The translations under genes were made by a program, and so were the position numbers. Positions 1 to 64,000 of a stretch of DNA of 64,000 bases are shown piece by piece. The notes below the pieces were generated by a model. That model was not told the DNA's origin. It searched no databases and saw only the letters and a program-made list of their open reading frames with translations. How positions within the stretch are numbered: the first letter of the stretch is position 1; every line of letters begins with the position of its first letter. This DNA is from Erwinia tasmaniensis Et1/99 (lineage in GTDB: Bacteria > Pseudomonadota > Gammaproteobacteria > Enterobacterales > Enterobacteriaceae): positions 2,790,001-2,854,000 of the forward strand of contig NC_010694.1 in assembly GCF_000026185.1 (NCBI RefSeq). Reading direction: 5' to 3'.

Positions 1-812
1 CCGCCTTTAACCGTCAGCGCTTCAGGATAGAGCTCCCCGCCCGCTTTCGCTCCACTGGATGCAGCAATTTGCTTCACCAGGCGAGGATCGGTTTGATTCT
101 CGATAAACCAGGCATGGATATGCTCACGCTTCAGCTGAGAGATCAGTGCAGCAACCTCGGAAGCACTGGCTTCAGACTCTGTTGAAAAGCCTACGGGGGA
201 CAAGAACTTCACCCCATAGCGCTGGCCGAAGTAACCAAAGGCATCATGGCTGGTGAGAACTTTGCGTTTGTTCTGCGGAATAGCGCTAAATGCCTGCTGT
301 GCCCAGCTGTCCAGCTGCTTTAACCGTTCAATATAGGCACTCCCGTGGCGGCGGAAGTAGTCTGCATCTTGAGCATCGGCGGCAATCAACGCATTCATCA
401 CGTTCGTGGCATAGATAACACCGTTGTGCATGCTGTTCCAGGCATGGGGATCGGCGATTGTCTTACCATCTTCTTCCATCTTCATGGTTTCAATACCCGA
501 GGATGCGACTACGATTTCCCCCTTATAGCCGGATGCGGCGATCAGACGGTCCATCCACCCTTCCATTCCCAGCCCGCTGACAAACACCACGTCCGCCTGC
601 GCCAATGCCTGGCTGTCTTTTGGCGTTGGTTCAAAACTATGCGGATCGCCGTTAGCCCCCACCAGACTTTTCACCACAACATGTTCTCCCCCCACATTCT
701 TTACTATATCTGCCAGCACGGTAAAACTGGCCACGGCATGTACCGTTTGCGCCATGGCTGCCGGGGCATTGATCAATGCCGACATGGCTATCGCTATCAT
801 TACCTTTTTCAT
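1..812 (-). CDS. Zinc ABC transporter substrate-binding protein (ZnuA-like), C-terminus cut by window edge
   Basis: Periplasmic metal-binding receptor that hands zinc to the ABC importer encoded just upstream. 270 codons are visible and the frame is still open at base 1, so the C-terminus is missing. A signal peptide (about residues 1-22, ending AMAQ) is followed by a cluster A-I metal-binding fold. Three candidate ligand histidines are visible: H58 in DPHSFEP, H123 in DPHAWN and H189 in TSHDAFGYF. A histidine rather than glutamate at the third position is the zinc (ZnuA) pattern rather than the manganese (PsaA) one. The long His-rich loop of E. coli ZnuA is absent; the equivalent loop (about 109-119) is short and acidic. 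The ATG overlaps the permease stop (ATGA) and an AAGGAG lies just upstream inside the permease gene. Zinc specificity is inferred from these residues and from the Zur-like site before the operon. Confidence 0.88.
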   Translation of the reverse strand, partial: MKKVMIAIAMSALINAPAAMAQTVHAVASFTVLADIVKNVGGEHVVVKSLVGANGDPHSFEPTPKDSQALAQADVVFVSGLGMEGWMDRLIAASGYKGEIVVASSGIETMKMEEDGKTIADPHAWNSMHNGVIYATNVMNALIAADAQDADYFRRHGSAYIERLKQLDSWAQQAFSAIPQNKRKVLTSHDAFGYFGQRYGVKFLSPVGFSTESEASASEVAALISQLKREHIHAWFIENQTDPRLVKQIAASSGAKAGGELYPEALTVKG

Positions 813-1678
813 ATGTACTCCTTTGCCTTAAAAAAAATTTTGCTGACGGCAAAGATGCCGCCACAAGGGCCGATCAAAATGGAAATAAAGAACAGGATTG
901 CTGCCCCGAGTACCACAGCAGGTCCGGCAGGAAGCGAAAGATAAAATGAGGCAATCAGCCCGCCAAAACTGGCCATGCTGGCAACGATCATCGCCGCAAA
1001 CAACGTGCCTGAAAGCTGGCGACTCCAGAGCCGGGCGCTGGCGGCGGGTAACATCATTAACCCAACGCTCATCAGGGTACCCAGCACCTGAAATCCGGCG
1101 ACCAGATTGATGACAACCAGCACCAAAAAAACGGCGTGCACCAGCGGCGATGCCCAGCGGCTTTGCGCACGCAAAAAGTTTGCGTCGAAGGCGTCAATTA
1201 CCAGCGGGCGATAGATTAGCGCTAAAACCAGCAGCGTGCAGCCGCTGACGCCGCTTACTAAGACGATGGATGGGTTGTCCACCGCCAACAGTGAACCAAA
1301 CAGCACGTGCAGCAGATCCACGCTGGAACCGCGCAGTGAGACCAGCGTGACGCCAAGTGCCAACGAGCCGAGATAGAAACCAGCAAAGCTGGCATCCTCG
1401 CGAAGTGGCGTATAGCGACTGACGGCAGCTGACATCAGCGCGACCGTCAGACCGGCAATCGCGCCACCTATCCCCATCGCCACCAGCGACAGGCCGGATA
1501 GCAGGTAGCCAATCGCTGCACCCGGCAGCACCGCATGTGACAATGCGTCGCCGACCAGACTCATGCGGCGTAACAGTAGGAAAACCCCGAGAGGCGTTGC
1601 GCTAAGCGAAAGAGCGACACATGCCACAAGCGCACGCCGCATAAATGCAAATTCGATAAATGGCTGGATCAACGTCAT
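809..1678 (-). CDS. Zinc/metal ABC transporter permease (ZnuB/ABC-3 family)
   Basis: Inner-membrane permease, 289 residues, of the ABC-3 family that imports zinc or manganese. About eight hydrophobic segments are spread over the whole length, and the family motif around SHAVLPG (about residue 47) is present; this is the loop that contacts the ATPase. It is the second protein of a three-gene importer. Its start overlaps the ATPase stop as ATGA, and its own stop overlaps the binding-protein start in the same way, so translation is probably coupled along the operon. It is somewhat longer than E. coli ZnuB (261), mainly at the C-terminus. Substrate is inferred from the operon, not from the permease itself. 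Confidence 0.9.
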   Translation of the reverse strand: MTLIQPFIEFAFMRRALVACVALSLSATPLGVFLLLRRMSLVGDALSHAVLPGAAIGYLLSGLSLVAMGIGGAIAGLTVALMSAAVSRYTPLREDASFAGFYLGSLALGVTLVSLRGSSVDLLHVLFGSLLAVDNPSIVLVSGVSGCTLLVLALIYRPLVIDAFDANFLRAQSRWASPLVHAVFLVLVVINLVAGFQVLGTLMSVGLMMLPAASARLWSRQLSGTLFAAMIVASMASFGGLIASFYLSLPAGPAVVLGAAILFFISILIGPCGGIFAVSKIFFKAKEYI

Positions 1679-2364
1679 ATGCTACGCCCCATAGCACGAA
1701 TGGGATCAGCATCGCTAACGCCGTGCACGGGGCAGTACCACTCGCCGCACTGCGGCGTGATATGCAACACCTGCGGAAAATGTTGAGCCACTTTCGCCAT
1801 ATCGTGCAGCACGACGATGAGGGTATTTCCCGCACGCTGTCGCTCTGCCAGCAAGACCAGGAGCAGCTCAACGGTATCGCTGTCCACGCCGGTAAAAGGT
1901 TCATCTAACAGTAAAAGCTCGGCCTCCTGCACCAGCAGGCGAGCAAAGAGAACGCGCTGTAATTGCCCACCGGATAACGTACCGGGAGCCGAAGTGGCAA
2001 AAGGCAGCATGTTGACGCGCTCAAGTGCCGACATCACCTGCAGCCGCTGCGGCCGACTGATGCCACGTAACCAGCCACAGCGCCGCCACAACCCCATCGC
2101 CACCAGGTCAAATACGGTAATGGGAAAGCCTCTTTCAATCTCAGAGTGCTGCGGTAGCCAGCCTATGGACGGAGATGGAACCGAAAGGCTTACCGAACCA
2201 CTTACCGGAGGTAATATGCCGCATAAGGTTTTAAGCAGGGTTGATTTTCCGCAGCCATTGGAACCCACCAGAGCCGTCATACTGCCAGGTGAAAGCTCAC
2301 CGGTCAGAGGGGGGGTGACACCACGCCGCTGGTAACCAGCAACCAGTTGATTCAGCATCATCAT
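1675..2364 (-). CDS. Zinc/metal ABC transporter ATP-binding protein (ZnuC-like)
   Basis: ATPase subunit that powers the importer. Walker A GSNGCGKST, signature LSGGQLQR and Walker B LLLLDEPF are all intact, followed by the H-loop histidine in VLHDMAK. The protein has 229 residues from the ATG at 2364. Two more ATG codons follow at 2361 and 2358, and a GTG lies in frame at 2379. I chose 2364 because it overlaps the stop of the small upstream reading frame as ATGA, the same junction used at the other two gene borders of this operon. The exact start is uncertain by a few codons. Transcription should start near the Zur-like box about 140 bases upstream. Confidence 0.87.
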   Translation of the reverse strand: MMMLNQLVAGYQRRGVTPPLTGELSPGSMTALVGSNGCGKSTLLKTLCGILPPVSGSVSLSVPSPSIGWLPQHSEIERGFPITVFDLVAMGLWRRCGWLRGISRPQRLQVMSALERVNMLPFATSAPGTLSGGQLQRVLFARLLVQEAELLLLDEPFTGVDSDTVELLLVLLAERQRAGNTLIVVLHDMAKVAQHFPQVLHITPQCGEWYCPVHGVSDADPIRAMGRSI

Positions 2365-2489
2365 CCGCTGATCGCCCACCCTGTCAGTAAAACGAGCAGC
2401 ATAACGGGAAGAAAAATTAAGATGAGTCGCTGCCAGGCCGGGCAGCTAAGCAGTGTCCCGAAGCGTAAAAAGCACGAAGAGGTCGTCAC
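2361..2489 (-). CDS. Possible 42-residue single-span membrane peptide heading the zinc operon
   Basis: A short frame with a GTG start preceded by CAGGG five bases upstream. It encodes a peptide with a basic/aromatic stretch and then one strongly hydrophobic segment (about residues 21-38, including LILIFLPVMLLVLL) and ends WAISG. Its stop overlaps the ATPase ATG as ATGA, the arrangement found at both later junctions of the operon. Its start lies only 18 bases after the Zur-like box, so it would be the first gene of the transcript. I do not recognise the peptide. It could be a real small subunit or only a translated leader; without homologues it stays tentative. Confidence 0.35.
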   Translation of the reverse strand: MTTSSCFLRFGTLLSCPAWQRLILIFLPVMLLVLLTGWAISG

Positions 2490-2506
2490 GATAGCCCTGA
2501 TAGGTA

Positions 2507-2521
2507 TGTTATAACATAACT
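2507..2521 (-). promoter_or_regulatory. Zur-like operator
   Basis: The 15-mer TGTTATAACATAACT (plus strand) contains GTTAT and ATAAC as a perfect inverted repeat around AAC. It matches 13 of 15 positions of the enterobacterial Zur core TGTTATAATATAACA. On the minus strand it includes TATAAC, a plausible -10 box for the zinc operon, so bound Zur would cover the promoter. Function is inferred from the consensus and the neighbouring genes. Confidence 0.7.
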
Positions 2522-2594
2522 TTAAGATAACTCAGGAATGATAGCGCCGATAAAAGTAAAATGTATCTAATTATGACTCCAGTTATGCCGCGCC

Positions 2595-2616
2595 CCCTCA
2601 AGTAATGTGTTGAGGG
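2595..2616. repeat. Inverted repeat in the divergent intergenic region
   Basis: CCCTCAA and TTGAGGG form a perfect 7-base stem around an 8-base loop. It lies between the zinc operon and the 2775 gene, about midway in the non-coding stretch 2490-2774. No U-tract follows on either strand, so a protein-binding site is more likely than a terminator. A TATACT -10-like hexamer for the rightward gene is at 2694-2699. Nothing else is recognised in this stretch. Confidence 0.4.
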
Positions 2617-2774
2617 AGCCTGACGATCGTTTATACAGTATGCAGAAGAGGGGCTAATGGTCGATATTCGGCCGAAAAACCATTGCGATAGGCTATACTG
2701 TAGTGACCTGGTTACCATTTTCACGGCGCATAGCCGTTATCCTGGTTAAGAAAAAGTAACCCTGTGAGGAAGAA

Positions 2775-3128
2775 ATGCACAAAACTTTATCCGTAAAGTA
2801 CAGTCAAATTAATGTAGACCCGCTGGAATTAATGTCAGCTATAGAACAGATAATTCCCAAAATAGCGGATGACCTGGTAGGTTCTCTTGATTGGTATTCA
2901 TCTAATGCGCGATATGTTCCCGACACTATCAGAATTATTTCCCTGGAACATTTAGGGCAATCGCGTTATAAAATGAACTACAGCTTTCGCTGGAACTTGT
3001 TCAATGCCTGTTTGGATATAGATGCCTATGAGACATCCAACCAGTCGGTCAACTTTAGCTATAATCCTAATCAATTGGTGTTCGAGTTTGTGGATAACAC
3101 CCGTCAAACAACATCAGACGAATTGTAA
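2775..3128 (+). CDS. Hypothetical protein, 117 residues
   Basis: I do not recognise this protein. The start is well supported by GAGGAAGAA directly before the ATG. It has no signal peptide, no membrane span and no cysteine cluster; it looks like a small soluble alpha/beta protein with many aromatic residues in its second half (FRWNLF, VNFSYN, VFEFVDN) and a polar C-terminus. The base composition is AT-rich compared with most of the window, like the adjacent tomB and hha. It is followed by a 143-base gap and then tomB in the same direction, so the two may share a transcript. In E. coli acrB occupies this side of tomB, so this position has been rearranged. Confidence 0.6.
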   Translation: MHKTLSVKYSQINVDPLELMSAIEQIIPKIADDLVGSLDWYSSNARYVPDTIRIISLEHLGQSRYKMNYSFRWNLFNACLDIDAYETSNQSVNFSYNPNQLVFEFVDNTRQTTSDEL

Positions 3129-3271
3129 TATTTAGTCACTTCTACACAGATATTTTATAACAGGTTATATTTTGTCAACGTTCATAGCCGCATCGTAATT
3201 ATCAATTCCTGGCACAATAAGTTTAAAAGTGCAGCTTAACGGTATGTTTAGCGAGCTATGGAGGGAAAAAG

Positions 3272-3652
3272 ATGGACGAATACTCACCGAGAAGGCATGA
3301 TATTGCGCAACTGAAATTCTTATGTGAAAACCTCTATGACGAAGGTTTGGCTACGCTGGGCGACAGCCACCACGGCTGGGTTAATGACCCGACATCTACG
3401 TTCAACCTACAGCTTAATGAACTGATAGAGCATATTGCAGCCTTCACAATGAATTACAAAATAAAGCACGTCGAAGACGCCGATCTGATTAGTCAGATTG
3501 ATGAGTACATGGACGACACTTTTATGCTTTTCAGCAATTACGGTATTAACATTCAGGACTTACAACGCTGGCAAAAATCAGCGAAACTTTTATTTAACAT
3601 CTTTGCTAAAGAATGCGTAATGAGCCAAAATCAGGCAAGCCATTCATTTTAG
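3272..3652 (+). CDS. tomB: Hha toxicity modulator TomB
   Basis: Antitoxin-like partner of Hha that relieves Hha toxicity and affects biofilm formation. The 126-residue protein begins with the family signature [19 protein letters not shown], continues with GWVNDPTS and ELIEHIA, and has the conserved [12 protein letters not shown] segment near residues 82-93. A strong GGAGGG ribosome site precedes the ATG. The last ~14 residues differ from the E. coli protein. hha follows 29 bases downstream on the same strand, the usual tomB-hha arrangement, and both genes are AT-rich. Confidence 0.95.
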
Positions 3653-3681
3653 CAGCCCATAACTCTTTCTACGGTTTAATA

Positions 3682-3900
3682 ATGACTGAAAAACTTCTCA
3701 CGAAAACTGATTATCTAATGCGCCTCAGACGTTGTCGTTCAATCGACACGCTGGAGCGCGTGATTGAAAAGAACAAGTACGAATTATCTGATGATGAACT
3801 CGCTGTATTTTATTCGGCTGCAGATCACCGCCTTGCCGAACTGACTATGAATAAACTGTACGATAAAGTCCCAGTCGCCGTGTGGAAGTTTGTCCGTTAG
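3682..3900 (+). CDS. hha: Haemolysin expression-modulating protein Hha
   Basis: Small nucleoid-associated regulator that binds H-NS and modulates silencing of AT-rich and horizontally acquired genes. The 72-residue product ([20 protein letters not shown]...) has the family length and the conserved [28 protein letters not shown] core. The frame is open further upstream to 3613, but that extension overlaps tomB; the ATG at 3682 gives the canonical protein. No clear terminator is seen before the ffs gene, which runs in the opposite direction. Confidence 0.97.
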
Positions 3901-3957
3901 CGCAAAAGGGATTAAGAAGAAGAGATTGAAAGGTCATTAGCTGGCAACTGCAGAATT

Positions 3958-4071
3958 GGGTGGGGGCCCTGCCAGCTACATCCCGGCACACGCGTCATCT
4001 GTTACGGCTGCTTCCTTCCGGACCTGACCGAGTTCACAAATTAGCATTGCGGGAGAACCAACAGGGCCCCC
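3958..4071 (-). ncRNA. ffs: 4.5S RNA of the signal recognition particle
   Basis: The minus strand reads as a 114-base hairpin RNA. The 5' GGGGGCCCTG pairs with the 3' CAGGGCCCCC, and the apical SRP domain contains the conserved GGTCAGGTCCGGAAGGAAGC segment with its GGAA tetraloop. It binds Ffh to form the SRP that targets inner-membrane proteins. Ends were set by matching the mature E. coli molecule, which has the same length. Confidence 0.97.
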
Positions 4072-4102
4072 ATTGAGTGCTCTGGATAACCAGAACGCAC
4101 GC

Positions 4103-4131
4103 ATTATCAATGATGCCCCTGCCAATTGCAA
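4103..4131 (-). promoter_or_regulatory. ffs promoter
   Basis: On the minus strand TTGCAA (4126-4131) and GATAAT (4103-4108) are separated by 17 bases. A start about 7 bases after the -10 would leave a ~24-base 5' leader before mature 4.5S RNA, agreeing with the precursor known in E. coli that RNase P trims. Confidence 0.7.
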
Positions 4132-4197
4132 GCCGCCTAAGGGTGACCGCTGTTTTCTTGCACGATCCCCCCTTTATTCCCCCGTCACGGAGCATCC

Positions 4198-4512
4198 ATG
4201 GGTCCAGAAGCGGACAGCTTTCAACAACGAATCTGGCACATTATCGCCGCTATCCCTTATGGTTCGGTCGCAACCTACGGCGATATAGCCCGTCAGGCAG
4301 GATCACCGCGTGCTGCTCGTCAGGTCGGCGGGGTTCTGAAACGGTTGCCCCACGGTAGCCAACTTCCCTGGCATCGGGTGATTAATCGTAAAGGTGAGAT
4401 ATCGCTGGTCGGTGACGATTTTGCCAGACAGCGCGGCGCACTGCTAAGCGAGGGTATTGACGTTTCTCAAGAGGGGAAAGTCTGCCTGCAACGCTATCGC
4501 TGGCAAGGGTGA
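4198..4512 (+). CDS. ybaZ: Alkyltransferase-like protein (Atl/YbaZ)
   Basis: DNA-binding protein of the O6-alkylguanine-DNA alkyltransferase family that lacks the acceptor cysteine. The family active-site PCHRV is PWHRV here (about residues 56-60), as expected for an Atl protein: it recognises O6-alkylguanine and flags it for nucleotide excision repair but does not remove the alkyl group. The 104-residue length covers only the C-terminal alkyltransferase domain, with the helix-turn-helix region IPYGSVATYGDIA and the Arg-finger region AARQVGGVL. A CGGAG ribosome site precedes the ATG. It is shorter than E. coli YbaZ (129) at the N-terminus. Confidence 0.92.
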   Translation: MGPEADSFQQRIWHIIAAIPYGSVATYGDIARQAGSPRAARQVGGVLKRLPHGSQLPWHRVINRKGEISLVGDDFARQRGALLSEGIDVSQEGKVCLQRYRWQG

Positions 4513-4514
4513 TA

Positions 4515-4532
4515 GCGCCCCGCAAGGGGCGC
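4515..4532. terminator. Hairpin between convergent ybaZ and ybaY
   Basis: GCGCCCC and GGGGCGC form a perfect 7-base stem with a GCAA loop in the 25-base gap between the convergent genes. No clear U-tract follows on either strand, so termination is inferred from position rather than from a full intrinsic-terminator signature. Confidence 0.45.
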
Positions 4533-4537
4533 CAGCA

Positions 4538-5095
4538 TTATATCGACGTCGCTGCAGGCACGCTCGATGAAGTGCTCACTTGACTTGGAGACGTCGGAGG
4601 CACGGCCGTTGCTGCCCCACTCTGGGTAGGGATGGCGACTGAAGGAACCGGAACCAGCGTCAAATCCTGACGCGTCTCCCCGTTGGTGACAACCTGCTTC
4701 ACCGTATCGGTAACAAACAGTAATTTACCCTCTACCGTGACTGCCGCACTTAACAGAATGCGGGCGTGAGGCTTAACGTCAGCGGGATTGAACGGCAGGA
4801 TAAAGCGGAAAGGTGCCTGTGCGCCTTCGGTGCGCACAACATGCTGCGCCACGACTTTGGACGGTGCATCCGCCAGTGAGGCATCAGAAAGGGTCACCGT
4901 CAATACGGCATTCGGTGGCAAAGCCACTTTCTGCCGGATCCATGCCGTACCACTCACGTTAGGCATACGCAGCGTTGATGACTGCCCGGCAACCTGAGAT
5001 CCCAGCGTAGGAGTTGGCACCTTAGTGCTTTCATCGGCACAACCCGAAATGGCTACGGCCAGCGCTGCGCCACTTAATACTTGCCAGATTTTCAT
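4538..5095 (-). CDS. ybaY: YbaY family outer-membrane lipoprotein
   Basis: Predicted lipoprotein of 185 residues. The N-terminus has a signal peptide ending in the lipobox AISG-C19, so the mature protein should be lipidated at the cysteine. The middle part (about residues 48-145) matches the YbaY domain, with VSGTAWIRQKVALPPNAVL and PFRFILPF. The C-terminal ~40 residues are rich in Pro, Ser, Thr and Val and look disordered. It converges with ybaZ and diverges from tesB. The molecular function of the family is unknown. Confidence 0.92.
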   Translation of the reverse strand: MKIWQVLSGAALAVAISGCADESTKVPTPTLGSQVAGQSSTLRMPNVSGTAWIRQKVALPPNAVLTVTLSDASLADAPSKVVAQHVVRTEGAQAPFRFILPFNPADVKPHARILLSAAVTVEGKLLFVTDTVKQVVTNGETRQDLTLVPVPSVAIPTQSGAATAVPPTSPSQVSTSSSVPAATSI

Positions 5096-5318
5096 TAATC
5101 ATTTCTCCTTAAACTCGGTGCATTCGGCAAAACATTGCCATCGAATGGCCAACCTTTACGACTTTGGTGAGTTTAATACTGGCACAGGTTACTGATTTTT
5201 TCCTGCAAGAGGCTATTTTCATGCTCGGGTTGCGTTAGAGCGGGCGGCATAAACAGGCATTGACGCTAACTGGTCAGATCTCGCAAACTGCATGAGTGGC
5301 AATATTGAGGAAGCGGAT

Positions 5319-6179
5319 ATGAGTCAGGCATTGCATAACCTGTTAAACCTGCTGGATCTGGAAAAGCTGGAGGAGGGCCTGTTTCGCGGTCAGAGTGAAG
5401 ATCTCGGCCTGCGTCAGGTGTTTGGCGGTCAGGTTGTCGGACAGGCACTGTATGCCGCCAAGCAGACGGTGCCACAGGATCGCGTTATCCATTCATTTCA
5501 CAGCTATTTTCTGCGCCCGGGCGACAGTCAGAAAACCATTATTTATGATGTCGAAAACCTGCGTGACGGGCAGAGCTTCAGCGCCCGCCGGGTCAAGGCG
5601 GTGCAGAACGGTCAACCTATTTTTTATATGACCGCCTCATTTCAGGGGCATGAAAAGGGTTTTGAGCACCAAAAAAACATGCCGCAGGTGCCAAGACCCG
5701 ACGCGCTGCCATCCGAAACGGACATTGCGCGCCAGCTGGCTCATCTTCTTCCCGAAAAGGTGCGTAACAAGTTCTTGGCCGAAAGACCTTTTGAAATCCG
5801 CCCGATTGAGTTCCATAACCCGCTGCAAGGGCACGTCAGTGAACCGGTTCGCTATAGCTGGCTGCGTGCCAACGGCCCCCTGCCCCACGACAGGCGGACT
5901 CATCAATATCTGCTGGGCTACGCCTCTGATTACAACCTGCTACCGGTTGCGTTGCAGCCACACGGTAAGGGTTTTCTTGAACAGGGGATGCAGGTCGCCA
6001 CTATCGACCATTCCATGTGGTTTCACCGCCCGTTCGATTTAAACGAATGGCTGCTCTACAGCGCTGAAAGCACCTCCGCATCCGGTGCCAGGGGCTTTGT
6101 GCGCGGTGAGTTCTACAATCAGCAGGGGATTTTAGTGGCTTCTACCGTACAAGAAGGCGTCATTCGTCAAAACTCATGA
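5319..6179 (+). CDS. tesB: Acyl-CoA thioesterase II
   Basis: Hydrolyses medium- and long-chain acyl-CoA to free fatty acid and CoA. It is a double hot-dog enzyme of 286 residues, exactly the length of E. coli TesB. Clear family segments are [20 protein letters not shown] near residue 23, [12 protein letters not shown], and in the second hot-dog [18 protein letters not shown] and [11 protein letters not shown]. The frame is open nine codons upstream to 5292, but the ATG at 5319 gives the conserved MSQAL start and has AGGAAG before it. Confidence 0.97.
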
Positions 6180-6198
6180 AGCTGCGGCAGCATAAAAA

Positions 6199-6220
6199 AG
6201 CGGGCCTTGAATGGCCCGCT
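6199..6220. terminator. Bidirectional terminator between tesB and amtB
   Basis: AGCGGGCC and GGCCCGCT form a perfect 8-base stem with loop TTGAAT. On the minus strand the stem is followed by a T-run (reverse complement of AAAAAA), giving a good intrinsic terminator for glnK-amtB. On the plus strand a weaker T-rich stretch follows. Confidence 0.85.
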
Positions 6221-6253
6221 TGATTTTGTACTTGCGCCCTTTTTTGCCCAACC

Positions 6254-7540
6254 TTAATGGTTGTAGGCGTTCTCACCGTGGCTGTTCACATCCAGACCTT
6301 CACGCTCCTGCTCTTCAGGAACGCGCAGACCCACAACCATATCCGCCACTTTAAACCCGATAAAGGCAACAACGGCAGTCCAGACAATAGTCAGGCCCAC
6401 GCTGAACAGCTGTACCCAGACCTGATGGCCCATGGTGATGCCTGGGGCATAACCTACACCGCCCAATGAAGATGATGCAAATACCCCGGTCAGGATACAT
6501 CCAACAATCCCACACACGCCGTGCACGCCGAACACATCGCAAGGATCATCAACACGCAGCCATTTTTTCAGCGTGGTCACACCCCACAGACCAGCCAGTC
6601 CACCCACCACGCCAATGATCAGAGCACCGCCAACGCCAACGTAGCCACATGCGGGAGTAATTGCTACCAGCCCAGCTATCACACCGGAGCTGACGCCGAG
6701 AAGTGAGGGCTTACCGCGTAGCGCCCACTCGCCAAAGGTCCAGCTTAGCATCGCACCGGCGGTTGCAATGACCGTATTCAGGAACGCCAGGCCCGCAATT
6801 TCGTTAGCCGAGCTGGCAGAACCGGCGTTGAAACCAAACCAGCCAAAGTACAGGATCGCCGTTCCGGTAAAGACCATCGGCAGATTATGGGGTTTGAAGG
6901 CTTCTTTGCCAAAACCGGCGCGTTTCCCGACAAGATAGGCCCCGACCAGGCCAGCAACGGCGGCGTTGATATGAACCACAGTCCCCCCGGCGAAGTCCAG
7001 CGCGCCATCCTGAGCGAGGAAACCACCGGCCCACACCATATGGGCAATCGGAAGATAGGCGAAGGTCAGCCAGATCACGACGAAGATCAGTACCGCCGAG
7101 AAACGGATACGTTCGGCTATAGCGCCGACGATCAGCCCAACGGTGATACAGGCGAATGAAGCCTGGAAAGCCACATGAATATACTGATAGAAAGATCCCA
7201 TCAACGTCGTGGGTGCAATATTTTTCAGCATGGCCCAGTTAAAGCTGCCAAAGAAAGCGTTGCCTTCGCTGAAGGCCAGAGAATAACCGTAGACCATCCA
7301 CAGCACGCAAACCAAAGCGAAAGTGACGGCCACCTGAGTGAGCATTGACAGCACATTTTTGGCACGAATTAAACCGCCATAAAAGAGTGCTATGCCGGGA
7401 AGGGTCATAAAGAGCACGAGGGCGGTACAGATCATCATAAAAGCGTTATCGGCTTTGTCAGCAACTGCTGGTGCAGCCGCCATTGCCAGCGTCGGTAAAA
7501 AAGCCGCACCGGTGAGGAAAAAAGTAGCAATTTTTTTCAT
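6254..7540 (-). CDS. amtB: Ammonium channel AmtB
   Basis: Inner-membrane ammonium transporter, 428 residues, the E. coli length. An N-terminal signal peptide (about 1-22, TLAMA-A) precedes eleven membrane spans. Family hallmarks are MICTALVLFMT at the first span, the pore segments DFAGGTVVHINAA and DDPCDVFGVHGVCGI (the twin pore histidines), and the conserved C-terminal tail GLRVPEEQEREGLDVNSHGENAY that binds GlnK. The frame extends further upstream to 7651, but that would run into glnK; the ATG at 7540 starts a signal peptide. It lies 28 bases downstream of glnK, and the two form the usual nitrogen-controlled operon. Confidence 0.97.
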   Translation of the reverse strand: MKKIATFFLTGAAFLPTLAMAAAPAVADKADNAFMMICTALVLFMTLPGIALFYGGLIRAKNVLSMLTQVAVTFALVCVLWMVYGYSLAFSEGNAFFGSFNWAMLKNIAPTTLMGSFYQYIHVAFQASFACITVGLIVGAIAERIRFSAVLIFVVIWLTFAYLPIAHMVWAGGFLAQDGALDFAGGTVVHINAAVAGLVGAYLVGKRAGFGKEAFKPHNLPMVFTGTAILYFGWFGFNAGSASSANEIAGLAFLNTVIATAGAMLSWTFGEWALRGKPSLLGVSSGVIAGLVAITPACGYVGVGGALIIGVVGGLAGLWGVTTLKKWLRVDDPCDVFGVHGVCGIVGCILTGVFASSSLGGVGYAPGITMGHQVWVQLFSVGLTIVWTAVVAFIGFKVADMVVGLRVPEEQEREGLDVNSHGENAYNH

Positions 7541-7568
7541 TTTATCCCATCCCATTTTTAGTCCCGGA

Positions 7569-7907
7569 TTACAGTGCAGCTTCGTCGGTTTCGCCGGTAC
7601 GAATACGAATGACGCGCTGCAGCTCTGCAACGAAAATCTTCCCGTCACCAATTTTTCCGGTATAAGCCGCTTTGCTAATCACATCCACGACTTCATCAAG
7701 CTGATCGTCTGCGATGGCAATATCGATTTTGACTTTTGGCAGGAAATTTACGCTGTATTCCGCACCGCGATATAACTCCGCATGCCCTTTCTGACGGCCG
7801 AAGCCTTTGACTTCAGCGACGGTGAGTCCCTGAATACCGATAGACGACAGTGCTTCACGCACGTCTTCCAGTTTGAACGGTTTGATTACCACAGTAACCA
7901 GCTTCAT
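7569..7907 (-). CDS. glnK: Nitrogen regulatory protein P-II 2 (GlnK)
   Basis: Trimeric signalling protein that reports nitrogen status and blocks AmtB when nitrogen is ample. The 112-residue protein has the T-loop with Tyr51 in GAEYSV, the site uridylylated by GlnD, and the GKIGDGKIFV (B-loop) and RIRTGE (C-loop) segments that bind ATP and 2-oxoglutarate. It is followed directly by amtB, which identifies it as GlnK rather than GlnB. It is preceded by a sigma-54 promoter and an NtrC site. Confidence 0.97.
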   Translation of the reverse strand: MKLVTVVIKPFKLEDVREALSSIGIQGLTVAEVKGFGRQKGHAELYRGAEYSVNFLPKVKIDIAIADDQLDEVVDVISKAAYTGKIGDGKIFVAELQRVIRIRTGETDEAAL

Positions 7908-7957
7908 ACGATCCCCCAGGGTTTAAATATGGCTGTTTCAACAACACGAAAGGTATA

Positions 7958-7974
7958 AAGCAAAGGCTGTGCCA
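7958..7974 (-). promoter_or_regulatory. Sigma-54 promoter of glnK-amtB
   Basis: On the minus strand TGGCAC, five bases, then TTGCTT matches the -24/-12 consensus TGGCAC-N5-TTGCW. It lies about 50 bases upstream of the glnK start codon. Confidence 0.88.
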
Positions 7975-8077
7975 TTGTTGAAAAGCTGAATATTTCATAC
8001 CCCTGGTCCGTTCCGTGCGGATTACAGCCTGAAACGCCGTCGGAAGGCAGGCGCGCGGTCTTGCAGCAGGAGTGAAG

Positions 8078-8096
8078 ACGCACCAGAACGGTGCGT
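8078..8096. promoter_or_regulatory. NtrC binding site upstream of glnK
   Basis: The palindrome ACGCACC-AGAAC-GGTGCGT has GCAC and GTGC halves seven bases apart, as in the NtrC consensus TGCACCANNNTGGTGCA. It lies roughly 115 bases upstream of the -12 element, a typical enhancer distance. Function is inferred from motif and context. Confidence 0.7.
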
Positions 8097-8164
8097 CATG
8101 CGTTAAGTCGGTGCATTCGTGCCACGGCAGGCCGTTAGCTCGCCTGCATCTGGTGCAGGGAGCC

Positions 8165-9919
8165 TTATGTGGCTGCCAGCTCTGCACCTGCCAGCTGTAA
8201 CTGATACATCTGCCAGTAACGTCCGCGCGCAGCCAGTAGCTGTTGATGACTGCCACGCTCCACCACCCGCCCACGATGCAAGACCAAAATAGTGTCTGCA
8301 TCAATAACCGTAGACAGGCGATGGGCAATTACCACCAGCGTAGAGCGCTGGCGTACCGCAACCAGGGCCTGCTGGATCGCCTGTTCCGTTCCTGAGTCGA
8401 TATTCGCGGTAGCTTCATCAAGTATCAGTACCTGGGGGGTTAGCACCAGCACTCGCGCCAGCGCCAGTAGCTGTTTCTGCCCAACGGAAAGCGAGTTGCC
8501 CTGTTCACCTAAGCGGGTATGGATACCTTCAGGCATTGAGCGGGCCAGATCTGCCAGGCGCACGGCTTCCAGCGCGGCCCAAACCCTGTCCTCACCCACC
8601 TCTCTTCCTAAGGTCACATTGGCGAAAAAGGAATCGGCCAGCACGACAGGATCCTGCTGAACCATCGCCACGCTATCGCGTAATGCGGCATGACTCAGCG
8701 AGGAAAGCGGCCGGTCATCGAGCAGGATCTCACCTTCGCTTAAGGGATAATAGCCCATCAGCAAATTGGCGAGCGTACTCTTACCGCTGCCGGTATGCCC
8801 TACCAGCGCAACAAAATGGCGCGATGGGACTGACAGGTTGATATCAGTTAGTACCGGCCGGCCGGGGCGATACGCAAACGTCAGATCCTGTATGTCTATC
8901 CTGCCACTGCCGAGCGGCTGGATATCTTCACCATAAGGCTGGCGGGGTGCATCCATCAGTTGGAAAATGCGCTCACCGGCCACTACGGCCTGTTGCAGCA
9001 TTGACTGCTGCGTGGTCAGTTCGATCAGCGGCTCATTGAGCCGACCAAGATAGTTAATAAAAGCATACAGCACGCCAACTTCAACCGTTCCCACTGATGA
9101 AAAACCATAAAGCATCATCAGCCCGCAGAGTATCAGTGCGGAAAACAGGCTAAGCAGCGGGCGCAGCAGGAAGCCATCAAGGCGTAACGTCTGCATGCGC
9201 GCCAGATAGTGTGAACGGCTGACCTCCCCCATACGCTCACCAAAACGGGCCTGCTGGCGAAATTGCTGTATCACGCTCATACCGTTGATGACTTCGTTGA
9301 AACCATTATTAATCTCTGCCAGATAACCGCGCACCCGCCGCACAATGGGGGTACTGAAACGCTGATATATCAACATCACGATTAACACCGCCGGGAAGAT
9401 CGCGATTGCCACCCATGCCATGCGCCAGTCGAGACTGAACATTGCCACGAGCATCGCCCCGACCAGCGCAGCACTGCGCAATACGGTCGCGACTACGGTC
9501 ACATAGAGATCGCGCACGACTTCGGTATCATTGGTTACCCGTGAGATAATCTGCCCCACCGGCTGGGTGTCAAAGGCGCTCAACGGCTGACGCAAAGCCG
9601 CATCCATCACATCGGTGCGCAAACGCTGCACTACGCCTACCGCGGCCTGATTAAAGCGCAACGCCTGCAAGTAATGCAGCAAAGCGGCCAACAGCTGTAA
9701 CAGCAGGTAGCTGGTTATCAGTCCTGCAGCCAGCGCGACGGGCATATGATGTTGTGCCACCATTTGGTCGATAAAATAGCTGATCAACACCGGGCCGAGC
9801 ACTTCTGCCGCTGCGGCGAGCCACAGCATCAGTACGGCAAGGCCGAGAGATTTTCGCCACGGCTTACCGTAGGAAAGCAGCCGTCCGATCGTCGGCCATA
9901 GTCGGGTAGTCTTAGCCAT
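8165..9919 (-). CDS. mdlB: Multidrug-resistance-like ABC exporter subunit MdlB
   Basis: Half-transporter of 584 residues: a six-span exporter domain (about 1-310) and an ATPase domain (about 340-575). Walker [11 protein letters not shown]-loop/Walker [14 protein letters not shown] and the H-loop AHRLST are intact. The signature is LSVGQKQ rather than LSGGQ, a substitution also present in E. coli MdlB. The frame opens further upstream to 9946, but the ATG at 9919 matches the family start and overlaps the end of mdlA by a few bases. MdlA and MdlB are expected to form a heterodimer; the substrate is not established. Confidence 0.95.
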
Positions 9920-11678
9920 GTGGCACTTCCTGTACGGTATCATCATCTAACGCCGCTTCAAGCTGCTGATAGCGGTACATTTCTCGATACCAGCCGTCAT
10001 GAGCGAGAAGCTGTTCATGGTTACCACGCTGGGCAATGGCACCATGTTGTAATACCAGAATTTCGTTGGCTTCAGACAATGCGGAAAGACGATGAGCGCT
10101 AATGATTATCGTGCGTTCTTCACCCCAGCGTCGCAAATTATGCAGGATCTGATGCTCGGTTCTGCCGTCTACCGCAGACAGGGCATCATCAAGCACCAGA
10201 ATTTCAGCATTGAGCAGCAGCGCGCGCGCAATAGAAATGCGCTGTTTCTGCCCACCCGACAGCATGACCCCACGCTCGCCGACTTCCGTTTCATAGCCCT
10301 GCGGTAATCGCAGTATGTCCTCGTGTACGTTAGCAAGCTGCGCCGCATGCTCAATCTCGCTCTGGGTCGCGGCTGGACGGCCTAAGGCAATATTTTTCGC
10401 CACGCTGTCGGAGAACAAAAATGGAGTCTGACTCACCACCGCCAGCCTGCTCCGCCAGGCATCGAGGCGCAGCTGCGGCAGAGGGAGGTTATGAAAACGG
10501 ATCCCTCCCTGATCGATATCAAAATGGCGTTGGATCAGGCTCAATAAGGTACTTTTCCCTGAACCGGTAGGGCCACAAAGCCCCAGCATCTGACCGGGCT
10601 TGATATTGACGTTAACGTTACGTAACGCAGGCCGATGCGCGCCCGGATAACAGAATTCCCGGATAGCAATTTGCAGCAGTCCGCGTTGTTCGGGCAGTAC
10701 TTTATTACCATCAGCAACGACCGGGGCTTCGGCCAGCAGCGCACGGATACGACTCCAGGCCGCGCTGCCGCGTTCAACAATATTAAACATCCATGCCAGC
10801 GCCAGCATTGGCCAAATCATCAGGCCAAGATACATCACAAAACTGGTTAGCTGCCCAAGCGTCATAGAGCCATGCCAGACCATCCAACTTCCCCCTCCAA
10901 TGGCCAGCAGGTTCGACAGGGCGATAGCAATGTAGATCGTGGGGTCAAACCGGGCATCAACGCGCGCCACGCGCAGGTTTTTTTCCCCGGTATCTTTGGC
11001 AATGGCAGCAAACTGCGCGGACTGGCTGTCTTCCAAACCAAACGCTTTGATCATGCGAATGCTGCTCAGGCTTTCCTGGGTTTGGTCGTTTAATGATGAG
11101 AAGGCGGCCTGTGCGCTTTTAAAACGATGATGCAGCCGATCGCCGTAACGTTTAATCATCAGCGCCATAACCGGCATCGGCAGCAGGGCCAGCAGCGTTA
11201 GCTGCCAGCTTATTTGTGTGCTCATTACCACCAGCACCGCCATCCCCATCACCAGTGAATCCACCAGCGTCAGGACGCCTTCTCCGGCAGCAAATACCAC
11301 ACGGTCGACATCGTTGGTCGCCCGTGCAATCAGGTCGCCGGTACGATGGCGCAGGTAAAATGCTGGGTGTTGACGGCTTAGCTGGCGATAAAAGTCTTCA
11401 CGCAGTTCAACGGCCAGGTGATACGAGGCACCAAATAGCAGTACGCGCCAAACATAGCGCAGTAAATAGACGATTATCGCCGTCATCAGCATCGCGCCGA
11501 TCCACATCATCAGCCGATCGTTGCCCATACCGTTGCGACTCACGCCGTCAACAATTTTACCGACGGCCAACGGTGGCAGCAGCTGTAGCAAAGCAATAAC
11601 AATCAGCAGCAGCACCGCCCCAAGATAGCGGCGCCATTCGCGTTTAAAATACCAGCTCAGTTGGCTAAAAAGTCGCAC
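9912..11678 (-). CDS. mdlA: Multidrug-resistance-like ABC exporter subunit MdlA
   Basis: Partner of MdlB, 588 residues, with a six-span exporter domain and a C-terminal ATPase domain. Walker [10 protein letters not shown], signature LSGGQKQR and Walker [10 protein letters not shown] are visible; the Walker B region has DD where most exporters have DE, as in E. coli MdlA, so this site may be the weak ATPase site of the heterodimer. A TTG at 11702 is also in frame. I prefer the GTG at 11678 because AGGAT lies seven bases before it and the protein then begins with the conserved [14 protein letters not shown]. Confidence 0.94.
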
Positions 11679-11723
11679 TGGAACATCCTGATTATCGGCC
11701 AAATAGATTGGCGGCAGCCCATT

Positions 11724-12197
11724 TCAGGGGGCAACCGGTAAAGCAGTAGTATATTTTATCTCTTCCATCGCAAAGCTCGATGTCACATCAAGCAGGCCAG
11801 GAACGCTATTGACCAACTTTTTATAAAACCCATCGTAGCTTTTCATATCGGCGACCTGTACCCGCAGAAGATAGTCGTATTCACCCGCCATGCGATAGAA
11901 GCCCATCACTTCAGGCATTGCCTGTACCACGCTGACAAATTGATGGAACCAGTCACTGCTGTGCTGATGGGTTTTGATGAGGACAAAGGCGGTGAGATCT
12001 AAACCAAGCTTTTCGCCATCCAGCAGCGCTACCCGGCCGCGAATATAGCCTTCATCCTCAAGTCTTTTCAAGCGTTTCCAACATGGAGTTGTCGTCAGGC
12101 TGACAGCATCCGCCAGCACCTGCAGGGATAAAGTACAGTCCTGTTGAAGCAGGTGCAAAAGCGTCCTGTCTTTTTTATCTAGCGCCGTTAGTAGCAA
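11724..12197 (-). CDS. decR: Lrp/AsnC-type regulator DecR
   Basis: Transcription factor of 157 residues with an N-terminal winged helix-turn-helix ([19 protein letters not shown], about 34-52) and a C-terminal ligand-binding/oligomerisation domain (about 70-150). It closely matches E. coli DecR (YbaO), which activates cysteine detoxification by cyuPA. The start is TTG at 12197, preceded by GGGAGAAAA. cyuPA are not adjacent here; instead a DMT-family transporter is transcribed divergently 104 bases away and may be a target. mdlA and mdlB follow 45 bases downstream on the same strand. Confidence 0.9.
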
Positions 12198-12301
12198 GAT
12201 TTTCTCCCAAGGCAGATATATGCAGCAATATTATAGCAACCTTTTCTCCCATCGATGAACTAATCTGGATCCCTATCTTTTGGCATTCAAGGATGACCGG
12301 C

Positions 12302-13204
12302 ATGAACAGTAAAATTTCCCGTAACCTTATGATAATTGGGTTATTCATCGCAGTATCCCTTACCTGGGGAACCACCTGGATGGCGATGAAAATTGCCGTT
12401 GCCAGCGTGCCACCCATTTTCGCGACCGGGCTTCGCTTTCTTTGTGCTGCGCCACTGCTGCTGCTGCTGGCGCGCTATAAAAAAGCCCCACTGCTGTTCC
12501 CTGCTGGTCAGCGCGGTTTCCAGCTATGCGTTACGCTGTTCTACTTTGCCATCCCTTTTACCCTGATGATCTACGGCGAACGCTATACCTCCTCCAGCCT
12601 GGCATCCATTATCTTTGCCACCATGCCCGCAGCCGTTCTTGCGGCATCTCTGCTGTTTTTGCGTGAAAGAACAACGCCACAGCAGCTTCTTGGCCTCGGC
12701 ATCAGTATCGGCGCGCTGTGCACCATTCTGTGGCATGAGACCCAGTCCAGCGCAGAAAGTCAGCTGCGGGGAATCCTGGCACTGGTCGCAGCGGTACTCA
12801 TCCATGCGCTTATGTATGTGCAGTGCAAAAAACGTTGTGCGGGTATCTCGGTACTAAGCTATAACGCACTACCCTGCCTGGGCGCCGGGATAATTCTCAC
12901 GCTTGTCGGGCTAGGTGAAGCACCGGATTACCAGGCATTCACTCATCAGGCACTGTTAGCGATAGCCTATCTTGGCGTTGTGGCGGGCGTGGGAGGTATT
13001 CTGGCCTACTTTGCGCTGCAGCAGGCGGCTAAACCCTTCCAGGCATCGCTGGTATTTCTGGTGTTCCCGCTGATTGCCGTGGCGTTGGAAAGCGTATTAA
13101 ACGGCAGCAGTATTAGCCACCAGTCGCTGATCCTGCTACTCCCGTTCCTGCTGGGAATTATGCTGACTCTGTATCGTGGCACCCGTAAATCTGCCGTGGT
13201 TTAA
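12302..13204 (+). CDS. EamA/DMT-family membrane transporter
   Basis: Inner-membrane permease of 300 residues with about ten spans arranged as two EamA repeats (about 8-140 and 150-290). The first repeat carries the familiar SLTWGTTWMAMKIA segment and the second ends each half with the typical conserved GxxLAYF-like motif. The substrate cannot be read from the sequence; the family exports amino acids and other small metabolites. An ATG at 12293 is possible, but AAGGA is spaced correctly for the ATG at 12302. The divergent decR gene suggests regulation by DecR, so an amino-acid or cysteine-related substrate is a reasonable guess. Confidence 0.88.
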   Translation: MNSKISRNLMIIGLFIAVSLTWGTTWMAMKIAVASVPPIFATGLRFLCAAPLLLLLARYKKAPLLFPAGQRGFQLCVTLFYFAIPFTLMIYGERYTSSSLASIIFATMPAAVLAASLLFLRERTTPQQLLGLGISIGALCTILWHETQSSAESQLRGILALVAAVLIHALMYVQCKKRCAGISVLSYNALPCLGAGIILTLVGLGEAPDYQAFTHQALLAIAYLGVVAGVGGILAYFALQQAAKPFQASLVFLVFPLIAVALESVLNGSSISHQSLILLLPFLLGIMLTLYRGTRKSAVV

Positions 13205-13307
13205 CCAGAACGGGCCATTCAGCGTTAAGCATCCCTGAAAACCGGGGATACCTTTATCTGTCCCCAGGCATTACCATAGACCCGGAAAATAATTGGGAAG
13301 GTAAATT

Positions 13308-14003
13308 ATGAAGCGTGCAGTGGTCGTATTCAGCGGTGGACAGGACTCAACAACCTGCCTGATCCAGGCTTTAGAGCAGTATGACGAGGTGCACTGCGTC
13401 ACCTTTGATTATGGCCAGCGTCATCGTGCTGAAATAGATGTTGCTCAACAGCTGTCGGCATCGCTGGGTGTCAGGGCGCATAAAGTGCTTGATGTCACCA
13501 TGCTCAATGAGCTGGCCGCCAGCAGCCTGACGCGGGATAATATCCCGGTTCCGGCTTACGATCCCTCTGCCAGCGGTCTGCCCAGCACTTTTGTCCCCGG
13601 GCGCAATATTGTGTTTTTCACCTTTGCTTCAATCTACGCCTTTCAAATTGAAGCAGAGGCGATCATTACCGGTGCCTGTGAGACTGACTTTTCCGGTTAC
13701 CCTGACTGCCGCGATGAATTTGTCAAAGCGCTCAACCGGGCAGTTAACCTCGGGATGGCGCGTGAGTTGCGCATTGAAACCCCGCTAATGTGGCTTAACA
13801 AAGCAGAGACCTGGGCACTGGCCGACTACTGGCAGCAGCTGCCGCTGATACGTCATCAGACGCTCACCTGCTACAACGGCATTATCGGTGACGGCTGCGG
13901 GGATTGTGCAGCCTGCCACCTGCGCGCACGCGGTCTTGACCAATATCAGCAAAACCCCACGTCGGTCATGCTGGAGATGGAGCGCAAAACCGGGCTGGCG
14001 TAA
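13308..14003 (+). CDS. queC: 7-cyano-7-deazaguanine synthase QueC
   Basis: Converts 7-carboxy-7-deazaguanine to preQ0 with ammonia and ATP, a step in queuosine biosynthesis. The 231-residue protein has the PP-loop [10 protein letters not shown] at residues 9-18 and a C-terminal zinc site with four cysteines ([20 protein letters not shown]). A GGGAAGG ribosome site precedes the ATG. It converges with fadM as in E. coli. The later queuosine genes queA and tgt are also in this window, at 51-54 kb. Confidence 0.97.
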
Positions 14004-14036
14004 CAAGCCGGAAAAGAGAACACTGGTTAAAGTGAT

Positions 14037-14435
14037 CTAGGGCTGCAACCCTGCCAGATGTGCTTTTAATTCTCCTTCCAGCGGCTGTGCTTTCTGCGTT
14101 TTGATATCGATGCAGACAAAAGTCAATAAGGCATCTGCGATTTCAGCGCCATCAGACGCTAATGAAACCTGCTGGGCGATAGTGCCGCTCTTGTTGCTTA
14201 ACGTTACCAGCTGACAGTCTATATTCAGCACGTCGCCCAGAATTGCCGGGCGACGATAGTTGATATTGATATTCACCACCACCAGCGCCAGCCCTCTCTC
14301 ACTCATCCAGCGAAAGAGTTCTCCCTTATCCAGCCAGGCCCAACGTGCTTCTTCAAGAAATTCCAGGTAGCGAGCATTATTAACGTGCTGCCAGACATCC
14401 AAATGATAGCCACGCACTTTTATGAGGGTTTGCAT
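14037..14435 (-). CDS. fadM: Long-chain acyl-CoA thioesterase FadM
   Basis: Single hot-dog thioesterase of 132 residues that helps clear unusual acyl-CoA intermediates during fatty acid degradation. The helix motif HVNNARYLEFLEEARW and the ININYRRPA strand match E. coli FadM (YbaW). It lies downstream of ybaV but is separated from it by a 14-bp perfect palindrome that contains a FadR-like sequence, so it probably has its own fatty-acid-responsive promoter. Confidence 0.94.
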   Translation of the reverse strand: MQTLIKVRGYHLDVWQHVNNARYLEFLEEARWAWLDKGELFRWMSERGLALVVVNININYRRPAILGDVLNIDCQLVTLSNKSGTIAQQVSLASDGAEIADALLTFVCIDIKTQKAQPLEGELKAHLAGLQP

Positions 14436-14451
14436 AACGACGTTCTCCAGG

Positions 14452-14485
14452 CTGAAAGGTCATACAGACTGGTATGACCTTTCAG
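14452..14485. promoter_or_regulatory. Long palindrome with FadR-like operator before fadM
   Basis: CTGAAAGGTCATAC and GTATGACCTTTCAG are a perfect 14-base inverted repeat around the 6-base loop AGACTG. Inside it, ACTGGTATGACCTTT (14468-14482) resembles the FadR operator core CTGGTNNGACC. It lies 17 bases upstream of the fadM start. No U-tract follows on the minus strand, so it is more likely an operator than a terminator. Confidence 0.6.
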
Positions 14486-14540
14486 AGGTTAGCAGTACGA
14501 AATGCCACTTACAGAACAAATTAAGAACTCTGGATGCCGA

Positions 14541-14873
14541 TCACAATTTAAGGTTGTCCAGGTTTCTCTCCACCAGTGCGTTGCCCAGTCCTGGAACCTC
14601 CTTCAACTGCTCTATTCCCGTAAAAGGGCCATATTTCTCGCGGTAACTGACTATCGATTCTGCTTTTTTCAAACCGACACCGTTCATCACCGCAGCCAAC
14701 TCCTGTGCGCTGGCGTTATTAATACTGACCTGCTCGTGGCCCGACTCCTTTTTCGTCTGCATGGTTTTGACCATCGCGCGGCCGTTTTCTGGCGCAGCGT
14801 TAGTCGCTAAAACGGGCGTGACCAATCCGAGGGCGAGGACAAATGCCAACCGCTGTAATCGATAATTCCTCAT
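14541..14873 (-). CDS. ybaV: ComEA/YbaV family helix-hairpin-helix protein
   Basis: Small exported protein of 110 residues. An N-terminal signal peptide (about 1-27) is followed by a polar linker and a C-terminal double helix-hairpin-helix domain (about 48-110) with VSINNASAQELAAVMNGVGL and VPGLGNAL, which in relatives binds DNA. The ATG at 14873 was chosen because GGAGGAAAA precedes it; a start five codons upstream is also open. In Enterobacteriaceae YbaV has no proven role; DNA uptake is only an analogy with ComEA. Confidence 0.9.
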   Translation of the reverse strand: MRNYRLQRLAFVLALGLVTPVLATNAAPENGRAMVKTMQTKKESGHEQVSINNASAQELAAVMNGVGLKKAESIVSYREKYGPFTGIEQLKEVPGLGNALVERNLDNLKL

Positions 14874-14956
14874 GCTGTTTTCCTCCATGTGTTTGACAGC
14901 ACGGCTACCGTACGCCTGTTATGCCTGCACAACAAACGGCCTGTTACAGAAATGGA

Positions 14957-14978
14957 AAAGGCCGCATAAGCGGCCTTT
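14957..14978 (-). terminator. Terminator of ppiD
   Basis: AAAGGCCGC and GCGGCCTTT form a perfect 9-base stem around a four-base loop. On the minus strand the stem ends in TTTTCC, giving a short U-tract after ppiD. Confidence 0.75.
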
Positions 14979-15012
14979 GAGAGTTGCAAGCAGTTGCAAA
15001 AATTTACGAGGA

Positions 15013-16884
15013 TTACTGCGCCTGAGCAGCAGCTCCGTATTTAATTTTTGCTTCCTTGCGCAGGTTGCTGAGCATAGCGGCAAAAGCAAGCTGGGCGTTA
15101 TTCTGAGTAATGCCCTGCACCAAAGATTGTTTTTGCGCTTCCGGTATCTCACCTTTCTGCACTTTGTCTAACGCAATCAGCACGACATTGCCCTTATCAT
15201 CTTCACTGACGCCATAAGACGGCTTACCTTCTGATGGCAGTGGCAGTGAGAATGCCGCCTGGGATAACGCATCCTGCCCCATACGCGTTAACGTCTGCTG
15301 AGCGGCGAACTTGAGATCGGCCGCCTTCAGCGCATCGTCACCCTTCCCTGCTTTCAGCTCGGCTAACAGTTTGTCAGCCTGCGTTTTCGCCTGCTGCAAC
15401 GCTTTCTGCTGCTTCAGCGTGGCGGTGATTTGAGCCGTCACATCCTTCAGTGGCTTCACCGCTTCCGGTTTGTGCTCATGAATGCGCAGTACGAAAGCAC
15501 GATCGCCATCAACGCTGATAACGTCGGAGTTGCTCCCCGGCGCACCATTTTCACCTAACAGCGCGCCATTGAAGATAGCGTCCTGTACCGCTTTAAACTT
15601 CAGGTCGGCCGGCAGATTATCGCGATCGAACCAGTCCGTATCGACGGCTTTCACACCGGCGACCTGCTCTGCACTCGCCAGAGATTCGTTATCATTACTG
15701 GCTGCATCGCTAACCTTCTGTTGCAGTTTATAGAAAGCAGCTACCGCTTTTTCCTGCTTCAGTTTAGCCGCGATATCATCATGAACTTCGCTAAGCGGCT
15801 TCACTTTTTCTGGCTGAGTTTCATCAAGACGCGCAATGATAAAGCCCGGAGAAGAAGTAATCACACCAGAAAGCTGGCCTTTCTCTTTCAAGGAGGCGCC
15901 TTTTAGCTCGTCCGGCGTAGTCTGCGGCTCCAGCCAGCCCATATCACCACCGTTGCGGGCAGAGATAGGATCAACGGATTTCTCTTTCGCCAGTTTGGCA
16001 AAGTCATCGCCTTTCTTCAGAGAGTCCAGCACAGACCGGGCTTCCGCTTCCGTATTGGTCTGGATGATGCTGTAGCGGTTGCGCTGTGGCTGGGTGTAAT
16101 CATCCTGATGCTTTTCATACCAGCTCTGGATGTCACTTTCGCTCACCGCCTGCTCCATAGCAGCCGCATCCATTTTAATGTAGCTGACACGGAACTGTTC
16201 AGAAGACATCAGGCTGCTCTGATGCTGCTGATAGTAGTTACTAATCTCTTCCTGCGTGACGTCCTGCTTAGCGGCAAGGGCATTCACATCAATTGTGACC
16301 TCACGCACAAGGCGCTGCTGCGACACCAGAGCCGCCAGCGAATCGGCTTCGTTGCCGAGAACAAAATCAGTTTTGGTGACGGCGTTAATAAGCTGCTGGG
16401 TGGTGAGCTGTTTACGCAGCGCTTCTGCATATTGGTCCGCACTGAAACCTATATTATTGATAATACTCAAATACTTAGCATTATCAAATTGGCCAGCCGT
16501 CTGGAATGCAGGCTGCGTAAAGATTGCCTGCTTGATCTGATCGTCGCCGATAGTCAGGCCGATATCTTTTGCATACTGTGTGAGCAACACTTCGTCGATC
16601 AGCTGGGAAAGTGTCTGCTGACGCATCTGCTGCATATAGCCTTCGTTACTCGCCAGAACAGAAAATTGTTCGCCCAACATCTGTTGCTGGCGAGCACGCT
16701 CGCTGCTGAAGGCACGCTCAAGCTGCGCCCGGCTGATTTCCTGTCCGTTTACCTTTGCAGCATAATCGCCGCTTCCACCGGTGAGATAGCCACCAACGCC
16801 GGTAAGGACAAAGGATAGGATGATCAGGCCCAATATAATTTTGAGCGCGACATGGTTCGACGCCGCGCGTAAATTGTCCATCAT
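15013..16884 (-). CDS. ppiD: Periplasmic chaperone PpiD
   Basis: Membrane-anchored periplasmic chaperone that works at the exit of the SecYEG translocon. 623 residues, the E. coli length. One N-terminal membrane anchor (about 12-35, ILGLIILSFVLTGVGGYL) is followed by SurA-like chaperone regions on both sides of a parvulin domain (about 265-360, QPQRNRYSIIQ to GFIIARLDE). The ATG at 16884 gives the conserved MMDNLRAA start; a longer frame to 16944 is ignored. Tandem order with hupB and lon is conserved. Confidence 0.96.
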   Translation of the reverse strand: MMDNLRAASNHVALKIILGLIILSFVLTGVGGYLTGGSGDYAAKVNGQEISRAQLERAFSSERARQQQMLGEQFSVLASNEGYMQQMRQQTLSQLIDEVLLTQYAKDIGLTIGDDQIKQAIFTQPAFQTAGQFDNAKYLSIINNIGFSADQYAEALRKQLTTQQLINAVTKTDFVLGNEADSLAALVSQQRLVREVTIDVNALAAKQDVTQEEISNYYQQHQSSLMSSEQFRVSYIKMDAAAMEQAVSESDIQSWYEKHQDDYTQPQRNRYSIIQTNTEAEARSVLDSLKKGDDFAKLAKEKSVDPISARNGGDMGWLEPQTTPDELKGASLKEKGQLSGVITSSPGFIIARLDETQPEKVKPLSEVHDDIAAKLKQEKAVAAFYKLQQKVSDAASNDNESLASAEQVAGVKAVDTDWFDRDNLPADLKFKAVQDAIFNGALLGENGAPGSNSDVISVDGDRAFVLRIHEHKPEAVKPLKDVTAQITATLKQQKALQQAKTQADKLLAELKAGKGDDALKAADLKFAAQQTLTRMGQDALSQAAFSLPLPSEGKPSYGVSEDDKGNVVLIALDKVQKGEIPEAQKQSLVQGITQNNAQLAFAAMLSNLRKEAKIKYGAAAQAQ

Positions 16885-17003
16885 GGTGTGACAACACTCC
16901 GCTGTAGTGTGAATGTAAACCTTGCGCTGTCGTCCCGCATTCACGAGAACGTGCTTAGCCTGTAAGACAACCGCTTACGCGTTTGTCATTGAAACATAAA
17001 AAA

Positions 17004-17027
17004 AGCACATCAGTCTGCTGATGTGCT
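17004..17027 (-). terminator. Terminator of hupB
   Basis: AGCACATCAG and CTGATGTGCT form a perfect 10-base stem with a TCTG loop. On the minus strand a run of seven T residues follows, a textbook intrinsic terminator. Confidence 0.88.
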
Positions 17028-17102
17028 CAGTATGTTACATGAGAACGCATTGGCGATCCTCAAAACACCGCAGAAATCTGCTGCTGCGATGCGCCAACAC
17101 AC

Positions 17103-17375
17103 TTAATTTACAGCGTCTTTCAAAGTTTTACCGGCACGGAAGCCCGGAACTTTTCCCGCTGCAATAGTAATTTCTTTACCCGTTTGCGGGTTGCGGCCAA
17201 CACGTTCAGCCCGTTCACGCACCGAGAAGGTGCCAAATCCCACCAGTGCAACCTCATCACCCGCCTGCAGAGATTCCGTTACAGAACCGATAAACGCATC
17301 CAGTACACGCCCTGCAGCAGCCTTAGAAATATCAGCATCTGTGGCAATTTTGTCGATCAACTCTGACTTATTCAC
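17103..17375 (-). CDS. hupB: DNA-binding protein HU-beta
   Basis: Nucleoid-associated protein of 90 residues. It has the DNA-binding arm segment [20 protein letters not shown] (about 61-80) and the conserved [13 protein letters not shown]. It forms HU homo- or heterodimers that bend DNA. It lies between lon and ppiD as in E. coli and ends at a strong terminator. Confidence 0.98.
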
Positions 17376-17525
17376 TCACTCATCCCCTATTTTGTTGTTT
17401 GCACCCGGTACAGCCGTTCGCGATACCTGCACATACAGCTGTTTTTTTATGGCCACCGTGCTTTGGCAATCCGTGACCGCTGCCACCCATAGCCTGACCG
17501 CATCCTAACGTTAGCCGTAGCCCAA

Positions 17526-17559
17526 AAGGCTGGCAAGCACCAATTCACTTACCAGCCTT
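17526..17559 (-). terminator. Probable terminator of lon
   Basis: AAGGCTGG...CTT is complementary to ACCAGCCTT with one unpaired base and a loop of about ten. On the minus strand TTTT follows the stem. It sits 28-60 bases after the lon stop. Confidence 0.7.
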
Positions 17560-17586
17560 AGTTTAGGGTGAGTTTGCCTTAAATCA

Positions 17587-19941
17587 CTATTTGGCAGTCA
17601 CAACCTGCATACCATTAGGCGCATTTTGCAGCGCCAGGGCTAACACTTCTTCGATACGTTTCACCGGGTGGATTTCCAGGTCGGCAATGACGTTTTCCGG
17701 GATTTCCTCAAGATCGCGCTTGTTTTCATCCGGGATCAGCACCGTTTTAATGCCACCGCGGTGGGCTGCCAGCAGTTTCTCTTTCAATCCACCAATAGGC
17801 AGAACCTGACCACGTAGCGTGATCTCACCAGTCATGGCAACATCAGCACGCACCGGATTACCGGTAAGGCAGGATACCAGCGCGGTACACATGGCGATAC
17901 CTGCGCTTGGACCATCCTTAGGCGTTGCCCCTTCAGGCACGTGTACGTGAATGTCACGTTTTTCGTAGAAATCACCGTTGATACCCAGTTTCTCTGCACG
18001 AGCACGCACGACCGTCAGCGCCGCCTGAATCGATTCTTGCATCACTTCACCCAACGAACCGGTGTAGGTCAGTTTGCCTTTGCCAGGAACGCAGGCGGTT
18101 TCGATGGTTAACAGATCGCCACCGACTTCAGTCCACGCCAGACCGGTAACCTGCCCTACACGGTTTTCGCTGTCGGCACGGCCGTAGTCATAACGCTGCA
18201 CGCCGAGATAATCTTTCAGGTTATCCGCGTTAATTTCAATATGCTTAACAGACTTGTCCATCAGCAGCGTTTTTACCGCTTTGCGGCACAGCTTGGACAG
18301 TTCACGCTCCAGGCTACGCACACCCGCCTCACGCGTGTAGTAACGAATAATGCCAACGATAGCGCTATCGTCAACGGTCAGCTCGTGTTCTTTCAACGCG
18401 TTGCGTTCGATTTGCTTCGACAGCAGGTGCTGTTTGGCGATATTGAGCTTTTCGTCTTCGGTGTAGCCGGAAAGACGGATCACTTCCATACGGTCCAGTA
18501 GCGGAGCCGGAATATTCATCGAGTTAGACGTCGCAACAAACATCACGTCAGAAAGATCGTAATCGACTTCCAGATAGTGATCGTTGAAGGCGATGTTTTG
18601 TTCCGGATCGAGCACTTCCAGCAGTGCGGAGGCGGGGTCGCCACGCATATCCGACGACATTTTGTCAATTTCATCCAGCAGGAACAGCGGGTTTTTTACC
18701 CCTACTTTCGCCATTTTCTGGATTAGCTTGCCCGGCATCGAACCAATATAGGTACGACGATGCCCGCGGATCTCGGCTTCATCACGCACACCACCCAGCG
18801 CCATACGCACGTATTTGCGCCCGGTCGCTTTGGCTATGGACTGTCCGAGGGATGTTTTACCCACGCCAGGAGGTCCAACGAGGCACAGGATAGGGCCTTT
18901 AATTTTGCTGACGCGACTCTGCACAGCCAAATATTCGAGGATGCGATCTTTGACACGTTCCAGGCCGAAGTGGTCAGTATCCAGCGTTTCCTGCGCTTTC
19001 TGCAGGTCTTTTTTCACCTTGCTGCGCGCATTCCACGGTACCTGCACCATCCAGTCAATGTAACCACGAACCACGGTCGCTTCTGCCGACATCGGCGACA
19101 TCATTTTTAGCTTTTGCAGTTCGGCTTCGGTTTTTTCACGCGCTTCTTTCGGCATTTTGGCCGCATCGATTTTGCGTTTCAGCGCTTCATTTTCGTCCGG
19201 CGCATCGTCCATCTCGCCAAGCTCTTTCTGAATCGCCTTCATTTGCTCATTCAGATAGTATTCACGCTGACTTTTTTCCATCTGCTTTTTAACGCGATTG
19301 CGGATACGTTTCTCAACCTGCAGCAGGTCGATTTCCGATTCCATCATCGCCATCAGATATTCCAGACGCTCATTGACGTCTGACATTTCCAGCACCGACT
19401 GTTTATCCGCCAGCTTCAAAGGCATATGGGCGGCAACGGTATCAGCAAGGCGCACCGCGTCTTCAATGCTGTTAAGTGAAGTCAGGACTTCCGGCGGGAT
19501 CTTTTTGTTCAGTTTGATATAGCCTTCAAACTGATTAATCGCCGTACGCACCAGCACTTCCTGCTCGCGTTCTTCAATTTCCGGTGACGTCAGATACTCC
19601 GCCTGGGCGCTAAAATGATCGCCGTTATCGGATAAGGTCGTGATGCGCGCGCGCTGTAATCCTTCCACCAGCACTTTAACCGTGCCATCCGGCAGCTTTA
19701 GCATCTGCAAAATGGAGGCAACGGTTCCGACTGAGAAGAGGTCGTTAATACCAGGCTCATCCGTTGAAGCTTCTTTCTGAGCGACCAGCATGATCTTTTT
19801 GTCATGATCCATGGCGGCTTCAAGGCAGCGAATTGATTTTTCACGACCGACAAACAACGGAATGACCATGTGCGGATAAACCACTACGTCACGCAACGGC
19901 AACACAGGGATTTCAATGCGTTCAGAACGCTCAGGATTCAT
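17587..19941 (-). CDS. lon: ATP-dependent protease Lon
   Basis: Cytoplasmic AAA+ serine protease of 784 residues, full length. The N-terminal substrate domain occupies about residues 1-300. The AAA+ module has Walker [10 protein letters not shown] and Walker [10 protein letters not shown]. The proteolytic domain contains the catalytic serine in PKDGPSAG (about 679) and the lysine in [14 protein letters not shown] (about 722). It degrades misfolded proteins and regulators such as capsule and cell-division control proteins. It has its own heat-shock-type promoter at 20028-20055 and is followed by hupB. Confidence 0.98.
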
Positions 19942-20027
19942 AGAGCTCTCTCTTAGTTTAATTTCCGCCAGGGTAAGGGGACCGCATCATCCAGGATAAG
20001 GTGCGGTACAACCCACAGGTACCTGAG

Positions 20028-20055
20028 TATATGGGGATGAATGGAATAGATTCAA
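20028..20055 (-). promoter_or_regulatory. Sigma-32 (heat-shock) promoter of lon
   Basis: On the minus strand TTGAA (20051-20055) and CCCCATATA (20028-20036) are 14 bases apart, matching the sigma-32 pattern CTTGAA-N13-15-CCCCATNT. The -10 sequence is the same as in the E. coli lon promoter. Confidence 0.82.
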
Positions 20056-20079
20056 TGTCGAGGTTATGAGAAAAGTAAA

Positions 20080-20100
20080 AGGGGGGAATATTTCCCCCCT
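20080..20100 (-). terminator. Terminator of the lon-proximal clpX
   Basis: AGGGGGGAA and TTCCCCCCT form a stem around TAT. On the minus strand TTTTACTTTTC follows. It separates this clpX from the lon promoter. Confidence 0.85.
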
Positions 20101-20131
20101 GAGCCTTAACTCACTGGAATGATTTGGTTAT

Positions 20132-21406
20132 TTATTCACCAGATACATGCTGAACGTCCGGTTTGCCGTAAATCAGCAACGGCTCGCTTTCTCCGGCAAT
20201 AACCGATTCGTCAATGACCACTTTTTCCACGTCATCCACCGACGGCAAATCGTACATGGTGTTCAGCAGCGCGGCCTCAACGATTGAACGCAGCCCGCGC
20301 GCGCCGGTTTTGCGCAGCATCGCCTTGTTGGCGATGGCCTTCAGCGCCTCTTCCCGGAACTCCAGCTCCACGCCTTCCAGATTAAACAGCGCCTGGTACT
20401 GCTTGGTCAGCGCATTTTTCGGCTCGCGCAGGATCTGGATCAGTGCTTCTTCGCTCAGCTCGGTCAGCGTCGCCACCACCGGAAGACGTCCGATAAATTC
20501 CGGGATCAGGCCGAATTTAATCAGGTCTTCAGGCTCCACCTGCGCCAGCAGCTCGCCTTCCGTTGCCTTCTCTGACTTGCCCTTCACCGATGCACCAAAG
20601 CCGATGCCGCTGCCGCTGTCCACGCGCTGCGAAACCACCTTGTCCAGTCCGGCAAACGCGCCGCCGCAGATAAACAGGATTTTCGAGGTGTCCACCTGCA
20701 GAAACTCCTGCTGCGGATGCTTACGCCCGCCCTGCGGGGGAACCGCGGCCACCGTTCCTTCAATCAGCTTCAGCAGCGCCTGCTGAACGCCCTCGCCCGA
20801 CACGTCGCGGGTAATCGACGGGTTGTCCGACTTGCGCGAAATCTTGTCGATTTCATCGATGTAGACGATGCCACGCTGCGCCTTCTGCACGTCATAATCG
20901 CACTTCTGCAGCAGCTTCTGAATGATGTTTTCCACGTCTTCACCCACGTAGCCCGCTTCGGTCAGCGTGGTGGCATCCGCCATGGTGAACGGCACGTCAA
21001 GCAGCCGTGCCATCGTCTCGGCGAGCAGGGTTTTACCGCTTCCCGTTGGGCCTATCAGCAGAATGTTGCTTTTACCCAGCTCGATACCGTTGCTGGTGTC
21101 GCCGTTACGCAGACGCTTATAGTGGTTGTAGACCGCGACCGACAGCACCTTCTTGGCGCGCTCCTGACCGATAACGTAATCGTCAAGATGGTGGCGGATC
21201 TCATGCGGCGTGGGCAGCGAACTGCGCTCGCGGTGCGGTGCAATCTCTTTGATCTCTTCGCGAATGATGTCGTTGCATAAGTCAACGCACTCATCGCAGA
21301 TGTATACTGACGGGCCGGCAATCAGCTTACGCACTTCATGCTGGCTTTTGCCGCAAAAAGAGCAGTACAGCAGCTTCCCTGAACCGTCCTTGCGTTTGTC
21401 TGTCAT
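20132..21406 (-). CDS. clpX: ClpX unfoldase, lon-proximal copy
   Basis: AAA+ unfoldase that delivers substrates to ClpP; 424 residues. The N-terminal zinc-binding domain has C15, C18, C37 and C40. Walker A GPTGSGKT, the pore loop GYVG, the ClpP-docking IGF loop (about 268-270) and the sensor regions are all intact. It differs from the second copy (22386-23660) at only ten bases from 20185 to the start codon, with one amino-acid change (Ile36 versus Val). The last ~19 codons are clearly different. Its tail PLLIYGKP resembles E. coli ClpX more than the other copy does. It is transcribed divergently from the ClpP-like gene at 21718 and is not downstream of the canonical clpP. Confidence 0.95.
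20185..21406 (-). repeat. Near-identical ~1.2 kb repeat, copy 1 (within clpX)
   Basis: This stretch pairs with 22439-23660 at an offset of 2254 bases. Differences are only at 20279, 20285, 20317, 20444, 20573, 20897, 21301, 21302, 21389 and 21398. Identity stops sharply on both sides: the last ~53 bases of the gene and everything upstream of the ATG are different. Confidence 0.95.
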
Positions 21407-21717
21407 CGGTTAGCCTCATACCTGGTTCACAACGGAACTGAAATGTTCTGTCGCAATTAACTCCTGCTGAATCTTAATATAGTTCATTTTCCCGTTAAAC
21501 TGGGACAACAGCACAATATTCCACCATGTGCAGTGCTCAGAAAGGCCATTTTGCATGTTATTTGGCGACATTGCGCTAAAGCAGAAAAATTAGAGGTGAA
21601 CTTCGCTTAACATGCTGTTTTAAATAATAAATAAGCGGAAACATTCGACTTGATTTAGCTGCTAACTGGATTATGCTAAACTCTGGTCACTTTAAATGAA
21701 TCCGACGGAGTCTAAGC
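21407..21717. other. Divergent intergenic region between clpX copy 1 and the ClpP-like gene
   Basis: 311 bases without a gene, AT-rich in the half next to the ClpP-like gene. It must hold promoters for both directions. A rightward promoter is described at 21650-21677. Leftward, a TATATT hexamer is visible but no convincing -35. I see no sigma-32 motif for either gene and no hairpin with a U-tract. Confidence 0.5.
21650..21677 (+). promoter_or_regulatory. Candidate promoter of the ClpP-like gene
   Basis: TTGATT (21650-21655) and TATGCT (21672-21677) are 16 bases apart, a fair sigma-70 pattern about 40 bases before the start codon at 21718. Confidence 0.45.
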
Positions 21718-22314
21718 ATGTCTGAAGAGCCAGAGAAAAAAGAAGAAAACGGCCAGGAAGAGAAGAGCTCTGCGCTGGCAGTGAATAAACTGTTGCAGTC
21801 ACGCTCTATTATCATTTCAGGTGAGATTAACCAGGCGCTCGCCGAGAAAGTGACGGCTCAACTGCTGATCCTCCAGGAAATGGGCGATGAACCCATCAAG
21901 CTGTTTATCAACAGCCAGGGGGGCCATGTTGAAGCCGGCGACACCATCCATGACATGATTAGGTTTGTCAGACCTGAAGTGCTGGTTATCGGTACGGGTT
22001 GGGTGGCCAGCGCCGGTATCACTATTTTCCTCGCGGCCAACAAAGAAAACCGTTATACGCTGCCAAATACCCGCTTTATGATCCACCAACCGCTGGGCGG
22101 CGTACGCGGTAAGGTTTCAGATATTGAGATTGAGGCGAAAGAGCTGCTGCGCGCGCGCGCGCGTATCAATCAGCTTATCAGTAATGCGACAGGCCAACCG
22201 CTGGAGAAGGTGGAAAAGGATACGGACAGTAACTACTGGATGAGTCCGGAACAGGCGATTGATTACGGGATCGCCACCCACGTCATCACTTCGTGGAACG
22301 AGCTGAAGGCGTAA
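21718..22314 (+). CDS. Second ClpP-type serine protease (ClpP2-like)
   Basis: A 198-residue member of the ClpP family that is clearly different from the canonical ClpP at 23758. The catalytic triad is intact: Ser98 in GWVASAG, His123 in FMIHQPLGG and Asp168 in EKDTD. The canonical propeptide and axial-loop region is replaced by a highly charged Glu/Lys N-terminus (residues 2-17), so ClpX docking and gating may differ. Distinctive segments are INSQGGHVEAGDTIHDMIRF and YWMSPEQAIDYGI. It resembles the divergent ClpP2 proteins known in other proteobacteria such as pseudomonads. It lies head-to-head with one clpX and tail-to-tail with the other, inside the region that is simply clpP-clpX-lon in E. 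coli. ACGGAG precedes the ATG. Confidence 0.92.
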   Translation: MSEEPEKKEENGQEEKSSALAVNKLLQSRSIIISGEINQALAEKVTAQLLILQEMGDEPIKLFINSQGGHVEAGDTIHDMIRFVRPEVLVIGTGWVASAGITIFLAANKENRYTLPNTRFMIHQPLGGVRGKVSDIEIEAKELLRARARINQLISNATGQPLEKVEKDTDSNYWMSPEQAIDYGIATHVITSWNELKA

Positions 22315-22332
22315 TGCGCTTTAGCCTGATAT

Positions 22333-22367
22333 AAAAACGGCCCGCTTCTGACTGGCGGGCCGTTTTT
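22333..22367. terminator. Bidirectional terminator between ClpP-like gene and second clpX
   Basis: AAAAACGGCCCGC and GCGGGCCGTTTTT form a perfect 13-base stem with a nine-base loop. A/T runs on both sides make it a good terminator for both convergent genes. Confidence 0.92.
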
Positions 22368-22385
22368 ATTTGCATAACAAATGGA

Positions 22386-23660
22386 TTATTCTCCAGATGC
22401 CTGCTGCGTGTCTGCCTTACGATAAATCAGCTGCGGATCGCTTTCTCCGGCAATAACCGATTCGTCAATGACCACTTTTTCCACGTCATCCACCGACGGC
22501 AAATCGTACATGGTGTTCAGCAGCGCGGCCTCGACGATCGAACGCAGCCCGCGCGCGCCGGTTTTGCGCAACATCGCCTTGTTGGCGATGGCCTTCAGCG
22601 CCTCTTCCCGGAACTCCAGCTCCACGCCTTCCAGATTAAACAGCGCCTGGTACTGCTTGGTCAGCGCATTTTTCGGCTCGCGCAGGATCTGGATCAGCGC
22701 TTCTTCGCTCAGCTCGGTCAGCGTCGCCACCACCGGAAGACGTCCGATAAATTCCGGGATCAGGCCGAATTTAATCAGGTCTTCAGGCTCCACCTGCGCC
22801 AGCAGCTCGCCTTCCGTTGCCTTCTCGGACTTGCCCTTCACCGATGCACCAAAGCCGATGCCGCTGCCGCTGTCCACGCGCTGCGAAACCACCTTGTCCA
22901 GTCCGGCAAACGCGCCGCCGCAGATAAACAGGATTTTCGAGGTGTCCACCTGCAGAAACTCCTGCTGCGGATGCTTACGCCCGCCCTGCGGGGGAACCGC
23001 GGCCACCGTTCCTTCAATCAGCTTCAGCAGCGCCTGCTGAACGCCCTCGCCCGACACGTCGCGGGTAATCGACGGGTTGTCCGACTTGCGCGAAATCTTG
23101 TCGATTTCATCGATGTAGACGATGCCACGCTGCGCCTTCTGCACGTCATAGTCGCACTTCTGCAGCAGCTTCTGAATGATGTTTTCCACGTCTTCACCCA
23201 CGTAGCCCGCTTCGGTCAGCGTGGTGGCATCCGCCATGGTGAACGGCACGTCAAGCAGCCGTGCCATCGTCTCGGCGAGCAGGGTTTTACCGCTTCCCGT
23301 TGGGCCTATCAGCAGAATGTTGCTTTTACCCAGCTCGATACCGTTGCTGGTGTCGCCGTTACGCAGACGCTTATAGTGGTTGTAGACCGCGACCGACAGC
23401 ACCTTCTTGGCGCGCTCCTGACCGATAACGTAATCGTCAAGATGGTGGCGGATCTCATGCGGCGTGGGCAGCGAACTGCGCTCGCGGTGCGGTGCAATCT
23501 CTTTGATCTCTTCGCGAATGATGTCGTTGCATAAGTCAACGCACTCATCGCAGACATATACTGACGGGCCGGCAATCAGCTTACGCACTTCATGCTGGCT
23601 TTTGCCGCAAAAAGAGCAGTACAGCAGCTTCCCTGAACCGTCTTTGCGTTTATCTGTCAT
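22386..23660 (-). CDS. clpX: ClpX unfoldase, clpP-proximal copy
   Basis: Second full-length ClpX, 424 residues, with the same zinc fingers (C15, C18, C37, C40), Walker A GPTGSGKT, pore loop GYVG and IGF loop as the copy at 20132. It sits 97 bases downstream of the canonical clpP on the same strand, the usual operon position. GAGAGGGAAG precedes the ATG. The C-terminal tail ([17 protein letters not shown]) differs from copy 1 and departs from the E. coli tail at PLLIYGKP. Since the body is essentially identical to copy 1, recent duplication or ongoing gene conversion is likely. Both copies appear functional. Confidence 0.95.
22439..23660 (-). repeat. Near-identical ~1.2 kb repeat, copy 2 (within clpX)
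   Basis: Partner of 20185-21406, in the same orientation, about 1.0 kb away from it. Ten mismatches, nine of them synonymous. Direct repeats of this length allow deletion or amplification of the ClpP-like gene between them by homologous recombination. Confidence 0.95.
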
Positions 23661-23757
23661 TTACTTCCCTCTCATTGTCGCGCTTATCTTCCCACCGGGG
23701 GAGTACAAGCAGACCGCGGCCGGCGAAGGCAACGGTTATCTGTCAGCACAGACTTAA

Positions 23758-24381
23758 TCAATTACGCTGGGCTAAGACTGAATCCACTAAACCATATTCC
23801 ACGGACTCACTGGCCGACAGGAAGCGATCGCGATTGGTATCGCGCTCAATGGTTTCAATCGTCTGGCCGGTATGTTTTGCCATCAGCTCATTCATCATCT
23901 GTTTGGTTTTGATGATTTCGCGCGCATGAATATCAATATCTGAAGCCTGGCCCTGGAAGCCGCCCAAAGGCTGGTGGATCATGACGCGTGAATTAGGCAG
24001 GCAGTAACGCTTACCTTTTGCGCCAGCAGTCAGTAGGAAGGCTCCCATAGAACAGGCCTGCCCCATACAGATAGTGCTGACGTCAGGTTTAATGAACTGC
24101 ATAGTATCGTAAATTGACATACCTGCGGTAATCACGCCACCGGGAGAATTGATATAAAGATGGATATCTTTTTCTGGATTCTCCGCTTCCAGGAACAGCA
24201 TCTGCGCGACGATCAGGTTAGCCATATGGTCTTCAACCTGACCGGTCAGGAAAATAATGCGCTCTTTAAGTAGGCGCGAGTAGATGTCGTATGAACGCTC
24301 TCCGCGAGAGGTTTGTTCGACCACCATTGGCACCAAGGCCATATGAGGTGCTGTTAGTTCACGTTCGCCACTGTATGACAT
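23758..24381 (-). CDS. clpP: ATP-dependent Clp protease proteolytic subunit ClpP (canonical)
   Basis: Tetradecameric serine protease, 207 residues as in E. coli. The N-terminal propeptide region ([20 protein letters not shown]) is present. The catalytic serine is in MGQACSMGA, histidine in VMIHQPLGG and aspartate in IERDTNRD. The ATG at 24381 is supported by CAGGAG; a longer frame to 24405 is ignored. It works with ClpX or ClpA. clpX copy 2 follows in the same operon, a sigma-32-like promoter lies upstream, and tig precedes it as in E. coli. Confidence 0.97.
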
Positions 24382-24519
24382 TACCGTCTCCTGGATATAT
24401 TTCATTAGGCAACACTCTGTCGCGATTCTACTTGAGAGCGTTCAGGAACACTACGATTCCTGGCCTGACTACCCGATGCCATCCGGACAATGATCGGGCC
24501 CGATGACTTCATTGTAACC

Positions 24520-24548
24520 ATTTGGGGATCTTCCCCTGCTATTTCAAG
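24520..24548 (-). promoter_or_regulatory. Sigma-32-like promoter of clpP-clpX
   Basis: On the minus strand CTTGAA (24543-24548) and CCCCAAAT (24520-24527) are 15 bases apart, close to the sigma-32 consensus. The E. coli clpP operon is likewise heat-shock controlled. Confidence 0.7.
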
Positions 24549-24661
24549 CATAACAACGTTTTTATCAACTGCTAACCTGGAAAACAGCTTAACGGGTAAT
24601 TTGCGGATTAAATGCGCAAATAACTGGCAAAAGTACCAGTTTGTCACACCATAAAAAGTAA

Positions 24662-24689
24662 AAGCCCGCAACCAAAAGGTTGCGGGCTT
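24662..24689 (-). terminator. Terminator of tig
   Basis: AAGCCCGCAACC and GGTTGCGGGCTT form a perfect 12-base stem with an AAAA loop. On the minus strand TTTTACTTTTTA follows, a strong intrinsic terminator 25 bases after the tig stop. Confidence 0.92.
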
Positions 24690-24713
24690 AAGTGACTGCC
24701 GGAAAAATTTAAA

Positions 24714-26018
24714 TCAGGCCGTAGCGGTCTGGTTCATCAGTTCCTGGAAGTTTGTTGCTTTTTCCGTCACTTTTGCTTTTTCCAGCACGGCTTCAACAGC
24801 CTGCTCTTCCAACGCAACGTTACGCATATTGTTCATCAGCTCGTTGTTTTTGCTGTAGAACTCGATCACTTCTGATGGATCTTCGTAAGCTGAAGCCATC
24901 TCTTCGATCAATGCGTTAACGCGGGTTTCGTCAGCTTTTAACTCGTGAGTGCGAATAACTTCACCCAGCAGAAGACCCACCACTACGCGGCGTTTTGCCT
25001 GCTCTTCAAACAGTTCACGAGGAAGTTCAAGAGCCTGCTTCTCATCGCCACCGAAGCGCTGTGCTGCCTGGCGCTTAAGAACGTCAATCTCACCGTCAAC
25101 CAGCGCGGCAGGAACGTCGATATCGTTAGCTTTTACCAGACCGTCAATTGCCTGAGTCTTCACGCGGTTACGCACGGCACCTTTCAGTTCACGCTGCATG
25201 TTCTTACGAACTTCTGCACGCAGACCGTCCAGAGAACCCGCTTCAACGCCGAAACGTTTAATGAATTCTTCAGTTAGCTCTGGCAGTTCACGTTCTTCAA
25301 CTTTCTTCAGCACGATGTCAAACTTCGCTGCTTTACCTTTCAGGTTTTCAGCGTGGTAGTCTTCCGGGAAGTTGACGTCGATAGTGAAAGTTTCGCCCGC
25401 TTTGTGGCCAACAACGCCCTCTTCGAAGCCTGGGATCATACGACCCTGGCCCATCGCCAGTACGAAATCGGACGCTTTGCCGCCTTCAAACTCTTCACCG
25501 TCTACAGAACCGCTGAAATCGATGGTTGCGCGATCTTCGGCTGTCGCTGCGGCATCGGTTTCTTTCCAGGTGGCCTGCTGCTTGCGCAGAGTTTCCAGCA
25601 TGGTATCAACGTCAGCTTCTGTGACTTCAACAACCGGTTTTTCAACTTCGATTGCATCCAGCCCCTGCAGCTCAACTTCTGGGTAAACTTCAAACTCGGC
25701 AGAGAAGGTAAAGTCTTCACCGATTTTGTACTCGCCCGGCACGTACTGAGGCGAGCCAGCCGGGTTAATTTTTTCTTTGATGATCGCATCAACAAAGTTA
25801 CGCTGCATCAGATCGCCCAGCACGTCCTGGCGAACGGAAGCACCGTAACGCTGTGCCACTACGGTCATCGGCACTTTGCCTTTACGGAAACCATCGATGC
25901 GTACTTTCTTAGCTACGCTGACCAGCTCACTTTTCACCGCGTTTTCGATCACATCTTTATCAACGGTAATCGTTACGCGACGGCCCAGGCCCTGAGTTGT
26001 TTCTACTGAAACTTGCAT
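24714..26018 (-). CDS. tig: Trigger factor
   Basis: Ribosome-bound chaperone and peptidyl-prolyl isomerase of 434 residues. The ribosome-binding tail carries the signature GFRKGKVP (about 43-50). The FKBP-type isomerase domain is about 150-245 and the C-terminal arm region extends to the end. Length and order (bolA, tig, clpP) match E. coli. A candidate sigma-70 promoter lies about 160 bases upstream. Confidence 0.98.
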
Positions 26019-26375
26019 CTTATTACCTCAAAAAATCACGTGCTCGGTCAACTTCAGACGCATCCCGTATTTCATTGACAGGATGAATCTAACAACCGGG
26101 ACGGCTTCTGATGCCAGAATCTCATTCCCTGTTAACAAAAGCGTCCCGAAGACATAGCTGAAAAATAGACGCAGCATTATAGCGGCAACATCTTGACGAG
26201 TCGAGGCTCCACTATGAGTGGAACCGCGCAACTTCTTACATTTTTGTCATTTAAGCGCAATATTTTACCGCCAGCCGCTATTTTTTTGCTTAAGCGCGAA
26301 GGGAACACCTTAAAATCCGCGGGCGAATGGACAATAACGCCGTAACGTGCGGCGGCTGAACCGTTCACGAATCTG
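26019..26375. other. tig-bolA intergenic region
   Basis: 357 bases between bolA (ending at 26376) and tig, both on the minus strand. It contains the tig promoter described separately, a ~150-base tig leader, and an imperfect hairpin TCCACT/AGTGGA near 26211-26226. No supported gene; the open frames here are short and not protein-like. Confidence 0.5.
26176..26204 (-). promoter_or_regulatory. Candidate sigma-70 promoter of tig
   Basis: On the minus strand a perfect TATAAT (26176-26181) has TCGACT (26199-26204, four of six consensus bases) 17 bases upstream. Confidence 0.6.
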
Positions 26376-26690
26376 TCAGGCAAGCGTCCCGGCACCTCGG
26401 CAGTTGGGCGATGGCGGAACGCGACCCGGCAACTCGGCCCACTCCTTCGGCGTATAGCTGTGCAGCGCCAATGCGTGCACGCTGCCTGCCAGTTCATCGG
26501 CCAGCACGGCATAAATAGCGCGGTGTCGGGCGAGCGAGCGCTGGTCATTGAAGCTTTCACTAACGATAACCACTTTAAAATGGCTCTCCGCCCCCGCGGG
26601 CACGTTGTGACGATGGCTTTCATCCTGCACCTCGAGTTGCAGCGGAGAAAAAGCGGTACGTAACTTTTCTTCTATTTGTTCACGGATCAT
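26376..26690 (-). CDS. bolA: Transcriptional/morphology regulator BolA
   Basis: Small regulator of 104 residues induced in stationary phase and stress; also a partner of monothiol glutaredoxins in iron-sulfur metabolism. The conserved [15 protein letters not shown] and [13 protein letters not shown] segments are visible, with the class-typical histidine in HALALH. GGAGTC lies before the ATG at 26690; a longer frame to 26768 is ignored. It diverges from yajG. Confidence 0.95.
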
Positions 26691-26954
26691 TCCAAGACTC
26701 CTTTGATGCAGAAGGTCAGGCTTTATCCCCTGGCCATGGTCATATTTCAGATAAAACCGACTACGCATAACCCGCGTTATCTATACACAGTAAAAGGTGA
26801 GCCAACGCGGCGCCACGATGTATGGGTGCTAAGGTTCAACCGCCGGTGACAGGGGGGCCAATTTACCCGCGACAAGGGGTTCCTCTACAGGCAGGCAATG
26901 ATATGATGGCGAAAGTTTTGTCAGCAATACTTTTCACGTAATAGAGAAAAAAGC

Positions 26955-27533
26955 ATGTTAAAAAAAGTTATCTTCCCCCTGCTGGCCGTATTTATTCTGG
27001 CCGGCTGTGCAAATAATAGCAGCACGCTTGATGTTGCTCCGAAAATTGAGTTACCCCAGCGCGACCCAGGCCTGATGGCTACCACTGTCAGCATCACGGG
27101 TGCCGACAGGCGCAGCGATCAGGCGCTGGCGAAAGTGAATCGTGACGGCCAGTTGGTCACGCTTACGCCTTCGCGCGATCTGCGTTTCCTTTTGCAGGAA
27201 ACGTTGGAAAAACAGATGACCGCACGCGGCTACATGGTCGGACCCAGTGGTGCAGTCGATCTGCAGATCGTCGTCAATAACCTGTATGCCGATGTCACCC
27301 AGGGCAATGTCCGTTACAGCATTACCACCAAAGCGGATATTTCCGTCATCGCCACCGCCAAAAACGGCAGTAAGCAGGTGAAAAACTACCGTCAGACCAA
27401 CAGCGTAGAAGGGGCATTCTCGGCAACCAACGAGAAAATCACCAATGTTGTTAACGCGGCCTTAGGCGATGTTATTGCCGACATGGCGCAGGACACCAGC
27501 GTTACCGAGTTTATTAAACACAACGCGCGCTAA
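26955..27533 (+). CDS. yajG: YajG family lipoprotein
   Basis: Predicted outer-membrane lipoprotein, 192 residues, with a lipobox ILAG-C18 after a short signal peptide. The body matches YajG, with VAPKIELPQRDPG at the mature N-terminus and a beta-rich middle part (SRDLRFLLQETLEKQMTARGY). It is followed 44 bases later by ampG in the same direction, as in E. coli, so the pair probably forms an operon. The biochemical role is not known. Confidence 0.94.
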   Translation: MLKKVIFPLLAVFILAGCANNSSTLDVAPKIELPQRDPGLMATTVSITGADRRSDQALAKVNRDGQLVTLTPSRDLRFLLQETLEKQMTARGYMVGPSGAVDLQIVVNNLYADVTQGNVRYSITTKADISVIATAKNGSKQVKNYRQTNSVEGAFSATNEKITNVVNAALGDVIADMAQDTSVTEFIKHNAR

Positions 27534-27577
27534 CTCTCCCCGGCCCGGCAGGACGCCGGGCCTGATTTAAGGTTCGT

Positions 27578-29062
27578 ATGCCCAATCAATATCTGCAGAT
27601 TTTCACGCGCCGTAATAGCGCCCTTCTTTTATTACTCGGCTTCGCTTCCGGCCTTCCGCTGGCGCTGACGTCGGGTACGCTGCAAGCCTGGATGGCGGTT
27701 GAGAATGTCGATATCAAAACTATCGGCTTCTTTTCCCTGGTCGGCCAGGCCTACGTGTTCAAGTTTCTCTGGTCACCACTGATGGACCGCTATACGCCGC
27801 CGTTTCTTGGCCGCAGGCGTGGCTGGCTGCTTGTTACGCAAATATTACTGACGGTCGGCATTGCGTTAATGGGGTTTATGCAGCCCTCTCACGACCTGAC
27901 GCTTTTGGCCGCGCTGGCAGTGCTGATTGCCTTCTGTTCGGCATCCCAGGACATCGTATTTGACGCGTGGAAAACAGACGTACTGTCGGTGGCCGAACGC
28001 GGCGGTGGTGCGGCAATCAGCGTTCTGGGATACCGGCTTGCGATGCTGGTTTCCGGCGGTCTGGCGCTCTGGCTGGCGGACCGTTATCTTGGCTGGCAAG
28101 CTATCTGGTGGCTGATGGCTGCCATGATGCTGCCTGGGATCATAGCCACCCTTTTGGCAAAAGAGCCGGACGGTACGGTGGGGCGCCCGCGCTCGCTGGA
28201 AGAAGCCGTGGTTGCCCCGCTACGCGATTTTTTTAGTCGTAACAATGCCTGGCTGATCTTGTCATTGATCGTCCTCTATAAGCTGGGCGATGCCTTTGCG
28301 GCCAGCCTGACCACCTTCTTTCTGATACGCGGCGTCGGGTTTGATGCGGGGGATGTTGGACTGGTCAATAAAACGCTCGGCCTGGTGGCGACCATTGTCG
28401 GTGCTCTGGCCGGCGGCGTATTGATGCAGCGTCTGAGCCTGTTCCGGGCTTTAATGCTGTTCGGCATTTTGCAGGCGGTCTCCAATCTTGGCTACTGGGT
28501 ACTGTCGGTCACTGATAAAAATCTTTATAACATGGCCGCAGCGGTCACCGTCGAAAACCTGTGCGGCGGCATGGGTACGGCCGCCTTCGTGGCGCTGCTG
28601 ATGACCCTGTGCAACCGGTCGTTTTCCGCCACCCAGTTTGCCCTGCTCTCTGCGCTCTCTGCGGTGGGTCGCGTTTACGTTGGGCCAGTCGCGGGCTGGT
28701 TTGTTGAAAGCTGGGGTTGGCCAACCTTTTACGCGTTCACCGTAGTGGCCGCCCTACCGGGTCTGCTGCTGCTGGCGGGCTGCAAATCGACGCTGGAATA
28801 TGCGCAGGATCACAGTGATTTTCCGCCGCGTAGCACCCGGCTTTCAGGCTATCGTTGGGCGCTGCGCGCGCTGATTTTAGGTTTCGCGCTGCTGGCAGTC
28901 TGGTTACTGTTACTGATGCTGGAGGCGCTGGGATGGCTGGCCGTTAGCGGGTTGAGCACCCTGCTGTTTGAGAGCGGTATCATATTGCTGCTGGCTGCCA
29001 TTGTGCTCGGAACCTCGCTCGACTATCTCGCGGCGCGTAAAAGCAACCAGCCAGGTCAATAA
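27578..29062 (+). CDS. ampG: Muropeptide permease AmpG
   Basis: Inner-membrane MFS-type importer of GlcNAc-anhydroMurNAc peptides for cell-wall recycling, 494 residues with about fourteen membrane spans. The N-terminal GFASGLPLALTSGTLQAWM is the family signature, and the loop after span 2 has FLGRRRGWLL. In species with an inducible AmpC beta-lactamase it supplies the inducing signal; no ampC is in this window. It follows yajG closely. Confidence 0.96.
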   Translation: MPNQYLQIFTRRNSALLLLLGFASGLPLALTSGTLQAWMAVENVDIKTIGFFSLVGQAYVFKFLWSPLMDRYTPPFLGRRRGWLLVTQILLTVGIALMGFMQPSHDLTLLAALAVLIAFCSASQDIVFDAWKTDVLSVAERGGGAAISVLGYRLAMLVSGGLALWLADRYLGWQAIWWLMAAMMLPGIIATLLAKEPDGTVGRPRSLEEAVVAPLRDFFSRNNAWLILSLIVLYKLGDAFAASLTTFFLIRGVGFDAGDVGLVNKTLGLVATIVGALAGGVLMQRLSLFRALMLFGILQAVSNLGYWVLSVTDKNLYNMAAAVTVENLCGGMGTAAFVALLMTLCNRSFSATQFALLSALSAVGRVYVGPVAGWFVESWGWPTFYAFTVVAALPGLLLLAGCKSTLEYAQDHSDFPPRSTRLSGYRWALRALILGFALLAVWLLLLMLEALGWLAVSGLSTLLFESGIILLLAAIVLGTSLDYLAARKSNQPGQ

Positions 29063-29228
29063 GGTCGCGTAATTTTCGCCAGGAGGATCCGGGGTTAAGT
29101 TAGCCACAACGCGCTGGCTGACTTAGCCCATTCAGGCTGGTGACGCCCCGTTAATGTGAGCCAGGACGGAGACCATCGTCCGACCAATGTTAAATTTACC
29201 AGAAGAATTTTTTTTCCGTTTTAGGGGG

Positions 29229-29256
29229 CAATTGACTAAGTAAAACTTATCAATTG
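29229..29256. repeat. Long inverted repeat upstream of cyoA
   Basis: CAATTGACTAAGT and ACTTATCAATTG are complementary except for one bulged base, with an AAA loop; flanking GGG and CCC could extend the stem. No T-run follows, so a terminator for ampG is doubtful. Confidence 0.5.
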
Positions 29257-29516
29257 TCACCCAGCCCTGCTTTATTAATAACCGGTGCGTAACTAGCGTA
29301 AGTTAAAATCAACGGTCATTATGATAATTTTATGTTAAATAATTGGGGCAATATCGACTGGTTATAGCAATTACACTTTCTGTAAGGTTATTTAAATCAG
29401 ATTTTGTTATATTAGCGCCAACCCTTTGCCAGCATTCACATTTTGTCACCTTCGGCAACAGATGTGACAGCGTTTGCAAAAGGTGTCAACACCCTGCTGA
29501 CACAACCTGTTGCAGG

Positions 29517-29545
29517 TTTACAGTACAGAAACCTTCCCGTAAAAT
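29517..29545 (+). promoter_or_regulatory. cyoA promoter
   Basis: TTTACA (29517-29522), 17 bases, then TAAAAT (29540-29545). Both boxes are close to consensus and lie about 50 bases before the cyoA start. Confidence 0.7.
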
Positions 29546-29593
29546 GCAGCCACACTTAAACGACAATAGAGCCCTTGTCATTGAGGTCGTTAA

Positions 29594-30532
29594 ATGAGAC
29601 TCAGTAAATACAATAAAAGTTTGGGGATTCTGTCATTAATCGCAAGCATGGTTTTATTAAGTGGTTGTGATAGTGCGTTATTGAATCCCAAAGGACAGAT
29701 TGCGATGGAGCAACGTTCGCTGATTTTGACGGCTTTCGGCCTGATGATGATCGTCGTTATCCCAGCAGTCTTGATGGCCGTGGTGTTCGCCTGGAAGTAT
29801 CGGGCATCCAACACTAACGCAAAATACAGCCCAAACTGGTCACACTCTAACAAAGTGGAAGCCGTGGTATGGACTGTTCCCATCTTGATCATTGTTTTTC
29901 TTGGCATCCTGACGTGGAAATCCACTCACGCTCTGGAACCAAGTAAACCACTGGAATCTGATGCTAAGCCTGTTGTGATCGAAGTCGTATCGCTTGACTG
30001 GAAATGGCTGTTCATCTATCCGGAACAGGGTATTGCTACCGTTAACCAGATTGCTTTCCCGGCTAACCGTCCTGTGAGCTTCAAGATCACCTCTAATACC
30101 GTCATGAACTCCTTCTTTATTCCTACCCTCGGTAGCCAGATTTACGCTATGGCGGGAATGCAGACTAAGCTGCATTTGATTGCGAATGAAGCCGGCACCT
30201 TTAACGGTATCTCTTCCAACTTCAGCGGTCGTGGATTCTCTGGTATGAAGTTCAAAGCGATTGCGACACCTGACGAAGCTACCTTCGACCAGTGGGTTGC
30301 AAAAGCAAAAGAATCTCCAGAAACCCTCATGACAATGGATGATTTTAACAAGCTGGCTGCGCCTAGCGAAAATCACCCGGTGGAATTCTTCTCAAGTGTG
30401 AAACCTGAACTGTTCAAAGATGTTATTGGCCAGTTCCAGATGAACCACGGCGGAAGCATGGAAATGTCTCACGGTGCAGGCCATGAAGGCATGGATATGA
30501 GCAATACCGCTCACGCGGGAGCCGAGGAATAA
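29594..30532 (+). CDS. cyoA: Cytochrome bo3 ubiquinol oxidase subunit II
   Basis: Membrane-anchored subunit of the haem-copper quinol oxidase, 312 residues. A lipoprotein signal peptide ends at LLSG-C25; two membrane helices follow (about 43-70 and 88-110), then the periplasmic cupredoxin domain (about 125-230) with [19 protein letters not shown]. As in other quinol oxidases the CuA ligands are absent. The C-terminus is rich in His and Met ([15 protein letters not shown]), as in E. coli. First gene of cyoABCDE. Confidence 0.97.
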
Positions 30533-30536
30533 TACG

Positions 30537-32528
30537 ATGTTAGGAAAATTAACCCTGGATGCCGTTCCTTACCACGAACCGATTATCGTGGTAACGATCG
30601 CCGCCATTATTCTTGGCGGTCTTGCCATTGCCGGAGCACTGACCTACTTCGGTAAATGGAAATATCTCTGGACCGAGTGGCTGACGTCTGTTGACCACAA
30701 AAGACTCGGCATCATGTACATCATCATGGCATTTGTCATGATGCTGCGCGGCTTTGCCGATGCGGTAATGATGCGTAGCCAGCAGGTGCTCGCCTCTGCG
30801 GGTGAAGCCGGATTCCTGCCACCGCACCACTACGATCAGATTTTCACCGCCCACGGCGTGATTATGATCTTCTTCGTAGCGATGCCGTTTGTTGTGGGTC
30901 TGATGAACATCGCTGTTCCTCTACAGATCGGCGCACGCGACGTGGCCTTCCCGTTCCTGAACAACCTCAGCTTCTGGTTCACCGCTGTGGGTGTGGTGCT
31001 GGTTAACCTGTCACTGGGTGTGGGCGAGTTCGCGCAAACGGGCTGGCTGGCTTACCCTCCACTCTCGGGGGCGGAATACAGTCCGGGAGTCGGCGTTGAC
31101 TACTGGATATGGAGTCTGCAGCTTTCCGGTATTGGTACAACCCTGACAGGTATCAACTTCTTCGTGACCATCATGAAGATGCGCGCGCCCGGCATGACCA
31201 TGTTTAAAATGCCGGTGTTCACCTGGGCTTCCCTGTGCACCAACGTGCTGATCATCGCCGCGTTCCCGGTTCTGACCGTGACCCTGGCCCTGCTGACCCT
31301 CGACCGTTATCTTGGTTTCCATTTCTTTACCAATGATATGGGCGGCAACATGATGATGTACGTCAACCTGATCTGGGTTTGGGGTCATCCGGAAGTTTAT
31401 ATTCTGGTTCTGCCGGTCTTCGGTGTGTTCTCGGAAGTGGTTGCTACCTTCTCCAAAAAACGTCTGTTTGGTTACACCTCACTGGTATGGGCAACGGTAG
31501 TCATTACCATCCTGTCCTTTATCGTGTGGCTGCACCACTTCTTCACCATGGGCGCGGGTGCCAACGTTAACGCCTTCTTCGGTATTATGACGATGATTAT
31601 CGCCATTCCGACCGGTGTTAAGATCTTTAACTGGCTGTTCACCATGTACCAGGGCCGCATTCAGATGCACTCTGCGATGCTGTGGACCGTAGGCTTCCTG
31701 GTCACCTTCTCTGTAGGTGGTATGACCGGGGTTCTGCTGGCCGTGCCGGGTGCGGACTTCGTGCTGCACAACAGCCTGTTCCTGATTGCTCACTTCCATA
31801 ACGTGATTATCGGTGGTGTGGTGTTTGGCTGCTTCGCGGGTGTGACTTACTGGTTCCCGAAAGCATTCGGCTTTACGCTGAATGAAACTTGGGGTATCCG
31901 GGCATTCTGGTTCTGGATAATCGGCTTCTTCGTCGCCTTTATGCCGCTGTATGTACTGGGCTTTATGGGTATGACGCGCCGTCTCAGCCAGGATATCGAC
32001 CCGCAGTTCCACCCAATGCTGGTTATTGCCGCGTGCGGTGCTGCGCTCATCGCCTGTGGCGTTGCCTGTCAGCTGATTCAGTTCTACGTCTCGGTACGTG
32101 ACCGTGAGCAGAATCGTGACCTGACCGGTGACCCGTGGGGCGCGCGTACTCTGGAGTGGGCAACCTCTTCTCCACCGCCGTTCTATAACTTTGCTATTGT
32201 TCCTGAAGTTCACGAACGTGATGCGTTCTGGGAAATGAAGGAAAAAGGTGAAGCCTACAAGCGTCCGGCCCACTATGCTGAAATTCACATGCCGAAGAAC
32301 AGCGGTGCGGGTGTGGTTATCGGTTTCTTCAGCCTGATCTTCGGTTTTGCTGCCATCTGGCACATCTGGTGGCTGGTAGGCCTGTCATTCCTGGGCATGA
32401 TCGTGTCCTGGATCGTCAAGAGCTTTGACGAAGACGTGGATTACTATGTTCCTGTTGCCGAGATCGAAAAAATCGAGAATCAGCACTTTGACGAAATTAG
32501 CAAAGCAGGTCTGAAAAATGTCGACTGA
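30537..32528 (+). CDS. cyoB: Cytochrome bo3 ubiquinol oxidase subunit I
   Basis: Catalytic subunit, 663 residues with about fifteen spans, holding low-spin haem b, haem o3 and CuB. The metal ligands are visible: the histidine in FTAHGVIM, the cross-linked HPEVY motif in [12 protein letters not shown], the adjacent pair in WLHHFFTMG, and the two haem histidines in [12 protein letters not shown]. It reduces oxygen to water while pumping protons. It starts four bases after cyoA and overlaps cyoC by 11 bases. Confidence 0.98.
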
Positions 32529-33132
32529 AACTCTCACTAAACACCACGACGCCCATGCGGAGCATGGGCATCACGATGCGGGAGCCAACAAAGTCTTTGG
32601 CTTCTGGATCTACCTGATGAGCGACTGCATCATTTTCGCAACCCTGTTTGCGACTTATGGTGTCATGGTTAACAACACCGCAGGCGGCCCGGCAGGAAAA
32701 GATATCTTTGAACTGCCGTTCGTACTGGTGGAAACCGCCCTGCTTCTGTTGAGCTCCATTACCTATGGTTTTGCCGTCATCAACATGAACAAGGGTCAGA
32801 AAGGTGCGGTCATTGGTTGGCTGGCGATGACCTTCCTGTTTGGTCTGGGCTTCATCGGCATGGAAATCTATGAATTCCATCACCTGATTGCCGAAGGCTT
32901 CGGTCCTGACCGCAGCGGCTTCCTGTCAGCCTTCTTTACGCTGGTAGGTACGCACGGTCTGCACGTGACTTCCGGGTTGATCTGGATGCTGGTGTTGATG
33001 TATCAGGTCGCTAAACGCGGTCTGAGCGACAGCAACCGTACGCGTATTATGTGTCTGAGCCTGTTCTGGCACTTCCTGGACGTTGTGTGGATCTGCGTAT
33101 TCACCATTGTTTACCTGATGGGGGTGATGTAA
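32518..33132 (+). CDS. cyoC: Cytochrome bo3 ubiquinol oxidase subunit III
   Basis: Five-span accessory subunit, 204 residues. The N-terminus is His-rich ([14 protein letters not shown]) before [20 protein letters not shown]. The subunit III fold has the conserved [14 protein letters not shown] and [13 protein letters not shown] segments. Its start overlaps the cyoB end and its stop overlaps the cyoD start (TAATG), indicating coupled translation. Confidence 0.97.
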
Positions 33133-33461
33133 TGAGCCATCCTGCAACTGAACATGGCGCTTCTCATGGTAGCGTGAAGTCTTATATGATCGGCTTTATC
33201 CTGTCGATCATTCTGACCGGTATCCCATTCTGGATGGTGATGGACGGTGGCGCTTCTAAAGCGACCATCCTCGCCGTGGTTCTGGTGTGTGCAGTTGTCC
33301 AGGTGCTGGTGCACCTGGTGTACTTCCTGCACCTGGACAGTAAGTCCGAGGGGGGCTGGAACCTGATTGCTATCGTGTTTGCAGCACTTATCATCCTGAT
33401 TGTTGTTGTCGGCTCGCTGTGGATCATGTGGAACCTCAACTACAACATGATGAGCCATTAA
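33132..33461 (+). CDS. cyoD: Cytochrome bo3 ubiquinol oxidase subunit IV
   Basis: Small three-span subunit, 109 residues as in E. coli, needed for assembly and stability of the oxidase. The ATG at 33132 overlaps the cyoC stop. A longer frame beginning at 33051 runs inside cyoC and is ignored. [17 protein letters not shown] is the recognisable family segment. Confidence 0.96.
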
Positions 33462-33471
33462 CCGAGCTACT

Positions 33472-34362
33472 GTGATGATTAAGCAATACCTGCAAGTGAC
33501 AAAACCAGGAATTATTTTCGGGAATTTAATTTCTGTTATCGGGGGATTCCTGCTGGCTTCTAAAGGCAGCATCGACTATTCCCTGTTTCTCGCCACTTTA
33601 GTCGGTGTCTCGCTGGTGGTCGCATCGGGTTGTGTTTATAACAACTTTATCGACCGTGACATCGACAAAAAAATGGAGAGAACCAAGAATCGGGTGCTGG
33701 TTAAAGGCCTCATCTCTCCGAAATTAAGCCTGGTTTATGCAACCGTGTTAGGTATTGCTGGCTTCGCGCTGTTGTATTTCGGAGCAAACCCGCTGGCGAT
33801 GTGGCTGGCGGTGATGGGGTTTGTGGTTTATGTCGGCGTTTACAGCCTGTACATGAAACGCAACTCCGTCTACGGCACGCTGATTGGCAGCCTGTCAGGA
33901 GCCGCACCGCCGGTCATCGGCTACTGTGCGGTTTCCGGACAGTTTGATGCAGGTGCCCTGATCCTGCTGGCTATCTTTAGCCTGTGGCAGATGCCGCATT
34001 CTTATGCGATTGCCATCTTCCGCTTTAAAGATTACCAGGCCGCCAACATTCCGGTTCTGCCGGTGGTAAAAGGGATTTCGGTAGCCAAAAACCATATCAC
34101 GGTGTATATCATCGCGTTTATGGTTGCCACGCTGATGTTGACCCTGGTGGGCTACGCTGGCTACAAGTACCTGGTGGTGGCGTCCGCCGTTAGCGTCTGG
34201 TGGTTGGGAATGGCGCTTTCAGGTTACAAAACCCAGAACGATCGTGTCTGGGCGCGTAAACTGTTCGTGTTCTCGATTGTGGCTATCACCGCGCTGAGCG
34301 TGATGATGTCCATCGACTTTATGACTCCAGCCTCGAAAGACCTGCTTACCTATATCGGTTAA
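33472..34362 (+). CDS. cyoE: Protohaem IX farnesyltransferase (haem O synthase)
   Basis: UbiA-family membrane prenyltransferase, 296 residues with about nine spans, that adds a farnesyl group to haem b to make the haem O used by CyoB. The two Asp-rich motifs are present: [15 protein letters not shown] (about 58-72) and [15 protein letters not shown]. The start is GTG at 33472 or the next codon, ATG at 33475. Last gene of the operon, followed by a terminator. Confidence 0.97.
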
Positions 34363-34383
34363 CCGCAGGCCACATCTCTGCAC

Positions 34384-34403
34384 AGGGCGCGATTTCGCGC
34401 CCT
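34384..34403 (+). terminator. Terminator of cyoABCDE
   Basis: AGGGCGCG and CGCGCCCT form a perfect 8-base stem with an ATTT loop, followed by TTCTTCTT, 21 bases after the cyoE stop. Confidence 0.88.
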
Positions 34404-34492
34404 TTCTTCTTGTCATAAATGCTTAAAAAGTAATATTTTACCCGCCCTGCCCTGACGCATAAAATAGAGCAACTAAGAGCATTGAGGTAGTC

Positions 34493-35854
34493 ATGAACGA
34501 TAATAAAATGACTCCGGTTGAGCTGCGTGCAACCTGGGGTTTAGGGACGGTTTTTTCCCTGCGTATGCTGGGAATGTTTATGGTACTTCCCGTTCTTACC
34601 ACCTATGGCATGGCATTACAGGGAGCCAGTGAAACGCTTATTGGGCTAGCCATCGGCATATACGGTTTAGCGCAGGCCGTTTTTCAAATTCCTTTCGGGC
34701 TTCTCTCCGACCGCATTGGCCGTAAACCGTTAATTATCGGTGGACTGCTGATCTTCGCCATCGGTAGCGTTATCGCTGCCATGACAACGTCTATTTGGGG
34801 AGTGATCCTCGGCCGCGCGCTACAGGGTTCCGGCGCGATTGCCGCCGCCGTTATGGCTCTGCTGTCAGACCTGACGCGTGAACAGAACCGCACCAAGGCG
34901 ATGGCGTTTATCGGTATCAGTTTTGGCATTACCTTCGCCATTGCTATGGTGCTGGGGCCGATAATCACCCATGCGCTGGGCCTGCACGCACTGTTCTGGA
35001 TGATTGCCCTTCTGGCCGTATGCGGCATTGCTATCACCCTGCTGGTGGTACCTTCGGCGTCAAGCCACGTGCTCAATCGTGAATCGGGCATCGTCAAGGG
35101 CAGCATTCGTGATGTTCTCGCCAACCGCCGTCTTGTTAAGCTCAATATCGGTATTCTCTGCCTGCATATTTTGCTGATGTCGAGCTTTGTTGCCCTGCCC
35201 GGCCAGTTTGAACAAGCAGGGTTCCCCGCCAGCGAACACTGGAAAGTTTATCTTTTTACCATGCTGATCGCGTTCGCTGCCGTACTGCCCTTCATTATCT
35301 ACGCCGAAGTAAAACGCAGGATGAAGCGTGTGTTTGTCTGCTGTGTGGCGCTAATGCTGGTGGCTGAAATCGTCTTGTGGGGATCGGGTAATCATTTCTG
35401 GACGCTGGTTCTCGGCGTTCAGCTGTTCTTTATTGGTTTTAATCTGATGGAAGCGATACTGCCATCGCTGGTCAGTAAAGAGTCCCCGCCAGGTTATAAA
35501 GGCACCGCGATGGGTCTCTATTCCACCAGCCAGTTCATTGGCGTGGCGATTGGCGGTAGTATGGGCGGTTGGGTATTTGGCCATATTGATGCGCAGAGCG
35601 TATTCCTGCTCGGCGCGCTGATTGCGGTCGCCTGGCTGTTACTGAGCCTGAGCATGAAGGAACCGCCCTATGTCAGCAGCCTGCGGATCACTCTTGAGCA
35701 TTGTGGTCTGGATAAACTGAGCCTGGAACAGAAATTAAAATCACATAATGGCGTGTCAGACGTGTTTATCGTGCCCGAAGAGCAGAGCGCCTACGTCAAA
35801 ATTGACAGCAAGGTTACCAACCGCGCCGAGTTGGAGAAACTGATTGCGGGATAA
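34493..35854 (+). CDS. yajR: MFS transporter YajR
   Basis: Major facilitator permease, 453 residues. Twelve spans (about 15-390) are followed by a small cytoplasmic ferredoxin-like YAM domain (about 390-453, ending AYVKIDSKVTNRAELEKLI). The motif A loop GLLSDRIGRKPLI between spans 2 and 3 is intact. The E. coli protein is of known structure and is proposed to be a drug/proton antiporter, but its natural substrate is not established. Confidence 0.95.
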   Translation: MNDNKMTPVELRATWGLGTVFSLRMLGMFMVLPVLTTYGMALQGASETLIGLAIGIYGLAQAVFQIPFGLLSDRIGRKPLIIGGLLIFAIGSVIAAMTTSIWGVILGRALQGSGAIAAAVMALLSDLTREQNRTKAMAFIGISFGITFAIAMVLGPIITHALGLHALFWMIALLAVCGIAITLLVVPSASSHVLNRESGIVKGSIRDVLANRRLVKLNIGILCLHILLMSSFVALPGQFEQAGFPASEHWKVYLFTMLIAFAAVLPFIIYAEVKRRMKRVFVCCVALMLVAEIVLWGSGNHFWTLVLGVQLFFIGFNLMEAILPSLVSKESPPGYKGTAMGLYSTSQFIGVAIGGSMGGWVFGHIDAQSVFLLGALIAVAWLLLSLSMKEPPYVSSLRITLEHCGLDKLSLEQKLKSHNGVSDVFIVPEEQSAYVKIDSKVTNRAELEKLIAG

Positions 35855-35886
35855 CCGCCACCGGGTTTGAGTTCCCTGTCAGTAAA

Positions 35887-35915
35887 ATCCTGACATACGC
35901 ACAGTATGTCAGGAT
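35887..35915 (-). terminator. Terminator of yajQ
   Basis: ATCCTGACATAC and GTATGTCAGGAT form a perfect 12-base stem with a 5-base loop. On the minus strand TTTTAC follows. It lies between convergent yajR and yajQ and may serve both. Confidence 0.8.
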
Positions 35916-35942
35916 AAGCACAGCACCAACCGAAAACGTCAG

Positions 35943-36434
35943 CTAGTCGCGGAAGTTCTTAAACTGGAACGGCTGCCCCAATTCACCCTTGCGTACCAGC
36001 GCCATCGCGCCCTGCAGATCGTCGCGTGATTTACCGGTCACACGGACTTCATCGCCCTGAATCTGCGACTGTACTTTCAGCTTGCTGTCTTTAATCAGCT
36101 TAACCAGCTTTTTGGCGATATCGGTTTCGATGCCTTTCTTCATTTTCGCATCGACGATCCAGCTTTTACCGCTGTGCTCAATCTGCTCCGGAACCTCAAG
36201 CGCCCCGCCCTCTATCCCGCGTTTTAACAGTTTTTCGCGCAGGATATCAACCAGCTGTTTTACCTGGAAATCAGATTCGCTAGAGACTTTGATCGACTCA
36301 CTTTTTTCATTCAGCTCGAAACTGGCCTGAACGCCGCGAAAATCAAAGCGTGTGGATATCTCACGGTTAGCATTGTCTACCGCGTTACGCACTTCCTGCA
36401 TATCAATTTCAGAAACGATATCGAAAGATGGCAT
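35943..36434 (-). CDS. yajQ: YajQ family nucleotide-binding protein
   Basis: Cytoplasmic protein of 163 residues with two ferredoxin-like (double-split beta) halves. The N-terminus [20 protein letters not shown] and C-terminus [18 protein letters not shown] are strongly conserved. Members bind nucleic acids or nucleotides, and relatives in Xanthomonas bind cyclic di-GMP. The role in this organism cannot be read from sequence. It diverges from panE. Confidence 0.96.
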
Positions 36435-36571
36435 GATCTATTCTCCTGATACTAAAGTGACAGGCATAATACCCGCTTGCAGCGGGTAAATAAAACCACC
36501 GAAGCTGAAAGCTAAAATAATAAGCAGGTATGCTTCAAGCTGGTCAAGCAACCCGCATGCGGGGAGGAACA

Positions 36572-37492
36572 ATGAAAATTACCGTACTGGGATGTGGAGC
36601 CTTAGGGCAAATCTGGCTAGCCGCGCTTGAACGGCAGGGGCACGAGGTCCAGGGCTGGCTACGGGTTCCGCAACCCTATTGTTCGGTGAATGTGATCGAT
36701 CTGCAAGGTGCGACGATTAATAAGACCTTTATCGCCAATGACCCGGTTTTTCTAGCCGAGAGCCAACTCCTGATCGTCACACTGAAAGCCTGGCAGGTCT
36801 CCGAGTCCGTGAGAAGTCTGCAATTTACTCTCCCCGAACGCTGCCCGATACTGCTGTTGCATAACGGTATGGGAACCCTGGAGGAGTTGAAAAACCTGCA
36901 TCAGCCACTCTTACGCGGCGTGACGACCCACGCCGCAAAGCGTGACGGCACGGTAATTATTCATGTCGCCTCCGGCATTACCCACATCGGCCCCACCACT
37001 GCGGCGGGAGCCGAGTTAAGCGATTTAGCCGAGGTGCTGCACTGCGCTCTGCCGGATGTTGCCTGGCACAATAATGTGGCTTCCGCCGCGTGGCAAAAAC
37101 TGGCGGTTAATTGCGTGATTAACCCCCTGACGGTTTTTTATGACTGCACCAATGGTGAACTGGCTGAACATCGTCAGGAGATTGAGTCCCTGAGCGATGA
37201 GGTAGCCGCCGTTATGGAGCGTGAAGGCCAGCATATATCGCGCGAATGGCTTATCGACTATGTGCTGGAGGTGATTCGTACCACCGCCGCCAATACTTCC
37301 TCTATGCTCCAGGACATTCGCGCCCAGCGCCGCACCGAAATCGACTATATCAACGGCTACGTCATTCGTCGCGCACGCGCTCAGGGTTTGAATACCCCTC
37401 ATAACACCCGCCTTTATGAATTTATTAAGCGAAAGGAACAAAATTATGATCGAGAAACCATCGGTTCTGGTCTGCCTGGCACCTGGGAGTGA
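36572..37492 (+). CDS. panE: 2-dehydropantoate 2-reductase
   Basis: NADPH-dependent reduction of ketopantoate to pantoate in coenzyme A biosynthesis; 306 residues. The N-terminal Rossmann motif is GCGALG (about residues 7-12). The catalytic lysine lies in [13 protein letters not shown] (about 175) and the C-terminal helical domain has [31 protein letters not shown] supports the ATG at 36572; the frame from 36530 is ignored. It overlaps the next gene, yajL, by 47 bases. Confidence 0.95.
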
Positions 37493-38042
37493 AGAAACCG
37501 AGGCGGTCACCACCATCGATTTGCTGGTGCGCGCCGGGCTGAAAGTGGTCACTGCCAGCGTTGCTGATGACGGCAACTGTGAAATCATTTGCTCACGCGG
37601 GGTCAGGCTGTTGGCCGATGCGCCGCTGGTGGAAGTCGCCGATGAAGATTTTGCCGCCATCGTTTTGCCGGGCGGCCTTAAAGGGGCTGAATGCTTTCGG
37701 GACAGCCCCCTTCTGGTGGAAACTCTCCGTCACTTCAATCAGTCAGGGCGCATCGTTGCCGCAATCTGTGCCGCCGCCGCAACCGTGCTGGTCCCGCACA
37801 ATCTGTTCCCGGTAGGGAATATGACTGGCTACCCGGGGCTGAAGGATAACATCCCATCAGAGAAATGGATGGACAAACGCGTGGTGTGGGATCGGCGGGT
37901 CAATCTGCTGACCAGCCAGGGGCCAGGCACCGCCATTGATTTTGCCCTGAAGCTCATTGATTTGCTGGTAGGTAAAGAAACGGCGCGTGAAGTCGCCGCG
38001 CAGCTGGTTGTGGCTGCCGGGATCTATGATTACCGCGATTAA
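37446..38042 (+). CDS. yajL: DJ-1/PfpI family protein deglycase/chaperone YajL
   Basis: Oxidative-stress protein of the DJ-1 superfamily, 198 residues. The reactive cysteine is in [12 protein letters not shown] (nucleophile elbow, about residue 108) with the conserved glutamate in [11 protein letters not shown] near residue 16. Reported roles in E. coli are chaperone activity and repair of glyoxal-modified proteins. The ATG at 37446 lies inside the end of panE and has AAAGGAAC before it, so the two genes are probably translationally coupled. Confidence 0.94.
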
Positions 38043-38195
38043 AATTTATCGTTTTGCCAGTGCGCGCATCAGGCATCGACGATGCGGTGAGTTTTGCGTC
38101 CGGCCAGCGCACCATCACCCAATATAGCAATCGGGTAAGGATGACAGGTCTGGCCGGGTACGCGGTACGGCTAAGCCCGGAGGGAGCTGGCCGAA

Positions 38196-39644
38196 CTAAG
38201 GGCGATAAACCTTCACGTTTTTAAAGCCCTGTTCGTGCAGGTAGAGCGCCTGTAAACGGCTCATCACGCCGCGTTCGCAGTACAGCAGCCAGCTTTTGCT
38301 CTGGTCGAGATCGCCAAACTGCGTTGCCAGCTTGTAGAACGGCAGCGATTTCACGACCACACCCTCCACTTCCAGCGGACGCGCCTCCTGCTCATCGTTG
38401 GAACGAATATCCAGTATCACGTCATTATGAGAAAACGAGGCTACGGTCTCGACTTCAGCCACTTCCTCTTGCGCCTTCTCGGCGATTTCACGAATATCTA
38501 CGTTCGTTGCTTCCTCAACCATCCGCTCAAGAATGGCAAAGTCGAAGTTCTGCTCTTCGTGCTCGATCTTCGCCTTAACCGCTTTGACCGTTGGGCTTTT
38601 TGAGATAACGCCGCAATATTCCGGCATAGTCCGTGCAAAATCTTCGGTGCCAATTTCACGCGCCAGTTTGATGATGTGTTCTTTGTCGTGCGAAATAAGG
38701 GGGCGTAGGATCAACGTGTCGCTGGCATTATCGATCAGTCGCAGGTTGGTCAACGTCTGGCTGGAAACCTGCCCCAGCGCTTCACCGGTCACCAGCGCCT
38801 GCACGCCGTAGCGCTCGGCAATTTTGGAGGCGGCACGGACCATCATACGCTTCAGCACGACGCCCATCTGGCCATCATCCACTTTTTCCAGGATCTCGCC
38901 GACCACCGGCTCAAAGTTAATCGCCACAAAGCGGACGCGGTGTGTGCTGCCGTAGCGCTTCCACAGATAGTGGGCAACCTGACGCACGCCGATCTCATGC
39001 GCTGCACCACCGAGATTAAAGAAACAATAGTGCACACGGCAGCCACGGCGCATCAGCATGTAGCTGGAGACGCCTGAGTCAAAACCACCGGAAATCAGTG
39101 ACAGCACATCTTCCTGGGTGCCGATAGGATAACCGCCGATACCTTCGTAACGGGCGGTGACCAGGATCAGGCGTTCGTCTTCAATTTCCAGATTGACCGT
39201 CACCTGCGGGCGATTAAGCTGCACCTGAGCGCTGGCCACGTGCTGATTCAGGCCGCCGCCAACGTAGCGCTCAACGTCCTGTGAACTGAATTCGTGCTTA
39301 CCGCGACGCTTCACGCGCACGCAGAAGGTCTTGCCTTCAATGCGTTCACGGTTCATTTCAAGAGTTTGCTCAAAAATGTGGTGCACGTCGGTATAGGGGC
39401 GATCTTCCACCGCCAGTATATGATGGATGCCCGGAATGCGCGTCAGTTCTGCAACAATAGCCGCACGCTTGCTTTCATCTTTGGCGCGAACTTCGATATT
39501 GTCCCAATGGCGAACCACGGCAAGGGTTTCATCGTAAGGTTTCAGAACATTGCGAATATTTCCGGTAAGGATTTTAATAAAACGCAGGCGTACCGACTGG
39601 CTTTTAATTGTAATTTCAGGGAATAACTTAATGATAAACTTCAT
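38196..39644 (-). CDS. thiI: tRNA 4-thiouridine synthase / thiamine thiazole sulfur transferase
   Basis: Enzyme of 482 residues that makes s4U8 in tRNA and supplies sulfur for the thiazole of thiamine. Domain order: ferredoxin-like and THUMP region (about 1-165), PP-loop ATP pyrophosphatase with SGGFDS (about 185-190), and a C-terminal rhodanese domain (about 400-482) with the persulfide cysteine in [11 protein letters not shown] (about 456). The full-length form with rhodanese is the enterobacterial type. It diverges from xseB. Confidence 0.97.
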
Positions 39645-39896
39645 GGCGGCATTTATTCGTTAGGCAATTAAGTGCTGATGGGGGGGCACTTAACTGTTAA
39701 AATCAAAGTCTCGCAAATTGGCCTGCGCCCTTTGCATCCGCCATGAGTATACCATCTTTGTCTGACGGCTGCTGATCCATCTGCCGCCGGCAGGGCCGTC
39801 CCCGATAACACAAAATTTGCAGGGGATATTTTGCTAATCATTTAGAGTCGGCTACCATGAGCATTCTCTGATGAAAATGCACAGTCAGGATTAGAA

Positions 39897-40139
39897 ATGC
39901 CAAAAAAAACTCAACAGTCTGTCAGTTTCGAAGCCTCCCTGCAGCAGCTGGAGCAGATTGTCAGCCGCCTGGAAAGCGGCGATCTTGCGCTGGAAGAAGC
40001 GCTGAATGAATTTGAGCGCGGCGTGCAGCTAGCGCGTGCCGGGCAGCAGGTGCTTCAACAGGCCGAGCAGCGGGTACAAATCTTGCTGAGCGATGATAAA
40101 AATGCTGAGCTGACGCCCTTCACGCCGGAAAAAGAGTAA
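39897..40139 (+). CDS. xseB: Exodeoxyribonuclease VII small subunit
   Basis: Small subunit (80 residues) of exonuclease VII, which degrades single-stranded DNA. It is a helical hairpin with the conserved [27 protein letters not shown] segment. Its stop overlaps the ispA start (TAATG). The xseB-ispA-dxs order is conserved. Confidence 0.97.
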
Positions 40140-41038
40140 TGGATTTTAACGTCTTACTCACCAGCCACTATCAGCGAGTCAACGCAGCGATCCAGGGATT
40201 TGTTTCACAACTGCCTTTTCAGAGTACTCCTCTGGTTAACGCGATAGAATATGGCGCATTATTGGGCGGCAAGCGTTTACGCCCCTTCCTGGTCTACGCG
40301 ACGGGCAACATGCTGCACGCAGACGATGCCGCGCTGGATGCGCCGGCGGCAGCGGTCGAATGTATTCATGCGTATTCACTTATTCATGACGATCTGCCCG
40401 CGATGGATAATGACAGCCTGCGCCGCGGCCAGCCTACCTGTCATATCAAGTTTGGTGAGGATGCGGCGATTCTGGCAGGCGATGCGCTCCAGACGCTCGC
40501 CTTTTCGATACTTGCTGACGCCCCGATGCCGGGAGTCACGGCGGAAAGTCGTGTTGCCATGCTGTCTGAACTGGCCCAGGCCAGCGGCGTAGCCGGAATG
40601 TGCGGCGGTCAGGCGCTGGATCTCGCGGCCGAAGGCAAACGGGTCACGCTAGACGAACTTGAGCAGATCCACAGGCATAAGACCGGCGCGCTGATCCGTT
40701 CGGCCGTTCGACTCGGCGCCCTTTCCGCAGGTGCCCCTGGTCGTGCCGCTCTGCCCGCTCTTGACCGTTTTGCCGATGCGATTGGCCTGGCCTTTCAGGT
40801 TCAGGATGACATCCTTGATGTTATCGGTGATACCGTGGTGCTTGGAAAGCAGCAGGGTGCCGACCAGCAATTGGGCAAAAGTACTTACCCGGCACTAATG
40901 GGGCTTGAAAATGCGCGGCTGAAAGCATGGGATCTTTATCAAGAATCCCTCAACGCGTTAGAGACACTTGCCGCACAGTCTTACAACACGACCGCGTTAC
41001 GCGCGCTGGCAAGCTTTATAATCGAACGCGATAAATAA
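40139..41038 (+). CDS. ispA: Farnesyl diphosphate synthase
   Basis: Condenses isopentenyl diphosphate with DMAPP and GPP to make farnesyl diphosphate; 299 residues. The first Asp-rich motif DDLPAMDND (about 84-92) and second motif DDILDVIGD (about 224-232) are intact, as is the GGKRLRPFLVY substrate segment. It lies between xseB and dxs, linking early isoprenoid synthesis to the FPP used by CyoE and for quinones. Confidence 0.97.
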   Translation: MDFNVLLTSHYQRVNAAIQGFVSQLPFQSTPLVNAIEYGALLGGKRLRPFLVYATGNMLHADDAALDAPAAAVECIHAYSLIHDDLPAMDNDSLRRGQPTCHIKFGEDAAILAGDALQTLAFSILADAPMPGVTAESRVAMLSELAQASGVAGMCGGQALDLAAEGKRVTLDELEQIHRHKTGALIRSAVRLGALSAGAPGRAALPALDRFADAIGLAFQVQDDILDVIGDTVVLGKQQGADQQLGKSTYPALMGLENARLKAWDLYQESLNALETLAAQSYNTTALRALASFIIERDK

Positions 41039-41056
41039 CCTCTAAATGAGTCACTG

Positions 41057-42922
41057 ATGAGTTTTGAAACTGCAAAATACCCGACGCTTGCTCTGGCAAG
41101 TACGGTGCAAGAATTACGTTTGCTACCGAAAGAGAGCCTGCCAACACTCTGTGACGAGCTGCGGCAGTATCTGCTCGACAGCGTAAGCCGCTCCAGCGGT
41201 CATTTTGCTTCCGGGCTGGGCGTGGTGGAATTGACCGTCGCTCTGCATTACGTTTACAACACGCCGTTTGACCATCTGATATGGGACGTAGGACATCAGG
41301 CTTATCCCCACAAGATCCTCACCGGGCGTCGCGATCGGATAGGCACTATCCGTCAGAAAAACGGGCTGCACCCCTTCCCGTGGCGTGATGAAAGTGAATA
41401 CGATGTGCTCAATGTGGGTCACTCATCAACCTCTATCAGTGCAGGGTTAGGTATGGCGGTTGCCGCCGGTAAAGAAGCGCAAGGCCGTCGAACGGCCTGT
41501 GTTATCGGCGATGGCGCGATCACCGCCGGGATGGCGTTTGAAGCGATGAATCATGCCGGAGACTGTAAGGCCGACCTGCTGGTGGTGCTGAACGACAATG
41601 AAATGTCGATCTCTGAAAACGTGGGCGCGCTTAATAACCGGCTGGCACAAATTCTGTCCGGAAAAACCTACTCACGTCTGCGTGAGAGCGGCAAAAAAGT
41701 CCTCGACGGCCTGCCTCCCATCAAGGAGCTGGTGAAACGTACCGAAGAACACCTGAAGGGAATGGTGGTGCCGGGCACCCTTTTTGAAGAGCTGGGCTTT
41801 AATTATATCGGCCCGGTAGATGGCCACGACGTGCTGGCTTTGGTGCACACGCTGCGTAATATGCGCGCGCTGAAAGGCCCGCAGTTCCTGCACGTCATGA
41901 CCAAAAAGGGGAAAGGCTATGCCCCGGCGGAAAAAGATCCGATCAGCTGGCATGCCGTACCTAAGTTCGATCCGGCCAGCGGGCTGCTGCCAAAAAGTGC
42001 TGAAGGTCTGCCGAGCTATTCAAAAATTTTCGGACAGTGGTTGAGTGAAACCGCCGCCGCTGATGACAGGCTGATGGCCGTCACCCCGGCGATGCGCGAA
42101 GGCTCCGGAATGGTCAGCTTCTCGCGCGATTATCCCCAGCAATATTTCGATGTGGCGATTGCCGAGCAGCACGCGGTTACATTTGCAGCAGGACTGGCTA
42201 TCGGCGGCTATAAGCCGGTGGTGGCGATCTACTCCACTTTCCTGCAGCGCGCCTACGATCAGCTGATCCATGATGTCGCCATTCAAAAACTGCCGGTGCT
42301 GTTTGCCATCGACCGTGGCGGCATCGTCGGTGCTGACGGGCAGACTCACCAGGGGGCCTTTGATATTGCCTTCCTGCGCTGTATCCCTGATATGGTGATT
42401 ATGACGCCAAGCGATGAGAATGAATGCCGCCAAATGCTGTATACCGGTTATCACCACCAGGGTGGCCCAAGCGCGGTGCGCTATCCGCGTGGCAATGGCA
42501 CCGGCGCACCGCTTGAAGCGCTGGCTTCGCTGCCGCTAGGCAAAGGCGTGGTCAAACGCCGCGGAGAGAAAATGGCCATTCTTAACTTTGGTACGCTGCT
42601 CCCGCAGGCGGCCGAGGTGGCGGAAGCCATCAATGCCACGCTGGTGGATATGCGTTTTGTCAAACCGCTGGACGAAGCGCTGGTGCTGGAGCTGGCGGCA
42701 CAGCACCAGTCACTGATCACGCTTGAGGAAGGATCAATCAAAGGCGGTGCCGGAAGCGGCGTGAATGAGCTTTTGATGGCTAAACGCCGGGCGATCCCGG
42801 TGCTGAATATTGGCCTACCCGATGAATTTATTCCTCCGGGCACGCAGGATGAGATCCGTAGCGATTATCAGCTGGATGCCGACGGTATCCAACGGCAGAT
42901 CGCCGACTGGCTGGCACAATAA
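41057..42922 (+). CDS. dxs: 1-deoxy-D-xylulose-5-phosphate synthase
   Basis: First enzyme of the MEP isoprenoid pathway, 621 residues; condenses pyruvate and glyceraldehyde 3-phosphate with thiamine diphosphate. The N-terminal half has the TPP motif [18 protein letters not shown]...NDNEMS, the middle domain has the catalytic glutamate in [16 protein letters not shown] (about 370), and the C-terminal transketolase domain is complete. The product also feeds thiamine and pyridoxal synthesis. It begins 18 bases after ispA. Confidence 0.98.
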
Positions 42923-42926
42923 CCTT

Positions 42927-42954
42927 TCACCTACTCCCTGCGGGGAGTAGGTGA
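42927..42954. terminator. Hairpin between convergent dxs and pgpA
   Basis: CACCTACTCCC and GGGAGTAGGTG form a perfect 11-base stem with a TGCG loop, directly after the dxs stop. The U-tract is weak on both strands, so termination is inferred from position and stem strength. Confidence 0.6.
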
Positions 42955-42967
42955 GCGCAGCCTGGCA

Positions 42968-43465
42968 TTAAATCAGCCAGTAATGCCCGGCACAGTAGAG
43001 AATAGCCGCTGATATCACCCCGGCGATAATATCATCCACCATAATTCCCATCCCGCCGTGCACGTTGCGGTCAAACCAGCGGATGGGCCAGGGTTTCCAG
43101 ATATCCAGCACGCGGAACAGCAAAAATCCTGCCAGCACCCACCTCCAGTCGTTAACCGGAATGGCCATCAGCGTGATCCACATACCGATAAACTCATCCC
43201 AGACGATGCTGCCGTGATCGTGCACGCCCATATCCTTCGCCGTACGATGGCAAAGATACACGCCAATACTGATACCCAGCAGCACCGCTAGCGAGTAGAG
43301 ATCCTGCGGCAGAAAGCTCATCAGATACCAGAATGGGATCGCCGCCAGCGACCCCATGGTGCCCGGCATCCAGGGGCTTAAACCGCTGCCGAATCCGGTG
43401 GCCAGTAAATGCCACGGATTGCTCATTTTCAGACGGCTTTTAGCCATATCCTTAGCGCGAGCCAA
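42968..43465 (-). CDS. pgpA: Phosphatidylglycerophosphatase A
   Basis: Inner-membrane phosphatase of 165 residues that makes phosphatidylglycerol from PGP. About four spans; conserved segments are [16 protein letters not shown] and DDIIAG, plus [15 protein letters not shown]. The start is uncertain: TTG at 43465 overlaps the thiL end by 14 bases, and an ATG lies at 43447. The codon aligned with the E. coli start is TCG here, so the N-terminus differs slightly from E. coli. Confidence 0.92.
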
Positions 43466-44429
43466 AATGATCGAATCCTTTCAGGTTAATTTCAACGGGC
43501 CGATCGTTTTGCAGCAACGTTAGCCCATCTGACTGCGGAGCAATCTGCCCGATGCAGGTATAAGGAACGCCGTGATACCCCAGCGCTACGTCAAGCGCGC
43601 CACGGTTAATTTCCGGTACGGTAAAGCAGAGTTCATAATCTTCACCGCCGCTCAACGCCCAGTGCAGCGTCTGCTGCGCGGGAAAGTTTTGCTTCACGAC
43701 CTCTGAAAGGGGTAAGGCGTCAAGATTAAGCCGGGCACCACAGGCGCTGGCCTGTAGGATGTGGCCGAGATCGGAGATGAGCCCATCGGACAGATCGATG
43801 GCGGAGCTGGCCAGATCGCGCAATGCCTGCCCCTGCAGAACGCGGGGCATCGGCCGCAGATGACGCTTAATCAGCGCTTCGTGGGCGACCGGATCGTCGA
43901 TTTTCACATGATGCTGTAGCAGCGCAAGGCCGGCAGCGCTGTCGCCTAACGTCCCCGTGACGTAGATCCAGTCGCCGATACGTGCACCGCTGCGCTTTAA
44001 TGCTCTTCCCTGCGGCACCAGTCCATGAATGCCTAACGTCATGCTGAGCGGCCCACGCGTGGTATCGCCGCCGACCAGCTGCATATTGTAGTAATCCAGC
44101 AATTCAAACAGACTGTCGCTAAATGCTTTTAACCAGCTTTCGTTGACCTGCGGCAGCGTCAGTGCCAGCGTCAGCCATGCGGGATCTGCGCCCATTGCCG
44201 CCAGGTCGCTAAGATTAACCGCCAGCGCTTTGTATGCAAGATCGGCAGGATGAATATCACGCAGGAAGTGCACGCCGCATACCAGCGTGTCGGTACTGAT
44301 AGCCAGAGTCTGTTTTTCCGGTACGCTGAGTAGCGCACAGTCGTCACCGATGCCTTTTTCCACATCGCGACGGGAGCATGTCGCGCGATCAAAATAGCGC
44401 GCAATCAGTTCAAATTCGCCACATGACAT
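43452..44429 (-). CDS. thiL: Thiamine-monophosphate kinase
   Basis: Phosphorylates thiamine phosphate to thiamine diphosphate, the cofactor; 325 residues. The AIR-synthase-like fold has GIGDDCAL (about 27-34), the Mg/ATP motif [11 protein letters not shown] and the GGDTTRGP loop. It lies between nusB and pgpA, which it overlaps, as in E. coli. Other thiamine-linked genes in the window are thiI and dxs. Confidence 0.97.
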
Positions 44430-44479
44430 ATTGCATTCCGGGGGTAAAAGAAGAGGCCGGATTGCACGGCCTCTGAGGA

Positions 44480-44899
44480 TTATTTGCGGTTAGGGCGGAT
44501 CTGCGGAGCGGCTTTGTCCAACACGCCGTTGACAAACTTATGACTGTCTTCAGCACCGAACACTTTTGCCAGCTCGATCCCCTCATTAATGGCAACCTTG
44601 TAGGGCACGTCTGAACGCTTACTCAGTTCAAACAGCGAGATACGCAGGATCGCCTTTTCCACCTGGCCCAGCTCTTCAAGCTGACGCGACAGGTATGGTT
44701 TCATCAGGCCGTCGAGGTATGCACTGTTAGTTGCAACGCCGCCGACCAGCTCACGGAAATAAGTAATATCGACGTCTTTAACGTCCTGTTCCGCCAGAAA
44801 CTGGTATTCAACATCCGCGATGTCATTTTTGGATATCTGCCAGGAGTAGAGTGCCTGAACAGCACATTCACGGGCGCGGCGACGAGCAGCAGGTTTCAC
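44480..44899 (-). CDS. nusB: Transcription antitermination factor NusB
   Basis: All-helical RNA-binding protein, 139 residues, that joins NusE in rRNA antitermination complexes. The N-terminal arginine-rich [14 protein letters not shown] and the C-terminal [30 protein letters not shown] are the conserved family segments. It follows ribH by 15 bases and precedes thiL. Confidence 0.97.
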
Positions 44900-44914
44900 A
44901 AAATTCCCCTTAAA

Positions 44915-45385
44915 TCAGGCATTAATGGCTTTCAATACGTTAATCATTTCCAGAGCGGTCAGGGCTGCTTCAGCACCTTTATTGCCCGCTTTGGTTCCGG
45001 CGCGTTCAATGGCCTGCTCGATATTTTCAGTCGTTAGCACGCCAAAGGCAACCGGGATATCGCTGTGCATGGCAACGCTGGCAAGACCAGAACTGGCCTC
45101 ACCTGCCACGAATTCAAAATGGGCAGTACCGCCACGGATCACGGTGCCAAGAGCCACAACCGCGTCATGCTTGCCGGTTTTGGCCAGCGCACGCGCCGTC
45201 ACGGGCAGTTCATAAGCACCAGGAACCCATACCACGGTGATATTCTCATCTTTGACCTGACCAATTCGTTTCAGGGCATCGAGAGCACCGCTCAGCAGGC
45301 TGTCGTTGATAAAGTTGTTGAAACGCGCAATCACCAGGGCAACGCGCGCGTCAGGAGTAGCAACAGCAGCTTCGATAACGTTCAT
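44915..45385 (-). CDS. ribH: 6,7-dimethyl-8-ribityllumazine synthase
   Basis: Penultimate enzyme of riboflavin synthesis, 156 residues, forming a 60-subunit capsid. Substrate-binding segments [18 protein letters not shown] and [14 protein letters not shown] are visible, with the catalytic histidine in the last. It is also called ribE in E. coli nomenclature. It lies after ribD and before nusB. Confidence 0.97.
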
Positions 45386-45472
45386 AATCTTCCTTCCAGG
45401 GTTCTGTTTGGCCCCGCAGGGGGGCGGATTCTATCACACTCTTTGACGACCTGCTCGTTTTTGCGCAAGCCG

Positions 45473-46576
45473 TCATAACGGGGTCAACGTGAGCCTGAGA
45501 TCAGGCCCCACCTGACGAATATCACTAAAGGTAAACGCCGGTGCGGCGGCCAGCGTTTCCAGTCCCGGCAGCTGGCACAGGGCGCGCCCGGCATCGCCAA
45601 GTAGTTTAGGAGCCATGTAGACGATCAGCTCATCGACAACGCCTGCCTGGAGTAATGCACCGGCAAATTGCGCTCCGGCCTCCACCCACAGGCTGTTAAT
45701 CTGTTTTTTGCCCAGCAGCATCAGCATCGAGACCAGATCGAGGCGATCCTGATGGCGTGGTACGATCAGCTGACTGACGTTTTCCGGCCACTGCTGCGGA
45801 CAGCTGGAGGTGCGCGCCAGCCAGGTTTCGCCCGGCTGGGCAATAAGCCGATGCTGTGGGGTAATGCGGTTCTGTCCGTCAACGATAACGCGTATCGGCT
45901 GGCGCAGTAGGTTGACCGGGTAGTCCGCCAGGCTGGCGCTATCCAGTTCATCATGACGGACGGTGAGCGCCGGATTATCGGCCAGCACGGTGCCGCTGGT
46001 GCTGAGAATAGCCGAGCTTTGCGCGCGCAGTCTTTGCACATCGCGTCTTGCTTCGGGGGACGTTATCCACTGACTTTCCCCACTGGCCATCGCCGTGCGC
46101 CCATCCAGCGAGGCGCCAAGTTTAAGCTGCACCCAAGGGAAGCCGGTGCGCATACGTTTGAGAAACCCACGGTTTAACGCTTCCGCTTCCTGCATCATCA
46201 GCCCGTGGCTGACCTCGATGCCCGCCTGCTGCAGACGATACAGGCCACGACCTGCCACCTGCGGATTCGGGTCCTGCATCGCGGTAACAACCCGCTTAAC
46301 GCCAGCCGCAATCAGCGCATCGCAGCACGGCGGCGTACGGCCATGATGGCTACACGGCTCCAGCGTCACATAGACGGTAGCGCCACGCGATTTTTCACCC
46401 GCCATACGCAGCGCGTGAACTTCCGCGTGCGGCTCACCGGCACGCAGATGATAGCCTTCTCCCACGATCTGGTCATCACGTACCAGCACGCATCCTACAT
46501 TGGGATTCGGCGTGGTGGTAAATCGGCCACGGCGCGCCAGTTCCAGCGCCCGGGCCATATAAACTTCATCGCGCAT
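45473..46576 (-). CDS. ribD: Bifunctional riboflavin deaminase/reductase
   Basis: Two-domain enzyme of 367 residues. The N-terminal deaminase (about 1-145) has the zinc motif HAEVHAL and PCSHHGRTPPC. The C-terminal reductase (about 146-367) uses NADPH and begins GFPWVQLKLGASLDGRTAM. The ATG at 46576 gives the same length as E. coli RibD; the longer frame into nrdR is ignored. It starts four bases after the nrdR stop, so nrdR-ribD-ribH-nusB-thiL-pgpA may be co-transcribed at least in part. Confidence 0.96.
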   Translation of the reverse strand: MRDEVYMARALELARRGRFTTTPNPNVGCVLVRDDQIVGEGYHLRAGEPHAEVHALRMAGEKSRGATVYVTLEPCSHHGRTPPCCDALIAAGVKRVVTAMQDPNPQVAGRGLYRLQQAGIEVSHGLMMQEAEALNRGFLKRMRTGFPWVQLKLGASLDGRTAMASGESQWITSPEARRDVQRLRAQSSAILSTSGTVLADNPALTVRHDELDSASLADYPVNLLRQPIRVIVDGQNRITPQHRLIAQPGETWLARTSSCPQQWPENVSQLIVPRHQDRLDLVSMLMLLGKKQINSLWVEAGAQFAGALLQAGVVDELIVYMAPKLLGDAGRALCQLPGLETLAAAPAFTFSDIRQVGPDLRLTLTPL

Positions 46577-46580
46577 CCTG

Positions 46581-47030
46581 TCAGTCCTGTAAGCGGGCGA
46601 TCTCTTCGCCGAATTCGCGGATATCTTCAAAGCTGCGATATACCGATGCAAAACGGATATAGGCCACTTTATCCAGTTTTTTTAGCTCGTCCATGACCAG
46701 GCTACCGATCGATTTACTGGCCACTTCGCGTTCACCGGTGGCACGCAGCTTACTTTTGATGTGGCTGATGGCATTTTCCACCGCATCCGAGCTAACCGGG
46801 CGCTTCTCCAGCGCCTTCATCAATCCACTGCGCAGCTTGTCTTCATTAAAGGGTTCACGCACGTCGTTGCTCTTAACCACCCGTGGCATCACCAGCTCTG
46901 CGACTTCAAACGTAGTGAAGCGTTCGTGACAAACCACACACTGGCGTCGGCGGCGCACGGAGGAGCCTTCCCCAACCAGGCGGGAGTCGATCACTTTAGT
47001 ATCCACGGCGCAACAAAATGGGCAATGCAT
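46581..47030 (-). CDS. nrdR: Ribonucleotide reductase regulator NrdR
   Basis: Repressor of ribonucleotide reductase genes, 149 residues. A zinc ribbon formed by MHCPFC and CVVCHERF (C3, C6, C31, C34) is followed by an ATP-cone domain (about 49-139) that senses ATP/dATP. The ATG at 47030 starts the zinc ribbon at residue 1, as in the family; the longer frame to 47096 is ignored. Confidence 0.97.
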
Positions 47031-47205
47031 AAGTCTGTCCTGATTATTCAGCAGAGGGCTATCAGTGTACCCTGGAGTGGATAACAACTGAATCATTCAC
47101 ACGGACTTGCATTCGCTGATCTAGATGCCCGCCCCACAAAAGTGAAAAACAGGTCTATGCTTTGTGTACCCCCCATTCCGGGGTTTCACCAAAAAGGAGT
47201 CAAAA

Positions 47206-47649
47206 ATGGGACTGTTTGATTTTGTTAAAGATGCAGGTGAGAAGATCCTGGATGCGTTCGCCGGAAATGCACACGCTCAGGGCACGGCCATTGAAGATAG
47301 TCTGAAAAAGCAGGGTATTCCGGGCGCTGACAAAGTGAAGGTCGAGGTTAACGGTGACAAAGCCGTTGTCACCGGCGAAGGCCTGACCCAGGAAGAGAAA
47401 GAGAAGATCTTGGTCGCCGCAGGCAATATCAAGGGCATCAGCAGCGTAGATGACAAGGTCGTTACTGATGCGCCCGCTGCCAATGAATCTGATTATTACA
47501 CGGTGAAATCAGGCGATACGCTGAGCGCCATTTCCAAATCCGTTTACGGCGACGCCAATCAGTACAACAAAATCTTCGAGGCAAATAAGCCAATGCTTAG
47601 CCACCCGGATAAAATTTATCCAGGTCAGAAGCTGCGCATCCCTCAGTAA
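47206..47649 (+). CDS. kbp: Potassium-binding protein Kbp (YgaU), BON-LysM
   Basis: Cytoplasmic K+ sensor-like protein of 147 residues: an N-terminal BON domain (about 25-90) and a C-terminal LysM domain (about 97-145, [21 protein letters not shown]). It starts [13 protein letters not shown] like E. coli YgaU. AAAAGGAGTC supports the ATG at 47206. In E. coli the gene is elsewhere on the chromosome; here it lies between nrdR and yajI, so it has moved or been inserted. Confidence 0.92.
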
Positions 47650-47670
47650 CGGATCGATCGGGGAGAGGAC

Positions 47671-48228
47671 GTGATCACACTGCGCGTAGGGGCAATGTCA
47701 GCCGCCCTGCTCCTGTCAGGATGTCTGTCCTCTCCGCCCGACCGTCAGACGCAACGGCTCCACCATCAGGTGAGCCGGTTGAGTCAGGAATTGGGCCATC
47801 TTACGCTTCAGGCAACCGCGATTGAGCGCCAAAGCCTGCTTAACCAGAACTCGCTTCAGGGTGCCTGGTTAGTCCCCGCCGCCAAAACCCCAGTGCTATT
47901 GCAGAGTCAGGCAGGCCAACTGCGCCTGTGGTTAAGCAATATCACCAGGCAAGATGGCGGGACGTGCGCGTTGCTGCATCTGAGTGTTGCCGATGCTGCG
48001 CGGCTGGCCGCACTCACCGGCCGGGTCGAATGGGGTAGCCTTGACGAGAGCAGCGGCAGACCGCTAAGCGCGCAAAGCCGCAGTGAAACCTTCCGGCTTG
48101 AACCCGCTTTACCGCCGCCTCGTGAAGCGGGGGTTATGCTGTATCTGCAGGGTTTCCCACCGGAGAAACTCGGCTATGTTCGCGTTCATGGCCTGATGCT
48201 GATCGGCTCATCAGCTTTTGCACCATAA
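47671..48228 (+). CDS. yajI: YajI-like lipoprotein (DUF3251)
   Basis: Predicted lipoprotein of 185 residues starting at GTG, with GGGGAGAG before it. The signal peptide ends at LLSG-C18. A helical, possibly coiled-coil segment (about 28-60, HHQVSRLSQELGHLTLQATA) precedes a beta-rich domain. Position next to nrdR and on the way to secF fits E. coli YajI. The spacing from kbp is only 21 bases, so the two may be co-transcribed. Function unknown. Confidence 0.82.
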   Translation: MITLRVGAMSAALLLSGCLSSPPDRQTQRLHHQVSRLSQELGHLTLQATAIERQSLLNQNSLQGAWLVPAAKTPVLLQSQAGQLRLWLSNITRQDGGTCALLHLSVADAARLAALTGRVEWGSLDESSGRPLSAQSRSETFRLEPALPPPREAGVMLYLQGFPPEKLGYVRVHGLMLIGSSAFAP

Positions 48229-48233
48229 AAAAA

Positions 48234-48253
48234 CGGCCACCCTGGGGTGGCCG
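48234..48253 (-). terminator. Terminator of yajC-secD-secF
   Basis: CGGCCACC and GGTGGCCG form a perfect 8-base stem with a four-base loop. On the minus strand seven T residues follow. It may also terminate yajI from the other side. Confidence 0.88.
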
Positions 48254-48272
48254 CCATTCTGACCGCATCGCG

Positions 48273-49241
48273 TTAAGGAAGAATCGAAGGCTGGTCCGCG
48301 CCCTCTTTTTCCACTTTCTGCTGGATCATATGCTCACGTTTCATGCCCAGCTTCAGCGCCAGGGCTGAAGAGACATAAATCGACGAGATAGTACCAATGG
48401 TAATCCCGATCAGCATCGTCAGCGAGAAGCCTTTCAACAATGCGCCGCCAAAGATAAACAGGATCACGACCATCGCCAACGTGGTTACCGAGGTGATGAT
48501 GGTTCGGCTTAACGTCTGCGTCAGTGAGATATTGGTAATATCGTAAGAAGAACCGCGACGGATTTTGCGGAAGTTCTCACGGATACGGTCCGATACCACG
48601 ATCTTATCGTTGAGCGAGTAGCCAATAACCGACATTAACGAGGCGATAATAGTCAGGTCTATCTCAATCTTGAACATAGAGAGCAGCCCCATCGTAATGA
48701 CCACATCGTGTGCCAGCGCCAGTACGGTGCCTAGCGCCAAACGCCACTCAAAGCGAAAGCCAATATAGAACAGAATGGCAATCAGCGCCGAAAGCAGCGC
48801 CATCCCACCCGCCTGAGCCAGATCGCTCCCCACGCTGGGGCCGACAAACTCGATACGTTTGACGGTCGCATTCTGTCCGGTTGCTTCGTTGATGACGCCC
48901 AGCACCTTACTGCCCAGCGCTTCACCCGCATTGCCTTCAGCCGGCGGCATACGCACCAACACATCACGGCTGCTGCCAAAGTTTTGCACCTGCGGCTCGG
49001 CAAAACCGGCTTTTTGCAGGCTTTCACGCATCATATCCAGATCGGCCGGCTGTTCAAGATTGATCTCAATGACCGTACCGCCGGTGAAATCGAGTCCCCA
49101 GTTGAAGCCCCGAACACCAATGATGGCTACTGCTACTATTAGCAATATTCCAGAAATGATGAACGCCAGTTTATCCCAGCGCATAAAGTCGATGACTTTA
49201 CGCCCGTGATTCATTTGTTCAACACTATGTTCCTGTGCCAC
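48273..49241 (-). CDS. secF: Protein translocase subunit SecF
   Basis: Six-span partner of SecD in the proton-driven step of Sec export; 322 residues. The first periplasmic loop domain follows [14 protein letters not shown] (about 42-55), the RND-type motif. Spans 2-6 contain [20 protein letters not shown]. The start is GTG at 49241, with GAGGAG correctly placed; the ATG at 49286 lies inside the secD end. It follows secD closely. Confidence 0.95.
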
Positions 49242-49251
49242 AACGCACTCC

Positions 49252-51099
49252 TCAGATAGACAACTTGTTAATGCGTTTGCCGCCATACATCAGATTGACG
49301 ATGGCACGGGTGCCGATAATCGCGGTAAACATGGAAGTTGCCACACCAATCGCAGTTGTGATAGCAAACCCTTTAATCGAGCCGGTACCCACTGCGTACA
49401 GAATGATAACTTTAATCAGCGTGGTCACGTTGGCATCCACGATACTGGAAAACGCGCCTTTATAACCCTCATGGATCGCCTGCTGTACGGAACGTCCGTT
49501 ACGCAGCTCCTCCTTGATACGCTCGTTAATCAGTACGTTAGCATCGACTGCTACCGCCAGCGTTAACACAATACCGGCAATACCCGGCATTGTTAGCGTA
49601 GCGCCAGGAAGCAGCGACATAATGCCGACGATCAGCACCAGGTTAGCCAGCAGTGCGCTGGTGGCTACCAGGCCGAATTTCTTGTACCACACCACCATAA
49701 AGACGATAGAAGCAATCAGCCCCCACAGGCAGGCTTCCAGCCCCTGGGTGATGTTCTGCGCACCCATCGTTGGACCAATGGTACGCTCTTCCACAATCTG
49801 AATTGGCGCAATCAACGCACCGGCACGCAGCAGCAGCGAAAGCTGACGAGCTTCGTTCGGGTTATTGATACCGGTAATACGGAAGCTGTTACCCAGTCGT
49901 GACTGGATATTGGCAACGTTAATCACCTCTTCATGCTTTTCCAGAATCGCACGGCCATTGGCGTCTTTCTTACCACTGTCTTTGTATTCAACAAACAGGG
50001 TCGCCATCGCTTTACCTACGCTGTCTTTGGTAAAGTTGGACATGATATTGCCGCCAGCGCTGTCCAGAGAAATATTCACCTGTGGCTGATTGTATTCATC
50101 GGTGCTGGATGTGGAGTCGGTAATGTGGTCACCGGTAAGGATCACCCGCTTGTACAGCACAACCGGCTGCCCTTCGCGCGTATCTTTTACTTCCGAATCG
50201 CCCGGTATACGGCCGTTTGCGGCTGATGTTGCGTCCACGCTGGTATTGACCAGTCGGAACTCCAGCGTTGCCGTTGCTCCCAGGATCTCTTTGGCGCGCG
50301 CCGTATCCTGAATACCCGGCAGTTCAACTACGATACGATCCGATCCCTGGCGCTGCACCAGAGGTTCCGCCACGCCCAGCTGATTAACACGGTTGCGCAG
50401 AATATTGATGTTCTGCTGAACGGCATATTCACGCGCTTCACGCATGCGCTCGTCGCTCATTACCGCCGTCAGGGCATTACTGCCGCTGCTGTTGATCACC
50501 ATATCGCGGTGACGAGTGGTCAGATAACTAATGGCGGCATCACGCGCTTTATCGTCACGGAAGCGAATTTCCAGACCATAATTAGCGGTTTTACGCACGT
50601 TAATGTAGGGAATACTTTTCTCGCGCAGGTCGCTACGTAGATTGTCGATGTTCTGATCCTGAAGCTTGCCCAGCGCGGTATCCATATCAACTTCCATCAG
50701 GAAGTGGACACCACCACGCAGATCGAGACCGAGTTTCATCGGCTCTGCGGACAACATTGCTAACCAGGCTGGCGTTGCAGGAGCGAGGTTAAGCGCCACC
50801 ACATAATCTTCGCCGAGAACTTTTATTATCGCCTCACGCGCGCGCAGCTGCACGTCGGTGTTAGCGAAACGCGCCAGAATAGCGCCATTTTCCAGAGCAA
50901 CGGATTTACTTGGAATATTGTCTTGTTTTAAAGCGCTTTGGATCTGGACCAGCGTTTGCTCACTGGCGGCGCTTCCGCGCGCACCAGTGATCTGAACAGC
51001 CGGATCCTCACCATAAAGGTTAGGGAGTGCATACAGCAGACCGACGAGTAACACGACGATCAGCATGATGTACTTCCATAAAGGATAACGATTTAACAC
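49252..51099 (-). CDS. secD: Protein translocase subunit SecD
   Basis: Six-span SecD, 615 residues. A first span (about 9-27) is followed by a large periplasmic P1 region (to about 445) with the DLRGGVHF motif, then five spans with [16 protein letters not shown], which supplies the conserved Asp used in proton movement. It forms the SecDF-YajC complex with its neighbours. Confidence 0.97.
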
Positions 51100-51126
51100 G
51101 GCAGTTCCCTTAGGGAAATCAAAAAA

Positions 51127-51456
51127 TTAAAGCGCCTTCATCGTACCTTTCGGCAAAACGGCAGCAACAAAGTCACGCTTGACGACAACTTCAGTCGTAT
51201 CGTTAAGGGCAATAGCCACATAGCCCGTTTCAGCTACTTTGGTTACGCGTCCGACTAAACCACCCGTGGTCAGAACTTCATCGCCTTTAGCAATTGAGTC
51301 CATCAGTTTTTTGTGCTCTTTCGCACGTTTTTGCTGAGGGCGTAAGATCATAAAGTAGAAAATCAGACCAAACACCACCAGCATTATCACCAGAGAATAC
51401 GGACTACTCTGAGAAGGTGCTGCGGCTGCCACGGCATCAGAAGTGAAAAAGCTCAT
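51127..51456 (-). CDS. yajC: Sec translocon accessory subunit YajC
   Basis: Single-span membrane protein, 109 residues, associated with SecDF. The membrane helix (about 20-38, SLVIMLVVFGLIFYFMILR) is followed by a cytoplasmic domain with RPQQKRAKEHKKLMDSIAKGDEV. It lies 17 bases after tgt and 27 bases before secD on the same strand. Confidence 0.97.
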   Translation of the reverse strand: MSFFTSDAVAAAAPSQSSPYSLVIMLVVFGLIFYFMILRPQQKRAKEHKKLMDSIAKGDEVLTTGGLVGRVTKVAETGYVAIALNDTTEVVVKRDFVAAVLPKGTMKAL

Positions 51457-51473
51457 TAAAATTCCCTCATCGT

Positions 51474-52676
<1,203 letters not shown>

Positions 52677-52679
52677 TCA

Positions 52680-53747
52680 CTAACCCGGTATCTCGGCAAA
52701 CGCCTGTGGATTACGGGTAATAAACATCGCATCGCCGTAGCTGAAGAAGCGGTACTGTTCAGCAACAGCCTGCTGGTAAGCGCGCATAGTATGCTTATAA
52801 CCGGCAAAAGCGGAAACCAGCATAATTAGCGTCGACTCTGGCAGGTGGAAATTGGTCACCAGCGCATCAATCACCTGGTAGTGATAACCAGGATAAATAA
52901 AGATTTTCGTATCGCCGAAAAATGGTGCAATTAGCGTATTTTCCGCGGCCTGCGCCGCGCTCTCTAATGAACGCACTGAAGTCGTCCCAACCGCTATGAC
53001 CCGATTGCCACGCGCCTTACAGGCCAGCACCGCATCAACCACATCCTGCGGCACCTCGGCATACTCGGCATGCATAATATGGTCTTCAATGGTATCGACA
53101 CGCACCGGCTGGAACGTACCTGCACCGACGTGCAGAGTAACGAAAGCCGTTTCAATCCCTTTTTCACGTAACGCTACCAGCAACGGCTCGTCGAAATGCA
53201 GGCCCGCCGTTGGGGCCGCCACCGCGCCAGGCTTCTGGCTGTACACGGTCTGATAAAGCTCACGGTCGGCATCTTCGTCGGGGCGGTCGATATAAGGAGG
53301 CAGCGGCATATGGCCGATACTGTTTAAAATATCCAGCACCGGGCGCGCATCGTTAAATTCAATTTCAAACAGCGTATCGTGTCGTGCCAGCATAGTGGCC
53401 TGCACGCTTTCATCATCCCCCAACAGCAGGTCGCTGCCGGGCTTGGGTGCTTTAGATGAACGCACATGGGCCAGTACCCGCGTGTCATCCAGCATGCGCT
53501 CCACCAGCACCTCAATCTTTCCGCCGCTGGCCTTACGACCGAAAATGCGCGCCGGGATCACCCGCGTGTTGTTGAACACCAGCAGATCGCCAGGATTGAG
53601 CTTGTGCAACAAATCGGTAAATACACCATGCGTTAACGCGCCATCAGAACCATTTAACGACAGCAAGCGGCATCCGCTACGCTCGGCCTGCGGATAGTGG
53701 GCAATCAAGGATTCGGGTAACTCAAAAGTAAAATCAGCAACGCGCAT
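52680..53747 (-). CDS. queA: S-adenosylmethionine:tRNA ribosyltransferase-isomerase
   Basis: Adds the epoxycyclopentane group to preQ1-tRNA from SAM; 355 residues. Family segments are [31 protein letters not shown] and [14 protein letters not shown]. Two ATG codons (53753 and 53747) are possible; the second gives the E. coli-like MRVADF start. It diverges from acpH and heads the queA-tgt-yajC-secDF cluster. Confidence 0.96.
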
Positions 53748-53850
53748 GGTCATTCACAGTCTGGGAATTCAGGGCGCATAGTCTAGCTTAAAACGGGCCG
53801 TAGCTAAACAAGGTGCGTTATATCGCCCGCATATGAGGTAGAATAACGTC

Positions 53851-54432
53851 ATGAACTATCTTGCCCACCTTCACCTGGCCCAACTTGCCGACAGTTCACT
53901 GCTCGGCAATCTGATGGCCGATTACGTGCGCGGCAATCCTTATCAACAGTGGCCCATCCCCATTGCTGATGGCATCAGCCTGCACCGCCGTATTGATGCT
54001 TTGACGGATGCGTTGCCGCAAGTCCGCCAGGCTCGCCAGCTTTTCCGGAGTGAAACCCGCCGGGTGGCACCGATTACGCTTGATGTTGTCTGGGACCACT
54101 TTTTGTCACATCACTGGAATAGGCTGGTGCCGGATATCTCCCTGCCGGCCTTCCTGGCGCAGGCTCGCAGTGTGATTGAACCACAGCTGACAAACACGCC
54201 GACTCGCTTTCAGACTCTTAACGCCTGGTTATGGCGCGAACGCTGGATAGAGCGTTATGCCGATCCGGCTTTCTTATTGAAGGTATTAGAGGGTATGGCC
54301 AGCCGCCGACCGAAGCTGGCCGCTCTGGCAGACAGTTATCAGGACTTCATCGATAACTATCAACAGCTTGAAGAACTGTTCTGGCAACTGTACCCGCAAA
54401 TGATGGCACAGGCCGGGCGGCGCGAGTTGTAA
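53851..54432 (+). CDS. acpH: Acyl carrier protein phosphodiesterase
   Basis: Removes the 4'-phosphopantetheine arm from acyl carrier protein; 193 residues. The N-terminus MNYLAHLHLA...LLGNLMADYVRG and the HD-like metal motifs (HRRIDALTD, DVVWDHFLSHHW) match AcpH. It diverges from queA as in E. coli. malZ, which follows in E. coli, is absent; a peroxiredoxin gene takes its place. Confidence 0.94.
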   Translation: MNYLAHLHLAQLADSSLLGNLMADYVRGNPYQQWPIPIADGISLHRRIDALTDALPQVRQARQLFRSETRRVAPITLDVVWDHFLSHHWNRLVPDISLPAFLAQARSVIEPQLTNTPTRFQTLNAWLWRERWIERYADPAFLLKVLEGMASRRPKLAALADSYQDFIDNYQQLEELFWQLYPQMMAQAGRREL

Positions 54433-54516
54433 GAAAAAGTCGTAGCGCTTTATTCTTTGCCCTTTGACTAAAACAGGTTATCGTATGGCCTCGCTTTATA
54501 CTTAACCGTAATTTTG

Positions 54517-54531
54517 ATAGGTATCCCCTAT
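54517..54531. promoter_or_regulatory. OxyR-like operator upstream of the peroxiredoxin gene
   Basis: ATAG-N7-CTAT (54517-54531) matches half of the OxyR motif ATAG-N7-CTAT-N7-ATAG-N7-CTAT; the next element, ATCG at 54539-54542, is in register with one mismatch. A perfect -10 box TATAAT is at 54578-54583 with a weak -35 (GGTTCA, 54555-54560), so the site ends just upstream of the -35, the position of an activator. Inferred from the consensus. Confidence 0.6.
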
Positions 54532-54632
54532 CTCAATAATCGGCGTGTCTCGCTGGTTCATGGCTGGACGCGCCTCGTATAATGCCGACATCTTTTATCC
54601 CCCTAATTTAATGACTTCAACAGGAGTGAATA

Positions 54633-55235
54633 ATGGTCCTGGTTACTCGTCCAGCCCCTGATTTTACTGCCGCAGCTGTGCTGGGCAACGGTGAAATTGT
54701 AGAAAACTTTAACTTTAAAAAACACACCGCTGGTAAAGCCACCGTTGTGTTCTTTTGGCCAATGGACTTCACCTTCGTGTGCCCTTCTGAACTGATCGCG
54801 TTCGATAAGCGCTATGCAGAGTTCCAGAAACGCGGTGTGGAAGTGATCGGCGTTTCCTTCGACTCGGAGTTCGTGCATAACGCATGGCGTAAAACGCCGG
54901 TCGACAAAGGCGGCATCGGCGAAGTTCAGTACGCAATGGTTGCGGACATCAAACGTGAAATCCAGAAAGCCTGGGGTATCGAACACCCGGAAGCGGGCGT
55001 TGCTCTGCGTGGCTCTTTCCTGATCGACCAGGCGGGCGTGGTTCGTCACCAGGTGGTGAACGATCTGCCGCTGGGCCGTAACGTTGATGAAATGCTGCGT
55101 ATGGTTGACGCGCTGCAGTTCCACGAAGAGCATGGCGAAGTGTGCCCTGCACAGTGGGAAAAAGGCAAAAAAGGTATGGGCGCATCTCCGGATGGCGTCG
55201 CTAAGTACCTGTCAGAAAACGCTTCTAAGCTGTAA
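54633..55235 (+). CDS. Typical 2-Cys peroxiredoxin (AhpC/Prx1 family)
   Basis: Thiol peroxidase of 200 residues that reduces hydrogen peroxide and alkyl hydroperoxides. The peroxidatic Cys50 is in DFTFVCPSE and the resolving Cys171 in EVCPAQW, so it is a typical 2-Cys enzyme. The YF-like C-terminal tail continues to ENASKL. There is no ahpF beside it, so thioredoxin is the likely reductant. CAGGAG precedes the ATG. It occupies the place of malZ in the E. coli order and is preceded by an OxyR-like site. Confidence 0.95.
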   Translation: MVLVTRPAPDFTAAAVLGNGEIVENFNFKKHTAGKATVVFFWPMDFTFVCPSELIAFDKRYAEFQKRGVEVIGVSFDSEFVHNAWRKTPVDKGGIGEVQYAMVADIKREIQKAWGIEHPEAGVALRGSFLIDQAGVVRHQVVNDLPLGRNVDEMLRMVDALQFHEEHGEVCPAQWEKGKKGMGASPDGVAKYLSENASKL

Positions 55236-55258
55236 CAGCTCGGTTGTTGTTTGAATAA

Positions 55259-55283
55259 AGCTCGCTGCGGCGGGCTTTTTTTT
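55259..55283 (+). terminator. Terminator of the peroxiredoxin gene
   Basis: AGCTCGC and GCGGGCT form a 7-base stem (one G-U pair) with a TGCG loop, followed by a long T-run. Confidence 0.85.
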
Positions 55284-55344
55284 ATGCCAAATTTCCACCC
55301 AAGCCTCTCCAGTCATTGCTGCTAAAGGCCGTCCAATCATAGTT

Positions 55345-55515
55345 ATGCCATATTATCCCAGCGGCCAGGACACGACGCCAGCAATGGCGGAGGCACTGGG
55401 TCTGTGGTGGGGCGACAACAAACCCATCAGCGAGATGGGCATGGCAGGATGCCATCAGATCGTCGTCGGAACGCTCTCTCCTTATGACCGCATGCTGCAA
55501 ACGCAGCAAACATGA
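55345..55515 (+). pseudogene. Possible gene remnant
   Basis: The 365-base gap between the peroxiredoxin gene and proY contains a reading frame open from 55282 to the stop at 55513-55515. From the ATG at 55345 it encodes 56 residues (beginning MPYYPSGQDTTPAMAEALG) that look protein-like, with balanced composition and phrases such as MGMAGCHQIVVGTLSPYD. No ribosome site precedes the ATG, and the frame starts abruptly after the terminator, so a 3' fragment of a lost gene is more likely than a working gene. I do not recognise the parent family. Confidence 0.3.
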
Positions 55516-55559
55516 TATCGACAAGTCGTTACTTATTCCGCCCGGTTATTGACAAAAAA

Positions 55560-55584
55560 AGGGGCGAACCATCGGTTCGCCCCT
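55560..55584 (-). terminator. Terminator of brnQ-proY
   Basis: AGGGGCGAACC and GGTTCGCCCCT form a perfect 11-base stem with an ATC loop. On the minus strand the stem is followed by a run of seven T residues. Confidence 0.92.
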
Positions 55585-55600
55585 GCTCTTTTACGCCATA

Positions 55601-56953
55601 TTAACCTGCTCTGCGTTTAACCCACTGCCAGCTCACCAGCAGCAGCACTATCCAGGCAAAACCAGCATAAAGTGATACGCGGGTATCAGGGAAATAGCCG
55701 ATCAGGCCGATAATAAAGGCAAGGAAAGCAATGCCGATAGCCGCGGTCAGGGAACCTCCCGGCAGCGGAAACTTTAGCTCTTTTTGCTGCTCTGGCGTCA
55801 AAGTACGACGAAACGCAATCTGTGAGAACAGGATCATTATCCATACCCAGACGGTTGCGAAGGTCGCCAGCGAAGCAATCACCAGAAACACTTTTTCCGG
55901 CATCAGGTAGTTGAGATACACGGCAACCAGCATCGCCAGCATCATTGCCAGCACCGTCACCCAGGGAACACCTCTCTCCGACACGTTGGTGAACATTTTT
56001 GGCGCGTGGCCCTGCTCTGCCATACCGTAAAGCATACGTCCAACGCCGAACACATCGCTGTTGATCGCCGACAGTGAGGCGGTGATCACCACGAAGTTAA
56101 GCACTGCCGCCGCTGCGGCAATCCCCAGATGCTGGAAAGTGAGGACAAACGGGCTGCCGCTCGTGCCGACCTGATTCCAGGGATAGATCGACATGATGAC
56201 AAACAGCGTACCCACGTAGAATACCAGGATGCGCAGTGGCACGGTATTAATGGCGCGCGGGATCGATACCGCCGGGTCTTTCGCTTCCCCGGCGGTAATG
56301 CCAATGATCTCTATCCCACCAAAGGCAAACATGACCATTTGCAGTGAAAGCACCACGCCAATCCAGCCGTTGGGTACAAAGCCACCGTGGGTCCACAGAT
56401 TGCTGATACCGGTCGCCTGGCCACCGTTACCGATGCCCCAAAAGATAATGCCGATACCTGCAACAATCATCACAATAATGGTGGCAACTTTGAACAGCGA
56501 CAACCAGAACTCCACCTCGCCGAACACCTTCACCGTGGCGAGGTTGATCGCGCCAATCACCAGTACCACGCTCAAAACCCAGATCCAGTGCGGCACATCG
56601 GGGAACCAGACGCTCATATAAATACCGAATGCGGTCACATCGGCAATGGCAACAATCAGGATTTCAAAACAGTAGGTCCAGCCGGTGATATAGCCCGCCA
56701 GCGGACCAAGATAGTCCTGTGCATAGCGCGAGAAGGAACTTGCCTGAGGGTTGTTAACGGACATTTCGCCGAGCGCGCGCATAATGATATATGCCGCCAG
56801 GCCCCCGACCAGATAGGCAAGCAGCACGCCGGGACCGGCTATTCTAATGGCATCGGCCGATCCGTAAAACAGACCGGTACCAATGGCTGAACCCAACGCC
56901 ATAAAGCGAATATGGCGCGTACTCAATCCCTTTTTTAGAGTCATTTTTGTCAT
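55601..56953 (-). CDS. proY: Proline-specific permease ProY
   Basis: APC-family amino acid permease of 450 residues with twelve spans. It follows E. coli ProY closely along its length, including KRGLS-like N-terminus ([21 protein letters not shown]), [21 protein letters not shown] and [18 protein letters not shown]. It lies 51 bases after brnQ with a hairpin but no T-run between them, so the two are probably co-transcribed as in E. coli. Proline specificity is taken from the E. coli name; that assignment itself is cryptic. Confidence 0.92.
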
Positions 56954-56968
56954 TTTTCCACCTGTCGA

Positions 56969-56991
56969 CCCCTCACCGCTGGGGTAAGGGG
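56969..56991 (-). other. Intercistronic hairpin between brnQ and proY
   Basis: CCCCTCACC and GGTAAGGGG form a 9-base stem with one G-U pair and a 5-base loop. No T-run follows, so it may protect or attenuate the transcript rather than end it. Confidence 0.4.
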
Positions 56992-57004
56992 AGGTTTTAC
57001 AACG

Positions 57005-58327
57005 CTATTGTTGATGCGCAGTAACCGACTGGCGGCCTGAAACGCGATCGTAGACGGCCACCAATACCAGCATCACCAGTGAAGGCGGCAACCATGCTAA
57101 ACCCTGATCCGCCAGCGGCATGTTTTGGGTAAATTCTGGAAGCATCGCCTTTAAATTAGTGGTTTTGATTGCGTCAACGATACCAAACAGCAGGCTGACC
57201 AGCATGACTGGCGCAACAATCCTTGTGCTTTTCTTCCACCAGCTCAGGGTAAAGCTTAACAGCACCAGCACGATACACGGCGGGTAGATCGCGGTTAAAA
57301 CTGGAATTGAGATCTGGATAAGATGGCTAAGACCAAGATTGGAAACCACCATCGAAAACGCGCCAATAATAAACACCAGTTGGCGGTAGCTGAAAGGCAA
57401 ATAGTGCTCAAAGAATTCAGCACAGGCACAGGTCAGACCAACGGCAGTCACAATACAGGCGACAAAAATTAGTGAAGCAAGGAAGAAGCTGCCCATCGCA
57501 CCGAAGGTATGCTGCACATAAGCATGCAAAATGGCCGCGCCGTTAGCGCTCTGATCGACAATGCTTGCGCTATCGGCACCCAGTTTAAACAGAGCCAGAT
57601 AAACCAGCGTCAGGCCGACACCGGCAATCAATCCAGCGATCACGGTATAGCGAGTCAGTAATTTTGCTTCGCTGATGCCGCGCGACCGGGCGGCATTAAC
57701 TATCACAATACCGAATACCAGCGCACCGAGGGTATCCATCGTCAGATAACCGTTCACAAAGCCGTTGGAGAACGCCGCACGCTGATATTCAACGCTGGCA
57801 GGCGCAATCCCTCCTGCTGGCCACAGCAGTGCAGCCAGGCCTAATACGGCCAGGGCAAAAATTTTCAGCGGAGCCAGAATATGGCCAACGGTATCTAACA
57901 GTTTTCCCGGATAAAGCGAGATGCCAATCACCAGGATAAAATAGACCAGGCTGTAGATAAACAGCGGCAGTGCGCCATCGCCGGTCAGTGGTGCAATACC
58001 CACCTCAAACGAAACGGTGGCGGTACGCGGTGCTGCAAACAGCGGTCCGACGGCCAGATAGCAGACGGTCGCCAGCACCACGCCAGCCACTTTACCGATG
58101 GGCGAGCTGAGGGCATCAATCCCTCCCCCCACGCGCGCCAGGGCAATGACCGAAATAACCGGCAGGCCAACAGCAGTGATTAAGAAGCCCAGGGCGGCAT
58201 GCCAGACATGCTCTCCGGCCTGGATACCTACCATCGGCGGGAAGATAATGTTCCCGGCGCCGACAAACAGGGCAAAAGTCATAAAGCCCAGTGCCAGAAT
58301 ATCTTTTGAAGTTAAACGATGCGTCAT
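57005..58327 (-). CDS. brnQ: Branched-chain amino acid transporter BrnQ
   Basis: Sodium-coupled LIVCS-family importer of leucine, isoleucine and valine; 440 residues, twelve spans. The N-terminal [24 protein letters not shown] is diagnostic. The ATG at 58327 matches the E. coli start. An in-frame TTG at 58384 would add 19 Thr-rich residues; it is unlikely. It is preceded by a 458-base non-coding stretch and followed by proY. Confidence 0.95.
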
Positions 58328-58785
58328 AAGAAACGTGCTGCCTGTGGTGGTGTTAAAAGTCGTGATGTCAGTGCCGCTCGTCAAACTTCAGCAGCAGGGG
58401 CAATCCCTGCTCACTGAATAATTTTACGGCCAATCACCCCGCATGCTCTTAATAGGTCACAAAATCAGAAGGATGCAGTCGAAAATACTGATTACATCGC
58501 GACAGAGAGTGAATATAAGATGATTATTTTCTATATTCAGGGGAATGACGAGAAACGGGCCTAAGTAGAACGTTTATAGCGGGGAAAGGCAATACGGGAT
58601 CGGCAAAGTAGATGAATATAGCGCAAAAAACTGCATAACCAGTGCATATAATTAGATCACGCCCAAAAATCGTTACATGATTTGTATTTTTTTTACACTA
58701 TGTGGCGTCAAATTTCTCAATAAGACGTTCAGGGAAGCGCGAAAGGCGCATAAATACGCGCCTTGTGCACAAAGTGATGCCATTT
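58328..58785. other. Non-coding region upstream of brnQ
   Basis: 458 bases between brnQ and the MetE-like gene, both on the minus strand. It contains a hairpin in the presumed brnQ leader (AGCAGGG/CCCTGCT, 58393-58411) and the terminator of the MetE-like gene. The stretch 58420-58730 is AT-rich and must carry the brnQ promoter, but no single hexamer pair stands out. No protein-like frame seen. Confidence 0.5.
58743..58764 (-). terminator. Probable terminator of the MetE-like gene
   Basis: AAGGCGC and GCGCCTT form a perfect 7-base stem with an 8-base loop, 22 bases after the stop of the MetE-like gene. The T-run on the minus strand is short (TTTC). Confidence 0.5.
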
Positions 58786-59886
58786 TTACCAAACGCGGTT
58801 TACCACCTCCACCACCAGGCGCAGCTTGGCCCATTGCTGCTCTTCCGTCAGGCTGTTCCCTTCTTCGGTGGAGGCAAAGCCGCACTGTGGGCTGAGGCAA
58901 ATTTGATCCAGGCTAACGAACTGCGCGGCCTCGCGCAGACGTTTTTCAACCGTATCCGCCGCCTCCAGCTCCCCGCTTTTAGTGGTGATAAGCCCCAGCA
59001 CCACCTGCTGCCTGCCTTTTTTGATAAAGCGCAAAGGCTCGAAACCGCCCGAACGCTCATTATCATATTCAAGGAAGAAGGCATCAATGTTAACCCCGCC
59101 AAACAGAATTTCCGCCACCGGCTCGTAGCCCCCTTCGGATATCCAGGTTGAGCGAAAATTGCCCCGGCAAACGTGCAGGCCGATTTTCAAATCATCCGGC
59201 TTACCCTCAATGGCTTTATTCAGCACGCGGGCGTAGGTTCGGGCCAGCTCTTGCGGGTTATCACCGCGTTCGCGGATCTGCTGTTGCTGATCGTCAGAAC
59301 AGAGATAGGCCCAAACGGTATCGTCCAGCTGTAAATAGCGACAGCCTGCATCGTAGAAAGCCTGGATCGCGTCGTGCCAGGTTTGCGCAAGGTCGTCGAA
59401 ATAGACCGCCAGATCGGGATAAACCTGCGCATCAATCACCTGACGTCCGCCACGAAAATGCAGCACGCTGGGGCTGGGGAGGGTCATTTTGGCCACGGCA
59501 TCCCCGCTGATGCTTTGCAAAAAGCGGAAATCTTCTAACATCGGATGATCGCTGAAGCCCAGCTTACCGGTCACTTTCACGCCACGCGCTTTAGTCTGCA
59601 CGCCGTTGAACTGAATGCCCTGCTCTGCTTCATAGCGCTCTACTCCATCCAGACCGTCAAAAAAGTCAAAGTGCCACCAGGCACGGCGGAATTCGCCGTC
59701 GGTGACGACCTGCAGGCCGCTGGAACGCTGGCTGGCGACCACGTTGCGGATCGCTTCATCTTCAATGCTGCGTAGTTCAGCCGCGTCAATATTACCGGCG
59801 GCAAACTGCTCACGCGCCTGTTTAATCGCCGCCGGGCGCAGAAAACTGCCCACCACTTCGGCACGATAAGGTACGGATGTTGTCAT
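58786..59886 (-). CDS. MetE-like cobalamin-independent methionine synthase family protein
   Basis: Protein of 366 residues corresponding to the C-terminal catalytic half of MetE, like the YxjG/YxjH proteins of Bacillus. Zinc-ligand candidates are the His and Cys in GLHVCRGN and the Cys in LSPQCGFAS. It lacks the N-terminal half of MetE that helps bind polyglutamyl folate, so the methyl donor may be different. CAGGAG supports the ATG at 59886. A MetJ-type operator overlaps the promoter, which supports a role in methionine supply. The gene lies between brnQ and phoBR, where E. coli has nothing. Confidence 0.88.
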   Translation of the reverse strand: MTTSVPYRAEVVGSFLRPAAIKQAREQFAAGNIDAAELRSIEDEAIRNVVASQRSSGLQVVTDGEFRRAWWHFDFFDGLDGVERYEAEQGIQFNGVQTKARGVKVTGKLGFSDHPMLEDFRFLQSISGDAVAKMTLPSPSVLHFRGGRQVIDAQVYPDLAVYFDDLAQTWHDAIQAFYDAGCRYLQLDDTVWAYLCSDDQQQQIRERGDNPQELARTYARVLNKAIEGKPDDLKIGLHVCRGNFRSTWISEGGYEPVAEILFGGVNIDAFFLEYDNERSGGFEPLRFIKKGRQQVVLGLITTKSGELEAADTVEKRLREAAQFVSLDQICLSPQCGFASTEEGNSLTEEQQWAKLRLVVEVVNRVW

Positions 59887-59945
59887 GATAGCGACTCCTG
59901 GCCTGCACATGGGCGCATCATTGCGTTGCGCAACTGTCACCGTTA

Positions 59946-59978
59946 GTTATATTTAGACTTCTGGACGTCTAAATCCAT
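59946..59978 (-). promoter_or_regulatory. MetJ-type met boxes over the promoter of the MetE-like gene
   Basis: AGACTTCT (59955-59962) and GGACGTCT (59963-59970) are adjacent 8-mers, each matching the met box AGACGTCT at seven of eight positions; a weaker third box follows. On the minus strand they lie between TTTAGA (59968-59973) and TATAAC (59946-59951), 16 bases apart. MetJ binding is inferred. Confidence 0.72.
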
Positions 59979-60154
59979 GCCGGTAACAGTGTCATGAGAA
60001 TGCCAACGCCGCAAACGAGGAAAATTCATGGTTCGTGAGGAATATTCATGATGTGGGAAACGCACACGTTCGAGGGAGTACTCACGGCTTTTCATTGGCG
60101 AAAGGCCGGTCAATGACGACCCAACCTTTGCATCTCTGATTTGTCTTCCCGAAG

Positions 60155-61078
60155 TTATTGCGCAATCATCGCCAGCGCCTGTTGTCTTTGCGCTTCTGAT
60201 AACGGCAGGTAGCCAGCCTGACTGACCACCCCCTGACCCGCGCCGGATAACGCCAGACGAAGAAACGCGGCGGTAAGCGGCTCCAGCGGTTTTCCCGGTG
60301 CCTTGTTGACATAGATATAGAGAGGACGCGCGTAGGGATAGCGGCCGCTGCGGATATTTTCGGCCGTGGGCGCTATCCAGTTATGATCGTCCCGCGCCAC
60401 CGGCAGCACCTTAACGCCGCTAAGATGAAACCCGGCGCTGGCATAGCCAATCCCGTTTAGCGAACCGGCAACCGCCTGTATCACCGCAGCGGAGCCGGGA
60501 TATTCCCCGACATCCTGGCGTAAATCACCGTTGCACAACGCCTGCTGTTTGAAAAAACCCCAGGTTCCGGAAGCGGAATTGCGGCCAAAGCGCTGTATGC
60601 CACGCTGCGTCCAGCCTGGCTGCTTAAGTTGCAGATCGCCCCAGGTTTTTGGCGTGAACAGTGCGCCGCACAGGCGGGTCACCGAGAAAATCGCATCCAG
60701 CTGTTGTGCGTTCACTCCGGCTAACGGATTATCCTGATTCACTACCACCACCAGCGCATCAATCGCTACCGGTACGGCCAGCGGGGGATAACCGTATCTG
60801 TCCTCCAGCAGCTGTCGCTCTGCCGTCTGCATCGGTCTGCTCATCGCGCCCAGCTGTGCTGCCCCGGCGGCCAGCGCGGTCGGAGCCGTTGACGAACCCG
60901 CCGCCTGGATCTGCACATTAACCCCCGGATACTGGCGGCTAAAATTGTCTCCCCACAGCGCCATCAGATTACCAAGCGTGTCAGACCCAACGCTGTTCAG
61001 ATTGCCCGCCAGCATGCCCTCTTTGGCATGAGCCAGCACGCTGACCAGCAGCAGCGTCAGTGCGATAAAATTTTTCAT
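60155..61078 (-). CDS. PstS-like phosphate-binding protein
   Basis: Periplasmic substrate-binding protein of the PstS family, 307 residues, with a signal peptide (about 1-18, LAHA). Phosphate-site segments are SVGSDTLGNLM, AAGSSTAPTAL and GRNSASGTWGFF. No pstCAB permease follows; the gene is 18 bases after phoR, so it is probably in the phoBR operon and phosphate-regulated. It may serve the Pst permease encoded elsewhere, or have another role such as sensing or surface binding. Confidence 0.88.
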   Translation of the reverse strand: MKNFIALTLLLVSVLAHAKEGMLAGNLNSVGSDTLGNLMALWGDNFSRQYPGVNVQIQAAGSSTAPTALAAGAAQLGAMSRPMQTAERQLLEDRYGYPPLAVPVAIDALVVVVNQDNPLAGVNAQQLDAIFSVTRLCGALFTPKTWGDLQLKQPGWTQRGIQRFGRNSASGTWGFFKQQALCNGDLRQDVGEYPGSAAVIQAVAGSLNGIGYASAGFHLSGVKVLPVARDDHNWIAPTAENIRSGRYPYARPLYIYVNKAPGKPLEPLTAAFLRLALSGAGQGVVSQAGYLPLSEAQRQQALAMIAQ

Positions 61079-61096
61079 GCTCCGGGTTCCCTGTGA

Positions 61097-62413
61097 CTAA
61101 CGCCCTGCGGTTGCGCCCGCTGTTGCATCAACAATTAACCTGGGGGCCAGCTGAAAGCTGAAGCAGGTTTCTCCTTCGCCGGGGGCGCTACTGATATTCA
61201 GCCGCGCGTTATGGTGGCTTAGCGCATGTTTGACGATAGCCAGACCTAAACCGCTTCCCCCGGTCTGGCGGGATCGCGCCTTGTCCACGCGATAGAAGCG
61301 CTCCGTCAGGCGCGGTAAATGCTCTGGCGCAATGCCCGGGCCGTTATCTTCCACCCTGAACTCTGCCCCCTGTACGGTGCGTTGCCAGCTGATGGTGATG
61401 CGGGTGCCGTCCGGGGTGTGATTCACCGCATTGTACACCAGGTTAGACATCGCGCTGCGCAGCTGTTCGTCATTGCCAAACACGCGTAGGTTCGGATCGC
61501 TGACAAACTGAATGTGATGACGCCCGTGGCTTAACGTTTCCGCTTCACGCTGCAATAGCCGCAACATCATGGGCACGTCGACGATTTCCTGCAGGTCGGT
61601 TGCCGGAGCCGCCTCGATGCGTGACAGCGTCAGCAGCTGCGCCACCAGGCTATCCATACGCTTTGCCTGCTCCTGCATGGTTTGCACCGCTTTGTCACGC
61701 AGGCCACCTTCCAGCGCCGAATCACTCATCATCTCCAGATAACCCTTCAACACCGTTAGCGGCGTGCGCAGCTCGTGACTGACGTTGGCAAAAAAGTTGC
61801 GGCGCGCGCCTTCAAGCTGGTGCATTTGCGTCACGTCACGCGCCACCAGCAGCCACTGCCCTTCACTGTAGGGCATGATGCGAAATTCAAGATGGCGCTG
61901 GTTGTTCAGTACCAGCGTCAGCGGATGCGCGAAATCGCGCTGGCGCAGATAGCGGGTAAACTCCGGGTAGCGCAGCAGGTTAAGGATATTCTGGCCATTA
62001 TCTTCCGGCCAGCGCAGCCCCAAAATCTGCTGGGCCAGTCCGTTACACCAGAAAATCGTGCCCTCTTCAGTGGTCAGCACCACCGCATCCGGCAGCGTTT
62101 CTGCCCCGCTGCGAAAGCGCTTAATCAGATGGCCAAGCTCACGGCGTCGGCGTCGGTTGCGCGCCTGCATCTGGTACAGGCCGTAAAAAAGAGGTTCCCA
62201 GCTGCCGCGCCCGCTGGGGGGCGTCATGCTACGGTCGACCCACAGCCAGTGCGAAAGCCGCAGCAGGTTGTTGAAATGAAAGCCCAGCACGCAAAGCACC
62301 GCCACCAGCAACAGCCAGGGCAATCCGCCCGCCAGCAGTCCTACGATCAGCGCGGGCAGGCAGGCGAGCAGCAGCTCAAACAATAATCTCTTCCAGGAGA
62401 GGCGTTCCAACAC
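61097..62413 (-). CDS. phoR: Phosphate regulon sensor histidine kinase PhoR
   Basis: Sensor kinase of 438 residues. Two adjacent N-terminal membrane spans (about 10-50) with almost no periplasmic loop, a cytoplasmic PAS domain (about 95-195), the H-box [13 protein letters not shown] (phosphorylated His near 211) and the ATPase domain with N-box [11 protein letters not shown] and G-boxes DNGPGIAP and GGSGLGLAI. It phosphorylates PhoB under phosphate limitation and is controlled through Pst/PhoU. Confidence 0.97.
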
Positions 62414-62435
62414 GATTCAGACTCCGTGCGAGCGA

Positions 62436-63125
62436 TCAATAACGTGCAGAGAAACGATAACCTGTTCCGCGAACCGTCTGCACCATACGATCGTGCCCAC
62501 TCACCTCCAGCGCCTTGCGCAGACGGCGAATATGAACATCGACGGTACGGTCTTCGACATACACGTTAGTCCCCCAGACATGGTTTAGCAACTGCTCACG
62601 GCTGTAGACGCGCTCTGGATGAGTCATGAAGAAGTGCAGGAGCTTGTATTCGGTTGGCCCCATTTCCAACGGCTGGGTAGCCGACATAACGCGGTGTGAC
62701 GACGGGTCGAGCGTCAGCCCCTGCATCTCAATCACCTCTTCCACCGCCATAGGCGAAATGCGCCGCATCACGGCCTTTATGCGCGCCACCAGCTCTTTCG
62801 GCGAGAACGGTTTGGTAATGTAATCATCGGCACCGACTTCCAGCCCGCGTACGCGATCTTCCTCTTCGCCGCGTGCGGTCAGCATCATGACCGGGATATC
62901 GCGCGTCATCGCTTCACGCTTCAGGTGCTTAATAAACTGAATGCCCGATCCCCCCGGCAGCATCCAGTCCAGCAGGATCAGATCCGGCCAGGGTTCAATC
63001 AGCAAACTGACCGCGCTGTCATAATCCGCGGCTTCTATCGGATGATAGTCATTTTGTTCCAGAACGAAACACAACATCTCACGGATTGGGGCTTCATCTT
63101 CAACCACCAGAATGCGCTTTGCCAT
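62436..63125 (-). CDS. phoB: Phosphate regulon response regulator PhoB
   Basis: OmpR-family regulator, 229 residues. The receiver domain has the phosphorylation site Asp53 in [10 protein letters not shown], the switch residues MMLTARGEE, and Lys in [12 protein letters not shown]. The C-terminal winged helix binds pho boxes. A pho box lies upstream of its own gene, so the phoBR operon is autoregulated. Confidence 0.98.
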
Positions 63126-63176
63126 TATTGCTCCTGCTGCTGTGACAGATTGTCACGGGATATGCGGCATCATTAT

Positions 63177-63194
63177 GCGTCAGTTTTATGACAG
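63177..63194 (-). promoter_or_regulatory. Pho box upstream of phoB
   Basis: On the minus strand CTGTCATAAAACTGACGC is close to the pho box CTGTCATAWAWCTGTCAY, with a further TTTTCATAAAA half upstream, giving direct repeats 11 bases apart. It lies about 50 bases before the phoB start. Confidence 0.82.
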
Positions 63195-63301
63195 TTTTAT
63201 GAAAAAAGCACGCCCGGCAAGGACGGACGAAACGAATTAAATATCTGCACGGCAATATGTTTATAATCACCGCTTCGCGTTTCTGCCATGAAGGGAGCAC
63301 C

Positions 63302-64000
63302 ATGCGCATCATTCATACTGCCGACTGGCATCTTGGCCAGTTTTTCTATACCAAAAGCCGTGCGGCAGAGCATCAGGCATTTCTTGACTGGCTGCTGGAA
63401 CAGGCAGAAACGCAGCAGGTCGATGCCATCATCGTCGCCGGTGATATTTTCGATACCGGTTCCCCACCGAGTTACGCACGCGAGATCTACAACCGCTTTG
63501 TGGTAAAGCTACAGCCAACCGGCTGTCAGCTGGTGGTGCTGGGCGGCAATCACGATTCGGTCACTATGCTTAATGAATCGCGTGAACTGCTGGCCTGCCT
63601 GAATACCCGGGTGATCGCCGCCGCCGCTGAGGATATCCGTCAGCAGGTGCTGGTGCTGAACCGCCGCGACGGGCAGCCGGGCGCTCTGCTGTGCGCCATT
63701 CCCTTCTTACGTCCGCGTGATATTTTGCGCAGCCAGAGCGGGCAGTCAGGGCGCGAAAAACAGCAAAGTCTGCTGGAAGCCATCAGCGAGCATTATCAGC
63801 GCTGCTGGCAGGAAGCACTGGCACAGCGCAATGCGCTCGGCCTGGCGCTACCGATTATCGCCACCGGCCATCTGACGACCATGGGCGTCACCAAAAGCGA
63901 TGCGGTACGCGATATCTATATCGGCACGCTGGACGCTTTTCCGGCTGACCTCTTCCCTCCGGCGGATTACATCGCCCTCGGCCATATTCACCGCGCCCAG
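63302..64000 (+). CDS. sbcD: Exonuclease SbcCD subunit D, cut by window edge
   Basis: Nuclease subunit of SbcCD (Mre11-like), which cleaves hairpins and blocked DNA ends. 233 codons are visible and the frame is open at the right edge. Mre11 metal motifs are present in order: TADWHLGQ (about 6-13), VAGDIFDTG (about 45-53), LGGNHDS (about 82-88), TGHLT (about 197) and GHIH near the edge. AAGGGAG precedes the ATG. It diverges from phoB, as in E. coli. Confidence 0.96.
   Translation, partial: MRIIHTADWHLGQFFYTKSRAAEHQAFLDWLLEQAETQQVDAIIVAGDIFDTGSPPSYAREIYNRFVVKLQPTGCQLVVLGGNHDSVTMLNESRELLACLNTRVIAAAAEDIRQQVLVLNRRDGQPGALLCAIPFLRPRDILRSQSGQSGREKQQSLLEAISEHYQRCWQEALAQRNALGLALPIIATGHLTTMGVTKSDAVRDIYIGTLDAFPADLFPPADYIALGHIHRAQ

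Follow-up and report, generated by a model that had tools for sequence, protein, structure and literature searches.

The closest described counterpart of the second ClpP discussed here is ClpP1 of Listeria monocytogenes, a subunit of the ClpP1/2 heterocomplex (PDB 4jcq, 4ryf and 6sfx). According to PMC5361862, this protein is found mainly as inactive heptamers and becomes active only together with its partner. PDB entry 9ndj, an endogenous heterocomplex of Pseudomonas aeruginosa that includes ClpP2, likewise names in its title a mixed ClpP1/ClpP2 core with ClpX bound. Myxococcus xanthus, as described in PMC11423568, resembles Erwinia in having several ClpP and ClpX proteins per genome (two clpP and three clpX genes). 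PMC6110781, PMC9823225 and PMC9035409 describe residues 169 and 170 of ClpP as the oligomerisation sensor, which bridges the two rings.

Here we describe a clp locus from a window of 64,000 nt of Erwinia tasmaniensis Et1/99 (NC_010694.1), this being the whole stretch of DNA analysed. Judging by sequence, the locus probably encodes a two-subunit Clp protease in which a ring of a second ClpP (ClpP2) is paired with a ring of ordinary ClpP, ClpX being bound on the ClpP side.

Organization and distribution of the clp module

The gene order lon, clpX-A, inverted clpP2, clpX-B, clpP, tig is real and conserved, and the twin full-length clpX genes, the inverted, intact ClpP paralogue and clpP, all named in the original prediction, were recovered by coordinates and open reading frames. 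The features are as follows (window positions).

17587..19941, minus strand: lon, flanking gene
20132..21406, minus strand: clpX copy A, adjoining lon; 424 aa; TIGR00382, E 4.1e-212
21407..21717, no strand: intergenic spacer separating the divergent genes clpX-A and clpP2; the alignment covers 17 module genomes plus G022
21650..21655, plus strand: candidate -35 of clpP2 (TTGATT), read from the sequence; surroundings largely, not fully, conserved
21672..21677, plus strand: candidate -10 of clpP2 (TATGCT), 16 nt from the -35
21718..22314, plus strand: clpP2; 198 aa; Listeria ClpP1-type, Ser98-His123-Asn172
22228..22233, plus strand: ClpP2 codons 171 (Ser, at the arginine-sensor position) and 172 (Asn, at the catalytic-acid position)
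22331..22369, no strand: perfect inverted repeat of 15 bp; clpP2 and clpX-B, which converge here, likely share it as their terminator
22386..23660, minus strand: clpX copy B, downstream of clpP; 424 aa; TIGR00382, E 6.5e-212
23758..24381, minus strand: clpP, ordinary Ser-His-Asp; handle and oligomerisation sensor remodelled; TIGR00493, E 2.4e-108
23833..23835, minus strand: ClpP codon Asn183 (mature 169), acidic in 83 non-module rows
24714..26018, minus strand: tig, flanking gene

The clpP2 gene diverges from clpX-A across 311 bp and converges on clpX-B across 71 bp, with a stem-loop common to both convergent genes; in other module genomes, too, stem-loops can be made out by eye between the clpP2 and clpX-B stop codons. 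A further in-frame ATG of clpP lies at 24405. Across the 17 module genomes aligned, the CTATATTA element upstream of clpX-A shows few changes and the candidate -10 of clpP2, TAGCATAAT on the reverse strand, is invariant. A scan for the sigma-70 consensus found no promoter at clpP2 (2 sites found against 3.4 expected by chance), so that the promoter call rests on conservation.

The module layout is intact in 16 of the 37 Erwinia genomes and in one of eight genomes of a related genus (G331). Direct repeats that are 98% identical, together with three further Erwinia assemblies that break inside clpX, are what an assembly error, or a recent tandem duplication devoid of function, might leave behind. 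The chance that either is right is nevertheless negligible, and both are refuted by the recurrence of the layout: 15 further Erwinia genomes have the same order, six on contigs of at least 3.8 Mb, and so does the one genome of another genus. Moreover, the tails of the clpX copies differ by up to 37.5% (a count that excludes the G001 pair, misaligned by a 3-nt insertion), and between two close species copy A groups with A and copy B with B. In a literature search covering titles and abstract openings, mostly outside subscription papers, the Erwinia arrangement was absent among the matches listed.

All module carriers belong to one clpP clade. In the rpoB-rpoC tree (from which G031 and G032 are absent for want of an rpoB match) the carriers need two changes, of which the starred branches force only one; transfer within Erwinia is therefore not established. 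Our clpP comparison contains 21 module rows, clpP2 being seen in 17 and not visible in the assemblies of the other four (G013, G014, G031 and G789).

ClpP2 and the twin clpX genes

Chance resemblance is excluded for ClpP2 by its match to the subfamily profile NF009205 (PRK12553; E 2.8e-81, 272.1 bits against a curated cut-off of 228). The score to the equivalog NF011089 (PRK14512), 217.7 bits, falls below the curated cut-off of 251, and the Clp peptidase domain PF00574 is matched over its whole length (216.1 bits; gathering score 20.2). Among PDB sequences the best match is 4jcq (E 2.7e-74), with 252 bits to Listeria ClpP1, whereas E. coli ClpP chains reach about 148 at most. The predicted fold points the same way: its best match is 4ryf (60% identity), and Listeria ClpP1 occupies ranks 1-5.

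The predicted catalytic triad was correct for Ser98 and His123 but not for its 'intact Asp168': that residue aligns with the non-catalytic E. coli position 167, and Asn172 takes the place of E. coli Asp171. In 17/17 module ClpP2 proteins the catalytic-acid site is Asn while Ser98 and His123 are kept, which places them in the Listeria ClpP1 type. The same Asn occurs in 29/29 orphan ClpP2 proteins (31 orphan loci minus the two most distant, L134 and L135, which have Asp). A larger scan, of whose 533 loci 80 were kept, shows it in those 80 as well. As predicted, the N-terminus is charged and without the canonical leader and axial-loop sequence, as is visible in the alignment. Relative to E. coli, Tyr60 is replaced by Lys and Met92 by Thr in all 17 proteins, positions which we take to be part of the ClpX-docking cleft; these alterations make ClpP2 likelier to be a second ring than the core of another machine. 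Gln131 of the QXT motif is likewise replaced throughout (17/17). The gene is under strong purifying selection (median dN/dS 0.045 over 131 pairs).

The two clpX copies are 98.04% identical, with 15 of their 25 differences in 1275 nt confined to the last 52; the proteins differ at 8 of 424 residues, seven of them within 408-421. In trees (G019 clpX-A, with ambiguous bases and a frameshift, left out) the copies are sisters within 14 of 16 genomes, a pattern of concerted evolution with a divergent 3' end. Such near-identity does not look like two specialised motors. The second clpX may instead be a dosage or expression copy, its identity maintained by gene conversion.

These data bear on whether ClpP2 is an independent homomeric protease with its own substrates, served by ClpX from copy A. 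Each clpP-type gene does sit beside a clpX, promoter-like elements are conserved between the divergent clpP2 and clpX-A, and 39 of the 392 family genomes sampled contain orphan ClpP2 genes (65-72% identity); in 30 such genomes, considered below, ClpP does not show the key equator residues. Yet Asn in place of the catalytic acid keeps Listeria ClpP1 heptameric and inactive (PMC5361862), Arg170 of the cross-ring bridge is replaced along with Gln131 in 17/17, the two docking-cleft positions are altered, and clpX-A bears no sign of specialisation. We consider an independent protease improbable. The original prediction of a second ClpXP machine, with a clpX of its own for each ClpP, is not supported, given the homogenisation of the clpX copies and the altered cleft of ClpP2.

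Alternatively, ClpP2 might form a low-activity regulatory or decoy ring dampening ClpXP, as the Asn of the triad, Lys60/Thr92 and the charged N-terminus could suggest. This seems quite improbable given that Ser98 and His123 are kept in 17/17, and that the Listeria mixed complex is, according to PMC5361862, about ten-fold more active with ClpX than the homocomplex.

The remodelled equator of ordinary ClpP

Changes in the ordinary ClpP are associated with the module. Site 169 (E. coli numbering) is Asn or Gln in 21/21 module rows versus Glu or Asp in 83/83 others (82 genomes, G009 being counted twice), and is also acidic in 10/10 further genomes. On the partner, site 170 of ClpP2 is Ser in 17/17 module genomes, whereas 105 of 106 relatives have Arg and one has Tyr; Ser170 thus marks this ClpP2 as a variant, the sensor Arg not being taken as family-defining. 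Ten ClpP sites are diagnostic between the 21 module and 83 other rows: eight fall within the 50 positions of 123-172 and two among the remaining 143 (p 3.7e-4 by Fisher's test and 0.0018 by a permutation stratified for conservation). These p-values are optimistic, since the region was defined once the sites had already been inspected. Across three control clades, site 193 alone is diagnostic. Enrichment at the equator was not significant for ClpP2's own diagnostic changes (6/12, p 0.09).

As the bridge pair 169/170 is changed on opposite sides, neither homotypic stack keeps both residues; both partners are kept only in the mixed pairing, as ClpP Arg170 and ClpP2 Asp169. A heptamer of ClpP2 would accordingly stack on a heptamer of ordinary ClpP, whose equator would have been re-tuned to pair with it, and ClpX would dock on the ClpP face and feed substrate into the mixed chamber. 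The mixed form is perhaps obligate. Against one-sided docking, a review's figure legend has LmClpX able to bind either Listeria ring. The initial suggestion of a specialised or mixed protease is supported by evidence beyond that on which it was based: the Listeria ClpP1 type, the purifying selection on clpP2 and the ClpP equator changes.

The swap at 169/170 has essentially one evolutionary origin, plus an Asn/Gln split. An independent test of the reciprocal rule is negative: the ClpP2 of Enterovibrio, the sole non-module ClpP2 among 106 without Arg170, has Tyr170 and Lys131, yet its ClpP keeps Asp169, which speaks against a simple rule. At 136, 145, 148 and 169 no module residue occurs in the ClpP of 30 orphan-ClpP2 genomes, so that the presence of ClpP2 by itself does not go with them.

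Since clpP adjoins the module, linkage could carry the ClpP changes, and the carriers' single clpP clade also fits a donor ClpP that had already diverged, or relaxed constraint, with no adaptation to ClpP2. The median dN/dS of module clpP, 0.019 compared with 0.009 in 14 module-free Erwinia, agrees with this. On the other hand, several of the changed sites hardly vary outside the module (at each of 136, 143 and 161, 82/83 non-module rows share one residue, and 169 is acidic in 83/83) and the sites cluster at the equator; in the module lineage they vary little thereafter; and G022, with twin clpX but without clpP2, has ordinary ClpP residues. That the changes are mere passengers is therefore unlikely, and an equator fitted to the ClpP2 ring is the reading we prefer.

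The clpP of G331 appears mosaic: the 3' third, encoding handle and sensor, is closer to that of module Erwinia, the 5' third being of its own genus type. For the whole gene, a clade joining G331 and G789 to their own genus was not rejected by an AU test (p 0.172). The tree from third codon positions has the two there with support 92, holding them with module Erwinia not being rejected (p 0.207), and first and second positions place them with module Erwinia with support 100 (own-genus clade, p 0.0716); the short G035 clpP was left out of the codon-position trees. These tests being non-significant, clpP is called mosaic from segment identities only. A bolder proposal is that the housekeeping ClpP self-pairs poorly, that a Firmicute-like ClpP made ClpXP an obligate two-subunit enzyme by a reciprocal bridge swap, and that the block clpP(3' part)-clpX-clpP2-clpX moves between genera as a cassette with its twin clpX kept identical by gene conversion; we offer this tentatively, as somewhat doubtful in its entirety.

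Significance and comparison with known systems

Protein evolution has long posed the question of how homomeric rings turn into obligate heteromers. In the present case, closely related genomes that have or lack the second subunit differ, on both partners, at a few named equatorial residues, and they do so against an E. coli-like background, in which ClpXP has been studied best. The idea is directly testable. For part of Erwinia, ClpXP cannot be taken for the E. coli machine, and clpP or clpX knock-outs may need to account for the second genes.

Among described systems, Listeria ClpP1 is the best sequence and fold match to Erwinia ClpP2, sharing about 60% identity, Ser-His-Asn and the lack of a canonical axial N-terminus. 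Unlike Erwinia ClpP2, it keeps Arg170 and the QXT Gln131, and Asp169, absent from module ClpP, is retained in ordinary ClpP of L. valentina. The examined flanks of two Listeria loci contain no clpX, whereas clpP2 of Erwinia lies between two. P. aeruginosa ClpP2 (PDB 7m1l) is the next best match (about 45% identity) but differs in having Asp in the triad, Glu169 and Arg170. Orphan enterobacterial ClpP2 proteins (Enterobacter, Lelliottia, Kosakonia and others) share 65-77% identity and Ser-His-Asn with that of Erwinia; however, they keep Arg170 (29/29) and are without an adjacent clpX in 31 of 32 loci of one set, as also in the loci examined in the larger scan. Finally, the extra copies of M. 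xanthus are, according to PMC11423568, isolated and functionally divergent, whereas those of Erwinia are adjacent and homogenised.

Layout of the locus and its twin clpX genes

The minus-strand gene order in the window is tig, clpP, clpX-B, (clpP2, inverted), clpX-A and lon, and we refer to the inverted clpP2 between twin clpX genes, flanked by clpP/tig and lon, as the module. Its features are:

20132..21406 (-), clpX-A, the copy on the lon side, 424 aa
21718..22314 (+), clpP2, 198 aa
22386..23660 (-), clpX-B, the copy on the clpP side, 424 aa
23758..24381 (-), clpP, the ordinary ClpP gene
upstream of clpP2, candidate clpP2 promoter, TTGATT-16-TATGCT, -10 element invariant in 17 aligned genomes
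same divergent region, clpX-A element, CTATATTA-like, conserved

Neither of the last two elements is reported by a consensus scan. G022, a genome of the genus lacking clpP2, still has the element of clpX-A as well as portions of the leader.

At 98.04% identity, the two clpX copies differ by 25 nucleotides, 15 of which lie within the final 52 bases; likewise, 7 of the 8 amino-acid differences lie inside residues 408-421. In a tree built on clpX bases 1-1200 from the 16 genomes in which both copies were usable (15 module genomes and G022, with G019 left out), copies A and B of the same genome are sisters in 14, while in two close species (G003 and G004) A pairs with A and B with B. The shared layout and this tree say that the duplication predates these species, the copies having repeatedly overwritten each other (concerted evolution). 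Across 15 genomes, A-B divergence is 0.67-6.0% in the body of the gene and 2.8-37.5% in its tail, the tail being the more divergent in 14. Direct repeats of such length around clpP2 should make its loss by recombination possible; its persistence despite them, together with a dN/dS near 0.045, argues for selection maintaining clpP2.

Several loci show peculiarities. In G019, clpX-A (L033) contains ambiguous bases and a frameshift, probably reflecting sequence quality and possibly decay of one copy. G001 possesses a 360-aa reading frame between clpX-B and clpP2 (L046, 6250-7332), presumably resembling a membrane acyltransferase. Between its clpP and clpX-B there is also a clpX-like start that runs into a string of Ns.

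ClpP2 and its distribution

The clpP2 gene is an intact 198-aa reading frame matching Pfam PF00574 and NCBIfam NF009205, and a ClpP2 query of the source genome (4,067,864 bases in 6 contigs, chromosome 3,883,467) retrieved two matches at E 1e-3 or better, clpP2 and clpP only. The original prediction assigned it a Ser98/His123/Asp168 triad. Alignment to solved structures bears out Ser98 and His123; Asp168, by comparison, aligns to E. coli position 167, and the place of the catalytic acid (E. coli Asp171) is occupied by Asn172. Listeria ClpP1 possesses the identical Asn, which, according to excerpts of PMC5361862, selects an inactive heptamer; this ClpP1 is active only together with its partner, and the apparent ClpX affinity of the mixed complex is about 7-fold better. 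For the predicted fold of ClpP2 (mean pLDDT 83.7; handle helix at residues 137-158, stretch 125-134 of low confidence), the top structural matches are Listeria ClpP1/2 heterocomplex chains (4ryf); the ClpP1/ClpP2 complex and ClpP2 of P. aeruginosa come next.

At no less than 85% identity, clpP2 was found in 16 of 37 genomes of the genus, inverted between two clpX genes in all 16. In three others (G013, G014, G031) the contigs on the clpP side and on the lon side each break off within clpX and the middle is absent, a sign of a collapsed repeat; clpP2 is not seen in these assemblies, which could not have shown it. G022 has twin clpX separated by a 400-bp spacer and no clpP2 (L058, 6620-9562), which may reflect loss of clpP2 or a half-acquired module. 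By eye, the tail of copy B at this locus is like the one in module genome G025, and the tail of copy A is like those of single-copy genomes. A single clpX is present in 17 genomes, one of which (G009) carries a 50% ClpP2-like gene elsewhere. Among the eight genomes of a related genus, G331 has the full module, five inspected have a single clpX, and the G789 contig stops just beyond clpP, with no clpX match. The ClpP2 query finds at least the ordinary ClpP in seven of the eight at 1e-30; only G786 is without any match at this threshold.

Matches at 1e-45 or better occur in 49 of 392 genomes of the wider family, and in 39 of these the match spans most of the protein at 65-72% identity; among 32 family or order loci checked, only that of G331 had clpX in its flanks (about 1.5 kb). 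In a scan of named genomes, all of the best 80 of 533 related loci have Ser-His-Asn, and only those of E. aphidicola, E. rhapontici and E. phyllosphaerae lie between two clpX genes. Relatives range from Clostridia, Listeria and Enterococcus to Azospirillum, and this breadth makes the ClpP2 family look old and mobile. ClpP2-like genes are also seen on plasmid records: 31 of 173 are from Klebsiella (43-45% identity among the matches listed), and another is a 4.1-kb record from Staphylococcus epidermidis (54%).

Changes at the ring interface and probable transfer of the block

We compared 104 ClpP rows, 83 of them from other genomes and 21 from module genomes (17 in which clpP2 is seen, plus the broken assemblies G013, G014, G031 and G789, whose ClpP shows residues of the same type). 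Ten positions of the mature protein proved diagnostic: 133, 136, 143, 145, 148, 161, 163, 169, 190 and 191 (E. coli mature numbering here and below). The handle/sensor region 123-172 holds 8 in 50 positions versus 2 in 143 elsewhere (p 3.7e-4 by Fisher test and 0.0018 by shuffling within equal-conservation classes), both values being optimistic because an initial inspection of the differing sites guided the choice of region. The identical rule applied to three other clades yields position 193 only.

Excerpts of PMC9035409 place a QXT motif and an oligomerisation-sensor Arg at the ring interface (E. coli 145-147 and 184; mature 131-133 and 170 after our own subtraction of 14), and a cross-ring salt bridge joins the acid and the Arg at 169 and 170 (PMC6110781, PMC9823225). 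Site 169 of the module ClpP is Asn (16) or Gln (5); it is acidic in 83/83 other rows and in 10/10 further genomes. In 30 genomes with an orphan ClpP2 gene (one without a clpX neighbour), ClpP has Glu/Asp169, Arg148, Glu136 and Val/Ile145 throughout, with module-like residues at other sites merely scattered. The ClpP changes are thus a mark of this module rather than of having ClpP2; and since G022, with twin clpX and no clpP2, has ordinary residues at the diagnostic sites, they track clpP2 and not twin clpX.

Module ClpP2 has Ser170 and Lys131 in 17/17. Among 106 relatives, site 170 is Arg in 105 and Tyr in one, while Gln131 occurs in 83 and Lys131 in 3. Two ClpP rings would thus oppose Asn/Gln to Arg and two ClpP2 rings Asp to Ser, and only the ClpP-ClpP2 pairing would retain one acid-Arg pair, the residue partners across the mixed pair being assigned from homology. 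Similar changes (Lys131, Tyr170) are seen in a non-module ClpP2 of Enterovibrio sp. ZSDZ35 (L246, 4869-5522), whose ordinary ClpP retains Asp169.

The tig and lon genes of G331, and tig of G789, group within their own genus, and a tig tree forcing all module carriers into one clade is rejected (p 9.7e-6). Over its first 207 bases, G331 clpP averages 95.7% identity with clpP of its own genus against 83.7% with that of module Erwinia; over the last 207 (handle and sensor) the values are 73.2% and 80.2%. By these identities the gene is a mosaic, and the incoming block seems to have included the part of clpP coding for the equator (ring-ring interface). Whole-gene clpP tests do not settle this transfer.

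A putative mixed chamber and known systems

Most likely, the products would form a single mixed chamber, with the ClpP ring toward ClpX and the ClpP2 ring distal, and the second clpX gene would supply more ClpX. ClpP2 has Lys60/Thr92 in 17/17, compared with Tyr/Met in E. coli and Thr/Thr in Listeria ClpP1; we take these positions to line the ClpX-docking cleft. It is argued in PMC5361862 that Listeria ClpX seemingly does not bind via the ClpP1 ring, and stated in a legend of PMC9035409 that it is able to bind either ring. In a Pseudomonas pair described in PMC12900304, one divergent ClpP without ClpX binding raises the activity of the mixed particle. That Erwinia requires the ClpP/ClpP2 mixture is our boldest proposal, and we advance it tentatively.

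Mixed ClpP cores are already known. Among the papers listed in our literature search, none deals with this Erwinia clp arrangement; two reviews treat Erwinia amylovora ClpXP as one machine (PMC12910134, PMC6386880), the word clpP being absent from the main text of the former and clpP2 from that of the latter. Against this background, the features that look new are the twin clpX genes, the reciprocal changes at the equator and the transfer as a block.
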